NCBI GenBank assembly: GCA_963924555.1
Contig: OZ004586.1
Span: 2,108,001-2,172,000, forward strand
DNA: 64,000 bases
From: Crambe crambe
Lineage: Eukaryota > Porifera > Demospongiae > Poecilosclerida > Crambeidae
Reading direction: 5' to 3'
Both the position numbers and the translations under genes were made by a program. The notes under the pieces are model-generated. The model did no database searches and was not told the DNA's origin. It was given only the letters and a program-made list of their open reading frames with translations. This document shows, piece by piece, positions 1-64,000 of the stretch (the first letter of the stretch is position 1; every line of letters starts with the position of its first letter).

Positions 1-52
1 ATAGATTCAGTATAAAATGAAATCCCTCAGTTGCATGAATATGCCACCTTAC

Positions 53-972
53 CATGTTTGAAAGGGCTACCCTGTCCTTAGGGACAATGAGGACCACATC
101 GAAGGAAGCCTTATGTGCAGGTTCGTCCCAGCAAGGGAGGGCCCTTCGAGCATCTGCAGCTTCAAACTGAGTCACAGCAGCATAGCGCTCCTCCTTGGGG
201 TTGTTTGGGGCTGTGTATTTGGACCGGTAGAACCCGCGCATCTGGTCATTGTGAGTCCCAGTGTACTCGATGTTCAGTGTAGTTTCTCCCACAGCCAAAT
301 CATTCGGGACATCCAAAGTCAATGTCTCTGCATCCTTGTCCAAGGTCCATTTGGCATCTACAGTAAGATGAAAACATGAAGGATCACCATATGAAACAAA
401 GAGAGTGAAGCCGCAGAGCTAGAAATAAGACATTCAATCTGATTGGTCATTATAAAGATTTGGTCGGACATTCAGTATCCTATAATACTTAAAACTCTGA
501 AATTTGCCAAGAAATGGCTGGCCGGAAAGTGATCCATCACACACAACAGTTTTTCTAGCTCTGCTTCTTATCAGAAACATAGCAGGCTACACACAGTACA
601 ATGTTACATCTCTAATGCACCACAGGGTGACTGCACAGTAAGTGGGCAGTTGTTTTTCACTTCTTCTGATCAATTATCAGAATCACATACCCTGTCCTCC
701 TATACTTGCTGATGCAATTTCAATCTCGGCAGCATTCAGTTTTACTTGTTTGGTCGACTTAATCACCTATACACATAAATAAATACACACACATACAAGC
801 AGTACCAAGCTAGAGAAACACTACATATAGCTAAAGTGTTGGCTACCTCCGCAGTGATCTCCAGTTTTCCTTTGAAAATGAATGTGGATAGATTTGGCTG
901 GAGCTCCACTTTGTAGTTACGAGGAACTACATCGGTGGGAAGACGCTGAAAGGGCTTCTTCTCTTCTGCCAT
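53..972 (-). CDS. Second copy of NPEPPS-type aminopeptidase exons 1-3 (partial gene)
   Basis: The three exons at 972-847, 766-691 and 357-53 have the same lengths (126, 76, 305 nt) and phases as exons 1-3 of the complete gene at 14788-21866. Introns are also alignable, and homology continues to base 1, so the rest of the copy probably lies outside the window. Exon 1 encodes the identical MAEEKK start. The differences I could compare are mostly synonymous, with two conservative Val changes (to Ala and Ile) in exon 2, which suggests a protein-coding copy under constraint. The similarity to the complete copy stops at the ATG: upstream sequence is unrelated and belongs to the death-domain gene. 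The metal-binding exons are not visible here, so activity cannot be judged. Confidence 0.88.
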
Positions 973-3900
973 ATTCCTTACCTTGGACTCATCAGAGATG
1001 TCAGTCCCAAGTCCAGAAGTTAATATGCTTCCATCGCATGTTAAACTAGTGGCCACACTTATTCCAGTCACATCTCTGATCATACCAAACGCTGAGTCAG
1101 CATCATCATCACCGCTATTCACTTGAAGGGCAGTAGTCATTGGTTGCAGAGTAGGGGAGGAAGGATCTGGACAGGGAGAAAGATATTAAACTTGACCATA
1201 CTTGTGTCTGAACTGTCACTGTTTTCACCTTCACTTTCAGCATCAGCTCTAGCTAGATGCACAAAATAGTTTCACTGTTACCATAGCAATGGCAAATATC
1301 ACAGGCACATAATTATACTGATCATGATTCTCATGCTCTAGCTATCAGTAGCTATACCTGATTCACTATTTTTAGCTGCCTCTTCATCATCTTCATGTTC
1401 TGTTATTTTTCCTGCTAGAGATACGAGATTCAATGATTTTTCTCCATAGGTGATGTTGAGGACTCCCATGTTTCTCAGAGCTTGCTGCTCTTCTCTGGTT
1501 AGCTTCTGGATCATCTCTTCTGCACTGGGCAAGGCTCTGAATGTCAGTTGGATGCAGCCGAGATCTGTTTTCAGCAATCTCAAGTGATGTTTACCTATTG
1601 CTAAGTTGAGATCAGAGCAAAGCTTTTTCAATTCATTCACTGTCATTGTTTTGAAGTTGCACTCCTCTATTTTGAATACGAGGGTCTTTTCATTTTCCTC
1701 CTTGTCACCAAACATGTTGCTAGGACACTCACAGACTCTGCGTCTTGCATACTTATTGAACTTAGTTATATATGCCTTCATTTCCAAGTTGAGTTTATGT
1801 TCTTCTTCTTCAAAAAAGCAACCAATGAGTAACTCAATCAAAGTATAGTCAATGAATGACCAATGTTTCCCTTTCTTATCAAATACTTTATCAATTGAGT
1901 CACATTCCTTGAATACTTCACAGAATCTTGGATCATCTTGGGAAAAAACATTAATTACTTTTTCTGCAGTTATTCCTGACTCTTTCAATGCCTCTTTTAG
2001 ATGCAACTCAAGAGCTATAAAGCTATGCTTTATTTTGGTGGTATCTCTCATCAAAGAATAAATGTAGTTTGTTCGCACATGTTCGGACATGTTCTTAGAG
2101 AGAAATGGAAAGAGAGTAACATCTGCAGAAATACTAGTTTTTCTAAACATGTAGCCAGGATTATACTGTTAGCCTCCCTATATGAACCAGCTGAAAGAGC
2201 TATACTCACTGCACATGCTATAGCTACATCATTGTTTTCTTCATATGATTGTTCCATGACAATGATGTTAGTTGAGTTTAATAAAACAATGGCATGCAGG
2301 GTTTCATACAGGAATTTGGATAAAGGGGGACTATGCATGTGGGCATGCTTGTGTGAGGAGTTTAAGACACATTCAGTAATTGGTTAAGGGGGGAGGGGGG
2401 GAAGTTTCAATCAGAGGGGGGATCTCCCCCCTTTCCCCTTCCGCTGAAACCCTGGTATGATTATAGCTTGGTGAAACATAATTAAAAGTGAACAAGTATG
2501 TATTTTTTCCAAGGCACCGAGGTGATGGAGGTACGTTTCACACACAATGATGCATAATGATGCGTATCAAGCATGTGCATTAGCTCTAGATACGAGGTCT
2601 ACTACAGTACTAAGGACAAACAGACAGACTCGGGCTCAAGCTTGCAGTCACTATGCAGTAACTCCATACCATGAAGAGAGTGCCATCTTTGCCAACAAAT
2701 TATGACATGCAGAGAACTGACTAAAAGATAGCAGTAAACAAAAACAACAGAAATTTCGAACTAGTAACTATTTGAAGTGCCAAAGAGAGAGCCATGGTGA
2801 AGGAGAATGACTTTAAGGCTTCCAAACAATGAGAATCCAGTACACATACTTCAATCAAGCTATGCGTGAGAATAACCATTCAAAACGGCAGTTCGAAAGC
2901 ATTGAACAGCAAGAATTAGCCTAGCTAGCTGTGTAAATACTAACCTTACTACAATAAGCCATGTTGCTCAGTGTGCATTATTTAGAAAGTTTAATTATAA
3001 TCAAGGTTGCACTGAAGTGCCGAGGCATTCCTAGTCTTTAAAAGTGGGAAATATATACTTCATAATTATTATGGTTCTTCCAGGCCCACAATCGATAATG
3101 AATAGCTATTCCAAAATACCTGATTGTTGAGAAGTCTGAATATATGGCCGAATATAGTTTGCTTCAATATCCTTGGCAAGAGCAGGGAGCTGTACTGGAC
3201 GTGCATTTAGTGCAGAGGAAAGATTCTTCCATGTTGGTTCTGAACCTTGACCTGCCAGCCAATCTATCAGCATCTGACTGAAGCACTCTGCTGGATTGTT
3301 ACTGCACTTTTTTCTTATTGCTTCAAGAGAGGTAGCATTCAGTTCCAACTCCACCCCCAAATCAAACCACTTTACTTGAGCATCCCAAATACAATTCCGC
3401 ACTTTTTTCAGGTCATCCATCACCAACGGAGCTAAATGACATGATACAATGATTAATGGCTAGCTGAGTTCACAAGAGCAGTCCAGTATATATATAGTAA
3501 CTGACTAAACTTAACTTCCAGCAGTACCTACTTCACTGAGTATTATTTATTTAGCTATCATCATCATTATTGCTAAAGATAATTGCAGCGAGTGAGCGAA
3601 GCGAGTGGGCTGACTCTCAGGTCATGACTCATTGAAATTTTAAATATATATATATCTAGGTCTACACTCCAAAATGCCCCAGGCATACTTAGTATGTGTC
3701 TCGTGCAATAGTAGCGGCGCATGCTCCAGTTGCAATTGCTTGATTGATTTCTACATCCTTTGTATATAGCATGGTGGATAGTAGGGCTAGGCTTATCTAA
3801 GTGGATTGTAGGCACTAGACATATCCAAGTGCTTTGTGGTAAGTACTTAGCTTTCTATGCATGCAGCTGCCTGCCACTTAGCTACATAACACAACAGCAA

Positions 3901-4300
3901 AGCACAAATGAACTATCAGCTCAACATTTCTACAGCCTTTTGGGCAGCAGGCACAAGAGGCTTATCTAAGCGGTTTGTAGGCACTAGGCTTATCTAAGTG
4001 CTTTGAGGTAAGCATGTATGCAGCTGCCTGCCACCACTTACATGACTCTAGCAATATCAAGCACTGAAGCCTATCAGCTACTTTAATTGCTCACTGTCAA
4101 ATGCTGCACATTGCTACAGATACTCAACAGCAAATGAAAATCGTTGAAGAATACTTGCTTGCTCGCTCGCTGTCAACTGAATGTTGAACATTGCCCTAGT
4201 AGTGGGATTGGCAATTGGGGGTGTTACCGTGTATAAGGCTGTACAATAAGTGAGATAATATTGTCATTACAGAGTAATGGCAAAACTTACTCTCTGACAT
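53..4300 (-). CDS. Death-domain protein fused in frame to aminopeptidase N-terminus (partial, runs off left edge)
   Basis: The predicted minus-strand exons are 4300-4291, 3431-3120, 2122-1358, 1166-847, 766-691 and 357-53. Every junction has GT-AG ends and compatible phase. Residues about 8-97 read as a death domain: helices with the KWFDLG, ECFSQML and TWKNL blocks and a closing IEANYIRP. Residues about 108-362 are a helical module followed by a beta-rich part (KTLVFKIEE, LGCIQLTFRAL) shared with the plus-strand neighbour at 4504-6822. A 64-codon linker then leads without a stop into [11 protein letters not shown], the normal start of the NPEPPS-type aminopeptidase. Death domains mediate homotypic assembly in apoptosis and immune signalling; the middle module is unknown to me. 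The start ATG at 4300 follows from a 10-nt first exon ending in a good GTAAGT donor with matching phase. The splice model is inference; the coding content is clear. Confidence 0.68.
1358..2122 (-). other. Shared middle module exon of the death-domain gene
   Basis: This single 765-nt exon encodes the conserved module that pairs the death domain gene with its neighbour at 4966-5714. Both copies have an N-terminal helical half (KESGITAEKVINVF here, DQDINPDKFCFFLL there), a central segment with a low-complexity acidic loop, and a C-terminal half rich in strands ending in LLKTDLGCIQLTFRAL here and SVRDGCVVVTFLIP there. The acceptor is TTTCTGCAG and the donor GTATAG, both phase 1. I do not recognise the module as a named family. 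Its repeated association with death-fold domains suggests an effector or sensor part of the same receptor family. Confidence 0.7.
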
Positions 4301-4503
4301 CTTGATGTCACCACACAGGGAGAGGTTGAGGGTGGCCACCAGATGAGGAATTCGAAGGTATTTCGAGTGGGGGAAGATAAAGTGTCTGGATGAGGTGTGG
4401 CCGACTTGACGAGGTACGAGCCCCGCCCCCTAAAAAAGCAGTCTGGCCCAGGCCCGCGAGACTAGCTCTCAAATTCGGGCCTATGATACACACTCTATGT
4501 TAG

Positions 4504-6822
4504 CGGCAGTGCCGAGTATTCAACGCTCCTCGAACTCACATCAACACTTGTTAAGGAAATATCTGGAGATATTGTCTCAGTTACTAATGAATTAGTAGCG
4601 AAGGGTTTGGTCCCACCGTCAAGGATGACTTCAGAAAAGGATTCACAGACAAAGGCCACTGAATTAGTACACGAAGTCATCAATAAAGTTGAATTATATC
4701 CAGAGAAGTTTGATGTGTTTGTTGGCGTCCTTGAAGGTTCTGCTCATTTTGAAGATATAGTTGAATTGATGTGCAAGAAACGAGATCAACTGAAAAGTGC
4801 ACAACAGCTGGCAGGTACATAATTTATTACCACAAGTAGTCAGTAGCTAGATAGCTTGATCCTTAGTTATACTGGACAGGTGTCACAGCACTCCTCACCC
4901 TTTCCCTCCTCTACGTACTGGCTTCATTCATTGATGCCATAACACCCTCCTACAATTATTTACAGGTGATGATTTATCTCTGCCTTTGTCACCTGAAATT
5001 CATGAAGATCTCAAACAGCAACTTGAGCATAATCTAAGGGATATCAAGAAACAGTTTGCACATTTCGTCTCTGCTATTCATGAATCTATTTTTGACCAGG
5101 ACATAAATCCAGATAAATTTTGTTTTTTTCTTCTGAGTCTGAATGCATTTGATCATGATAAATACCCAAAGCTCCTTTCTGATGTTGAGAATGAACTAAA
5201 AAAAGAGACCACAGTTAGTGGCATGTTCAATTTCTTGATACAATACAAATTAACTTCTTTTTTGAACTACGATATTATCCTGAGTATTATTGATAAGTAT
5301 GGCACTGAAGGTGATAGAGAGAGATCTGAAGAATATGAATTAAAATTGGAGGAATATATCAAGAAGCATAAAATATCAGAATTTGCTGAAATTATTGAAC
5401 CAGATTTACTGCAAAGGAGTTTTGATGCAAGGGTGAAAATGGTTCTCAAAATTGATGTCGAAAAGTGTGCAGAGTTAGCCAATCTCCGTGACCTAAAACT
5501 TGCACCAGCTGATGCTTTGAAACTAAACTCATCTGCCCTATTTCTCTATAGTGTTAGAGATGGCTGTGTGGTTGTGACATTTCTCATTCCAGTATCAACT
5601 GCAGAAGTTGTCTTCTGCGAAAGCAAAGAGTTCACTGTGAAACGATTAGAAAAATTTAGTACATTTTCTCTTCAGTGGTTGGAATGTGGTGATTTCCAGT
5701 GGTTCAATTCAAAGGTTAGTTATTTGTACCATTCTAACTTCAAGCATGTTTAGTTGACAGCAGTGCAACGAAAAATGAACTCACAACATATGAACTATTG
5801 ATTGGTTAATGGTTGTAGCCATGCACCACAATACTGCTTTCACCTTGGGCTTAAAGTGAAGTTTGGGCTCAAGCTCCACATGATTGAAGAGGTAGCTATG
5901 CCTGCACCTCTCAGCATCGGTCATGTAGATTTTGGTCTTACAAAATTTTAAGTGAATTCCAAGAGTATTATTCATGGGAAAAGTTTAAGTGACTTGTGCC
6001 TTGAGTATTATAATTACCACTGTGTGTCACTGAGCCATACAATAATAATATTATTATATGTAGGTCGTTGCTAATAATATGAGAGGATCAGATGAACTGA
6101 ATGACGAAGACAAAGAGGAAATAATCATTAAAGTTCAGCCAAACTTGTCACAAAGTTCAAGAGTTCAGCCAAATGAAGAGATAGCGCTAAAAATTATACC
6201 TCGGAAGGCTAAAGTTTGTATTTTGTTATCTGCATTTTATTTCACTTTACTACTTTTTCTCTCTACCTCAACAATGCGTTCAAGTCATGTGGGAATAATA
6301 ATGCGTTCGCATTCAAGTAATCTGAAAATAGACATCTCAACAATGTGTGTGGAAATAGTGAAACAACAGAAACAATCTATACAACTGAACAAACATGTAA
6401 ACAATATATTAAACAAGCAACAGCCACGCCTGTCGAGTATTGATTATAAATTCCTACAGCATATGAATTTAACAGAAACTCTTAGAATATTGAAATACAA
6501 AATTGAAAAACTCCTAGGTGACTTAAGAGATAGGCTATCTGATGAGAAAATGGAGGCAAACAATGGGAAAATTTGTGGATTAAGAGTTGAAATATCAAAG
6601 CTCAGAAAAAGACTGGAAGTCAATCTCAAGTCAAAAATTAGTTGGATAGGAGATGGACGATTCCAGAAAATCAGATGTGGCTGGTGGGGTTGGCGTAGAT
6701 GTAGCTTGCGGACAACCAATAAAGAACGTTTACATATTCACAAAGAAATTGATGAAAGTTTACAGATCATTATCCAGATAGCAAAAGATACCGAGTACAG
6801 ATGGAATAGTCTATGTACATAA
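4504..6822 (+). CDS. CARD-like domain, shared module and membrane segment protein (first exon not found)
   Basis: Exons 4504-4814, 4966-5714 and 6064-6822 join at GT-AG sites with phases 1 and 0. The first exon reads as a CARD-like helical bundle (LLELTSTLVKEISGDIV, then KATELVHEVINKVELYPEKF). The second is the module shared with the minus-strand death-domain gene. The third carries a hydrophobic stretch (VCILLSAFYFTLLLFLS) that could cross a membrane, then a heptad-like coiled-coil region and a basic, Trp-rich tail. The layout suggests a death-fold receptor or anchored adaptor. No in-frame ATG is visible in the first listed exon: an in-frame stop lies at 4484 and an acceptor-like AG at 4502-4503, so a short 5' exon is probably missing from this model. 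An AATAAA at 7061 may end the transcript. Function is inference from domains. Confidence 0.66.
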
Positions 6823-7060
6823 AATGTGTGATGTGAATGAAAATCATGTTCAATTTTGTGTACAATGCACACCTAGATCACCTACTAGGCTAGTGTGTGC
6901 ATTGGGACATTTTAGTGTATATAATATTATTATAATGTACAGTGTAGCTAGCTATACTATAATATTTTTTCCTGATTTCACTTATTACAAAGAAAATTTT
7001 ACCTATGATATTGTGCTCTTACATGCAGATTTGTGCCTTTCCAAAAAAATAACGAATAAC

Positions 7061-7066
7061 AATAAA
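7061..7066 (+). terminator. Putative polyadenylation signal of the CARD-like gene
   Basis: AATAAA lies about 240 nt after the stop codon at 6820-6822, before the start of the tandem duplicate. It is a candidate only, because no cleavage site can be seen directly. Confidence 0.35.
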
Positions 7067-7202
7067 CCATTCAACCCAATATTAATCGAACTCTCCTCAA
7101 AGAGATAGTAATGAACCCAGCATACAGCTCGTAGTTAGCTATAGCTATGTACTGGTCTCTTTTTTCCTTAATGAGGACCACCCCTTCTACAATTATTTAC
7201 AG

Positions 7203-9290
7203 GTGATGATTTATCTCTGCCTTTGTCACCTGAAATTCATGAAGATCTCAAACAGCAACTTGAGCATAATCTAAGGGATATCAAGAAACAGTTTGCACAT
7301 TAATTTTCGTCTCTGCTATTCATGAATCTATTATTGACCAGGACATAAATCCAGATAAATTTTGTTTTTTTCTTCTGAGTCTGAATGCATTTGATCATGA
7401 TAAATACCCAAAGCTCCTTTCTGATGTTGAGAATGAACTAAAAAAAGAGACCACAGTTAGTGGCATGTTCAAATTCTTGATACAGTACAAATTAACTTCT
7501 TTTTTGAACTACGATATTATCCTGAGTATCATTGATAAGTATGGCACTGAAGACAATAGAGAGAGATCTGAAGAATATGAAGAAAAATTGGAGGAATATA
7601 TCAAGAAGCATAAAATATCAGAATTTGCTGAAATTATTGAACCAGATTTACTGCAAAGAAGTTTTGATGCAAGGGTGAAAATGGTTCTCAAAATTGATGT
7701 CGAAAAGTGTACAGAGTTAGCCAATCTCCGTGACCTAAAACTTGCGCTAGCTGATGCTTTGAAACTAAACTCATCTGCCCTATTTCTCTATAATATTAGA
7801 GATGGCTGTGTGGTTGTGACATTTCTCATCCCAGTATCAACTGCAGACTCTGTCTTCTATGAAAATAAAGAATTCACTATAAAATAATTAGAACAATATA
7901 GTACATTTTCTCTTCAGTGGTTGGAATGTGGTGATTTCCAGTGGTTCAATTCAAAGGTTAGTTATTTGTAGTATTTTTATGAAATACTAGTGCCATTCTA
8001 ACTTCAAGCATGTTTAGTTGACAGCAGTGCAACAAAAAACTGAACTCACGACATATAAACTATTGGTTGGTAGCCATGCACTAACCTTACACAATACTTG
8101 GGCTTAAAGTGAAGTTTGGGCTCAAGCTCCACATAATTGAAGAGGTACATGTAGCTATGCCTGCACCTCTCAAGAAACCCAGCATCGATCATGTAGATTT
8201 TGGTCTTACAAATTTTAAATTCCAAGAGTATTATTTTAAGTCCGACATCTATCTCATGGGAAGAGTTTAAGTGACTTGTGCCTTGAGTATTATAATTACC
8301 ACTGTGTGTCACCGAGCCATACAATAATATTTTTATATGTAGTTCGTTGCTAATAATATGAGAGGATCAGATGAACTGAATGACGAAGACAAAGAAGAAA
8401 TAATCATTAAAGTTCAGCCAAACTTGTCACAACGTTCAAGAGTTCAGCCAGTGACCATTTTCCCAAACCATACTCGAACTACATCTTGGAAACAAAAGTT
8501 TGCATTTTTTTAATCTGCACTTTTTCTCTCCATCTCAACAATGCGTTCAAGTCGTGTGGAAATAACAATGCGTTCAAGTCATGTGGAAATAACAATGCGT
8601 TCAAGTCATGTGGAAATAACAATGCGTTCAAGTCATGTGGAAATAATAATGTGTTCAAGTCATGTGGAAATAGCCATCTCAACAATGCCTTCAAGTCATG
8701 TGGAAATAGACATCTCAACAATGCGTTCAAGTCATGTGGAAATAACAATGCGTTCAAGTCATGTGGAAATAATGCGTTCAAGTCATGTGGAAATAGCCAT
8801 CTCAACAATGCCTTCAAGTCATGTGGAAATGGTGAAGCAACTGAACAAACATGTAAACAATAATATTATATTAAACAAGCAACAGCCACGCCTGTCGAGT
8901 ATTGATTATAAATTCCTACAGCATATGAATTTAACAGAAACTCTGAAATTCAAAATATATCTAATTGAAAAACTCCTAAATGACTTGAAAGATAGGAGGC
9001 TATCTGTGGAGAAAATGGAGGTGATTAAGAGTTGAAATATCAAAGCTCAGAAAAAGACTGGAAGTCAATCAAAGTAAGATCAAGTCAAAAATTAGTTGGA
9101 TAAGAGATGGACAATTCCAGAAAATCAGATGTGGCTGGCGGGGTTGGCGTAGATGTGGCTTGCGGACAACCAATAAAGAACGTTTACATATTCACAAAGA
9201 AATTGATGAAAGTTTACAGATCATTATCCAGATAGCAAAAGATACTGAGAGATGGAGTGTTTACTGTGATATTATGTTTACTATAAATAA
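7203..9290 (+). pseudogene. Decayed tandem copy of exons 2-3 of the CARD-like gene
   Basis: From 7181 on, the sequence repeats intron 1's end, exon 2, intron 2 and exon 3 of the gene at 4504-6822. The CARD exon is absent. A 5-nt insertion creates an in-frame TAA at 7301-7303, a second TAA lies at 7885-7887 where the parent has CGA, and exon 3 has a further stop near 8509 next to the lost membrane segment. The middle of exon 3 is swollen by a 27/36-bp minisatellite at 8539-8830. Long open stretches survive (7465-7884), so the copy is young or the breaks are recent. It could still be transcribed, or included in transcripts of the upstream gene. Confidence 0.85.
8539..8830 (+). repeat. In-frame minisatellite, 27 and 36 bp units
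   Basis: About ten units share the core ATGCGTTCAAGTCATGTGG. Most units are 27 bp, some are 36 bp with an extra CCATCTCAA block, and one is 24 bp, so all are multiples of three. The parent gene has only about two degenerate units at 6273-6360. In the parental frame the array would encode a repeated MRSSHVEIT peptide; in another frame it encodes NNAFKSCGN. Confidence 0.92.
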
Positions 9291-9389
9291 ATATGGATGA
9301 AATTATTGTGCCATCTTGAATACATGAATTATGGTGATGACTTTCCCCCTCAGTGCTAGTATCCTCTAAACCCTATACAGAAATTCACG

Positions 9390-9826
9390 TTTTGATGTTG
9401 AGAATGAACTCAAAAAAGAGACCACAGTAAGTTGTATGTTCAAATTCTTGATACAGCACAAAATCAACTTCTTTTTTGAACTAGCTATGATATTTAATAT
9501 CCTGAGTATCATTGATACGTATGGCACGGAAGACAATAGAAATAGAGATCTGAAGAATATGAATTAAAACTGGAGGAATAAATATATCAAAAAGCAGAGT
9601 TTGCTGACTGCAAAGGAGTTTTTGACACAAAACTGATAATGGTTCTTAGAATTAATATTAAAGGGTAGCCAATATCTGTGACCTAAACTCGCACTAGCCA
9701 ATGCTTGCTTTGACCACTGAAAATGACCACATTCCAACCACTGAAGAGAAAGGCACTAAATTGTTCATAGTGAGCTCTTTGCTTTCACTTCTGCAATTGA
9801 TACTGGAATGAGAAATGTCTAGTCAG
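9390..9826 (+). pseudogene. Third, rearranged fragment of the shared module exon
   Basis: Bases 9390-9690 resemble the central part of exon 2 of the CARD-like gene (GATGTTGAGAATGAAC, then the GAGTATCATTGATA block), with many indels and stops. At about 9705 the similarity switches strand: 9705-9826 matches the end of the same exon in reverse complement (CCACATTCCAACCACTGAAG). The fragment is clearly dead. It records a local duplication followed by an inversion or template switch. Confidence 0.8.
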
Positions 9827-9929
9827 CCATCTCTAACACTATACAGCAGATGCAATGGTCATGAAGTACTAGAGAATTATTTTTTTCTTTCCACATTTTG
9901 CATAGCATTAGATTCATACTCATGTGTAT

Positions 9930-10760
9930 ACACTATAAAGTGTACACTGCATAAAATTTAGTGTACATTGCACACCTAGTTAGGCCTTCGTAAATTATGC
10001 TCAAAATTTTGCCTATTATTCTATTCAAAAACTGTGCCCATTAGTGACTGAGGTGTAGCTATATAGCCACCTATTATTCTCAAATTATTCTCAAAATAAT
10101 TAAAATTCTTTTCTGTAGTTGTACTGTAACATACTCAGGTCACCAGTAGATCTATATCTTGGCATGGATAGTCACTGCTACTAGGCTCAGCCATACTAGC
10201 TAGTTAGCGTGTTAATTAGACCATAGACTAGATCTAGATCTCTAGATCTGAAGATCCTCCTAAATTTAACCATGACATCATATTGTTCTCCTATTATTCT
10301 CAGTTCTTTTTGGTACCTATTATGCCAGCATAATTTATAAAGGTGTGTATAGGGACAATTTAATGTACAATACACACCTAGATCACCTATTAGGCAAGTG
10401 TATGTAACTATTGGGACATTTTAGTGAATAGCTATAACACTTCTGTTTTTACCATAATTTATTTTTTTCCTGATTTCACTTATTACAAAGAAAATTTTAG
10501 CTATGATATTGTGCTCTTGCATGCTATACTCCAAGATTTGTGCCTTTCAAAAAAAAACAATGAAAACAAACAACAATAACAACAAAAAAACCATTCAACC
10601 CACTCAATATCAATCCAGCTAGCTAAGTGAGTAACTATGGACTAGAATGAGACTTCGCATAAAACGAACTCTTCTCAATGAACCCAGCATCCAATCTTTT
10701 TAGTTATAGCTTGTAGGTAGCTATAGCTATGTACTGGTCTCTTTTTTCCTAGCTGGCACT
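9930..10760 (+). repeat. Duplicated 3' flank of the CARD-like gene
   Basis: Blocks at 9945-9985, 10340-10560 and 10680-10760 repeat the sequence following the stop codon of the CARD-like gene at 6850-7170, including CACACCTAGATCACCTA and TATGTACTGGTCTCTTTTTT. This shows the third duplication unit extended through the 3' flank. No gene is visible between the blocks. Confidence 0.8.
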
Positions 10761-10960
10761 GAGCCTTACAATTGAACATTGGATCCAACAACATTTCGAT
10801 AATGCATCGATAAAAAATTATAGTGATTACATAAATATAGTAATAATAATAATGCTAAAGTCAATGCAGAGTCCCAACATGATACATTGCCTGATGCACT
10901 TCCTCAATCACAAACATGATTGGCTTTGATTGCCCCATAACCGCTTCCTGGATAGCAGGC

Positions 10961-10967
10961 TATAAAA
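10961..10967 (+). promoter_or_regulatory. TATA-like box of the intronless acidic-protein gene
   Basis: TATAAAA lies 77 bp upstream of the ATG at 11038, a suitable distance for a short 5' leader. An ETS-like CTTCCTG occurs just upstream at about 10944. This is a sequence match only. Confidence 0.45.
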
Positions 10968-11037
10968 TGGCATGCTACTAGACATTGCCTAGTATATATT
11001 TTTTCATTGTCGCATTCATTTTGCTGAATAACCAATT

Positions 11038-12780
11038 ATGTTATTGCTACTGGGTCAGGAGTCCTCTGAAATGGCGTCTTTTGCCAGAGAATTTGCTAAC
11101 AATCAGCTGAAAGCACATGCAATGGAATTGTCTGCTACAGATCAACAGCTGGAAGAGTTTGAAGTGAATATACTAAATGAAGATACTTTCGAACAACTGT
11201 TACCGAAAATGGACGAGACGACACCAATCCTCCTTGAAAGGGGGTTTTCTGTTGGGATTCACCAAGAAGAGCTGAAAAAGACAATCCAGGAGAGAAATAT
11301 GGCTATCTTCATGAAAGATTGCCGTGCTGGTGATTTGAAAAATTACACACCAGTTAGTCCTGGTGGAAAGTATGTTGCAGTGAAAAATAGGGAAATATTG
11401 GTGATAGAATATCCAGATGAAGCTGAAAAAATAAAGACGAGTTCACAGTCCTTATCTGGTGAGTGTAGTGGAACGATTCAGCATAATGAAGAAGAGGAGC
11501 ATGAAGATGAAGATGGGAAAGAACTGGGGCATGAAGATAACAGTGGGGATGACGAGGAAGAAGAAGTGGACAGTTGTGATGAAGATGAAGTGGATACTAG
11601 CGAAGAAGAAACCAGCAGTGATAAAGAGGAAGGAATAAAGCATGAAGATGAAGATGAGGACGTCAAAGAAAAGAAGGACAGTGATGGAAAGTGTCTGGCT
11701 CGATTCCTATTAATGGACGAAGAAAGTGTATGCGATGAGCTAAGTGAGCAAGAATCAGATTCTGATGAAGATGACAAAGAAAAGAATGGTGAGGAAGAAT
11801 CAGACTGCGATGAAAAAAATCGGCCTCGATTCCGAATTGGCTATGACTATGATGAGCCAGGTGAATTTGAAGATACGCAGCTTCTGTGTAAAGATACCGG
11901 GCGTTCACGCCGTTGGCACAATACAACAAAGAGTGCGGCAAAACGCGCAACAAAGCGTGCTAACCGTCGCGCTAAATCTGAAAAATATTATAAGAAACAT
12001 CAGTTTAGTAGCAGTCAGTCATATAGGGATGTCAAACTCTCCAAAAAAAGTACACCAAATGGTTCATCCTCGTTCTGTACTTTTCGAGTTTCATGGGAGG
12101 CAACTGCAGAATGCAAATGCATCACATTTCAGTCCATCGATATAGGAATGCGTGGAGGCATGATGCACGATAAATCTTCCTTTCGAGGTTACTTCAATGA
12201 TAATCTGAGTATACATATCATTCCTGGGCCAAATGGAACTGAAGAGCACCATCCTAAACTTGATGGCTGGACTCGTACAGAATTCTGCCCTAGAATCACT
12301 TCTCACCCAACCACATATACGCATGGAGAAGAAATAGATTGTGGACTGAATCTATGTGCTGACAAAACAGGGTTACAGTGCAGTGCTAGTATTGCACACC
12401 GTCGAAATAAGACTAAAGAAGTAATAATTGACGACTTTTCTGTTCACAATAAAAATACAGATGATAGTATGACAAGTTGGACTTTTTATTATACTGTCAT
12501 GGATGAAGGAAAGAAATGGAAGAAACACTTTACCAGTACCAACAGTGTGAAAGAATTAGCTAAAGCAGCCAAAACCACTCAGGTTTTCTCTGTGAGGGCC
12601 AAGTATGAAAGACCGGCTAAAGATGGTGAAGAACCAGCTAATGAATGGGTTGAAAATATGCACTGGACTTTTCGAATGGAGTCTGTATTTCGCTTTTTGA
12701 AAAGAGACAAAATGAATTTCCAAAAAAGAGAGCTCCATGAAACCCTCGTACATGAAGAAGAACTGATGATATCCATATAG
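11038..12780 (+). CDS. Uncharacterised protein with long acidic region, intronless
   Basis: This is an uninterrupted frame of 580 codons. Residues 1-130 are mixed and mostly helical. Residues about 145-275 are extremely acidic (Asp, Glu and Ser runs such as EEEEHEDEDGKE) with two short islands, KCLARFLLMDEES and NRPRFRIGYDYDE. Residues about 295-330 are basic (RSRRW, KRATKRANRRAK) and could be a nuclear or nucleolar signal. The last 240 residues look like a compact, strand-rich domain with several Cys, Trp and His. I do not recognise a family. The first ATG gives MLLLLGQESSE; the ATG at 11071 (MASFAREFANN) is an alternative start. A TATA-like box at 10961 and AATAAA at 12866 frame it. Lack of introns, unlike every neighbour, hints at a retrogene or transposon-derived gene. 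Confidence 0.78.
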   Translation: MLLLLGQESSEMASFAREFANNQLKAHAMELSATDQQLEEFEVNILNEDTFEQLLPKMDETTPILLERGFSVGIHQEELKKTIQERNMAIFMKDCRAGDLKNYTPVSPGGKYVAVKNREILVIEYPDEAEKIKTSSQSLSGECSGTIQHNEEEEHEDEDGKELGHEDNSGDDEEEEVDSCDEDEVDTSEEETSSDKEEGIKHEDEDEDVKEKKDSDGKCLARFLLMDEESVCDELSEQESDSDEDDKEKNGEEESDCDEKNRPRFRIGYDYDEPGEFEDTQLLCKDTGRSRRWHNTTKSAAKRATKRANRRAKSEKYYKKHQFSSSQSYRDVKLSKKSTPNGSSSFCTFRVSWEATAECKCITFQSIDIGMRGGMMHDKSSFRGYFNDNLSIHIIPGPNGTEEHHPKLDGWTRTEFCPRITSHPTTYTHGEEIDCGLNLCADKTGLQCSASIAHRRNKTKEVIIDDFSVHNKNTDDSMTSWTFYYTVMDEGKKWKKHFTSTNSVKELAKAAKTTQVFSVRAKYERPAKDGEEPANEWVENMHWTFRMESVFRFLKRDKMNFQKRELHETLVHEEELMISI

Positions 12781-12865
12781 CTATTAATTGTTATTAACAC
12801 TACCACAAGTATCTTTTTATGTGTGCAATTAGATCTTGTCCGTGGCAAATTGACCAATATAGCTA

Positions 12866-12871
12866 AATAAA
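12866..12871 (+). terminator. Putative polyadenylation signal
   Basis: AATAAA lies 86 nt after the stop codon of the intronless acidic-protein gene. Confidence 0.45.
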
Positions 12872-14787
12872 TTAATCAGGGGTGTAATCTTAAGGTTTTA
12901 TTTGGTCAGGCTATGTGACCACATAGCGCGCAAAGTGCACCATATAGGGGGGGTCTGGGGGTATGCCCCCCAGGAAATTTTGTGATTTATGGTGTCATAA
13001 ATTTCAAAATAAGGATAGTCTGTTTTCATGTCCGTCATTATTTGATCTCTCATTGCAAGTACTATCACATCATGTTTAACAGTCTGTACAACCAACCACT
13101 CCTCATTCGGCCTCACAGTTTGCATGATGATGCAGTGATTCTCTGTGAAATGATTAATATTTGATGTTGCACAACCATAACTTATGAAAGAGCAGTTTTT
13201 GACTTTAAACTTAGATGTTAAAATAAGTTCTCTATTCAGTCTACACTAAGACCTGGTGTGACTCTCAGTGGAGTGGTGAAGACAATTTTCTTTGTTTTTG
13301 TTATTTTGTTGTTGCTTTTTTGATGACTTATCTCTCTATAGCTAGTAGCTAATGCGGTTACTAGCTACAGCCATGACACCAGTCACACCACTCACCTATC
13401 ATCCAAGGCTACAATAATAGTATTAATTAAAAAAAAAAAAAGAAGCTTGAAAAAGAGTCTAACATGACACATCTATACTACACTGTACTTTGATTTGTAC
13501 TTTCAAGTTCACACATTACTTAACTCAGTGTATAACTAACTGTGATTTCCCTTAATTAAGGATCGCACCTGTCACCTACGACCAAATCTCACTTGATGTC
13601 AATAATTCCACTTATATTTGTGTTACAGTGGAACCTCTAAATGCGGACACCTTTGGGACTAGCGAAAAGTGTCCTGATTAGAGAGGTGTCCCTATTTCAG
13701 GGGTTAAATCATACACATTTATATTGTGTTGGGACAAGAAAAAGTGTCCTGATTAGAGAGGTTTTTGCATTTCAGGGAGTCCACATTTAGGGCTTCCACT
13801 GTAGCTATTACAGTGTGAACAATAACACTGACTAGAATTCACACATTATAATGAATCACACTTATTGAGTAATATAACACTCGGGCATCTTGCAGCAATA
13901 GCTACAAACATAAACAAGTAGCAATAGGAAAGGGGTAGCTTAATACGCAACATTTCATGTTAATTTAATTTCTGGATGTGTAGCTTGCTTTTGTATAATG
14001 CTTTAACACAAGATTAACACAATTGTTGTAATAATTATGGATGTGTAGCTTGTTTTAACACTAGACTAACATGTGTTGTAGTGCATCCAAATAGCCAATC
14101 ACTCCTCATTATTTTTATCTGGATCAAACCAGCATTAGACAAAAAAAAATACTCATCATTAGCCTCTCTGAACACTGTTGGCATCACTGGCAGTTCTCTT
14201 GCCACATAAGTGGAGGCAAAGGTGTGATTGATTAAATTGTTACTTCCTTTAACAATCACATACAGTACCATGCACATCACTTCAAAATTGTCTCGGAAAA
14301 AAGAAAAATAGTCCATGTATACACGACACATCCGTATTGCACTGTATATATTTTGGCTTAAAGTCACATGCTAGATAACTCCCCTAAATATTACAGATGT
14401 GCCAGACTGTTTTTTTTTTTTTAGAAGCACTACAGTGCACCATTTTAGCTACAGGCCTGGCTTGGGAACGAAAAGGGGGTGGGGTTGCAATCCCCTCAAT
14501 CAATCCTGCTCCTAGATCCAGCACTGCTATCACATTATGTTAAGGAAAACAATCTTCCCAGCCAGTTGGGTACACCCACAGTAGACACTTGCATGATGAG
14601 AAAGGTTAGTAACAGGTATGCAACTGAGCTGTGTATATATTTATCCTAATGCATTTAGTTTCTGTAAATAATTCATAGGGGAACAGCTTAATAGACGATA
14701 CAAAACAATCTATGTATTTACGACCAGTTCAGATAAACGAGTTTTTTTGACCTGTTCAATTCTATAATAAGAATTCCTCATCATAGT
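12872..14787. other. Intergenic stretch with transposon remnants
   Basis: No convincing gene is visible. It contains a G-run element at 12925-12985 (GGGGGGTCTGGGGGTATGCC), a complete MITE-like element at 13627-13802, poly-A and poly-T tracts, and at 14450-14530 a fragment resembling the end of a cut-and-paste element (reverse complement begins CAGTGCTGGATCTAGGAGC). Confidence 0.6.
13627..13802. mobile_element. MITE with CAGTGGAACCTC-type terminal repeats
   Basis: The left end reads TACAGTGGAACCTCTAAATG; the right end, reverse-complemented, reads TACAGTGGAAGCCCTAAATG. The interior contains two copies of GTGTCCTGATTAGAGAGGT. A TA at each end fits a TA target duplication as in Tc1/mariner-like elements. 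It is non-autonomous, with no coding capacity. Relatives occur throughout the window. Confidence 0.8.
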
Positions 14788-17700
14788 CTACTGTGCAGAC
14801 AACCACTCCTTGGCAGCCTGTCTGTCCCGCTCCAACCACTTGACATTCAGACGTATGGCCTCACAGTTTTGCTTGACAATCCTGTCTGCCATTGGCCAGC
14901 GATTCTCTGCGAAAAACTTCTCAATTTCTGTAGCACGTTCTTCAGAAACAAATCCTGAAGTGGATACCTAGAGAGAGAGGAAGAACGGAAGGGTGAGAGA
15001 GAGAGAGAGAGGTCTTGGTCCCTTACGTACATCAATGATTCTAGCCAACAGGAACTGTCCTTGGAATCGCTCCTTTAGTTGCGTCCACTTCTCCATCAGA
15101 AACTTCCACACCATGTCTCGGGAAAGTGGACAACAGTTATTGGCAGAGAAAAGCAGGATGTAGCAGTTATTGGGACGTACTTTGTCCTATAGGTCAAACA
15201 TACGTCCTAGTAAGATATACTCAATTTTCAAACACACTACCATCTCCTTAAAAATGACAGATTCCCCCCACCCAGCTCTAAATACATATACCATTGTCAC
15301 ATGACAAAGAGTATGTCCTGATTAATATCATGTCCTATAATTTATGAATATTATACTGTACTACAAAGTATGTCCTGATTATAATTAGTGAATATCCGAG
15401 TTATATGTCCTGTCCTATACTTGCTGCAACTTACTGAAAATATGAGGTCCAGACATTTCTTGGTAAGGAGCTCAGTCTTGCCACAGCCCAAGGAGCGATA
15501 GATTCTTGATTTCTCCTCGTCAGAATCACTAGCGTCGTTAAGCTGCGTATGTATGTATGTATGTATGTATGTATGTATGTATGTATGTATGTGTATGTAT
15601 GTATGTATGTATGTATGTATGTATGTATGTATGTATGTATGAAATGAAACCAGTCAATTAGGAATAAGCTTCTTTTTAGTATTCACCTAACCCCTTGATC
15701 ATTCGCTATAACTTTCTCAATTCTTAACCAAATTTCTAGTTTAATGCATCAACAGAGAGCTGATTATCCACTCTCTCTGCTGGTATCTGAAATTTGAAAT
15801 TTGGTGAAAGTTATAGTGAATGATCAAGGGGCAAGGTGAATGCAAATAGACTTTAATTATTATGTTGACTTCAGCAACGAGGAATTCCTGGTTGATTATA
15901 ATCAAGAAAGACTGTAATTACAATGTCTTCTCAGATTTCCACTTCATCATAAGTCAATTACCTTTCATGGGCCTCTGACATTAGCTGTACAACCACTATT
16001 GGGAAGAGAGGCAGTCTCTGAATAGGGCGGTCTCTTAATAAGGGCATCTCTTGATAAGGGCAGTCTCTTAATAAGGGTAGTTTCTTAATAAGGGTGTCTC
16101 TTAATAAGGGAAGTTTCTTAATAAGGGTGTCTGGAAGTTTCTTAATAAGGGTGTCTCTTAATAAGGGCAGCCTCTTAATAAGGGTGTCTCTTAATAAGGG
16201 CGGTCTCTCTTCACTGTATTATTGCCCCTGGGTACAATGCACCTGTTATGAGAACATCTCCTTCTATTAATACAAATATTGTATATTCTAATTATAGCAC
16301 ACTAACTTCAACAAGTTGGTTGAATGTGGCCTCATCACCATTGGCAACACAGATGGAGAAGACAGCAGTCTTGAGGTCAGGATGTATGGAGTCACCACCA
16401 GAGAAGTGACTATTGAACTTCTTCTTTGCTTCGTTGATGGTTTCAGGGTGTTCATACTTGCCCAGCTGGTTGATCACGAGACTTCGCAGCATCACATCCA
16501 GAGGACCTCAAGACAAAACAAAGGTCAAAAGGTCAAACTAGACTTGTAGAAAGATGATTGGCCATAAGCAAAAAAAAGTAGGTCAGAACTCCATCCCATA
16601 CGAAGCATTAACAACAATGACAACAACAACGACGACAACAATAACAACAATGACAACTACAACAAAACTGGTTGGTCAGTTCCATAGAACGGTCAGTAAT
16701 CAAGTTATTTGAGTGAAACCTTTCAATCAGGACTGAAAAGTAGTTTCAATGCATAATATATTGATAAAATAAATTAAATTCCATACCAGGGATATGCACT
16801 TCTAGAAAACAATGATCTAAAAAGAAGGTTCAAGCTTACCATCTGTGTCCTTGGCATCCCATCCAAGTCTAGTGATGGAAGGCTGGAACATCTTCAGGGC
16901 ATATTTCCTGAAGCTCTCGTAGAAGTCCGTGTAGGAGAATAGCCGTGCAAAAGTGGAGAGATTGGAAACTAAGCTCTCCCACACTGTGTATGACTCTTCC
17001 TTGGAAAATGCTGCCAGCAAGCGCAGCACGTCAACCGTACTACCCACACCAGCACGAGCCTGTCGTAAACAAGGAAACATAATATGCTTTGAAGTTTATT
17101 ATATTGATGACCCTTTACCTTATTACTATTAAGAACGTTTATTACACTGACGACCCTTTACCTTGTTACCATTAAGCTAACCCTTTGAATAATAACGGAC
17201 AAACTTTGGGACCCAACCTTTTGTCATTTGTAGAGAGGCTGTCCTCTTTTGGACGCTGTTTTTTATAGGGTGTATATACAAAAGTACTTTTAGATTATCC
17301 TTTGTTGTCTCCCTTATCAAAGGTTCAAGTGGTAGGTCTATCATAGGACTGAGGAAAGCTATGTTGCAATAAAGCACTAACCAGAGCAAAGGCATCATTC
17401 TGCAACCCCAGCCTATCCTGTGCGGAGAGGGTGCCGTCCTTGAGAGCTGGAAGAAGAGGAGAGAAGAGATCGGAGGAGTACGATACACGATAGAACCCTT
17501 GACGACCGGGATTCACCTAGAGATTGCAGGGAAAAAAATCAGATTGATTAACAACCATTCCTATAGCCTTGTTTAACCGTTTAACAACACCCCAGTTTGC
17601 ATACCAGTATCCAGTCATCCGGCCCCACCCCTTCCACGGTGACAGTGTCAGTTGGCTTATCTAGGATGAACCTGAGGGCCTCTGGATTCTTCTTGGTTGC

Positions 17701-20700
17701 TATTGTCACAGGAACGAGCCACAACATGGAACCAAAATCTGGAATGGAAAAAAGCTCACCACATTCAAAAATATCATGTATGTACTTCCGTACCTCCCAT
17801 GCAGCCATCAGCACAAAACTTCTTCTGAGAAATTGTTAACACTCTGTTCTCCCCCTCCTACAGTAATAGATCATGTGAGTATCATGTGACTTCATCTTGC
17901 ATCACTAAATTTAGCACATACTTGTTTCCCTTCCACTGATAGCACTGGGTAGCCCATCTGCTTGGTCCAAGTGGACATCACCTTGGCAACAGGCTTATTG
18001 CTAGTCTTCTCCAGGGCATCCCAAAGATCCTCTGGAGAGGGAAATTCCAATTAAAGCACATCATTCAAGTGTATGCTTAGCGGTCATGGAACAGACTCAT
18101 AAAAACTACCATCAAAATCAGCATAACACATAGCAATCTACTCATCTTTGTTTAGTCCAATAACAAGATATTACATGCAAACACAATTTTACATTCGATC
18201 AGTGGGTTACCTGTGCTGGCATTCTTGTATGCAAATTTCTTGAGATAGTTTCCAAGACCCGTACGAAAGTTCTACAGTCAAGCATTTGCCATTAAAATTT
18301 AACACTTGCTGTGCATGTGACACAAGTACAATGTCCCCAGAGCGCGCTAGTGCGGCGCAGCACCACGCTACTATAAAGCTTAGACTAAAGTAGAAAGACT
18401 TCAAATCAAGCTCTAAAGCTAGATATAGTCTTGCGAGGGTCTGGCTCAGCTAGCTAGTGCACTGAGAGAATCCAGTACCAGCACTAAGGTAGGCTTTTAA
18501 GCTTATGCGCTTGGAATAATGAACTAACTAAGCTATTTTCAATATCTTACTCGACTCCTAGCTATAATAGTTCGAAACTCAGCCCATCTTGCACTGACGA
18601 TCTCGTGTGCGATTGATTACGCACATGTGCAGTGACACAATTTACCACTCTACATTTTTTTTTCTGGGGACAACCCTGGACAACCCTGCATATGTACGTA
18701 CCTCAGTGCCGATCCAGTCGTGAAGCATTCGTATCACACACGACCCCTTGGCATAAGAAATGGTGTCAAAAATCTCCTCCACTTCAGCAGGTGATCCAAC
18801 AGGGACCTAAAGCAGCAGTGTGGTGATAGAACAAGATATAAAGTGTTGCATAAAAGCTAGATGTAAGCAGAACTAGATGAAAGCAGGGTTCTGTCCAAAA
18901 GAAGTAGAAAAGTTGTACTCCCAATGATGACTATGCAGGACACTCCGAACAAGGACAAGGACAATTTATATACACTCTGTACAAAATAACCTCCAAAAGA
19001 GGACAACCTTCTCTACAAAGGATAAAAGGCTGGATCCCACGTATGTCCATTATTCAAAGTTCTACAGTAGAACATCTAAGAAAGAATAGTTTCTGGGGGG
19101 GCTGATATAATTATATGTATGCAAATCTAAACCGCTGTCTTTGCCACATAGAACTTTGCAATGATGTTGAAATAAGAGACTCAATTTCATTGGGAATGCA
19201 TAGCAGGCAGATGTGCATTGCTCGAATCTGATAGTACTAGTTTTATGGATTTGAACCCACTGACCTCTATGGGATGGGAATTTGAGAGGGCATCAAGTGA
19301 CTGGGCACTGGCATACTCCCGACTCAGGAAATTGGTCCAAATCTCGAACTCGGGATGGGTGTGGTCGACGCAGAGATATTCGATCCATGTAGCAAATCCT
19401 TCGTTCAGCCAAAGGTGGGTCCACCACTCCATGGTCACCTGGATTGAAGTCACACGATCGTCACATGGCTATCATATGACCAAATCAACCAACCAAGTTT
19501 CCAAACCACTGGTGAGCTAGCTCGTGTCCAACGACCAAAGCAACCAGCTGCTTAGTGATGGCAGTGGAGTTGGCTGGGTCAACCAACAGAAGTCGTTCCC
19601 TGCAAATCAGAAATATCATGAGTCAGTTAGTTAGGTAAAGGTCATTCTTGGTCTAGCTACTGGGAGGGGGGGGGGGGGGGGCAAGACCAGGGATAAAGTT
19701 GGAGGTCAAAGTGAGAGGGGATTGGGTAGACTAAGGTTCAAGGGGGGAGGGCAGGGAGGAAAGAAGGAAAGATGAAGAGAAGGAGAGGGAACTGACCTGT
19801 AAGTGACCAGTCCCCAATTCTCCATGGCTCCAGCTGCAAAGTCAGGAATGGCTATCAGGTCCATCTTTGGTAAAGGGTAGGCCACGTCGAAATAGTCCCG
19901 ATAGAAGGGCAGTGTTTTTATTGCCACCTGCATGCAATGAGGAGGTTATCATGATAAACCACAGTGGGGTAGACCCCAACATGATAAAACTAGGTGTGTA
20001 CCCTGTATGGTTAGTCTAGTTAAACCACTTTCACATCACAAACAGAACTACAAGTCTACATGTAATGGGAAAATCAATGTACCAATGCAAAAACTGCAAG
20101 CCATATAGCCCATACAAGAACACCTTTTGATTTGTTTTTCTTTCTTTACTTGGTATGTAATTCTCTTTCTTTCTTAGTCTTTCTTTCCCACTGAAAAATT
20201 GTCTATGTTGACACTCCCGACCTACCTACCCTTTCCCCTTGACTTACATCCAGAGCAAACTTTCCCTGCTCTGCTTTGCCCACTGGCGTGTAGACCCTCA
20301 CCAACACACCATTTGAGTCAGTGCCTTCCACGTAGTCAAACTCCCCGACGACAAAGGCAAGGAGGTACGAAGACATCACGGGGGAACGAGCAAAGGTCAA
20401 CTTCTTCAGATTATCTGGAAGTTCTTCTTCTTTAGTTACATTCTATTACGTATAAGTTAAAAGGTCACACAGTGGAACCTCCGATAGAAGTGGACAAACC
20501 TCTTCACAAAGGACAATCTAAAGATACAACAAAATAACCTCCAAAAGAGGACAACCTCTCTACAAAAGGACGAGAGACTGGGTCCCATTATTCAGAGCTT
20601 CTACTGTGAATAGCTCAAGGAGTTCCTGAATTATAAGCCACTTCAAGTATCAGCTGAAAGCAATGCAGGGTTCCCACTGGGCACAATAATCTCCCCTTAG

Positions 20701-21866
20701 CAGCCGCTATCCACACATCTGGCCCTCCAGAGTGCAAAAGGTTATCATTTATCCCACTATCAAAGTTCACACAAGGTTATCATACATTTTGAATCTATTC
20801 AGGGGCATTGTGGGGCGAACCTGATCTTCTTTCAGGTTACTACAGAGATATTTTGAGCAGCAACAAATGAAAGCATGCTCAAGGTCATCACAAAAATATA
20901 GATTCAGTACAAAATGAAATCCCTTGGTCGAATCAGGAAGCATGAATATGCCACCTTACCATGTTTGAAAGGGCCACCCTGTCCTTAGGGACAATGAGAA
21001 CCACATCGAAGGAAGCCTTGTGTGCAGGTTCGTCCCAGCAAGGGAGAGCCCTTCGAGCATCTGCAGCTTCAAACTGAGTCACAGCGGCATAGCGCTCCTC
21101 CTTGGGGTTGTTTGGGGCTGTGTATTTGGACCGGTAGAACCCGCGCATCTGGTCATTGTGGGTCCCGGTGTACTCGATGTTCAGTGTGGTTTCTCCCACA
21201 GCCAAATCATTCGGGACATCCAAAGTCAATGTCTCTGCATCTTTGTCCAAGGTCCATTTGGCATCTAAAGTAAGACAAAAACATGAAGGATCACCACATG
21301 AAACAAAGAGAGTGAAGCCAGAGTAGCTAGAAATAAGACGTTCAATCTGATTGGTCATTATGGTCAGTATCCTGTAATACTTAAAACTCTGAAAGTTGCC
21401 AGCCATTTCCAAGAAATGGCCAGAAAGTGATCCATCACACACAGCAGTTATTTCTAGCTCCAAGCTATGCACCACAGGGTGACTGCACAGTAAGTGGGCA
21501 GTTGTTTTTCACTTCTGATCAACATGATTCAAATATTAGACTCTGCTACTTCTGCAAGAACTATTAATATCAGAATTACATACCCTGTCCTCCTACACTT
21601 GCTGATACAATTTCAATCTCAGCAGCATTCAGTTTCACTTGTTTGGTCGACTTAATCACCTATACACATAAATACATACACACACACACACATACAAGCA
21701 GTAATGATGAAGCTAGAGAAACAGTATAGTGTTTAGCTACCTCCGCAGTGATCTCCAGTTTTCCTTTGAAGATGAATGTGGATAGATTTGGCTGGAGCTC
21801 CACTTTGTAGTTACGAGGAACTACATCGGTGGGAAGACGCTGAAAGGGTTTCTTCTCTTCTGCCAT
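14788..21866 (-). CDS. NPEPPS: Puromycin-sensitive aminopeptidase (M1 family), complete
   Basis: There are eighteen exons: 21866-21741, 21659-21584, 21264-20960, 20442-20248, 19927-19797, 19599-19494, 19438-19265, 18806-18702, 18271-18211, 18031-17922, 17857-17794, 17738-17605, 17516-17382, 17059-16840, 16506-16307, 15542-15435, 15186-15031 and 14967-14788. They sum to 2586 nt, or 861 residues, in line with vertebrate NPEPPS without its N-terminal extension. This cytosolic zinc exopeptidase removes N-terminal residues from peptides, including proteasome products. Visible motifs are GAMEN (267-271), the zinc site HELAH (303-307) with Glu326 in NEGFA after the expected 18 residues, and the transition-state Tyr389 in ISYAKG. 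The C-terminal half matches the helical ERAP1-like domain. All key residues are intact. Introns carry several MITE copies, and the acceptor of exon 16 directly abuts a tetranucleotide repeat. Confidence 0.96.
15546..15640. repeat. (GTAT)n microsatellite at a splice acceptor
   Basis: About 23 units, with one GTGTATG interruption, start two bases after the AG acceptor of aminopeptidase exon 16 on the minus strand. In the transcript the intron therefore ends in (AUAC)n followed by GCAG, with no ordinary polypyrimidine tract. Confidence 0.95.
16010..16215. repeat. Tandem TTAATAAGGG repeat array
   Basis: About ten variants of TCTCTTAATAAGGGCAG lie in the intron between aminopeptidase exons 15 and 16. 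The ends (CAACCACTATTGGG and CTTCACTGTATT) suggest expansion inside a MITE of the local CAGTGG family. Confidence 0.8.
17180..17335 (+). mobile_element. MITE fragment in aminopeptidase intron
   Basis: It shares GTAGAGAGGCTGTCCTCTTT and AAGTACTTTTAGATTATCC with elements at 18930-19075, 20468-20606, 23039-23150 and 53043-53155. It is a degraded, non-coding member of the family. Confidence 0.7.
18930..19075 (-). mobile_element. MITE copy in aminopeptidase intron, reverse orientation
   Basis: The reverse complement carries TCTACTGTAGAACTTTGAAT, then GTAGAGAAGGTTGTCCTCTT and the AGAGTGTATATAAATTGTCC block shared with other copies. It is non-coding. Confidence 0.72.
20468..20606. mobile_element. 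MITE with both termini in aminopeptidase intron 3
   Basis: The left end is ACACAGTGGAACCTCCGATA. The right end, reverse-complemented, begins TTCACAGTAGAAGCTCTGAA. The interior AAATAACCTCCAAAAGAGG is shared with the copy at 18930. It is about 140 bp and non-autonomous. Confidence 0.78.
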
Positions 21867-22040
21867 ACTAGAACTGTTGAAGAAGATCTGCGCTAATCAA
21901 TTATACATGCGGCGAGCAAAGGTCACAACGCATGCGTAGTAGAGAGTTCGAGTTTCAATCTTATTGGGTTAGCGATACTTTACCTCTTTTTTACAAGATG
22001 AGCGATACTTTACCAACAAGTCCTTCTTCACAACAAGGCG
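21867..22040. promoter_or_regulatory. Bidirectional promoter of NPEPPS and MCEE
   Basis: Only 174 bp separate the two divergent start codons. The interval has a palindrome ACGCATGCGT at 21928-21937 resembling half of an NRF-1 site. It also has a direct repeat of AGCGATACTTTACC at about 21970 and 22002. No TATA box is evident. Shared control is inferred from spacing alone. Confidence 0.7.
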
Positions 22041-23372
22041 ATGATAAATAGCAGGTTCTTTTTAAGATTTGGACGTTTCTCTCAGACTTTAATAAGACCT
22101 GTGGAAAAAGTCCCGGTCTCCAACTCTCGACACCAGAGGCAGTACGTAACAGTAACTTCACTCGAACTCTCCTCAGCACCAGAGTCGCCCAGGGCGCTTA
22201 AAGACTGGAAGCTGGGCAGGCTAAACCATGTGGCCATAGCAGTGCCTGATTTAGAGAAAGCAAGGAGTCTGTATCGAGATGTATTAGGTGGAGATATCAG
22301 TGATACTGTGGTATGTTAGTCTATTTTCCAATCACCCCTTGAAGTCAGGGGTACCACCCACTGTACAATACTTGCAGACCCCCCAAATATCTTAGCACTT
22401 CCTTCTTGAGAGAGAATTTCGTGTGAAGCAATAATTGTCAATGTTTTCATCTCGGGGTTTTATACGTACCTTATTACATCTACTTGATAAAGGGCCTAGG
22501 GTTGTTCTGGCTGCACCAGCTAATAAAAATCAGCATTCTAACTGCCTTCTCCTGCTTTTCTTTTCTAGCCCCTCCCAGAACATGGAGTGTATACTGTCTT
22601 TGTGAATCTTGGAAACACAAAAATTGAGGTACGTCAGTCAGTGTGTACACCAACGATATTGCTAGTTATCTTTGACCACACCCAGCTGCTCCACCCCCTT
22701 GGAGAGAACAGTCCTATAGAGTCATTTCTGAAGAAGAAACCAGAAGGAGGTATGCACCACATCTGCATTGAGGTGAGAGAGTACTACTTCAAAGCCATGT
22801 ACGTGTCAGACCTTCCCTAAGGGACATGATCAGTGTAGGGCCGGATTCTGGGCTCCACCAGTCATCATTGTTACCATGCAGCGGGGGGTGCCCTGGCCTG
22901 ACACCTCTGCCATTGTGATTAATCTAAATTTTAATAGGTGGACAATATCAGAGGGGCTCTAAGGGACCTAGAAGGGAAGATAAGAGCTCTCAACCCTGAA
23001 CCCAAGGTCAGTCTGTAACTATTATCAGAGTTGCACATACAGTGAAATCTCCGAATAATAGATACACTTGCTTTTGTCCTATGTAGAGAGGTTCTGTATA
23101 CGCAGAGGTACTTTTAGATTGTCCAGGTTTGTCCTCTTTCAGATGTGTATGCCCAAGCCTTTTTAGAGTGCCTGCTGCTCATAATTACCACATCCTGATG
23201 TCTATGCATGTGGTGGTGGTTTATGTAAACCACCTGCCCACTCACAGACTATGACGAAATAAGAGAGCCATATCTCCTTCCTGCTTTTCAGATTGGAGCT
23301 CATGGGAAGCCTGTCGTCTTTCTTCACCCCAAGGACTGCAATGGAGTCTTAGTTGAGTTAGAAGAAGCGTGA
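22041..23372 (+). CDS. MCEE: Methylmalonyl-CoA epimerase, mitochondrial
   Basis: Five exons, 22041-22310, 22569-22628, 22686-22772, 22938-23006 and 23292-23372, give 567 nt or 188 residues (human MCEE has 176). The enzyme interconverts (2R)- and (2S)-methylmalonyl-CoA in propionate breakdown in the mitochondrial matrix. Residues 1-55 are rich in Arg, Ser and Thr and lack acidic residues early, as expected of a mitochondrial presequence. The VOC-fold body begins LGRLNHVAIAVPDLEKA. Candidate metal ligands are His63, a His of GGMHH (134-135) and Glu184 in VLVELEE. The blocks IGAHGKPVVFLHPKDC and GGMHHICIEVDNI are close to the vertebrate enzyme. All exon junctions are phase 0. An ATTAAA near 23564 may be the poly(A) signal. 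Confidence 0.96.
23039..23150 (+). mobile_element. MITE fragment in MCEE intron 4
   Basis: It starts TACAGTGAAATCTCCGAATA and contains GTAGAGAGGTT and GGTACTTTTAGATTGTCC, matching the family copies at 17180 and 53043. The right end is degraded. Confidence 0.7.
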
Positions 23373-23572
23373 TTTTCCTCCCAGTTTTCCTCTTTCATTT
23401 GCTGTGAACAAACAAACTTTTATGTTTTGCATGCAATCAACATAATAGTTATAGCTAATATCACACTGTGTGAAGTCAAAAGAACAGTAACTTTTACTAT
23501 TGGTAATTATGCTTTATACATGTGGATATTATGTTTCAATGGTTATTCATATGCACACTGAGTTATTAAAGG

Positions 23573-26039
23573 ATGTGGCATATGGATAGAAAAATGCATG
23601 GTGAAAAGCATGATGTAATGTTTGTTATAACTGCATATATTATGGACAGTAGCAAAACTTATTTGAAGAAGGAAGTCAATATTATTATTCAGATTATAGA
23701 AAGGGGCCATTATTATTATTTCTTGGGAAAGATTCCCCCAAAAAGTGTACTCTGCAGAGCTTTAACACACAAAGTTATTATAGTTACTGTAACGGGCACC
23801 CAACAAGCATTGAAGCCTCCCATCGGTCCATTCAAAATGATAACCTTTGGAAGAAAAGTTCCGCAAGTCTTAATTAAATAAGTGCCTTTTTCATCTTTCT
23901 CCCACTCCCTCGTGTGAATTTTGTATCACCCTGATGAAGGCTAGAGTGTTCTGGTTGAAACATCAGTGGTTTGTTTCAAGCTATTTTTTTTATTTTATGA
24001 AAGCTAATTTTATTCACATATTATTATTATTAGCATGTGCTGAGGTTTAGCACTTCTAAGAATTGAAAGTGGTATGCACGTGAGTGGAAAATGTTTGTAT
24101 TTATATAGCTACGCTCGTTATCTAGACAATGCACATGCCTATGGATTAGATTAAGTTACCATGTAGATAGCATGGCATTTCTGTGTGAATTTTTAGTATC
24201 ACCCTAATGAAGGCTAAAAGTAGTCTGGTTGAAATGTCAGTGATTTGTAATTATTAAAACTATAATATGAGAGAAGTCAGCCCAAATAATATTATACTGA
24301 GCAGATCACTGATAGCAGGAGGTATCTATTAAGGCATGTGCATTCTATTATTGCTTGTTGAGCTAACTAGCATACAGAGTCCACATTCTCATTTTTGAAT
24401 CCCGATGTAAAAATACTGCTTGACAGTAGCAATTAGCTAATGGCTACATAATAAGCCTAACACGTTATACTCCAGCTAGAGCTGAGTCTAGCTGTTGCCA
24501 GAGTAGCTAGGTAATGGTCGGCAGCACAGAATGTGCATTATATGGAGTAGGCTAGGTGGGAGATGCGTGGTAAAGAATGCTCAGCAGCTTTAATAAATAA
24601 TCAGTGGCAGAGACACAGGGGGGCAGGGGCAGTTGCCCACTTTTGATTTTATATAAAAGCATTTATAACAATTGGTGTGTACATGCATACCACTCTGACA
24701 ACTAGGATTATGTACTTCTGGGTTTACTCAGAAGTCAGATTAACTATACTTTTTTTCAGTATAGTGTTGTGTTTTCTGATGAGATAATTAAATTAAAGTT
24801 AAGTACAAGCAGAGATCCACAGATAAATAATTATTATAAAATAAATAATAATTATCATTTTTGATAATTTTTGATGATAAAAAATTTGGTTGCTTATTTA
24901 TTGGTGGTTTGTTTCATAAGCTAATTTTATGAGAACTAATTCTATTGAGATAATAATAGTAAAAAGGTTCAATGTAAAGTTACTACAAGTGAAATGAGCA
25001 TGAAAAAACTGCAGTGGCTAATACTAGTGTGTGCATGCATCCAATCATTAGCTATGAGACTTGTTCAACATGTTAATGCTTTTTGCACATTTAATTTTAG
25101 ACTCTGGTGTATATATTGCTATTGTGGACATGGATCTCCAATGCCATGTATTGTATGGGAAACTGGGTAGCTGTGGTAGAATTTCAGCAACTCCAAAAGA
25201 TCAGTAAACTTCCTCTCTGTTCCTTTAATTTCATAGTTCATATCTGCTCCTCCTATAATGGCGCCTGCCCCTCCTCTTATAATGTTAAGCATGAAATGTG
25301 CAAATATTGGTTCTTTTTTTTTTTCTTTTTTCTTCTCATCACTGATAGCATATACGCTTTTTTGCCTTCGCTGTATCGTATTAGGTAGCGGTTACCACCA
25401 CGTTGTTTTAGTTTCTTCTCTGCTTCAATTCCAGTCATGGCACCATGGTAGCCAGAAAGATCTTTTATGTCTGTAAATCTCCATGAAGGAACTCCTATAG
25501 TTGCTCCTCTAGTACTGCCAGTGAGACTGTTGCAATGGCATGCACATTATGCAATGTATTTATTAGATATAGCTAACATGATTTGAGCTAGGACATTGTT
25601 AACATGCCACTGTCCAGCATGGACTCAATGGAAATGAGAGTTAGGTATTGGGACCTATAGCTACATGGTCGCACTGTATGTGTGATAATTTGTGCTGATG
25701 TCATAATATGTTCCTCAATACATGATATAAGAGGGTGGGCAAAATGTTTAATTTAATCAGCACATGTACCATTGCTGTGCTATTGCTGTGCTATTGTAAC
25801 CATCGCTATGGTACAACATACACTGGCACTGGCAATGCAGGGCTCTTCCTATGGTATAAGATCTGTATGTAGCTATGTAACTGCAAAACCCGCTAAAATG
25901 GTTAGTAGCTAGAGAGATAGCTAGCTGATGACGCGATGACAATTGACCGATCATTTGAGAACTTGCTAGCTGATACCATCTCATCTCGATTCTCTTACAT
26001 ACTGGGCATTCTTCCATCTTTATGATATTCAGAAGGCTT
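23573..26039. other. Gene-poor stretch after MCEE
   Basis: The sequence is AT-rich. Two copies of a motif of the form CCCTGATGAAGGCTAGAGTG / GGTTGAAACATCAGTG occur at 23930 and 24190, the type often found next to retroelements. At 24604 AGTGGCAGAGACACAGGGGG resembles the end of a cut-and-paste element. Short frames here show no recognisable domain. Confidence 0.5.
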
Positions 26040-26563
26040 TCAGAAGGTAGGCTCAGCCACATCATGACTAGGTGGGATCCTTCGTGCCCCATCAGCTAGA
26101 TGATTTCTTTATACCTAAAATGCTTCTCGATAATTATCTCCAAGGCAAAAACAACAGCAGCAAAACAATAGCCATCTCTGGATCTCTGCTTGTACTTAGG
26201 CTACGTTTCCTATTACTGTTCATAAGTCTCCACTTAGGTAGAGCCTATTTTTCTGGAGCTGTGGTGTGTGTGTGTGTTTTCACTTTCTGCCCTCAAATTG
26301 CTTCAAAAACACTAATAGTGCTGGATTAAGGACTCTCAAAATGCTAATCTTTCAATTATGAGCACTTTGCTTTGCTTCATAAAATTCCAGTTTTATACTA
26401 ATTTCACCTGTAGCTATTATATTACCGTATATTAATTGCTTACCCAGCACATCTGGGCTTGTTATGAAACTTCCCGATGAAATTAGAGCTAAGGATAAAG
26501 TAAATCAGTTATTAGTAATACACAGAATGATGGACACTTACTTTGATCCAGTGCTTCAGCCAT
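26040..26563 (-). CDS. Candidate small three-exon gene, about 40 residues
   Basis: On the minus strand ATGGCTGAAGCACTGGATCA ends at a consensus GTAAGT donor (exon 26563-26542, phase 1). The next segment, 26488-26444, has acceptor CTTTATCCTTAG and donor GTAAGC and keeps phase 1. A third segment, 26095-26040, then ends in TGA, giving 123 nt in total. The product (MAEALDQTLISSGSFITSPD and onward) looks disordered and is unknown to me. The first two exons are supported by good splice sites; the third has a weak acceptor and may be wrong. Confidence 0.28.
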
Positions 26564-26709
26564 TTTAGCTGCTAAATGATGTAATACTGTGAATATGCAG
26601 TTTTCTAACTTTTATTAGTGCTGGGGAGCTGAAGGCAAACATTTCATATGCCAATCATACTGTACTATAGCACAAGTTGTTTGCTTTCCCATAATGTGGG
26701 GAAGAGAGT

Positions 26710-26960
26710 ATAGTCAAAAACAGTCATGTCCTAGTAAAAACATAGTCAAAAACAGTCATGTCCTAGTAAAAACATAGTCAAAAACAGTCATGTCCTAGTA
26801 AAAACAGTCAAAAACAGTCATGTCCTAGTAAAAACATAGTCAAAAACAGTCATGTCCTAGTAAAAACATAGTCAAAAACAGTCATGTCCTAGTAAAAACA
26901 GTCAAAAACAGTCATGTCCTAGTAAAAACATAGTCAAAAACAGTCATGTCCTAGTAAAAA
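26710..26960 (+). repeat. Minisatellite, 32 and 27 bp units
   Basis: Eight copies of AAAAACAGTCATGTCCTAGT are visible, most separated by AAAAACATAGTC and some lacking the CATAG block. Units are nearly identical, indicating recent expansion or homogenisation. Confidence 0.95.
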
Positions 26961-27019
26961 CTATAAATTGCCCCATACTGTATTGAAAAACAGGAAATGG
27001 AATGCCTTGACTAAAGGAC

Positions 27020-27445
27020 ACGTAAGAGGTGATATCGAAGTGGTCACCTGACTTGTTCAGATTTCTGATACAGACCTACTCCACCTGTTCATTACTGTGG
27101 CACTATAAAACACAGGTCAATAATGACCATGAATTACATTACAAAATAAGGCCAGGTAAAATTTATTACCTTCTCATCCTCGACTCGATCTGGTACCCAT
27201 TCAAAAATGTGCCATATTCGCTCCCGTACCTCACTAGCCCACCACTCGTACTTCAACAGATTGCCCAGGTTATGGAACAATCTACCCCCGTTCGATCTCC
27301 ATGAGTCTCCGAAGTCATTAGAGCGTAGGCTAAGGGATGTTTTCAAGAGACACTTTATATCAAATTTTAACCCAGCTGTCCCATGCACCTTCCATCTTGT
27401 CTGTCCATGTCATCACTGCTCCCTCTCTCCCCCACACTAAATCTT
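27020..27445 (+). mobile_element. Remnant of a non-LTR retrotransposon reverse transcriptase C-terminus
   Basis: The frame at 27207-27440 reads RSRTSLAHHSYFNRLPRLWN followed by NLPP, a spaced helix and a final HFISNF, PCTFHLVCPC block. This is the usual end of LINE reverse transcriptase polyproteins (the RLWN.LP motif and C-terminal Cys pair). Upstream similarity is broken by frameshifts. The element is 5'-truncated and inactive. Confidence 0.72.
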
Positions 27446-27570
27446 ATCATAACTTTTTATCTGTCCTAGCCATCCTGGCTAGGTGACCTACAAATTTTAT
27501 GTTCCAGTCATTCACTGCTCATCTATAGCCACATTGCACAATTTGAACAAAATTTGTGAAGCAATTAAAA

Positions 27571-27572
<2 letters not shown>

Positions 27573-27614
<42 letters not shown>
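27573..27614. repeat. (AAT)n microsatellite
   Basis: Fourteen or so AAT units lie between the LINE remnant and the crystallin gene. Confidence 0.92.
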
Positions 27615-27617
<3 letters not shown>

Positions 27618-27844
27618 AAAAAGTAAAGTATGTCACTATGAAAAATAGGAGATATCCTAGCCTGAAACCTGAAGGAAACTTGATCAGGAAATTCATAGGA
27701 TACACAAGGGCATGACATGTTTCCTTGTTTTCAAATTATGCCATGCCCTTGCATATCCTACAAAAAATATATACTGTGTTTCCTTCAAGTTTCTCTAGGA
27801 CAATCTCATTTTCAACAATCTTATTTGTGGTTAGGCATTTATTT

Positions 27845-27977
27845 TAATAAATATCAGTGGAACCTCCATGGTTATAATGATCACTGTATAAGTAGGTCAC
27901 CTCTCTATAACAGCCAGGGGTCCAAGTCCTAACAGCCTGCCAACCCAAGGGTGACCACTATAACCAGGTTTCATTGT
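27845..27977 (+). mobile_element. MITE of the CAGTGGAACCTC family
   Basis: The left end is CAGTGGAACCTCCATGGTTA; the right end is CACTATAACCAGGTTTCATTG, an imperfect inverted match. It is about 130 bp and non-coding. Confidence 0.72.
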
Positions 27978-28296
27978 AGCTAATAGGAACTACCAGTAGC
28001 TGTAGCTAGTAAGTGCAAAAGTCCTGAGGAGAAGTGTTGTTTGAATGGTAGATGCAAACTTTTATAACAGGTACTACGTATTGTAGCGATGACTTTGTAA
28101 CCTTTGTAACCATGTTCTGAGGGGAAAGGCATTGCTTGATCAAAAGCTTCAATGTTAATCAACTCTTATGGCTGAAATAAACAAAGTAGTAAAAATATAC
28201 AGACTTATATCATGTATAATAGGTGCTATATAGCTTTTATGATAACATAGGAGTTAAGTTTCTTTGTTACTTTAGTGTTCGATCAGTCCACAACTT

Positions 28297-29174
28297 TTAA
28301 CATATCGTTACTTTAGCTGAGGAGACCACATCATTTCCCATCTTCCCTCTGATCTCTTGGATGTCGTAGGCACCTTCACTCAATTGAAGGGCTGTTCCCT
28401 GATAATCGACGTGCTGGTACAATGTCCAAGTACCACTTGTCACTCGGACAGAGGAGAGGATGTCGTTGAACTGGAGATCACAGAAATTGGGAGCATCTCT
28501 TGACAGCTTCAGCTCCCTGCCTTTGAACCCTGCATGCTCATAGAGAACAATAGAGGCGCATTTTGCAGAGGAGACACAGTCATTTCCGATTCTTGCTTTG
28601 ATCACATCGTAGTCATAAGAACCTGGGCCCAATGTGACACTCTTTCCTTTATAATCAACATGCTGATACAGTGTCCAGGTGCCTCCCTCGATTTGAACGG
28701 CAGAAACAATGTCATTGAAACCAAGACTGACGAAATTAGAAGCATCTCCAGTCAGTTGTAGAGTCCTACCTTTGAAGGCAGCGTGCTCGTAGAGGGTGAT
28801 AAAAGCTGATCTACAGAGAAAAGATAGAATAGCATGTAATCGGATATTATGCTGCTTGCATCTAGCTACGTACAAATCGAAGTCAGTCTTTTCAGTCTCT
28901 TTCTCAGCACTTACCTTGCTACACATTTTGCAGAAGAGACCACATCATTTCCCAACCCTGCCTTGATCACATCAAAGTCGTAATCACCTTCATTCAATGT
29001 GAGGGACTTCCCCTTGTAATCGACATGCTGGTACAGTGTCCAGGTGCCGGCCTTAACCTTGACAGAGGAAGTAACGTCATTGAAATTAAGGCTGACGAAG
29101 TCGGGAGCATCTCCAGTCCTCTGTAGAGTCCTGCCTTTGAAGCCAGCATGCTCATAGAGGGTGATTGAAGCCAT
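28297..29174 (-). CDS. Three-domain beta/gamma-crystallin, calcium-binding type
   Basis: Two exons, 29174-28915 and 28810-28297 (phase 2 junction), give 774 nt or 257 residues. The protein consists of three tandem domains of about 84 residues, each with two Greek-key motifs: an ITLYEHAGFKGR strand pair, then GTWTLYQHVDYKGKS. Five of the six motifs keep the N/D-N/D-x-x-S/T-S calcium signature (NDVTSS, NDVVSS, NDCVSS, NDILSS, NDVVSS); the first motif of domain 2 has NDIVSA instead. There is no signal peptide or membrane segment, so it is probably an intracellular Ca-binding structural protein. Beta/gamma-crystallins are known from sponges, where there is no lens. The first exon holds one domain and the second holds two, suggesting growth by domain duplication. 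Confidence 0.92.
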
Positions 29175-29254
29175 TCTGTGTAATAAAATTCCATAGTAGA
29201 CAGTATCTTAAAAGATGCTAACTATAAATAGTTGTACATCCATAACTATGTCAT

Positions 29255-29410
29255 GCATGAATGTATCCTGCATCTGTGCATGCGCATGCAGCACTGCTTG
29301 CATGTGCTTGCAACACTTTAAAAAATAGTTGTACATCCATGCATGAATGTATCCTGCATCTGTGCATGCAACACTGCTTGCATGTGCATGCATGTGCTTG
29401 CAACACCTTG
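29255..29410. repeat. ATGCATGAATGTATCCTGCATC direct repeats upstream of the crystallin gene
   Basis: Two imperfect units of about 75 bp, rich in TGCATG, begin near 29252 and 29333. The short period creates open frames that I regard as non-coding. Confidence 0.75.
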
Positions 29411-30046
29411 CTGCTAGCTATATAGCTACAGCATTATGGCCGGCTGTACCTTCTTTTTTCCTTTTTTGCAGAAGTTCTTTATCTTCGAAGTCTTGATATT
29501 CTTGAAAATTCAGTGTACCTCTAGTGCAGCTGATGTTGCCTCGTTCTTTATATATGCAGCTAAACTTCCTCTACCATATGGTCCTAACTTCCTTGGATTG
29601 GATGAATTACATTATAGCATTGATAACTTCACTGGAGGTCACTAAAAATTCTTCCAGTCTTTTCACAGGGGTTACGTTGTAATGGTATTCATATTCCTCT
29701 TGCGACTTCCTGGCCCCACTCTTAACTTCCTCTGGTGATTTAGAACTATGGTTGTGGCTTCCCTAACTACCTCTGTAGCTGATCATCTAAGTCCCTCAGG
29801 TGACTTTTTATCCCTTCCTTAACTGCTCTCTTAGATTGGGTCATCATACAAAATCCCTTTTGAAAATAAAATACTTTTATTTTATGAGCTATAATTTGGT
29901 ACCAAAATCAACATAAGTGGTAGTTGAGAAGAATGTTTTGTTTTTCAAAATGCCACCCTTAACTCCCCCTGGCTTTTAAAGTCTCTTGGGATAGAGCAAT
30001 CACAACTGCACATGCACACATGGCTCAGTACCACCACATAAAGATC

Positions 30047-30165
30047 GTACAGTCTCACAAGCCAGCCCACTTACTTTTTTCTCAGGGGGCCCCCACAAAA
30101 AAAAAAAAAAAAAAAAAAAAAGAGAGAAGTGGGCTGGCTCACAAGACTGAGGATTGTACATGAAC
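30047..30165. repeat. Hairpin element with poly-A core
   Basis: GCCAGCCCACTT at 30061 pairs with AAGTGGGCTGGC at about 30127, flanked by GTACAGTCT and AGACTGAGGATTGTAC as outer imperfect arms. A run of about 27 A lies inside. It is likely a small inverted-repeat element downstream of ACTR3. Confidence 0.7.
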
Positions 30166-30399
30166 TTCTTGACATAAATAATTTTATACAAAAGCAATCA
30201 CTACTGAAAAAAAGAAAGAAAAAAAAACGACCCTATTTTCCACACACTATAAAAGATGCTTGAAAATACACTATAACTTGTACAAACACAGTTGGTGCAC
30301 AATACAAACTATTTTAATTAGACATAAAATTTACACAGTTACATTGAAAATTTAACAACTTTGAACACTAAAATTTTCAAAAAAAAATTCACTTGATGC

Positions 30400-30405
30400 T
30401 TTATT
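30400..30405 (-). terminator. Putative ACTR3 polyadenylation signal
   Basis: TTTATT on the plus strand is AATAAA on the coding strand, 39 nt after the stop codon at 30445. Confidence 0.5.
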
Positions 30406-30444
30406 ATAGCAGAAAAGAGAAAACATTGTTCCATTCTGGTTCCA

Positions 30445-33400
30445 TTAGGACATGGTTCCAAACACAGGATTGTGACGACATATGCTAGGGCCATGCTCTT
30501 CGTAATCTTTCTTTGTATGACATACTTCGTAAAATTCAGGCTAGAAATAAATAGGATGGTTAATAAAAATTCACCAGAGGGAGGGAGGGAGGGAGGGAGA
30601 GAGAGAGAGGGTAAGGTAAGGTGAGGGAAGGCAGGGGGAGTGAGGGGAGGTGGAAAGAGATAAAGGAGGGAAGGCAGAGGCAGGAGGAAAGAAGAGAGGC
30701 ACAGTAAGAGGGGAAGGTAAGGAGGGAAGGCAGAGGGAGGGGGAATGCGGACAGAGGAAGCATCATGTAATACTTCAATATGATACTGACAAGAAGGGGA
30801 AAGGGAAGTGCAGGAAGGAAGGAGTAGGAAGAAGAGGGACTTACTGTACTAGCCAACATGCTGCCACCAAACCACACGGCATAGCGTTGCATGTGGTGTG
30901 TGATAACTGCCACATCAATAGGTTTAGGCTACAAAATAAAGCAATGATAAAGGATCATCAAAGATATTGGTATTTGGTAAGGGGTCGCTGAAAACCAAAC
31001 CTAGAATTAGTATACGGTAAAGGATCATCATTACCTTGAGTTTTCCTCCACTGAGGTCATAGCTGAGCTGTAATCTAGCTTCCACAGTGCGCTTCAGATC
31101 CCTCTGCAAACGCCTACCAAAATCTTTGAACATGGTGGAACCGCCAGACAACACAATATTCTGTAGAAAAGTTTCAAGATCATGGAATGTGGTAAAGGAA
31201 TATCACATTCTTGCTAAAGATTGACGCAGTTAGATCATATGATTAGCCACACAAACTCATTACATTATTACATGACTATTCATACCAGTCACATGATAAT
31301 ACAGACCTTGTACAGAGGCCTCCTGACATCGATGGGACAGTTTTGGATAACTGTGTCCACCACTTCTGAGATGGGTGTGGTGAAGTCAGGGTTGCAAAAC
31401 TCAGGATGGAAGAAGATTTCAGGTCCCAGAAAGCGTTCATATCCCACGTCTACTGAAAAGGCCTGCATATGCACAAATTGTGTGTTAGCTCAACAGCAGT
31501 TGGTAAGTAAAATTATTCCAGGCTTTATCTCCTCCGAGATTCAATTTTGAAAGAAATTGATAAGGTAACTATCAAAATCCAAAGAGAATAACAGTACATT
31601 ATGCTTTTGATGAAATCTATCCCCAAAAGAGATATTGATCAATGTACATGACGACTGTAGCTAAGTCTAAACCCTAATTTAATTTCTGTAGGGGAGAAAT
31701 TGGAAATAGTTGTGAAGAGAGCGGGAAAAATTTTTTTTTAGAACAACATAGTTGGATAAATTTGAAGAGTTTTCTCCAGTGTTGTTTATTCACAGTCAGT
31801 ACCGAGTGGATTGCTTATTATTGACATTTCTGACTGAAGTTTGGGCTACTTCTAAGAAGTGTTTGAAGAGTTATTCCTTGCTCACAACCAAAATAAGTGT
31901 GTACAGGTCATCACACACATTAAAATTGAAATTAATAATTACTTTCTTAGGAGAGTGCCAATCGCACCATGTACCCCTACAATACCAGGAATCAAAAATG
32001 AATATTAAAACTCACTGTGATAGAACTTAACAGCATGTACGTAATTCAGAGAGTTCTTGTAATGGTCAACATGAGTTTCGTGATAATCGATAATTTTATT
32101 TCCTAGTGCTGTAAGGTACAGTTACCTTCCTGACTGACCAGCAGATCCACAAATCATATTTTAATCAGACCTGCCTCCACTAGAGAAATGTCCCATTACA
32201 CCTGTGCACATAATACTCCACACTCCAAAGCCTCTCTTCTGTTCCACATGGTGTACCACAACGGGATAAAGTACAAGACACTAATGTAATAAGGCTTGCA
32301 TTCTCACATCTTCACAGACTTTTCGAGTCCATATAATGCATCACTTCCATGATGAAGGTATTAGAGCAAATGCAATCAAGTTTATGATGTCAATATACGA
32401 TGCAAGGAAGCCTTTTTAAGTAAATCTTGTACACCCCTGCTGCACACTGCATCAACAGAGGCAGCCACTAGCCATGTGATTTTTAAAATCTCTTCTAAGC
32501 TAATCATGACCAGATGATGTTTTCACTCAAAAATGCCCGTATGATGATACCACGATTATAGTACACATTAAAAGCTTTCACTTCATCACAAGAAGTCTCT
32601 CTATGCAAAAATGCCTTGTGATATTACCTCACCACGTTAAAGCTCCACCTCATCACAACATTTATAACCATGATTATTGTGTAAAATTAAAGCTTATTGG
32701 GAAATTGAGCTACTGCCCCATATTCAGTGTTACATTACAGCATCTGTTTGCTGAAACAGCAAAGACCACCACATGTGTGGGCATTACTATGCATGTATCA
32801 GCAGTGGAGACAGGTACACACTTGCACATCTACAAGATGAGCCTTGTTTGGTTTGCACTACCTTCATACTCAAACACAGGATGTCACGTACAACAGAGCA
32901 AGCACTTTTTTTACGTTCCGTCTCAGACTAGAGTTGAGTTCCATTCCATGCTCATGGGAGTGACGTGCTCCATACTCATGGGAGTAACATGTGATACTCA
33001 TGGAGTGACATGTATGATGCATATGACATGTTCCATACTCACGGGAATGATACACTAAATGCATGTGATGTTCCATACTCATGGGAGCGACATGCTCCAT
33101 ACTCATGGGAGTGACATGTATGTGACATGTTCCATACTAATGAGAATGACATGCTAGGTCCATATGATATGTTCCATACTCATGGATGCAAGATGCATGA
33201 CATGTTCCATGCCCATGGGAGTAACATCCAATACGCATGTGACATGTTCTGATTCCATGCCATGCAGAGCTGGTAATAACTTGGAATGTCTGATCAAATT
33301 GTCTAATCTCTACCTCTGCATGAAGTGATATGAAGGAACAAATCCGAATGGGTTTATACGAAATCACATGCTCACTAATCACTAATTTACACCTCCAATT

Positions 33401-34451
33401 TACACCTCTAAATATCCTGGTCATATTCTCATGCATGAACAGGAAAGACCCATCCCACCCCCCTAATGAAAGGATCAACCCCTTTATAAGTGTCCATATC
33501 TGATGACCTCTGACCTTTTTGGTAATGGAATTGACACCTTCGTACACTTTGAACCACTTCTCGGGTTGCGAGTCGTACTTTGCAAACTCTTTGGCCACAT
33601 CGGGACAGATATAGCCATACTTCTCCTTAATGTGCTTGGCAGTGTCCAGAGACTGCTCAGGAGGGATCCCAGACTCTCTCTCTCTCAAGAGCTGCTGGAT
33701 GAAGTATGTGATGTCCCTGCCGGCTATTGGGATGTGTTTAATACAGCTGCCTATAACGTAACCCTCTGCCTGTGAACAGAAGAAAAACGCACAATGATTT
33801 TCATACCACTGTCTATTAGATTGTGCTTATTATGAATCAATAAGAAATTACAGGGTTCTCCCCCAGCACATAAACAGAAGAAAATGCATAATGATTTTCA
33901 TACCACTGCCTATTACAAATTGACAGTGCTTATTATGAATCAATAAGAGATTACAGGGTTCTCCCCAGTGAGAAGTACACAACAACCTGTGAGAACTATG
34001 CACAATGCAGCGTCTATTACTAAAAACATCAAACCTCAATAGAAACTAATTAGTTTTTCTCTTGAAAGTCCTTCACTTTCAAGGACGTATGTATGTATGT
34101 GTGTGTATATATATATGTATGTATGTATGTATGTACGGATGGATGGATGGATTTCTCTATTAAGGCAACTCCGTCATAAAACTACACTCACCACTGGGAT
34201 GACATGAGTGACTCCATCACCAGAATCCACCACTGTACCTGTCAAAGTCCGCTCCCCCACTTGTCGCGATGTCCATGATGCTGCCAGAGCCAACACAGCC
34301 TACATGTACATATATGGCTCCTCAATTATATGGACCATAATTATCCAGACTGGCATATTATTGCGTCTTTCCTTGATTGGAAGCTAACCTACCAGTAATG
34401 GATGTCATATTTAGTATACTATAGTATGTCCAAGTAATAGCCTAGGACTAG

Positions 34452-34516
<65 letters not shown>

Positions 34517-34771
34517 TTGCACAGCAATGTATAGTCCAGGGACGTTAAAAGTCTCAAACATAATCTCGGCAGTGTATTCCCGATTCTCTGGAGTGTTGAG
34601 GGGAGGCTCTGTTAGCAGGAAGTAGTGATCCTCTGGCTCAGCACGGAGGTACTTGAAAATGCACTGCTCCCAGAATCTCTCCATCAAGTCCCAGTCCTCC
34701 ACCACTCCATGACGAATAGGGTACTTGCAGGCGTATCCCACCTTGTCTGCTTCATCTCCAATGTAGAAATC

Positions 34772-34868
<97 letters not shown>

Positions 34869-35934
34869 CTAATAATAATAAAGTGTGTGTGTGTGTCACT
34901 GTATGCCTGAGAGAGAGAGAGAGATCATTCTCTTACCAAGGTCATCAACCCCCCTTGCCAATCTTTTCGCATTTCTGTCTCCAACATGTGCGGACTCCTT
35001 GATGGCTATTGCTGTACACACAAAACAAAACAGATAATACTATGTGACAACACCTCCCTAGCATGCATGTGGAATAATTCCATACTCCCTTCTCTCTATT
35101 GTTTGGGTTATTATATGTGAGATAAACAACTGCTGCTGCGGTTACCAATTCCATATATGGTACAGTTACCATAGAAATTTGCTCATAATATTGTCTTACC
35201 TGATGGCATGATAAATTGGGGCTCTGTGTTACCAGCAAAGCCAACCTTAGTGTAGCTGCAAAGAAAATTTACATAAGGAAAAGAAACGATTGACAAGATG
35301 GGAGGTTAGTATAAGGTTGCTATATAATGGTGAGGACTTGTATATATATATTATAGCGTCAATAGAGGTGATCTTAGAGGACAAGCGGTCACATTAACAG
35401 GTTCCATGTCCTTTGAATGAAAGCACTATTCCATGCCAGCTACACTGTTAAACTCTGCCCATTAAATGTTTCGAACTCATAGTCATGCATCTCATCACTG
35501 GAAAGAAGTGAAATGGAATTGGGAATACACAGTATAGGAATGGGCATTTCACTCCGTCCTCATTTGATTTCCTCTTTGTTTGAAATGTGCCCTCTTAAGG
35601 AGGCTGTCCATATGAGGCACCTAATCTAATAATAAGGCTATTACAGAGGAAACATACTAAATCTCTTCCCATGGCTACACACCCAAGGACATCAGTTCAT
35701 TTCCTGCCTACTCTACCCTGAAAGGATTCAACATCTAAGTTTCTATTACTTATCCACCACCTCTGGTATCATAAGCATGTGCCTCTTACCTTACCAAGTT
35801 ATGACCCCTTGCCACATATCTAAGTGGCTGTCCAGCAAGCCACCCCAGCTAGCTAACTGTGCCTTCCACTTTTCTTTCATCAATACTCACCCAGTTCCAT
35901 TGTCAATGACGCAAGCGGGCATACGTGTAGCCAT
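30445..35934 (-). CDS. ACTR3: Actin-related protein 3, Arp2/3 complex
   Basis: Ten exons, 35934-35891, 35255-35200, 35011-34937, 34770-34517, 34299-34192, 33769-33515, 31462-31307, 31160-31035, 30928-30845 and 30540-30445, give 1254 nt or 417 residues (human 418). Arp3 is the ATP-binding actin-fold subunit that, with Arp2, forms the template for branched actin filaments at the cell cortex. Clear landmarks are [20 protein letters not shown] (P-loop 1), the block [16 protein letters not shown] (phosphate 2), [15 protein letters not shown] (adenosine loop) and [13 protein letters not shown] near the end. No key element is missing. Intron 6 (31463-33514) is long and contains a minisatellite. Introns 3 and 4 carry long complementary TC/GA repeats on either side of exon 4. 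Confidence 0.98.
32938..33255. repeat. Minisatellite in ACTR3 intron 6
   Basis: About twelve degenerate units contain TTCCATACTCATGGGAGTGAC, with unit length varying around 20-45 bp. It is non-coding, although it opens several spurious frames. Confidence 0.85.
33780..33965. repeat. Direct duplication in ACTR3 intron 5
   Basis: Two copies of AATGATTTTCATACCACTG followed by TATGAATCAATAAGA and ACAGGGTTCTCCCC begin at 33793 and 33888, with a period of about 95-100 bp. Confidence 0.85.
34085..34152. repeat. (GTAT)n / (GGAT)n microsatellite
   Basis: GTATGTAT runs, a GTGTGTATATATAT segment and four GGAT units lie in ACTR3 intron 5, about 40 bp from the donor of exon 5. Confidence 0.9.
34453..34511. 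repeat. (CT)n microsatellite next to ACTR3 exon 4 donor
   Basis: About 29 CT units on the plus strand, ending six bases from the exon 4 donor; in the transcript this is (GA)n at the start of intron 4. Confidence 0.96.
34774..34864. repeat. (GA)n microsatellite forming ACTR3 intron 3 polypyrimidine tract
   Basis: About 45 GA units on the plus strand; in the transcript they form an uninterrupted (UC)n tract ending at the UAG acceptor of exon 4. The run is complementary to the (CT)n tract on the other side of the exon. Confidence 0.96.
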
Positions 35935-36200
35935 CCTTGTTTCCCTCTCCTCCTAGCGCTGCTCAAACACGAAGAAACAAGCCGGTCGCCCAACTAGAAA
36001 AACACCACAAAATGGCTGCCGGATCAGGATTTTTGGGCATGCGTGATTGCTTTCATTTCTTCCATATAAGGTCACGTGCATCTCAATGACGTCAGGATTA
36101 AGATGAATTCCCATTCTGATATGCGCACCACTGGAGTTTGGAATCAGACATAGCACGTCAGCCCCTTCCTCATTTTGTTTAAATAGACAGGAAGATCAAT
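35935..36200 (-). promoter_or_regulatory. Likely ACTR3 promoter region
   Basis: Upstream of the start codon lie AAAATGGCTGCC (36010, YY1-like), GGGCATGCGTG (36037, NRF-1-like half site), CACGTG (36073, E-box) and the perfect CRE palindrome TGACGTCA (36087). There is no TATA box. These are consensus matches only. Confidence 0.5.
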
Positions 36201-38846
36201 GGCATGCATGCATGATCTAGCGGTTAATTTTTTCCAGCGATGAATGAAGTCATAATAAGACTAGTAATGTGAAGTATTTGGAATGCCGAGAGAATAGTCT
36301 ACTTTGCTTTGATACGGACTGCAAAACTCATTGAACATAAAAATTTTTTGTTTGCAAGCAGCCTTCCTTCACTGTATGTAACTGAGAGCTATTCAATCCT
36401 TCGAAAAGTGAGTGAAATAGATCTGGTTACCTAGCTACTTGTTAGCTCGTTGAAGTGTGTTTATAGTATTGACTCACTATAAGGTGGTTGCTGGCCTAAC
36501 TAGCTAGCCACCAGTTTTACTGCTGTGCAACTTATTGCAGCAAATGGTAGCTAATTTTATAACATAAGGCAAGGATCTCATAATATCTCCTGTGTAGCTA
36601 GCGAATCCAGCTGGGTTTAGTTAGTGTAACATTTATTTAATAGCTCTAGTATCTTGAGTTAATTCTTTAATAAAACATGCACCTCTGCACAAGATGGCTT
36701 CTCTGAGCTAGCTATGTTGCCATCCACTAACTACCTTAACTCTACAAGTTACAGTGTGCTAGCTAGAGATGGGATGAGAATTTAGCTAGCTTGCTACCTA
36801 CCACATACCACTATTAAAAGCTTATACGCCAGGAAAAAAATTAATGGCAGCTGCAGGCTGTTTTTAGCTTTTGTTTATTTCAGTTTTGTTTGCAACACCA
36901 AATCTGTCTCAGGTAACAGCATGTCTATTTTCTGTCTTAGTACACTAGCCAATGTTCTTATATAAGCTACTAAGAATAATGTACCCATCTTGAAGCATAT
37001 CCCATGTGCTTTTTAGCTACATAATGGGTGGGTGTGATACAATTGTACCGTACTTCTTTGCTAGCCCCACCCTGAGAGTGGTTTTGATAGTGGTGTTTCT
37101 TTAAAATAAACTTGTGGTTTTTGACTGTCATCAAAACCTCCCATAAATGATTGGTACCCTCAAAAAGTGTCCACAGTAAAAATTTTTTCCAATCACAGTT
37201 TTCATCTCATTTGTCACTAAGTAATGCAATTCTCACCATTCTGATACTGAGTCTTTGTAACCCAATACTCTTGAATCATCTAACAAATTGGGGGTGAGTT
37301 GTACCAAGAGGTCAGCTCTGTCACATGACCAAAAATAAGTATTTGGTGTTGCACTAAACCCTTGAGCTTGCTGACAAAAAAAAAGATTTTTTTTTTCTTA
37401 TGTGCTGTGCAAAAAGTGTTGTATACATATGAATAAAAGATGAATAAAGTGACAAATGGACAATTTCTGAATCCAGGATGCTCTGATGATGTTGGACTTC
37501 GAGAGATGTTTGTTTGTTTAAGTGGAAGTGTTACCTTCAAAGACGAGCATCTTACATCCTCTCAATACAATATAAGCAAACACACAATTTGCCATGCACA
37601 ACAAACATCAATCCTTGCCCTGCAATTCTAGAAGCAAATTCCCAATTATACTTGAAACAATAAAATTAAGACTTCAGTCTCAGTCTGGCATTTTCCATGT
37701 TGTCTTATTTGTGCCTAAATCACAGTGGGACACTTATGTGGGCCTAATGAACCAGAGTGCTTCCTGCAAAAAAGAAGTTGTATGTATTGTATCTATGTAA
37801 ATATGTATACTTGGATCTGTAGACAGGTGGTCTGGTCACTTAACCAAGTCTCACTGTGCGGCAATTAGCGTGCATTACTTGGGAAGTAGCAAGACAATGG
37901 GGACCACTCCAAACGAAATAAATCAATCAGTAGAGACAAGGCTCCATTTACACATGAGGATTGCTTGAGTTAGTTGGTTAGACAAAAAAAGAGCTATTTT
38001 GTGACGAAAAATGGGCATATTCATGGTTTTCTTGCTGACCTCACCCACTGGTTTTCCCAGCCATGCCCACATGATCCACCCACTCTTTCCTGGTGACACC
38101 CACTGGCCTGAAATGCAATCATAATTGCACCTTGGTTTGCACTTACCACAACTGCTGACTGAACTACCAGAAGAGTAAATCTCAGTTTCATCATTACAGC
38201 TTACTAGTTTGTACACAGGGAATTCATAGTAGAAGATGACTAGAATTTTATAAAATTTCTAGATTTGTGGCTATAATAGTGGATATTTTGGGATCAGCCG
38301 TTATTTTCCTTAATATAGAGGTTTCAGTCTCAGCTCAGAGGAAGTTCCACTGTATGAGAAAAACTTCCTGATTATAAAATGGATGATTGTTGAAGGACAA
38401 GAAAGTATGTTTTTTTAGTTCATTGAAAGATAAAATTTCTTGTAGAAGTTGAAAGATCATGCATGTAGTGTTAACATAACTTCACAATGAGTCATGTTCC
38501 TGCGTGCCTTTTATGCTGGAGTCTGTTATTGTTTTTGTTTGGAAAGTGGTCAAACTTCACCAGCTGTTAACAGCGATATCCTCCTTGTCCCTGTACATAA
38601 TCTTGAACGGCTTCTATCACTTTCTCCCTAATTTCATTTGAAGTCCTCCTATGAGTAGTGTCTTTTTACAGGCTTCTCTTTGGGATTTTTTTTCCTTTAC
38701 CATCTCTTCCTCCTTTTGAAAGAGAGCTTATGGTCTTGTGTGTACTGCCACGTTAGCAGCTTTTGGGATAACTTATCTGAACTCGTTTACGACTGTTGAC
38801 ACCTCTGATCTGGTCCTGGCCAAGACTTTTTAAAGATTACCTAACT

Positions 38847-39480
38847 TCTTCAAGGGTTCAAAATCCATAGCATATTGAATGGAAAACAAAAAAAAAACAA
38901 CACCTTTTTCTTAGGCTAACATTGATCCAAAATTCTAAGTTCTCCTGTCACTTTTACTGAACAGTTGCTTCTGTTGGTCAATAGCACGATTTGAATGTAT
39001 TACTTGCTAGGCTAGTGTGTTACTAACAATGTCTTCCAATCCATAATGGTAATAGCCAAACTTCCTTCCTCTTAAGAAAGACTTGTAATTCTAATGAAGG
39101 AACACAATTTAGGAGTGCCCAAGTAAGCCCATTTACACATGTAGACTGACCATTAACAGACTGAAATTTCTTCAAGGGTTCAAAATATCATAGCTATATA
39201 TTGAATGGAAAACAATTCTTAGGCTAACATTGATCCAAAATTCTAAGTTCTCCTGTCGATTTTACTGAATAGTTGGTGTTGGTCAATAGCACGATTTGAA
39301 TGTGTTACTTCCTAGGTAACAATGTCCTCCAATCCATATGGTAATACTAGCCAAACTCCCTTCCTCTTAAGAAAGGCTTGTAATTCACATGTTAGTAATG
39401 AAGGAACACAATTTCGGAGTGCCCAAGTAAGCCCATTTACACATTTAGACTGACCATTAACAGACCATTAAAAAGCTAAC
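38847..39480. repeat. Tandem duplication, period about 322 bp
   Basis: TTCTTCAAGGGTTCAAAAT begins units near 38846 and 39170. Both continue with CTTAGGCTAACATTGATCC and end in GTGCCCAAGTAAGCCCATTT. It is non-coding. Confidence 0.9.
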
Positions 39481-39625
39481 TATTCCTACTTCACTCCCTT
39501 TTATATCTCATCCTGGCCCGTCATGGGAGTGAAGTTAGGAATAGTGTAATATTGGTGTGGTTCTTGGGTATGGATAAGGGGTTACTTGACTCTCTCTTGT
39601 TGCTGAACTTTTTTGAACCGTGCAC
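39473..39625 (+). mobile_element. Hairpin-bearing dispersed element, copy 1
   Basis: ACTATTCCTACTTCACTCCC and GGGAGTGAAGTTAGGAATAG form arms around a 26-nt core, followed by CTCTCTTGTTGCTGAAC. The same block occurs in reverse at 51838-51972. It is non-coding. Confidence 0.8.
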
Positions 39626-42554
39626 ATTAGCCATGCCTTTTTAATTTAGAATGAATATTTTTTCCTTTACTTGTTCGTGAAAATGTGGTGCATGTATCTA
39701 GAATAATAATACAGATCTGGCCATATTGGAAAATGACATGCTATTTTTGAACATGTCGAGTTAAAGGTAAAGGATTATAGTGCAGTCAATTTTGAGTAGT
39801 GTGGTATAAGAATTATAGCATTCGAATGAACCTTTCGTTGATGATGGTGAAAACGGCGATTTTAGAAGTGGCTGTAAAATGATACTGCTTTGTCTTCTGC
39901 TCTTCATACTTGAGTCCTAGCACATTGAAGGTGCTCTGTCTTCAAATTAGGAGTTGCTGACTGTAGGAGAGAAGTTACGAAAGAAAATGTTAAGTATTAG
40001 TCCAATGGTGGGCAATCTGTGCCATCCCTACTTAGAAGGTACTCTCTGACTTCTTAGCTTCAATCAACTGTTGCTATGTCCCTTCTTTTGATGCCAAGAG
40101 GGAAGTAAAGATCATACAAAAACAGTGTTTTAGCTGGAAAAGAAGCTAAGAGTGTGGGCGTGTTTATTGGCCAAGTCCCCACCAAGAGGGACTTAAAGCT
40201 CATACAAAGAGCTTTCCAATGGCATAGTGTTTTAAAGCTGAGAGAGTGGGGGTGTTTGGCCAAGTCCCCTAGCAACAACTAGTGAATATTCATATCTTCC
40301 GAATAAGTGAGCTTTGAGCCTGTAGAAATTGGAGAGTTGCCATCACCACCTTGTTCCGTTTCAACTCTCTGTTGGTTGGGACCAAAAAAAGAAACATTCA
40401 AAGGAGAAGCGGATTAATCACCTGAACTTAGGACTCTAGTTACTTCCTTTTAAACTTCCTATGCTAATAGAGCTAAAAATAAAATTTACATGTATGCACA
40501 TGTAAAATGCATGTGTAAAAGGCATGTACTATCGTACATATAACATGCATGTATATATTTACACATAACATGCATATGTATTGTGCATGTAATATGTATA
40601 TTATACATGTAAAACATGCATTGTACATGTAACATACATGTATGTATTATGCATACATGCATGTTATTATGCAGGCATAATTATGAGCGTCTAGTTTGTG
40701 CTACACGATGAACTCAGTTCTGTTGTTGACACTGACCTATCCGGTCGGCTCCCACCCGACATTCCCTGCACTCTATGCATTCCTCCCTCACCGCTATACC
40801 TACTAGCAGTCTTTGAGACCTTGTTGATACCTCATTCTTCCTTCATTCCAGCTAGCAAAATTAGAAACATTATAAAGGTATCCAAGAAAAAAGACAACAA
40901 ACTTCTGTAATACTTAAAACACTGAAATATGGGTATTTCCTCAAAGTGGTCAAACTCTATGATAGCCAGTGTTTGTCTAACAGTGACTGGGATCTTTCCT
41001 TTTCTCTTCTCAAATTGTGTCAATCTAGAAGGGGAAAAAAGTACCAACTCAATTGGATGTATTCTCTCTCAAGGAGTAATGACTGCAACATGTTTCTATA
41101 GCGTAATCCACTGATATCACAGGGTTGCTACTTCATATCATAGTAGGGATGAGTAGATGCATTAATTTTGTCAGTGAAGAAATTTCTCCATGATAGAATG
41201 ATACATTGTTTTAATTGAAAGAACCAAGTGATCGTAATTAGCTAAAGAAAGGGAGTGATTATTTCTACCCTGTGACTACAGTACCTCTTTATGTTCACAC
41301 TCCATTGATTGGCTTTGAGGCATAGTGGTCGCTATGGGATGGAGTTATTTCTGGTGTGAGCCTGGTATTCAAGACTAATAATATGACAAAATGGTGCACT
41401 TATTCGAGGTTTGAGATGCATACAACTCATTGTTTTGTCGTCATCCATCCAGTGCAGTGTCCAATCAATAAACTTGTATTTCCTTTTGCCACTTCAAGGA
41501 AATAGCTAACCATGAAGGTGCAGCATAATTCCAATGCTCTTCAATCTATCATTGAAAATATGTGTACAGTGTTTTCCCCCAGTATACTAAATGCAGGGCG
41601 GGCCACCCTGTTTGGATATAGAACTTTGAAGAAAGTGGGCTGGGTCTATGGCAGTAATTGAATTATATTCTCATGAATAATACTTAAGGACCCTGTTTGA
41701 AAGTACAGCTAGGGGAGACTCTGGTGTATCTGTGCACTGATCGGTGCAGAATATTGTCACTAGTCGCTGTTCCAATGCTAATCATTGAAATATAATGTTT
41801 CGTACTACCTACCCCAATGGGGCATCCGTCCTTCAGAGAGTGTGCACTGGTCTTCATGTGATCATTAAACTCTGCCAATGTCAGGTCCAAGGGTTACTTG
41901 AGGTTAACTGGTGATCAATGTACTGAAAATAGATAGATGGGTGGGTGGTCCATGATCCACTGTACTCCAAATTTCGTCTAGTTGGAAGATTAAAGGGACG
42001 AGAAGGTTTACGCAGCTTATAAGGTTCACTGTTACCCCTTAAAGCTATCGAGCGATCACTTACCTTTTCCCAACAAAGTGTCACTGTTTCGAAGTAGGTC
42101 AATCATGTTCAATAAAATTATAAACACAAATTATTGGTACATAACATAACTAGAAAGAGATGAGTGGGTTCAATTGATGTTGTTACAACATCTCAGTTAC
42201 TCCATACACTGTACATGGACATGCATGTCTAGGAAATGTAATGTGTCGCCTTAGTTACGTGTTCACTATAATTGATTAACTTTTCCTTGTTACATGATGT
42301 TATATAACATTAGCTCTTTTGATCACCTACAAGTGAGTATTTTACCAATGTATTAATTATCTAACAATGTGTCAATAAAGAGATCAATAGGGCATGGTGC
42401 CCCGATTTTAAAGAGCTATTTGCTCTTTGATCTGCAGGAACAGATGATAAAACAGTTATTTTGTACAAATGAAGCAAGTTCGAATATCAACTTATCTTAT
42501 TGTTAGTACTCTCAGCTAGCATATGCTATATAAAACTCCTCCTTAAAAATTAAA

Positions 42555-42665
42555 TTCTTTTCATGTCCGACGTTTCGGCTGGTGCTCAGGCCTTCCTCAG
42601 TTTTGTGATTGTATCCCCTGAGGAAGGCATGAGCACCAGGCCAAAACATCGGATGTGAAAAGAAT
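42555..42665. repeat. Large palindrome of retroelement-type motif
   Basis: TTTTCATGTCCGACGTTTCG, then TGCTCAGGCCTTCCTCAG on the left, is matched on the right by CTGAGGAAGGCATGAGCA and AAACATCGGATGTGAAAAG. The arms of about 45 bp are separated by about 17 bp. Confidence 0.88.
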
Positions 42666-43019
42666 TTTTTAAAGCTAATATCTAGAGAAGTTGTACACAA
42701 TAAAAAAACTTACCACATATCTCTCAACTGAAGCAGCAATATATCATATAAAGCATTCACATACAACTCACTTGAACAATCACATGCAATTGACTCTGTT
42801 GCTAATAGGTGTGTAGCATTTTCCTTTGTGTGATATCAGTGTCCATGGTGATGAAAGTGAGTGTGTGGGTGGAATTCTGCATTCCAGAAGTGCAAAGAAA
42901 TCTCATCTTTGTTGCAACGTTGGTTGTTAGAAATCCAATATGATTGATCATAGGCCAGACATCCTGTACCCCCAAGATAATGAATTGGTCGGCCATTTTT
43001 TGTTTAAAAAAAATCAGCA

Positions 43020-43136
43020 TTCAACGAAGTCTTTGGTCATAGGCCAGACATTCAGTTCTTGAAATTGGCCTGCTTTTTCGGAGAATTGACATTTAGCATC
43101 TGGAAATAGGAACTCCATGATGGTTCTGAAAAAGAT
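43020..43136 (-). other. Exon-like open segment
   Basis: On the minus strand, after a good acceptor (TATCTTTTTCAG), a frame encodes MEFLFPDAKCQFSEKAGQF and ends in a stop at about 43014. Composition is protein-like but there is no recognisable domain and no partner exon was found. Confidence 0.2.
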
Positions 43137-43540
43137 AGTCGTCATTGTGCTGGAATTTGGTTGTAGCAACCAGCAGCTGCAATAGCATGATTTGATTTCT
43201 AGCCACCTTTGAAAATTGTAATAATTATTGGAAGGATTCCTAAGAAAAGAAGTGAGTGAGTGGTAGGTAGTAAAACTCACCTTGGGACCCTAAATATGTT
43301 TCCTTCCTGATCAAAGATCTGGTGTTACATAATGTAGTGAATATTGGGGAAAGAAGTGCGTGGTAGTAGACTCAGAACTTAGACAGGATCAAAGCTCTGG
43401 TGATACATGTATGCATAACACACAGTGTAGTCAATATTGCAATGGGTGCATTAATAAGCGAATTGGGACAAAATGTGGGTGGTGTGTAGTAAAACTCGAA
43501 GAAAAAAAGTATTTTCCACCAGTGACTAAAACGTAGTGCT

Positions 43541-45070
43541 CAAGAAGTTCCTTCCTGAGCTATAGACACAGTGTAGGACTATTTTGGGTGCACTTACATT
43601 ACTAATCAGGACAAATGTGTTCGTCCTTTTCTATTCTATGAAACTGCCACTAATTTCTTCAAAACTGGTACATCTAAAAATGTGGAACCGTTTGGTAGAA
43701 GAATGTGTATAGCAGTAGTCAAGTCAAAGGGGAATACAGTCTTTTCAAAGGCACATTGAAGCTATCCTCCATGTCCTCCATGGAATAGAGAGTTATTCAA
43801 AGCAAATCTTTGATCTAATTTTGTTTTTTTAAAAGTGGAATACAAGTGTTAGGGAATCCAAATGAAAGCATGTGTGACAGTCGAGGGTAGAAATCAAACT
43901 TTATTCACGTTTTAGTCAAAGTTTACTTTTGTCATGACTGATGCTCTACAATAAAAATTTCTGCTTTTCGAACTTTTTTTTTCAAAAGTAGAAAGTGTGA
44001 ATAAAGTTTGATTTCTACCCTCGACTGTCACATGTATTAAGAGACCACTTCTCTTTAAAATAAAGACCATTTTGATTTTTTCTTCTATTAGTGTAACAAG
44101 GTTTCCAACTGTGAGAGTCTTGCTACTATTTTCTGAATTATAGTGGTCACTCACCATCATGTATTTGGAATGGGAAATTAAACGTCTTACATCAGATAAA
44201 GTGAATGGGTCGGACTTGTTTTGGAGATCTGTAGTCTAAGCGAATTCTTAACCACTGCCATATTCTATTACCATGTTGATCTCCCGTGATACACATGTTC
44301 CAGGCAAGTTTACGAGTTCTTCAAGGGTTCCAGAAAAGGCCAGCGTCTTCTTCTTCTTCTTCTTCTTCTTCTTCTTCTTCTTCTTCTTCTTCTTTATTTC
44401 TAAGAGGGAAATTTGATCAAGTGATCAAGAAGTTCCTTCCTGAGCTATACACAGCATAATCTGGACAAATGTGTTTGTCCTTTTCTATTCTATGAAACTG
44501 CCACTAATTTCTTCAAAAAAACTGCCACTAATTTCTTCAAAACTGGTACATCTAAAAATGTGGAACCGTTTGGTAGAAGAATGTGTGAAGCAGTAGTCAA
44601 GTCAAAGGGGAATACAGTCTTTTCAAAGGCATATTGAAGCTGTCCTCAGAGTTATTCAAAGCAAATCTTTGATCTAATAATTGTTTTTTAAAGTGGAATA
44701 CAAGTCCAAATGAATGCAGTAAAAACTTGTATTAATTAAGAGACCACCCTATTAAGAGACCACTTCTCTTTAAAAATAAAGACCATTTTGATTTTTTCTT
44801 TTATTAGTGTAACAAGATTTCCAACTGCTACTATTTTAGTGGTCACTCACCATCATGTATTTGGAATGGGAAATTAAACGTCTTAGCTACATCAGATAAA
44901 GTGAATGGGTCGGACTTGTTTTGGAGATCTGTAGTCTAAGCGAATTCTTAATCACTGTCATATTCTATTACCATGTTGATCTCCCGTGATACACATGTTA
45001 CAGGCAAGTTTACGAGTTCTTCAAGGGTTCCAGAAAAGGCCAGCGTCTTCTTCTTCTTCTTCTTCTTCTT

Positions 45071-45101
<31 letters not shown>

Positions 45102-45115
45102 AGAGGGAAATTTGA
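43541..45115. repeat. Segmental tandem duplication ending in CTT microsatellites
   Basis: Units 43541-44410 and 44427-45115 share AAGAAGTTCCTTCCTGAGCT, TGGAACCGTTTGGTAGAAG and GTCGGACTTGTTTTGGAG. Each closes with a (CTT)n run (44346-44393 and 45048-45100). A partial third copy lies at 51163-51325. No coding potential was found. Confidence 0.92.
43872..44033. mobile_element. MITE with 36-bp perfect terminal inverted repeats
   Basis: TGTGACAGTCGAGGGTAGAA, continuing to TTATTCAC at 43908, is repeated in reverse at 43997-44032 (GTGAATAAAG to CTGTCACA). The second unit of the surrounding duplication lacks it, showing the pre-insertion site. It is about 160 bp and non-autonomous. Confidence 0.92.
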
Positions 45116-48100
45116 AATTACATTGATGAACTTTTGCTATGACTGAGGGTTTTTCAGGTGGTTTGGATATTGGCTGACTGCTGAAGTTTTTAATTTTGTT
45201 TTGGGTGGAAATCACTTCCCTTTTGTATCCGTCACCACAACCATCTATATGCCAAAAAAAACAAAACAACTTACTTCCTCACTCGCTCACTGTCAAAATG
45301 TTGCAGATTGTGGTATCTGGTTTTGATTCCAGACTTGAGGTTAGCTTTGACCATTCCTGACATCAAAACGTTCCCCCATAGATTTCCAAACTTTTTTAGT
45401 TTACTTGTAATGGGTCACCTTGGAAAAGTATGGTTTGTGTCACATGGGTAACCCAATATCCTTACCTCGGGGCAGTCATCCAGTAAAGTTAGCTGTGAAA
45501 GTCCAAATATCTGAAGTGTATCCTTTCAGCTTGGGAGGTTATAGTTCCTGGCCACCAAGGGATGGCTAATTACCCCATGGCAACCTGGGAAGGGTGTATC
45601 CGTTTCATGTGGGCTAAAATTAAAGATATGTGTCATGATGCTGAAAAGGGGTCGAAAATATCAAATGGATCCTATGGCAACTGCCCCCTATATGCAATAT
45701 TATGCTGGCATAATATTACATAGTGGTCCCTCTGATAAAGGACTCTCTGAGAAGACGACACAACAACCTGAGTCTCTAACCTTCAAAATCCCTTTCCCAT
45801 AGTACATTGTCCAAAGAAGGCCTTTGAAATGCTGTCAGCGTATATAGCATTTCCACATGGTCTTTCAAATTCATAAATACATGTTTTTATGAATTTAAGA
45901 AATAATCAGTGAGATTGATTTCTTCACAGGTTTTGAATTTTAATTATCCTGTATGTGATGGTGATTGACTGATTGTACACACATATACATGTGCTGTCAG
46001 AGTGTGATATGCCCCTTGTTAATAATTACACAGAGTTGTTGGTGTAAATCAACCTTTTGATGAGCATGGGGAAAAGTACCAAAATAAACCTGTTAGATAA
46101 TGTCTTGTCTTTTGTGTTGCTAAAAGCCAAGTTTGTAGCCAGGCCATGATTCTTAAAAGCCTTGAACATCTGTACATGGTCACATGTATATGCTAATTCA
46201 TCAGAGTGCTCTCTAATTGGAATAACTGGGCCTGCAAGATACATAGGGGGAGTAATTTTTTTCTCATAAGATGCTTCAATATTGTACATTTTTTGTGGTG
46301 TTTAAGTACATAATGGTTTTAATTGCATATAGCTCAGAGTGCCTGGCTAATCTAATATTTGTAACAAACTTTGAACCCTGTTAAGTACTCTACATGAAGC
46401 ACTACAAAAAATAATTTTCCATGGTTTCACTAACTACCAGAATATGTATAAGTTAGGACGTGTGCCTCTCTAATCAGGACACTTTGGTCCAACAGTTGTC
46501 CACATTCAGAAGTTTTCACACATGCACCTGAAATAAGGACGCCCTCTAATGATCAGGACACTTTCTTTTCAAATCCTGTGCGGCCCAATTAACAGCCATA
46601 CACGTCAATTAAGAACTTTCACTGTTAGTAGATGTGTGTATTTAACTCCCTTGAAGTAATGATCTGTATTTATAATAAGACACTTTTTGACTGCATGTAA
46701 CCATCATGCTAAAAGTCTATTTCCGTTCACTTGCTCCCTTGTAACTTTCTCAATTCTTAATTAACAAGTTTCGCTCACTGAGTAGTCAATCCAGCTCTCT
46801 GCTGGTGTTTTAAATGTGAAATTTGGTCAATACAGATAGACTTGGGCAATACTTTTATAGCTAATATCTTGGGGCAGATTGAGAGCATTTTGTGATCTCT
46901 AATTCTGAACATTCTGATCAGAGTGTCTATTTCCACACAATACATTCATTCCCACGGCGATGAGCAGGAAATACTGGCTGCTTAGTCACCACATACACCC
47001 AACACACGTACTGCTTGTCCAAGACCAAATAGCATACTTTACAGCTGATCTGATCTTAGAGGCAAGGCATGAGCGCTTATTAACTGGGGAATTTCGGCAG
47101 CAGACAGTGCCCAAAACATAATTCTGGCTATTAGCCTCAAGGTGTGAAGGCTGAGTGAGATGAAAGCTGTTTTTGTGTAAGTTGATATGCTGAGTAACAG
47201 CTGGTATAAATTGTAAAGAAGAGAAATATTGGCACTGGCACTCATAGTGAAGCTAACTTGCATTTCCTGTCTGTCTGGGAAGACTTGTGCATGAGAGAGT
47301 GCATGGTTTTTGATCTAAATGAGCAGGCTGTGACCTATTATCTTGTATAGCTGTGTTTACCAATCTACTTCTTAATATGGTCATGTACTTCAGGACGAGG
47401 AAGAAGTAGATTTCTGGAGTGAATTAAGTACACATCTGTGTAGGTATGTATGTTGCTCAACGTGGACACACTTTTAGGAGCAGAAGACAAAGTGTCCTGA
47501 TCAGAGAGGTGTCCCTATTTCAGTGTCCTGATCAGAAAGGTGTCCTTATTTCAGTGTCCTGATCAGAAAGGTGTCTTTATTTCAGTGTCCTGATTAGAGA
47601 GGTGTCCTTATTTCAGTGTCCTGATCAGAGAGGTGTCCTTATTTCAGTGTCCTGATCAGAGAGGTGTCCTTATTTCAGTGTCCTGATCAGAGAGGTGTCC
47701 TTATTTCAGTGTCCTTATTACACTCTCTAGTACCTTAAGGGTGAAGTAATTTATTGCAGAGGGACCGCAAACTCTATTGGGCATTTTCAGGGAGTCCATA
47801 TTATGGATTCCCCTCTGGACCTTAATACTGTGTCCTGATCACAGCTAGTAGTGTCCTGATCATGTCCTATGATGATATCTATGAGAGTCAAGTAAAACAG
47901 ATGGCTATTGCTGAGTGTGCATCAGACACTTCCAGAATTTGCACTGATAAGAGATTGCTGAATCAGCACACTAACACATACCAACAGTATGCCACATGAA
48001 GGGACAGGAATATCCCCTAGTTCCCAGCCCTAGCACTTTAAGGAGAACAGATTATGATCTTCAGCCAGAGTGTGAGTGTGTAGGGCCATGCATGGCACCA

Positions 48101-48276
48101 CAATAGTCCTTTCATACCAGCTCCCAGGAGAGTTGGTATTGTAGTTACCTTAGAGACTACTACAATCATCTGGTCACACTACAAGCAGCCATAGAGCCTC
48201 ATTCTGACTGGCTCCATCCAGAAAGTCCCTGACCATATAAACATTCTGATTTCAGTGTGTGCTTTTCATTATCTTT

Positions 48277-48310
<34 letters not shown>

Positions 48311-48770
48311 ATTTTTGTTGTTTAGTTGTGTTTTATGTGGTTTATGGGGGCTATTAAAGACTTAAATTTCACTGATGTTTTTGTGTTTCGTGTACACACT
48401 TTAAAACAAGCTAATGGGCGAGATTTAATGAGTCATGAATACGATTAATGGATCAATGAATAGTGGAGCTGTTGTCATCTTATTCCCAGCAGAGTAGACA
48501 CTTCCTACTTTTATCTCATTTGATGTTGCTGGGCAAAAAGAATGACTCTTTAATAAGTGATTAGTGTACGACTATGTACATGCGCAGTCTATAGGTGCCG
48601 GTCGAAATGGCTAGGATATGTCCTGTTGGGACATAGTTAATAGAGAGGTGGTCTCACTAGAGGGTAGCCTGGCTGGAATACAGAAATATATATTCTAACT
48701 GCCTGGTATAATGTTGCATAGAGTCTATGTTCTGTTGTCTAATGATACATGCATTTGTTTCCTCTATAAT
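45115..48770. other. Gene-poor region
   Basis: It holds a MITE relative at 46470-46625, a satellite-like array at 47485-47720 and a (GTT)n run at 48274-48310. A minus-strand segment at about 46080-46235 has a good acceptor (TATCTTGCAG) and a protein-like frame (PVIPIREHSDELAYTCDHV) but no known domain or partner exon. Confidence 0.45.
47485..47720. repeat. Tandem array of a MITE-internal unit
   Basis: Eight or so copies of GTGTCCTGATCAGAGAGGTG with TCCTTATTTCA, period 31 bp, nearly identical. The same unit occurs singly or doubly inside the MITE at 13627-13802. Confidence 0.93.
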
Positions 48771-48772
48771 AG

Positions 48773-48864
48773 GTGGTGTTTGGAACGTGACTTGGAGCAG
48801 TTGAAGATGTCATTCTTCTGTGCTGGTTCCTCAAATGAAGTCAAAAGGAGAGTAAAATCATCCG
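48773..48864 (+). other. Exon-like segment
   Basis: It lies between CCTCTATAATAG and GTAAGAG splice consensus. The open frame contains an ATG and reads MSFFCAGSSNEVKRRVKSS before a phase 1 donor. It could be a first coding exon of a plus-strand gene; no following exon was identified. Confidence 0.3.
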
Positions 48865-49119
48865 GTAAGAGTCTTGTTGTGTTGTTGTTATGTTTGTATT
48901 GATCTAGCTAGCAAAAATCTTCACCTTTTAGGCAATATTCAGTTATGCAAGCATGCCAGTCAGTTATGACTTGGGGTTTTAAATGTATTGCTTCTTATTG
49001 TATGCACCTTCAATGTGCTAGTCGATCAGGATCATTACACACATCTGCATTCCTTTAGGATTAGAGTGTGCTATGTCTTCACATACCAGAACTAGACATT
49101 TCAATCTGTGACTGGCATG

Positions 49120-49310
49120 TGTTCAAAATCCTGTGAAATAACATGTTCCTGTACATTGAACACAAGGTTGTTAATGACATGTTCCTGTACATTGAACACA
49201 AGGTTGTTATAGCTAATGTTCATCATGTCCTTGTTAACATGTTCCTGTACATGTTAACATGTTCCTGTACATTGAACACAAGGTTGTTATAGCTAATATT
49301 CATCATGTCC
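49120..49310. repeat. ACATGTTCCTGTACATTGAAC repeats
   Basis: Four imperfect copies of ACATGTTCCTGTACATTG, most followed by AACACAAGGTTGTTA, with irregular spacing. Non-coding. Confidence 0.85.
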
Positions 49311-49873
49311 TTGTTTATGCTCAGGTTTTAGTTAATTTAGCTAGAGAGCCTCACGCAGCCTATAACTCTCTTATTTCCATTATTTCCATTATGTTCTTGT
49401 GCTGCCATGTCTAGCACCAGCCTATTAGCTATGCATGCTAATTAAGGTGCAACAAGTCCTTGTCTAGCACTCTCTCCCTTGGACAATCATGCAAGGTCTT
49501 CCTCTTAATACATTTGACAGTCTTCCTCTTAATCTAATCTGACCCAGGATCTTCCTCTTAATACATCACATGTCCTTGTGTACAAGAAGCTTAGAGACAC
49601 AACTGAAGCAATACTACAGAACTTGAGAGGAAAAATATCCTTTAAAGAGTGTTGTATGTGGTGTCCCAGGGTGCTCCCCCCACCACTCCTGTATAGACAT
49701 AGTACAGAACTTGAGAGGAAATGTCCTTTAACGAGGATTAAATTGGATGTCCCAGGGTGCCCCCCACACCACTCCATATAGACAAACACATCTGATAAGG
49801 CTAGAGGTTTTGTAGTAGACAAATAAAGTCAACTTGAAGTATCATTAGTATGTATTAGTATGTAATTAGGTAT

Positions 49874-49876
<3 letters not shown>

Positions 49877-49947
<71 letters not shown>

Positions 49948-50105
49948 TCCCCCATACTCCTTCCCCTTTCCTCATTGCTCCCCCTCCCTCTTGCCTCTTG
50001 CTCCCCCTCACCCTTTCTCCTGCTCCTCTCCTCTTGCTCCCCCCTCCCTCCCCTCTCCTCCCCTTGCTCCCCCTCCCTCCCCTCTCCTCCCCTTGTTCCC
50101 CTCCC
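49877..50105. repeat. (CT)n followed by CT-rich tract
   Basis: About 33 CT units, then some 160 bp of CTCCCCCTCCC-type sequence. Long frames on both strands here come from low complexity only. Confidence 0.93.
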
Positions 50106-51837
50106 CCAAATATCCAGGACTTGGCTCCTGGCCATTTCCTTGAGTATCTTGGAAAATATTATTGCACAAGGCATCACTCCAGTCCCTAATGTTATCATGT
50201 CTCGAGTCCTTTCCTTTTGACTTCTGGCACATTCAGCCAGCATAGTTTTGGGAATAATAGGTCCGAAGCATAATGCTGGCATAATAGGCTATCGAGAGTG
50301 AACTTCATGGTTGATCTTGAATGTATTTATCATGTGTGCTTAACTAGCTCGCCTAGCTGGATCAAACTTGTCTGCTGGTGAGATTGCAAATAGCTATTTA
50401 TGTAGTCTTTCAAAATACATATGACATCAGCCAAGAGCATAATTGAAGAATAATAGAAAAGAATAAAGACTTTATAAAGCTGGAATTAAACAATAGAATA
50501 ATAGGGAAGCATAATGTGCCAGCATTGGAGGCAGCACGGAGGAAGTCAAGAGGAAAGGGCTGACATGATAGCATAAACATCATCCACCACAAGTCTATTG
50601 ATATACAAAAAAATATCGTAGTCAGAATTTATGCTAGAACCTTTTGATATCACCAGGTGGGTCCCCTTTGATCATTGCAAACCATGTATGCACCAGTTAA
50701 ACCTGTTTAACTGCCCATGATGGCTGACTATGACTGCTCTGTCTGGCATGGCTGTACTATGTCATTGAGTAGTAACTAGAGCCAGCCAAAGCTGAGGTGG
50801 TCAAAGTAGACCAGATTAGACAGAGTTCACTAAGCAATGCTTATGATCAAAAGCAGACCAGTTGACTGTTCACTGAGCATGAGATTCTGGGTATGGCTTT
50901 GTGCAAAGTAGATTGGTAAACTCAGGTGATCAGTTGAGTTCACTGAGCATGAGCAAGGCAGATAAGATCCTAGATAACGTGGTGGCTTTGTGCCTGATAG
51001 GATCAAAGCCTCGTCATGAAAGGTTCTACTGGAACAGTGGATACATGTGTTTATTCACAGAAGATTCTCATGTTGGTCTTCAAAAAATAAAACCTCATTT
51101 AGCTCGTCTTTGGTGCCATTATTTATGTTGCAACACTTGTGCAAAATAAGTTCTGTCTGTCCATTTGGAATGGGAAGTATCGGAATTGGACTTCTTAATT
51201 AATGGAATGGGTTGGACTTGTTTTGGAGATCTGTAGTCTAAGCAAATGTTTAATCACTGTCATATTCTATTACCATGTTGATCTCCCATGATACACATGA
51301 GTACTTCAAGGGTGGCAAGTTTCTTCTTTGGTGAGAAGTGATTTCCTGCTCTATAACATTTGATAAGACTAGTGATAAGCCATTCTTATCCATGAGAAGA
51401 ATCTTGTGTGTGACTATCAACCACTCTGGGGTTAGCAAAGAGTCAGCTGTAAATTAATATGGCAGTCGTTGTTGATGTTGTTGTTGTTGTTGTTTTGGTG
51501 CTTCGTCATAGCAGATAATAGCCCTCCATTCCTTCATAGGCTCAAATTACTGAGACCCATTATAAATAGCTTCTTCAACAGAGACCACTTGTCTACATCT
51601 TGCTTCCAATTTAGCTGCTGGAGGTCCTATGTGTACATAGTGTGTGTGTGTGGCTGTTATTATAAAGTTATCAGTGTAGATGGAGCAGAACAGGGTGGTG
51701 GTATGATAAGATGCCTATCTATATTCAAAGCCCTGAGAGTGAGTGGTGTGCGTGTATAGTAGTTGTTACAGGGTTAAGTGGGAGTCGTTGCTACCCACTG
51801 GCAGTTTTAAGGGAAAAAATATTTAAGTAGGGATGGC

Positions 51838-51972
51838 TGTGTGCGGTTCAAAAAGTTCAGCAACAAGAGAGTGAACTTCACACCAATATTACCAAACTAC
51901 GAGCTAACTATTCCTACTTCACTCCCATGACAGGCCAAGATGAGATATAAAGGGAGTGAAGTAGTTCATAGC
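51838..51972 (-). mobile_element. Hairpin-bearing dispersed element, copy 2
   Basis: This is the reverse-oriented relative of 39473-39625. The core ATGACAGGCCAAGATGAG is the complement of the core of copy 1, and the flank GTTCAGCAACAAGAGAGTGA matches it in reverse. Confidence 0.78.
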
Positions 51973-52514
51973 TTGAAATTTTGGCTGACCTTGTTTAGCC
52001 ATTGGGTAAAGGGTAATAACTGGTAAAGGATCGCTTTAAAGTATTCTGGTAAAGGGTCGATTATTAAAATCCATAACATTAATAGTTTTCACTCTAAAAT
52101 ACCTTTACCATATTTATTCTAAACTAACAGCAGGTAATAGCTATGCACCTTTCAAGTAAAATTCTTTTTGTTTTACGTAATAACGTAATAATAATATTGA
52201 ATTCCTTCCTTTTTAAGCTGGACACTTCATGCATAATCATCAGTATTATCCTTTAATGATTGTTTATGATCAAATCACTGTATAATGACTTGTTAAAATG
52301 GTCTCTTGATCATTAACCTTCTTGGCTTGGTAGGAGCTGATGTTTGTGCATTAGAATTAACCTATTTGATTTTCCTCCATAGCAACCATTGGCATTACTG
52401 TACCTAGCTAGCATGTGTGCATATGTGAAGCTAATCTGCATAACTTGAAGATTACAGTTAAGTTATGAGTGGAGGATGCTGTGCCAAACTCTTTCAGATA
52501 AACAACTGTTTATT

Positions 52515-52735
52515 TCTTAGGACAGTTACCCTCTGATCAGGACATGTACATAATGCCCCTCCAATTAATCAGGACAGGTATAATAATGTGCATCTCTAAT
52601 CGGGACATGTATCCTTCTACATGTCCCTCTGATCAGGACACATCTAATTTAGGACATGTACCCCTCTGATTAGGACTCGGATTCCCCTATCAGGACACAT
52701 ACATGCCCCCCCAATTAGAGCCTAATGAATGAATA
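52515..52735. repeat. Degenerate array of CTGATCAGGACATGTAC units
   Basis: Irregular repeats of a TCTGATCAGGACA unit lie here. It is another, older expansion of the MITE-internal sequence. Confidence 0.7.
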
Positions 52736-53042
52736 GATAGTGATTGAGCACTACAAAAGAACTCTGAAGCAGTGCCAAGCCTTTTGCAGATTATCGAGAG
52801 AAATAGAAGCTGAAAGCTACCACCTCCACCTTGGTTAGTCTAGTTGGCAAATACTTCATCCAGCCAGTTAGAAACATTGAAAATAAAGTAGAGAGAGATA
52901 CATTATGATATCATGCACCAGCTGTCTACATGTGGACTGACTCCCAATTACATGGACTTTTCAAGATCTATCATAAGGTCACTTTTATGGTATAAGTCAC
53001 ATTAGCCTGCTTGGCATAATATTATATATACATAGCTATACA

Positions 53043-53155
53043 CACAGTGAAACCTCCGAATAATGGACCCAGCCTTTGTAGAGAGGTTGCCTTCTTTTGG
53101 AGGTTATTTATTTATTCTACATACGATGATACTTTAGAGATTTGTCCTCTTTCAG
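53043..53155 (+). mobile_element. MITE fragment
   Basis: ACACAGTGAAACCTCCGAAT followed by GTAGAGAGGTTGCCTTCTTT and a TTAGAGATTTGTCC block, the same family as the copies in NPEPPS and MCEE introns. Confidence 0.72.
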
Positions 53156-54499
53156 AATATTCTTTATGGCAGGAATCTCAATGATCATGTCAAGGACGCA
53201 CTTTAATTTGCGTCCCAAGATCAAACACCACCTCTGTAGCTGTATCAGGGCTCTCCCCCAAAGGGTGTTAGAGAGATGCAACACCACTCTGATGGGGGCC
53301 TGTTTTTCTTTCATGTGGTTAAAACAATGTATTTTAATAGCCACAAGAATATCAAAATCCTTTAATGTGGTATTCAAGCACCTCTCTGATCAGTTTCACT
53401 GGGGAGGACCCTGGCGTATGCTTTTCTAATTTACCTTCATGGAGAAGATATAATCTCATGAATGCCTTTAATAGTCCTTGCAACGAATATAACTGGCACT
53501 TTGGTGCCAAGGCAAAAAATCGACACCAGTCATAGCTCTGCAAATGAATACTTGTGTGCTTTTCATGCAGTGCATATTTGCACTAGTCCTTTAGTTACGT
53601 AACTTATGCCCTATCTTCCTTTATCCCAATCTTTGTGTGAACTCCGATCTCTTTCCTGGTGGAAGTTCACATGCAGAAAACTCACAATGTTTATGCCAGA
53701 TACATAATATCGAGATGATGCTTCTTTGATCATGTCTGTGTTTAATCTTTTCCTGCATGTATGTTGAAACTGACACCTATCTATTTATATCCCATTCTCT
53801 TGCTAAAATGAAGGCTTGTTGTATTGCGTGCCTTTTCCTTCTAGAAATGTTTATAGAGAACCGTTGGTTATGCTTCTTGCTGAAACATGAAAACACAAGT
53901 AGTGTAGACATTACAAGCCTTTTCCTTTAATTCAGCAAGTTAGATTCCTGGGGTGTTTCCAGGAAGAAAAAAATGTTGTGCAATTTTCTATCCCTATAAG
54001 TGCATTAGAATGGAGGCTTTTAATGTTCTTGTCTGAACTATTACAAAGCAAGAATTCCTGTGTGATGTCTACAGATCATGATGTTGTTTGTTTTTTGTTT
54101 TTTTGCGAATCTCCCTCTCTGTACGTAAAGTACATATTCAGAGATACATATTAATAGCTTCTTGCTAGAATGGAGGTCTTAATGAAGGCTTTTAACTTTG
54201 TCTCTTGTCTGAACCATGCTTGTCATCACAAAGCAAGAATTTCTGTGCAGTGTCTACAGATATGGTTTTTTTTTTGCTGTTATCTGGTGTTGGGCACATA
54301 CCTATGATGATATTGACGGCTGCCTAAGTCGTGTGTGCATTGTTACCTAAAGATAAACATTGTTGTGTTTATGAGATTATGTTCAATCTTTCCCCAAAAG
54401 TGTGTGACATTAGTTGAAAAAGGTAACATACTTCCATTGATTAGCGATTTTCATGTGTTGATGGTAGTGGAATGCTAATTACCATGGATACCCTCAAAA

Positions 54500-55067
54500 T
54501 ACCGTAAATCTGGAAATTTTCGCGTAAAATATCTTCGCGTTTTATTTTTTCGATGCGTTTATTATTCGTTTTTTGAATCACCCGCGAATTATTTTCAACA
54601 ATGAAAATTTCGCTACTAAATCCAGCTGGAGAAAAATGGCGGTAAGTGCTAGCGCAGAGTTCCAGATCACTTGCTGTGTTCGTGGCTACCATGTGTACCG
54701 TGACATGTGGGATGCCAGTCTAGGTGAAACGCTAGAGTGTGAGGGAGCCAACGAATGAAAAGGACAGGTAGACGGTGGCAGTGAAGAAATCAGGTACGAT
54801 TGTAGGACGTGATCGAAAGACTATCTCGAACTAACTAACTCTGCCTCTACTTCACAATTCGCTCGAGCAATAGCCCGAGAAGGAACAGAAGACCTTCAAA
54901 TACTTGGAGAGCTAGAGACTAGTACGCTATGCAATGTGCTTCCTACCGTATATATTTTCAATATTTTAATAATCCGTTGTAGAAAATATTTCACGTGTTT
55001 AATTTTCGTTGTTTGAGCCAACCGCGAATTATTTTTAACAGCGAAAATTTCCAGATTTACGGTAGCT
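54500..55067 (+). mobile_element. DNA transposon remnant carrying a decayed HIRAN-like coding segment
   Basis: The ends are perfect 24-bp inverted repeats (TACCGTAAATCTGGAAATTT and onward at 54500; its complement ends at 55065) extended by about 90 bp of weaker inverted similarity rich in TTTTCGCG. Inside, the frame at 54636-54758 reads AEFQITCCVRGYHVYRDMWD followed by a GETLEC motif, the pattern of HIRAN-like segments found in animal transposon-linked genes, then a stop. Another frame continues with VKKSGTIVGRD. It is clearly broken. TA flanks suggest a TA target site. Confidence 0.68.
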
Positions 55068-55439
55068 GACTCTGCTGTTATCATAACACTACTTGAAGGA
55101 GAAAGCACATCCCGTCCAAATTAAGCTGGTAAATCAAGAAGCCTTTTTTTCCCGGCTGACTCCGTTGCTAGGGTGTAACTTTTATCCCTAGCCTCGCCTC
55201 ATTTTAAAACCCATCATAAGGTTTTTTAGTTATAAATTGAACGTGCCAAGTACCGACTCATTCGTGACTTGGCAAGAGCTAGGAGAAGTTTTGAGAAAGA
55301 GAGAAAAAATAGTAATGTTTTCCCATTCGCCATTTGCAGCTGTTCATGCAAGGTAGTCAGCTATTGAATCAAAAACATAGTCTCTAAGCAACCTAGAATT
55401 TAGCTCTCCAAAAGTAGCAGTTTGTTGAGGGGAAGAAAC

Positions 55440-55482
55440 ATGTCCTATGTCAAACATGTGCCAGAAATTTGGAATGCATTTG
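55440..55482 (+). other. Candidate first coding exon
   Basis: ATGTCCTATGTCAAACATGT begins a 43-nt open segment (MSYVKHVPEIWNAFG) ending at a consensus GTGAGT donor in phase 1. It joins in frame to the open segment at 56377. No domain is recognised. Confidence 0.33.
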
Positions 55483-55680
55483 GAGGTGAGTTAAATGAAA
55501 ATTTTATTACAGATATCGTCGTGACAGAAATGTGTATAATATTTTGAGTTCCTTGTCAACATGAGAAAACTAGAGCTAGCTAGCTAGAACATGCAGAATT
55601 CTTAGTTACTAAGATGTTTTCGATTTACTATGCAAGGTTTAGGACTCTGCTTTGTCTGTGTTTGTGTGTGTGTGCAAGAA

Positions 55681-55689
55681 AGAGAGAGA

Positions 55690-55742
<53 letters not shown>
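55681..55742. repeat. (GA)n microsatellite
   Basis: AGAGAGAA variants followed by about 25 pure GA units, in what would be the intron between the two candidate exons. Confidence 0.94.
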
Positions 55743-55745
<3 letters not shown>

Positions 55746-56376
55746 ATTGGGCAAGGTATTGCATTTTCAATTTCTATTATATTATACAAGATATCAATGT
55801 CATACAACGTTATTACAACTCGGTAATCATACCTAGGATCATGTGATCCATATAGTTTACACTATGGATAGTGCTCTGCAGACTAGGCTTGCTAACGAGC
55901 GTGTTTTTCCTATAAATGGTACATTATGCCACTACAGGAAACACTAATGAACACCGTGTCTTTGGCATTGAGTAGTATATATTCAAACGCTATCCAGAAA
56001 GTTCATCAGAAGAGGCTTGATTGTTATAGATACCTGTGGTAGGTCTGAAAATACTGTGGCAGATGCGTAGTGTGGGAGTGTTAAAAGTGACCATGTGTCT
56101 CAGCTGAAGCAGCCATATATGTACTGCAGTTCCTGATCTGGTTTTTGAGTAAGAGTATACTACTTGGTTCAAGTTTCTAACTGGTTTTTAGCCAGTTATC
56201 TGTTATCTGCCCACAAAGTTCCTGTTATTTTGTTGGTTGTTTATAGTACCAAGCACTACTGACTGAAGCTCATTAGCAAGTGACTGCGTGCTAAAGTGCA
56301 GAGTATAAAAGTATTCAAGTCAGTGACTGTGAGGAAGCTACACTATTGCTGGCTTGCATTTTTTTGCCATAAATAG

Positions 56377-56601
56377 CTCACTTCTTGGCTCAGTTGTCAG
56401 TCAGGCTGGAAGTTTTGGTTGCTAATTTGCATATGGAAAGTGTAGACCAAGACTTGATATCAAAAGTTACCTTACTTATTCAAGGGGAAGTGGAATACAT
56501 ATCAGGATCCAGTATTGCACAATTCTGTGCTTGCAAACTTAGGAACGAGAACAAAGTGCCAGTCGAAAAGGTGGCCTTGGATATCGAAGGAGTGTTTTGG
56601 T
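56377..56601 (+). other. Candidate second coding exon
   Basis: After the acceptor CATAAATAG the frame stays open for about 74 codons (AQLSVRLEVLVANLHMESVD, later a GEVEYISG motif) and ends near TTTTGGTAAAT, which could be a donor or simply a stop. The first two bases complete the phase 1 codon of the segment at 55440. Composition is that of a folded helical protein; the family is unknown to me. Confidence 0.33.
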
Positions 56602-56699
56602 AAATAGCTATTAACTGTTGGCCTGATTTGGCATCACTAACAGCTTGTGAGCTAAGATATTTTTATCGCAAGTCTGGATCACAAGAAGTGTGAAGAAAT

Positions 56700-59640
56700 C
56701 ATTTAAAGGCACAAGTTTGGCACTATTATCTGCTTCACCTTCTTCATAGTCAAAACCGAGTTTCTCTACTGCTGGCCTACCCAGAGAGAAAGAAAGAAAT
56801 GTCTTTTCTCAAGTCTAGAAAGATCAGAGGTGAAATTTAAGTAGTAAACTATTTTTAGCCTAAATGGACTGAGCATCAAATGTTTTTTAGCCTTAATGGA
56901 TCAGTGATGATACTATGGCTATTGTCAATCCAGAGGGGCTATGGGTTCTAAAATTCAATAAGTTCTCTCCCAAAGTTGATGGCAGTCCAGAGTTAGATTG
57001 AGGATCTTGGGGCTATGGGTTCAAGAATTCACTCCCAAAGTTGATGCATGGCTGCATGTCAGTCCAGAGTTATGATGAATAGATCTGGGGCTATGAGTTC
57101 AAGAATTCTCTGCCAAAGTTATGGCTCCATTGTCAGTTATGACTATGGCTGAGAAGAGCGACTATAGTCATTTCAGTCTTCGAGTATTGTGTTTCACTAG
57201 GGTGGTGGTACTGTGGCTAGGTTCGAAATTCACCCCCATTCAGTGCATTATTTCTTAACTATCAGGTGATGGGGGAGAGAGAGTCTTGTCTGCCCCCCAG
57301 AAAACTCCTCTTCAAGTTAGATTGCTTGTATGTAGGTCAGATGGTTTGTGTGTACCGTGTTGAGTTGGATATGCTTCATGGTGACAGAGTAGAGCAACTA
57401 GGCATAACTATTAAAGGTGGAAGGATCATCAGTAAGAATTAACCCCTTTCATGCTAGTATGGTCCACAGCTTAACCCCTTTCATGCTTGTATGATCCACG
57501 GCTTAAATCCCATGATCACAGCTTAATAATTCATGGCTTAACCCCTTTCATGCTTGTATGATCCACGACTTTTAACCCCTTCATGCTTGTATAGTTCACA
57601 GTTGATGCTTATGTAGTCCATGGCTAAATAAACTTACTTTCACGCTCCATTATCGCACTATAATAATATAGTAGAGCTAATCTTATAAACTTGCTGGTGT
57701 TTTAAAACTTAACCACAATAATACCTAGTACACTTGTTTCTAAATTGAATTACTGAGCCAGTTTGGAGCCTAATATTGAGTAATGGCAGTGTAATATCCT
57801 CCAAGGGCAGTTTTGAAATTCTAGCTATATTAATATTTTCTAAATCAAATTAGCCAGTTTTGGAGCTTAATATTGAGTAATAAGGCAGCGATATCTTAAG
57901 TAAATTGTCCTTGAAGGCTTTCTGACATGAAAGTCGGAGGGGATGCAGGTGGTGAGTGGATTGGCATCTTTATTGCATTCCCTTTTTTAGACTTCTCTAT
58001 GAATCAAACTGGTACAGGTGTTAAAGATCTTAGAATCCTTTTAGAAACTCTTTTATGGAAAACTGGTAGCAGCTACAATAACTGGTAACCTGCTACAACC
58101 AGGTGGTGTTGAGACAATGTTTCTTGCTTTTTGAACAATACTCATGTTGGTATCATCCAGCCCCCTAGGCCCTGTTGTGGTACATGTACTGTGCCCCACA
58201 AGCCTCATGTGACAGTGCAGGTGTTGCTAGCCTTGTCCGGTTCTCTGTTTTTGATGAATGGATATTTAAACCCAAGTAAGAATTCTGTCCCTAGGGATTG
58301 GCCATTTTGGTTCATTACAAGTTGAACTGTTTCTCTGTTTTAGATGAACACATACAGCTGTACAATACTACAGACTGGACCCTAGTAAGAATTCTGTCCC
58401 TATAAGAATTGGCCATTTGGTTCATTACAAGTTGAACTGTTTCTCTGAATATGTCCACCCTGTAAAGTTTGTCAAGCTGAAGCAATTGTAATGTAGTGCA
58501 AATGCTTTTATGTGCCCCCTAAGAATTTGTACCAATCTGTTTAAGTAAGTTGTCTTGTTCTCAGCTGTAATTATCATGCTGTTGTTGATTGAAAGCTTTT
58601 GGTGTGTGACCTTCTATATCATACAAGTTGAATATTGCTTCAATTTGCCCACCACTAAATAGAAGTTTATTTAGTCGTGAATCTGAAACTTAGAGACTTG
58701 ACCAATACTAACTCTACAGTACCACGATGAACTGAGATAGCTAACCTACAGATCAAGTTTAATAATTTTGAGCCTTCTTTCACCACTAAAGTTTATCTAG
58801 TTCCGGATCAGATAAACTGAAACTTGAGAGATTTGACCAATACTAACTCCAGTGCCATGAAATTGTACAACTGTGAGATGAGCCTGCGTTTCAAGTTAAT
58901 AATTCTGCAGATCGAGCTTCAATCTTGAGCCCTACTTGTTTCCTTCCTATTTCTATGTTTATTCTCTACTTGCAACACTTCATATTATCCTTGATTGGAA
59001 ATCATCTTTCCAAGATCCAGAATGGTTTCACAATCAATATTGAAGTAAAAGAACATCTTTTCTTACTTTCTATTGTGAAAAGGTCAATAAGGTCAACTCA
59101 AACGTGGTTTATTTTTTCCCCTGAATTATGTTGATGTATTATGAGTGTTTGGCTGTGTCTACCATTCCATGAGCCAAAGTACACAAATGTCTGAGAAAAA
59201 TGACCTCAGTCTTTTGTCTTCAGGGAGAAGCCTATGCCCTAGCTGCCAATATCTGGATAATTTAAAATGGGCCTCAGTCTTTGTCTTCAGGGGAAAAGTC
59301 TACCCCTAAGCCCTAGCCCTAGCTGCCAATGTCTGGGCAATTTGTTTTAAGGGAGAAGTCTACCTACCCCTATGCCCTAGCTGCCAATGTCTGGATAATT
59401 TAAAATGGCCTCAGTCTTTATCTTCAGGGAAAAGTCTACCCCTAAGCCCTCTAGCTGCCAATGTCTGGGAAATTTAAAGTCTACCCTAAACCTCAATGTC
59501 TGGGAAGTTTAAAATGGCTATAGTCTTTGTCCTCAGGGAAGTTCAATGGTATTATGTATGTCTTCATGGAGTATCTAAAGATGATCTTCTTATTTCTCCC
59601 CTTCTAGTCCTCTCCCCTTCCTAGCTCTCTTTCCTTCCTA
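56700..59640. other. Region of short local duplications
   Basis: Several imperfect tandem copies occur: GGGGCTATGGGTTCAAGAATT (56935-57110), AACCCCTTTCATGCTTGTAT (57440-57600), TTGGCCATTTGGTTCATTAC (58290-58440), AATACTAACTCCAGTGCC (58680-58880) and CTAGCTGCCAATGTCTGG (59230-59500). I see no supported gene. Confidence 0.7.
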
Positions 59641-59659
59641 GCTCTCTCCTCCCTTTCCT

Positions 59660-59660
<1 letters not shown>

Positions 59661-59718
<58 letters not shown>
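59661..59718. repeat. (CT)n microsatellite
   Basis: About 28 CT units preceded by CTAGCTCTCT repeats. Confidence 0.94.
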
Positions 59719-59721
<3 letters not shown>

Positions 59722-59794
59722 CCCACCCTCTGGACCTGGATCATGACATGTTAGATGCACATACGTATTCTATCTTTGCCATAACTGGAAAGCT

Positions 59795-60138
59795 GCTTGA
59801 AAGCTGCTTAAAACCCTGACATGTTCTTGCTACCTAAAACCCTGACATGTTCTTGCTACCTAAAACCCTGACATGTTCTTGCTACCTAAAACCCTGACAT
59901 GTTCTTGCTACCTAAAACCCTGACATGTTCTTGCTACCTAAAACCCTGACATGTTCTTGCTACCTAAAACCCTGACATGTTCTTGCTACCTAAAACCCTG
60001 ACATGTTCTTGCTACCTAAAACCCTGACATGTTCTTGCTACCTAAAACCCTGACATGTTCTTGCTACCTAAAACCCTGACATGTTCTTGCTACCTAAAAC
60101 CCTGACATGTTCTTGCTACCTAAAACCCTGACATGTAA
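59795..60138. repeat. 26-bp minisatellite
   Basis: About thirteen nearly identical copies of CCTAAAACCCTGACATGTTC plus TTGCTA. Internal identity is very high, so the array is recent or actively homogenised. Confidence 0.96.
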
Positions 60139-60509
60139 AATTACATTTGAGTGAGGGGAAGCATTTGTAGAGCACAGACAGTCAATGACAGGTTATAATG
60201 AGGTGCCTGTACCACTAATATAATAATATGACATCAAAACATTCTGATATCGTTTAGCAACCACATCAAACAAGTCTTATAAATGGAGTGATGTTGAACC
60301 TTGATTCCAAGAACCGTTGTCCAGTCACAGGCATGCTATCAGTGTGTTCTCAATCAACTCGTGTGCTTCTCCAGTGGTTTTCATCGAAATGAGCACTTGT
60401 ACAGTCATTTCAAACGTACATAGTTCCGTTTGCCATATTTGGAATGTGAAGTTTGTGGGGATTGAATCTCTATGCGGTAGAACTGCAAATTGTGGGAACC
60501 GGGAAATAT

Positions 60510-60745
60510 GTAGTGTCCTGATTATTAGAGATATGTAGTGTCCTGATTTTATGTCCTGATTAGAGATAGTGTCCTGATTATTAGAGATATGTAGTGTCCT
60601 GATTAGAGATAATGTCCTGATTATTAGAGATATGTAGTGTCCTGATTAGAGATAATGTCCTGATTAGAGATAGTGTCCTGATTATTGGATATGTAGTGTC
60701 CTGATTATTAGAGATGTGCAGTGTCCTGATTAGTGTCCTGATTTT
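60510..60745. repeat. Array of GTGTCCTGATTATTAGAGAT units
   Basis: About eleven copies of a 20-30 bp unit related to the array at 47485-47720 and to the interior of the MITE at 13627. Confidence 0.92.
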
Positions 60746-63082
60746 ATGACCTGCCTATAGGGATCACCTCTGGGCCACAATAAAGTGGTCAGTGGTCTCT
60801 GTATGGAGGTCAAAATCAATTGTAAAACACTTTTGGAACACAACCAAGTGGTCTTTAGGTCTCTGGATACAGGTGGTCTTTAATTAAGGCATGGTTTCAC
60901 TGCAATGCAAGTGCAAGATCTAAAAAGAGCTGTATAAACTTGAGGCTGTTCCTGAATAGTGTGGCTTTTTCCTCAATAGATGCAATTTTCAAATTTGCAT
61001 TTTATATTTGGACAACCAACAAAATAGAGTTTGTGATATTATTGCATGTGTTCACTATGATAATTATGATGTCATTCCCAATTGAGCTGAGTCCTTCTGG
61101 TAGTTGATGGTGGTGCAAAATGAAAGTTCATGAGTTCACGTCATGAATGTACGTGACTGCAACGTTCAATGTATACAAACTGACAGTCATTCTTTCTTAT
61201 CAGTTCTAGTAACTGAGCATGCTCAGTCCTACTCATGAGCATGCTCAGTTCTTGAGAAAAGCCCACTCAGTATCAGTGAGTCTACCACACTAGATATTAG
61301 TTGACCTTGAATTTCCAAAAAAACAAAGTAATCACAGCTCATTTCACTTCATTTAACAATGAATCGATTGACCCCATGATCTGACTGCCCATGCTCACCC
61401 TGATTTCCACATGGGAGGCTTAATTTATCGTGTTTCATGGTGTTTGACGTCATACATAAGAGTGATGAATCCATTGACCCCATGCAACTGGTTATACTCC
61501 ATATTACATATGATTTCCAGTTATGTTTGGAGTTCCATTTCTTAAACATTTGTCAAAAAAAAAACATACCTGACCTGACCCTACATCAATGAATAAACAC
61601 GTCTTTCCAATAATACTTGAGATCTCCTGGACAATCAATATTGAAGCATGCTCTGATGTTTTTGGTGCTTTGACATAACATATCTTATGTGATTAAAACA
61701 TGCTGGTGCTTTGACAGGTAAAACATATCTTCTGTGAAGACTTAAAGCTTGTGGTTTTTTGTTTGTCAGGAATGTTGTCAACGTGTGTAATAGTGTCGCT
61801 AATGCATCGTGTTGTGTTGGCAGAATGTCTATGTTCATTTAGAGGAGGACTCTTTAAGTCACCTGATGATTGAATCAGATCTCCCAAGTTAATACTTCCT
61901 CGTACAACGTGCCATCTTGAAAACTGATGTCACACATGACGACAGTATCTTGTTTATAGTCACATGTTCTGGCTATCAATTATGTTACATTAGCGATTTT
62001 AAAATCCATAGCACTTGACCTTTGCCATGATTGCAGACATGCTGGTACCCAGTAATACTGAAATTAAAAAAAAAAAAAGTGACAGATGACCTATAGCTAT
62101 TTTGAGTTCTGGTAGATACCTTTTTTGTGAAAACAGAGCATCACAGTTATTGTAATCAAAGTGTTTGTCTATAAATGATTGCCTATTGGCATCAGTTTTG
62201 TTGATATTATTAATGATGATTAGCATCTGTTGACGTCACCAAGTCATGCTTGTGGTCCGTCCATTTGCATTTTGTTTTTTCTTCATGATGACTTTATGAA
62301 TACCTTGGTTACCAGAATCACTGCTGTGGGGTTAAAAATCAATTTTAAAGCATCTGTCATCATCAATTATGTGTGGAAACCCTTCAACATGAGATGCAGA
62401 AATCAATCAAGTCACCTTTTCAATGTCCCATTGCAATAGAGATGTGTATTAATTCATCCCTGAAATCCATACGTGAGAACACCTCTCTAATCAGGGACAC
62501 CTCTTCAATCAGGATGCCTCTCCAATCGGTACATTTTCTTCTGGTAGCCAACATACAGGTCCTCCTGTTAATTCAATACATGCTGATGTGATGTGGACAC
62601 TTTGCTAGAACTTTCCTTGCCACATGTATATGCTGCCACAGATTGGTAACCTTAATTTGACCTGTCTGTCTGGTCATTTTCAAGACTTCCCCCCCTTTGA
62701 GGTGTCATGCCACAACAGACAAATTCTGGGATTGCACCCATGGATCATTTCCAATCACATGGCTCCTCTAGGGCTTCTATTTCAGTCCTCTCTCCGATAC
62801 AGGCATACAGAGCTTCGTTCCCCACAAGGAAGTTGTCCAACTTTTCTATGCTTGATGTTAAACTTCCTTTCCCTCCTCCTCCTCCATTTGTTAATCCAAA
62901 CACACAGACAGACAGACACATTTAGCTGTCACATACCCTATCGATACTATTCTTCCCACCTAAAAAAGGCTGATAAAGAGTTTGTGTGCAATCATTGTGC
63001 ATAAGTTCCTTTAATTGGTATCAGTATCTACCTCCCTCCCCATCCATATCCACAATTGAATCAGCTGATGTGGCAGGATTTA

Positions 63083-63085
<3 letters not shown>
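60746..63085. other. Region without a supported gene
   Basis: It contains two neighbouring copies of the palindrome ACTGAGCATGCTCAGT at 61213 and about 61235. A plus-strand open segment at 62702-62925 follows a pyrimidine-rich acceptor (CCCCCCTTTGAG) and encodes a Ser/Pro-rich frame with PPPPPF. That segment may be an exon but has no recognised domain. Confidence 0.4.

Positions 63086-63162
<77 letters not shown>
63086..63162. repeat. (CT)n microsatellite
   Basis: About 38 uninterrupted CT units. From here to the end of the window I see no supported gene. Confidence 0.95.
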
Positions 63163-63166
<4 letters not shown>

Positions 63167-64000
63167 AACTGGTACACACGAGTTGTTTGTGGAGGAACAG
63201 AGCACGGCACCCATAGTAGCATGTGATGCTACCTGATGTCCATGTATACCTGTCAAAAGAAAAAAAGAGCAACTTCTTTTTGAAGCACGTAGTAAGAGAC
63301 AAGATTCCTAGCTGTGGGTTTGCTTCTGGCTTCTTTCTATTTAATTATGTATTGAGTTGGTCCTAGGGAATTCCCTGAGATATACAAGAGATTACTGAGA
63401 GTTTCCTGGAATTCCCTGAGATATACTGAGTTAGATTGCAGTAGAGCAAGCAATCTCATGTTCCTTGACATGATCACAACTGGTCTAAAGGACAACTGTT
63501 CAATTCTGTTGTACTTTTAGTATATCTTGAGCTTCCGTGTTCATGTTTCCTGAGTTTGCCAGTCTTCTTAGTGGGCATTGTGTTGCATCAAAGATACTTT
63601 CCATGTATTTGAGTGTTGTTACTTCCATGTATGTGTGTCCTCATAGCACTCCATGCATGGTCAGTGTTTATTCCACACAGTCACTTGTGTATACACATGT
63701 AATGGTTATGGCGTCTTATCTTCATAATGTTAAGCAATACTGTACTGTATTTACACATGTCTGGTTTATTGAAAACTTTCATAAAGTTAAAATGCTCTAC
63801 TGTACATGTCTGAAAACTTTTTTTCAAAAGGACGTGCAATACTGTCCTGTGTTTTATTATTCTCCAAACTGTGTCACAGTGTTTGACACATACCCAAGAT
63901 ACTCTTTTGGTTTTCTCCCGTCAGCCATTAGCTAAAATCTGGATGGCTGTAGTGGTAACTATAAAAGCATAAAATAATGATCTTTGACTAAGGGAAGTAT

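What the first reader, a model, noticed from the sequence alone, without database searches (positions are those of the whole stretch)
53..4300. Death-domain gene spliced in frame into an aminopeptidase copy
Seen: six minus-strand exons join with compatible GT-AG phases, linking a death domain, a family-specific module and the exact start of an M1 aminopeptidase. The linker between the last death-gene acceptor (1167) and the aminopeptidase ATG (972) is open for 64 codons, and similarity to the intact aminopeptidase gene stops precisely at that ATG. Inference: a duplicated peptidase copy landed in, and replaced, the 3' end of a death-fold receptor gene. A death-domain-tethered peptidase is not something I know from any animal.
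Basis: partly seen in the sequence, partly recalled or inferred. Interest (0 to 1): 0.8.

Follow-up and report, generated by a model that had tools for sequence, protein, structure and literature searches.

The report
Sponge death-domain gene joined to aminopeptidase
In a sponge genome, the front half of an immune-type death-domain gene sits directly before a complete copy of a peptide-trimming enzyme gene, in the right reading frame to be spliced into one protein; such mix-and-match proteins are known in sponges, but this enzyme partner appears to be new and no RNA has yet shown the fused message.

Summary
The exons join in frame, and the peptidase copy is complete: 18 exons, 861 aa, HELAH-x18-E and GAMENWG present. 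The 64-codon linker is not a chance opening. It is a normal exon of the death-domain family, with at least 35 further copies in this genome, and its own donor (AAG|GTAAGG) survives 9 nt before the peptidase ATG. So two in-frame fusions are possible: read-through (1288 aa; Death, M1_N, Peptidase_M1 and ERAP1_C all above Pfam cut-offs) or splicing 982 to 766, phase 0 to 0 (1243 aa). The donor score favours the second, which loses 42 enzyme residues. The segment 974-4495 sits where two ends of a ~21-kb tandem repeat meet; a 100% identical fused junction lies 21 kb to the left.

The class is known: Death/TRADD-N/variable C-terminus proteins, hugely expanded in Amphimedon (Kaur et al. 2021). Here the same cassette also precedes ankyrin repeats, an Ifi-6-16-like exon and an RRM/zinc-finger/PARP gene, by predicted phase-0 junctions. 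A full-length M1 aminopeptidase is the new part. Peptidase B differs from intact copy C by 16 synonymous and 4 nonsynonymous changes. No RNA evidence was available.

The parts
4291..4300 (-). Exon 1: start codon and first 10 nt (ATGTCAGAGA|GTAAGT), phase 1 out
   Evidence: Sequence; short match at the same place in paralogs L018 and L029
3120..3431 (-). Exon 2: Death domain, phase 1 to 1
   Evidence: PF00531 23.5 bits, cut-off 22.6; 9 of 9 family exons match PF00531; 49-75% identical to 8 paralogs
1358..2122 (-). Exon 3: family module, possibly TRADD-N-like in its C-terminal half
   Evidence: 139 module matches in the genome, of 140 candidates scored; PF13820 sub-threshold in 5 of 11 members, not in this one; GC at a predicted beta2-beta3 turn (low-confidence model)
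1202..1252 (-). Probable small in-frame exon (51 nt), optional
   Evidence: Counterpart exons in L018 and L037; keeps frame
982..1166 (-). Linker exon, a normal exon of the family, phase 0 donor AAG|GTAAGG
   Evidence: At least 35 further copies at 75-83% identity; donor conserved in 7 of 7 paralogs aligned; donor score 7.38, higher than the other 7 scored and than all 17 donors of peptidase B
973..981 (-). Nine bases (GTAAGGAAT): the start of the family intron joined to the base before the peptidase ATG; reads as V-R-N if not spliced
   Evidence: Comparison with seven paralogs and with intact copy C
847..972 (-). Peptidase exon 1 from ATG 972, phase 0 out, weak donor GAG|GTAGCC (score -0.12, second weakest of 17)
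691..766 (-). Peptidase exon 2, phase 0 in, phase 1 out
53..357 (-). Peptidase exon 3 (Peptidase_M1_N)
   Evidence: PF17900 E 1.6e-31. Fifteen further exons lie left of the window, G000:C9:2107532-2101752, to the stop codon
974..4495 (.). Death-gene segment lying between two ends of the tandem repeat units
   Evidence: Boundaries; 100% identical copy at window-relative -20148 to -16627
14788..21866 (-). Intact peptidase copy C with its own upstream region (comparison copy)
   Evidence: 18 exons, 861 aa

Best explanation
This is a real gene fusion in the sponge genome. The 5' part of a Death-TRADD-N family gene (promoter side, Death exon, module exon, linker exon with its donor) lies directly upstream of a complete duplicate of the puromycin-sensitive aminopeptidase gene. 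Shown: DNA order, open frame, compatible phases, intact catalytic motifs, loss of the peptidase's own upstream region, two identical copies of the junction, and few protein changes between peptidase copies B and C. Inferred: transcription starts at the death-gene promoter. The linker donor either splices to peptidase exon 2 (favoured by site strength, but losing the first 42 residues of the enzyme) or is read through (whole enzyme kept). The product is a cytosolic aminopeptidase carried on a death-fold tether. It would be brought by homotypic assembly to an immune or cell-death signalling complex, where it could trim N-termini of nearby proteins or peptides, in the way other effectors are thought to be deployed on this N-terminal unit. 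The junction itself arose when a death-gene segment was captured at a tandem-duplication junction (inferred).
For: In-frame chains, with and without the optional exon. Linker is a conserved family exon and its donor is kept. Complete 18-exon peptidase, all 17 introns GT..AG, with HELAH-x18-E and GAMENWG. The joined 1288-aa protein has Death, Peptidase_M1_N (positions 1-186 of 186), Peptidase_M1 (1-218 of 218) and ERAP1_C (1-317 of 318), all above cut-off. B against C: 20 changes in 2586 nt, 16 synonymous; exons 1-3 alone 13 of 15 synonymous; P = 4e-5 for 4 or fewer of 20 nonsynonymous if B had been neutral under a simple model. No AATAAA or ATTAAA between the one at 2034 and the peptidase ATG. 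Copy C's upstream region has no match at copies A and B. The same cassette is predicted to use a phase-0 junction to other partners: ankyrin in L012-L017, an Ifi-6-16-like exon in L037, an RRM exon in L018. Published precedent for the class.
Against: No RNA data. The stronger donor favours the form lacking the first 42 residues of the enzyme, which may not fold. A weak donor is no bar, though: peptidase exon 6 scores lower still (-1.14). The few protein changes in peptidase B may date from before the junction formed. Copies A and B are 100% identical over 4.4 kb, so there is no post-fusion divergence to test, and a false duplication in the assembly is not excluded. In-frame joining alone is only about 1 in 9 by chance (my estimate). 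The Death exon has dN/dS of 1.66 and 0.84 against L018 and L029 on few changes, which is no sign of constraint there. The TRADD-N assignment is sub-threshold.
Confidence: 0.6

Rival explanations
1. A by-product without function: the junction is real and fused RNA may be made, but it is a passing accident of a tandem-duplicating locus, with the enzyme supplied by intact copy C.
For: Copies A and B have 0 CDS differences, so the fused arrangement now seen is young or homogenised; the locus is a tandem array; copy A carries a 3.26-kb insertion in intron 2; the favoured splice form drops 42 residues.
Against: Peptidase B has few protein changes relative to C, and its exons and splice dinucleotides are intact.
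Confidence: 0.27
2. Two separate genes: peptidase B is transcribed from a new promoter in the death-gene introns or linker, starting at ATG 972, and death-gene transcripts end early.
For: The ATG and whole peptidase frame are intact; AATAAA at 2034 and 3551 and ATTAAA at 2282, 2995 and 4087 lie on this strand.
Against: Only 9 nt separate linker donor and ATG; copy C's upstream region is missing; the 2034 hexamer lies inside the module exon.
Confidence: 0.1
3. Assembly artefact: a false join between a death-gene family member and a peptidase copy.
For: Highly repetitive family and near-identical tandem units.
Against: The assembly whose sizes match this genome is HiFi at 459-fold, QV 58.1; the junction occurs in two units that differ by a 3.26-kb insertion; no other near-identical copy of the death gene was seen that could have been mis-joined: the best other matches are 79% (Death) and 73-76% (module) in protein. 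Those two lists are capped, and the DNA search was swamped by an intron repeat.
Confidence: 0.03

Closest known systems
Sponge (Amphimedon) Death + NCOA6-clade TRADD-N + variable C-terminus proteins (Kaur et al., eLife 2021, PMC8195603; read: sections 8 and 10 and found passages)
   Same: N-terminal death-fold domain, then a module with weak TRADD-N similarity, then a variable C-terminal domain; a large lineage-specific family; ankyrin repeats a common partner
   Different: C-terminal partner here is a complete M1 aminopeptidase, not among the partners named in section 10; the word aminopeptidase does not occur in the main text; the source-data tables were not seen
Puromycin-sensitive aminopeptidase (NPEPPS, M1 family)
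   Same: Complete 861-aa M1 chain with catalytic motifs; closest PDB chains to exon 3 are named puromycin-sensitive aminopeptidase
   Different: Loses its own upstream region and gains an N-terminal Death-module-linker extension
Caspases and other peptidases with death-fold prodomains (recalled)
   Same: Death-fold domain on the N-terminal side of a peptidase, so proximity recruitment is conceivable
   Different: Unrelated peptidase: a zinc exopeptidase, not a cysteine endopeptidase activated by dimerisation (recalled)

Membership tests
Death-TRADD-N-variable-effector class (Kaur et al. 2021) | N-terminal domain of the Death-like superfamily | tested here: met
   PF00531 above cut-off; 9 of 9 family exons match at E <= 0.1
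Death-TRADD-N-variable-effector class (Kaur et al. 2021) | TRADD-N domain after the Death domain | tested here: inconclusive
   PF13820 in 5 of 11 members at E <= 0.1, best 0.0034; the 4 members shown with scores lie below the 22.5-bit cut-off; not found in the window member; whole-genome PF13820 search gave 0 matches at E <= 0.001; GC at residues 188-189 between predicted strands 181-184 and 190-195, in a model of mean pLDDT 41
Death-TRADD-N-variable-effector class (Kaur et al. 2021) | Constant N-terminal unit with different C-terminal domains among paralogs | tested here: met
   By predicted exon joins, of 11 loci fetched: ankyrin in 6 (L012-L017), Ifi-6-16-like in L037, RRM/CCCH/PARP in L018, and the peptidase in the window; unresolved in L029, none recognised in L036, module truncated in L042. 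L037 has in-frame breaks in its module and may be a decaying copy
Death-TRADD-N-variable-effector class (Kaur et al. 2021) | Lineage-specific expansion | tested here: met
   150 Death and 139 module matches at E <= 0.001 (capped lists, including distant relatives)
M1 aminopeptidase, puromycin-sensitive type | M1 N-terminal, catalytic and C-terminal (ERAP1_C-like) domains | tested here: met
   PF17900 174.7, PF01433 304.2 and PF11838 288 bits in the joined protein; exon matches at copies A, B and C
M1 aminopeptidase, puromycin-sensitive type | HExxH-x18-E zinc site and GxMEN motif | tested here: met
   HELAH...LNE and GAMENWG in copy B; motif names recalled
M1 aminopeptidase, puromycin-sensitive type | Catalytic activity of the fused product | not testable with these tools
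   Needs expression and assay
Death-domain caspases | Caspase fold | tested here: not met
   No caspase family among the Pfam matches of the 1288-aa joined protein at E <= 0.1

The most novel reading that the evidence does not exclude
The Death-TRADD-N-linker unit is an exon cassette with a phase-0 donor that repeatedly plugs into new downstream genes in this sponge. The window catches one capture with both DNA breakpoints still readable, and the captured gene is a housekeeping aminopeptidase turned into a death-complex-tethered exopeptidase effector.
Probability: 0.4. Interest if true: 0.7.

Novelty: new variant of a known kind. Interest (0 to 1): 0.52.

Why it matters
Sponges and other sessile marine animals carry hundreds of death-fold proteins with ever-changing C-termini, but how new partners are acquired is rarely visible. 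Here the donor exon, the retained splice site, the target's start codon and an intact sister copy of the peptidase can all be read in one locus, so DNA-level capture with in-frame splicing becomes directly testable by RT-PCR. If the protein is made, it adds an aminopeptidase to the list of effectors placed on death-fold scaffolds.

Tried and rejected
Rejected: chance open linker (it is a family exon); retrocopy (introns kept); death segment resident in the ancestral unit (the leftmost unit seen lacks it); a near-identical donor locus elsewhere (best other matches 79% and 73-76% in protein; 77-88% in DNA pieces of L018, L029, L036 and L037; the whole-segment DNA search scored 40 of 2399 candidates and was swamped by a repeat). 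A C-terminal partner for L036 was not recognised by eye in about 5 kb. A SACS (sacsin) fusion at C6:3.27 Mb is adjacency only: no linker match was found and no frame-compatible acceptor was resolved. Module structure: AlphaFold2 on the single sequence gave mean pLDDT 41, too poor for a fold search. PDB profile searches gave no significant hit for the module (best E 0.17); for the Death exon only two chains, E 0.1 and 0.14, named PIDD-CC and leucine-rich repeat and death domain-containing protein. A PF13820 genome scan found nothing, nor did its control genomes. Literature, search listings only: (puromycin-sensitive aminopeptidase + death domain + domain architecture) 0 papers; (three of death domain, aminopeptidase, gene fusion, exon shuffling) 9 papers and (three of NPEPPS, death domain, fusion protein, sponge) 52 papers, 10 listed, none whose title or abstract start shows such a fusion; on sponge death domains likewise. 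(passages of the Dysidea avara NLR paper) has no mention of TRADD, ankyrin or aminopeptidase.
Full report
WHAT WAS CLAIMED AND WHAT IS THERE. The exon chain is present as described. On the minus strand it runs 4300-4291, 3431-3120, 2122-1358, 1166-847, 766-691, 357-53, with GT-AG sites and phases 1, 1, 1, 0, 1 between consecutive exons and one open frame throughout. The Death domain passes Pfam's cut-off, and nine of nine family members tested match PF00531 at E up to 0.1. Left of the window the peptidase continues to its stop codon: 18 exons, 861 residues, 17 introns all GT..AG, HELAH-x18-E and GAMENWG intact. Exon 3 is closest to chains named puromycin-sensitive aminopeptidase among solved structures. 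The joined 1288-aa read-through protein carries Death, Peptidase_M1_N, Peptidase_M1 and ERAP1_C above their cut-offs, the three M1 domains at full profile length to within one position.

SOURCE. The chromosome lengths of the held genome agree with Table 2 of the Crambe crambe genome note for five contigs I compared (9.083, 8.844, 8.732, 7.625 and 7.061 Mb against 9.08, 8.84, 8.73, 7.63 and 7.06); a sixth is 9.168 against a listed 9.18 (PMC12166358, section 5 read). That assembly is HiFi at 459-fold with QV 58.1. The held copy is 143.14 Mb in 119 contigs against 143.20 Mb in 124 scaffolds, so the identification is strong but rests on sizes.

THE LINKER IS A REAL EXON. A genome search with window 1-1200 returned 40 scored matches of 193 candidates. 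Of the 40, 35 are copies of the linker exon at 75-83% identity: 33 on contig C10, one on C12, one on C8; the other five are the window itself, the neighbouring peptidase and death-gene copies, and a short repeat. In the seven paralogs aligned, the exon ends in AAG followed by GTAAGGAGCAAAT. In the window it reads AAG GTAAGGAA and then TATGGCAG, while intact copy C reads TTCTAG TATGGCAG. So 7-8 bases of the family's intron survive, with the donor intact, and the peptidase part begins one base before its ATG. With a simple weight matrix this donor scores 7.38, above the other seven scored and all 17 donors of peptidase B; the donor of peptidase exon 1 scores -0.12, second weakest of the 17, exon 6 being weaker at -1.14. 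The linker ends in phase 0 and peptidase exon 2 begins in phase 0. Splicing 982 to 766 therefore gives an in-frame 1243-aa product without the first 42 enzyme residues; read-through gives 1288 aa with the whole enzyme. A 51-nt exon at 1252-1202, seen in paralogs, keeps frame in both. No AATAAA or ATTAAA follows the one at 2034 before the ATG at 972.

HOW THE LOCUS IS BUILT. A ~21-kb unit is repeated in tandem. Peptidase copies: A (window-relative -20150 to -30595), B (972 to -6248) and C (21866 to 14788). The death segment 974-4495 is present with 100% identity next to A and next to B, and absent from the leftmost unit seen. Its right edge cuts a plus-strand gene after its first 4-5 codons, as judged from two native copies at -38853 and -43315. 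Its left edge cuts the peptidase one base before its ATG. No other part of a close death-gene relative was found in the 134 kb examined by DNA comparison with 960-4600; the rest of this gene's former 3' end is unknown. The simplest reading is a death-gene segment captured at a tandem-duplication junction; this order of events is inference. Copies A and B differ by a 3,261-bp insertion in intron 2 of A, with no CDS difference.

CONSTRAINT. B against C: 20 substitutions in 2586 nt, 16 synonymous and 4 nonsynonymous; in exons 1-3, 13 and 2. Under a simple model in which B is neutral and C has omega 0.1, 4 or fewer nonsynonymous of 20 has P = 4e-5. Exons 4-18 differ at only 5 sites and most of their introns are nearly identical too, which suggests conversion or a more recent common copy there. 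This constraint may predate the junction. For the death part, module dN/dS against four paralogs is 0.29-0.63; the Death exon against three gives 0.27, 0.84 and 1.66 on few changes, so it is not evidence of constraint.

WHAT KIND OF THING IT IS. Kaur et al. 2021 (PMC8195603; sections 8 and 10 and found passages read) describe 357 NCOA6-clade TRADD-N proteins in the sponge Amphimedon. Most architectural types have one to three Death-like domains, then TRADD-N, then a variable C-terminus: ankyrin repeats, SH3-LRR, kinase, MATH, SH2, PDZ, caspase, PNPase or HD. The window gene fits this plan. The module's TRADD-N assignment is weak: 5 of 11 members match PF13820 at E up to 0.1, best 0.0034, those shown with scores all below cut-off, and the window's own member does not match; a genome-wide PF13820 search found nothing. 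The GC pair at a predicted beta2-beta3 turn agrees with the motif that paper describes, but the model is poor.

PARTNERS IN THIS GENOME. Of eleven paralogous loci fetched, six (L012-L017) have a linker donor followed by an ankyrin exon with the acceptor CACAG|GAC; the phase-0 frame was read in L012, L015 and L017. L037 leads to an Ifi-6-16-like exon (E 1.5e-5, below Pfam's cut-off) without a start codon, CATAG|GTC, phase 0, inside a cluster of 13 Ifi-6-16 matches; but its module is broken by a stop into two overlapping pieces, so it may be a decaying gene. L018 leads to an RRM exon, TGTAG|GAC, phase 0, followed by CCCH and PARP frames; only the PARP match is above Pfam's cut-off. L029 has SACS exons downstream but the junction is unresolved. 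L036 showed no recognisable partner, and L042 has a truncated module. These eleven are a small part of the family and were picked as best or nearest matches. The joins are predictions from sequence; none has RNA support.

MECHANISM. Most likely the death promoter drives a fused message and the protein carries the aminopeptidase to a death-fold assembly, where it could trim nearby N-termini. Transcription, splice choice, folding and recruitment are all inferred. The chief doubt is that the stronger donor yields the form missing the first 42 residues of the enzyme, most of which lie in the M1 N-terminal domain.

VERDICT. Confirmed observation. A new variant of a known, fast-shuffling class, with a new enzymatic partner and unusually readable breakpoints.

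Noticed in passing
window-relative -23797 to -20537 (L011 about 5903-9163), intron 2 of peptidase copy A: A 3,261-bp insertion absent from copy B, with an 829-aa open frame that looks like a DNA-transposon transposase by eye; flanks share GCTA. Copies A and B are otherwise identical in coding sequence, so the insertion looks recent.
   Followed up: partly
window 4496-5753 and 7182-8575 (+), also -38853 and -43315: A tandem family of plus-strand genes; the copy at 4496 has lost its first 4-5 codons including the ATG at the junction with the death segment. Their ending (RDGCVVVTF) resembles the module's LGCIQLTF by eye, but a module profile did not match them.
   Followed up: partly
window about 4200-3579 (first intron of the death gene): A high-copy ~620-bp repeat; most of the 111 matches of a genome search with 960-4600 fall on it, many at 88-95% identity, often in tandem.
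   Followed up: no
G000:C10:140,000-1,200,000: At least 33 linker exons in about 1.06 Mb; the five C10 members read (of 33) lead to ankyrin repeats, so this looks like a very large tandem expansion of Death-module-ankyrin genes.
   Followed up: partly
G000:C6:3,264,000-3,284,000 (L029, L043): A Death-module pair directly upstream of a giant sacsin-type gene, with a PARP match about 6 kb beyond the last SACS match; sacsin-type genes at C6:2.91-2.96 Mb also lie near PARP matches.
   Followed up: partly
window 14788-21866 against 972 to -6248: Peptidase copies B and C differ at about 11% of synonymous sites in exons 1-3 but at only 5 sites in exons 4-18, suggesting conversion or a recombination boundary near intron 3 / exon 4.
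   Followed up: partly
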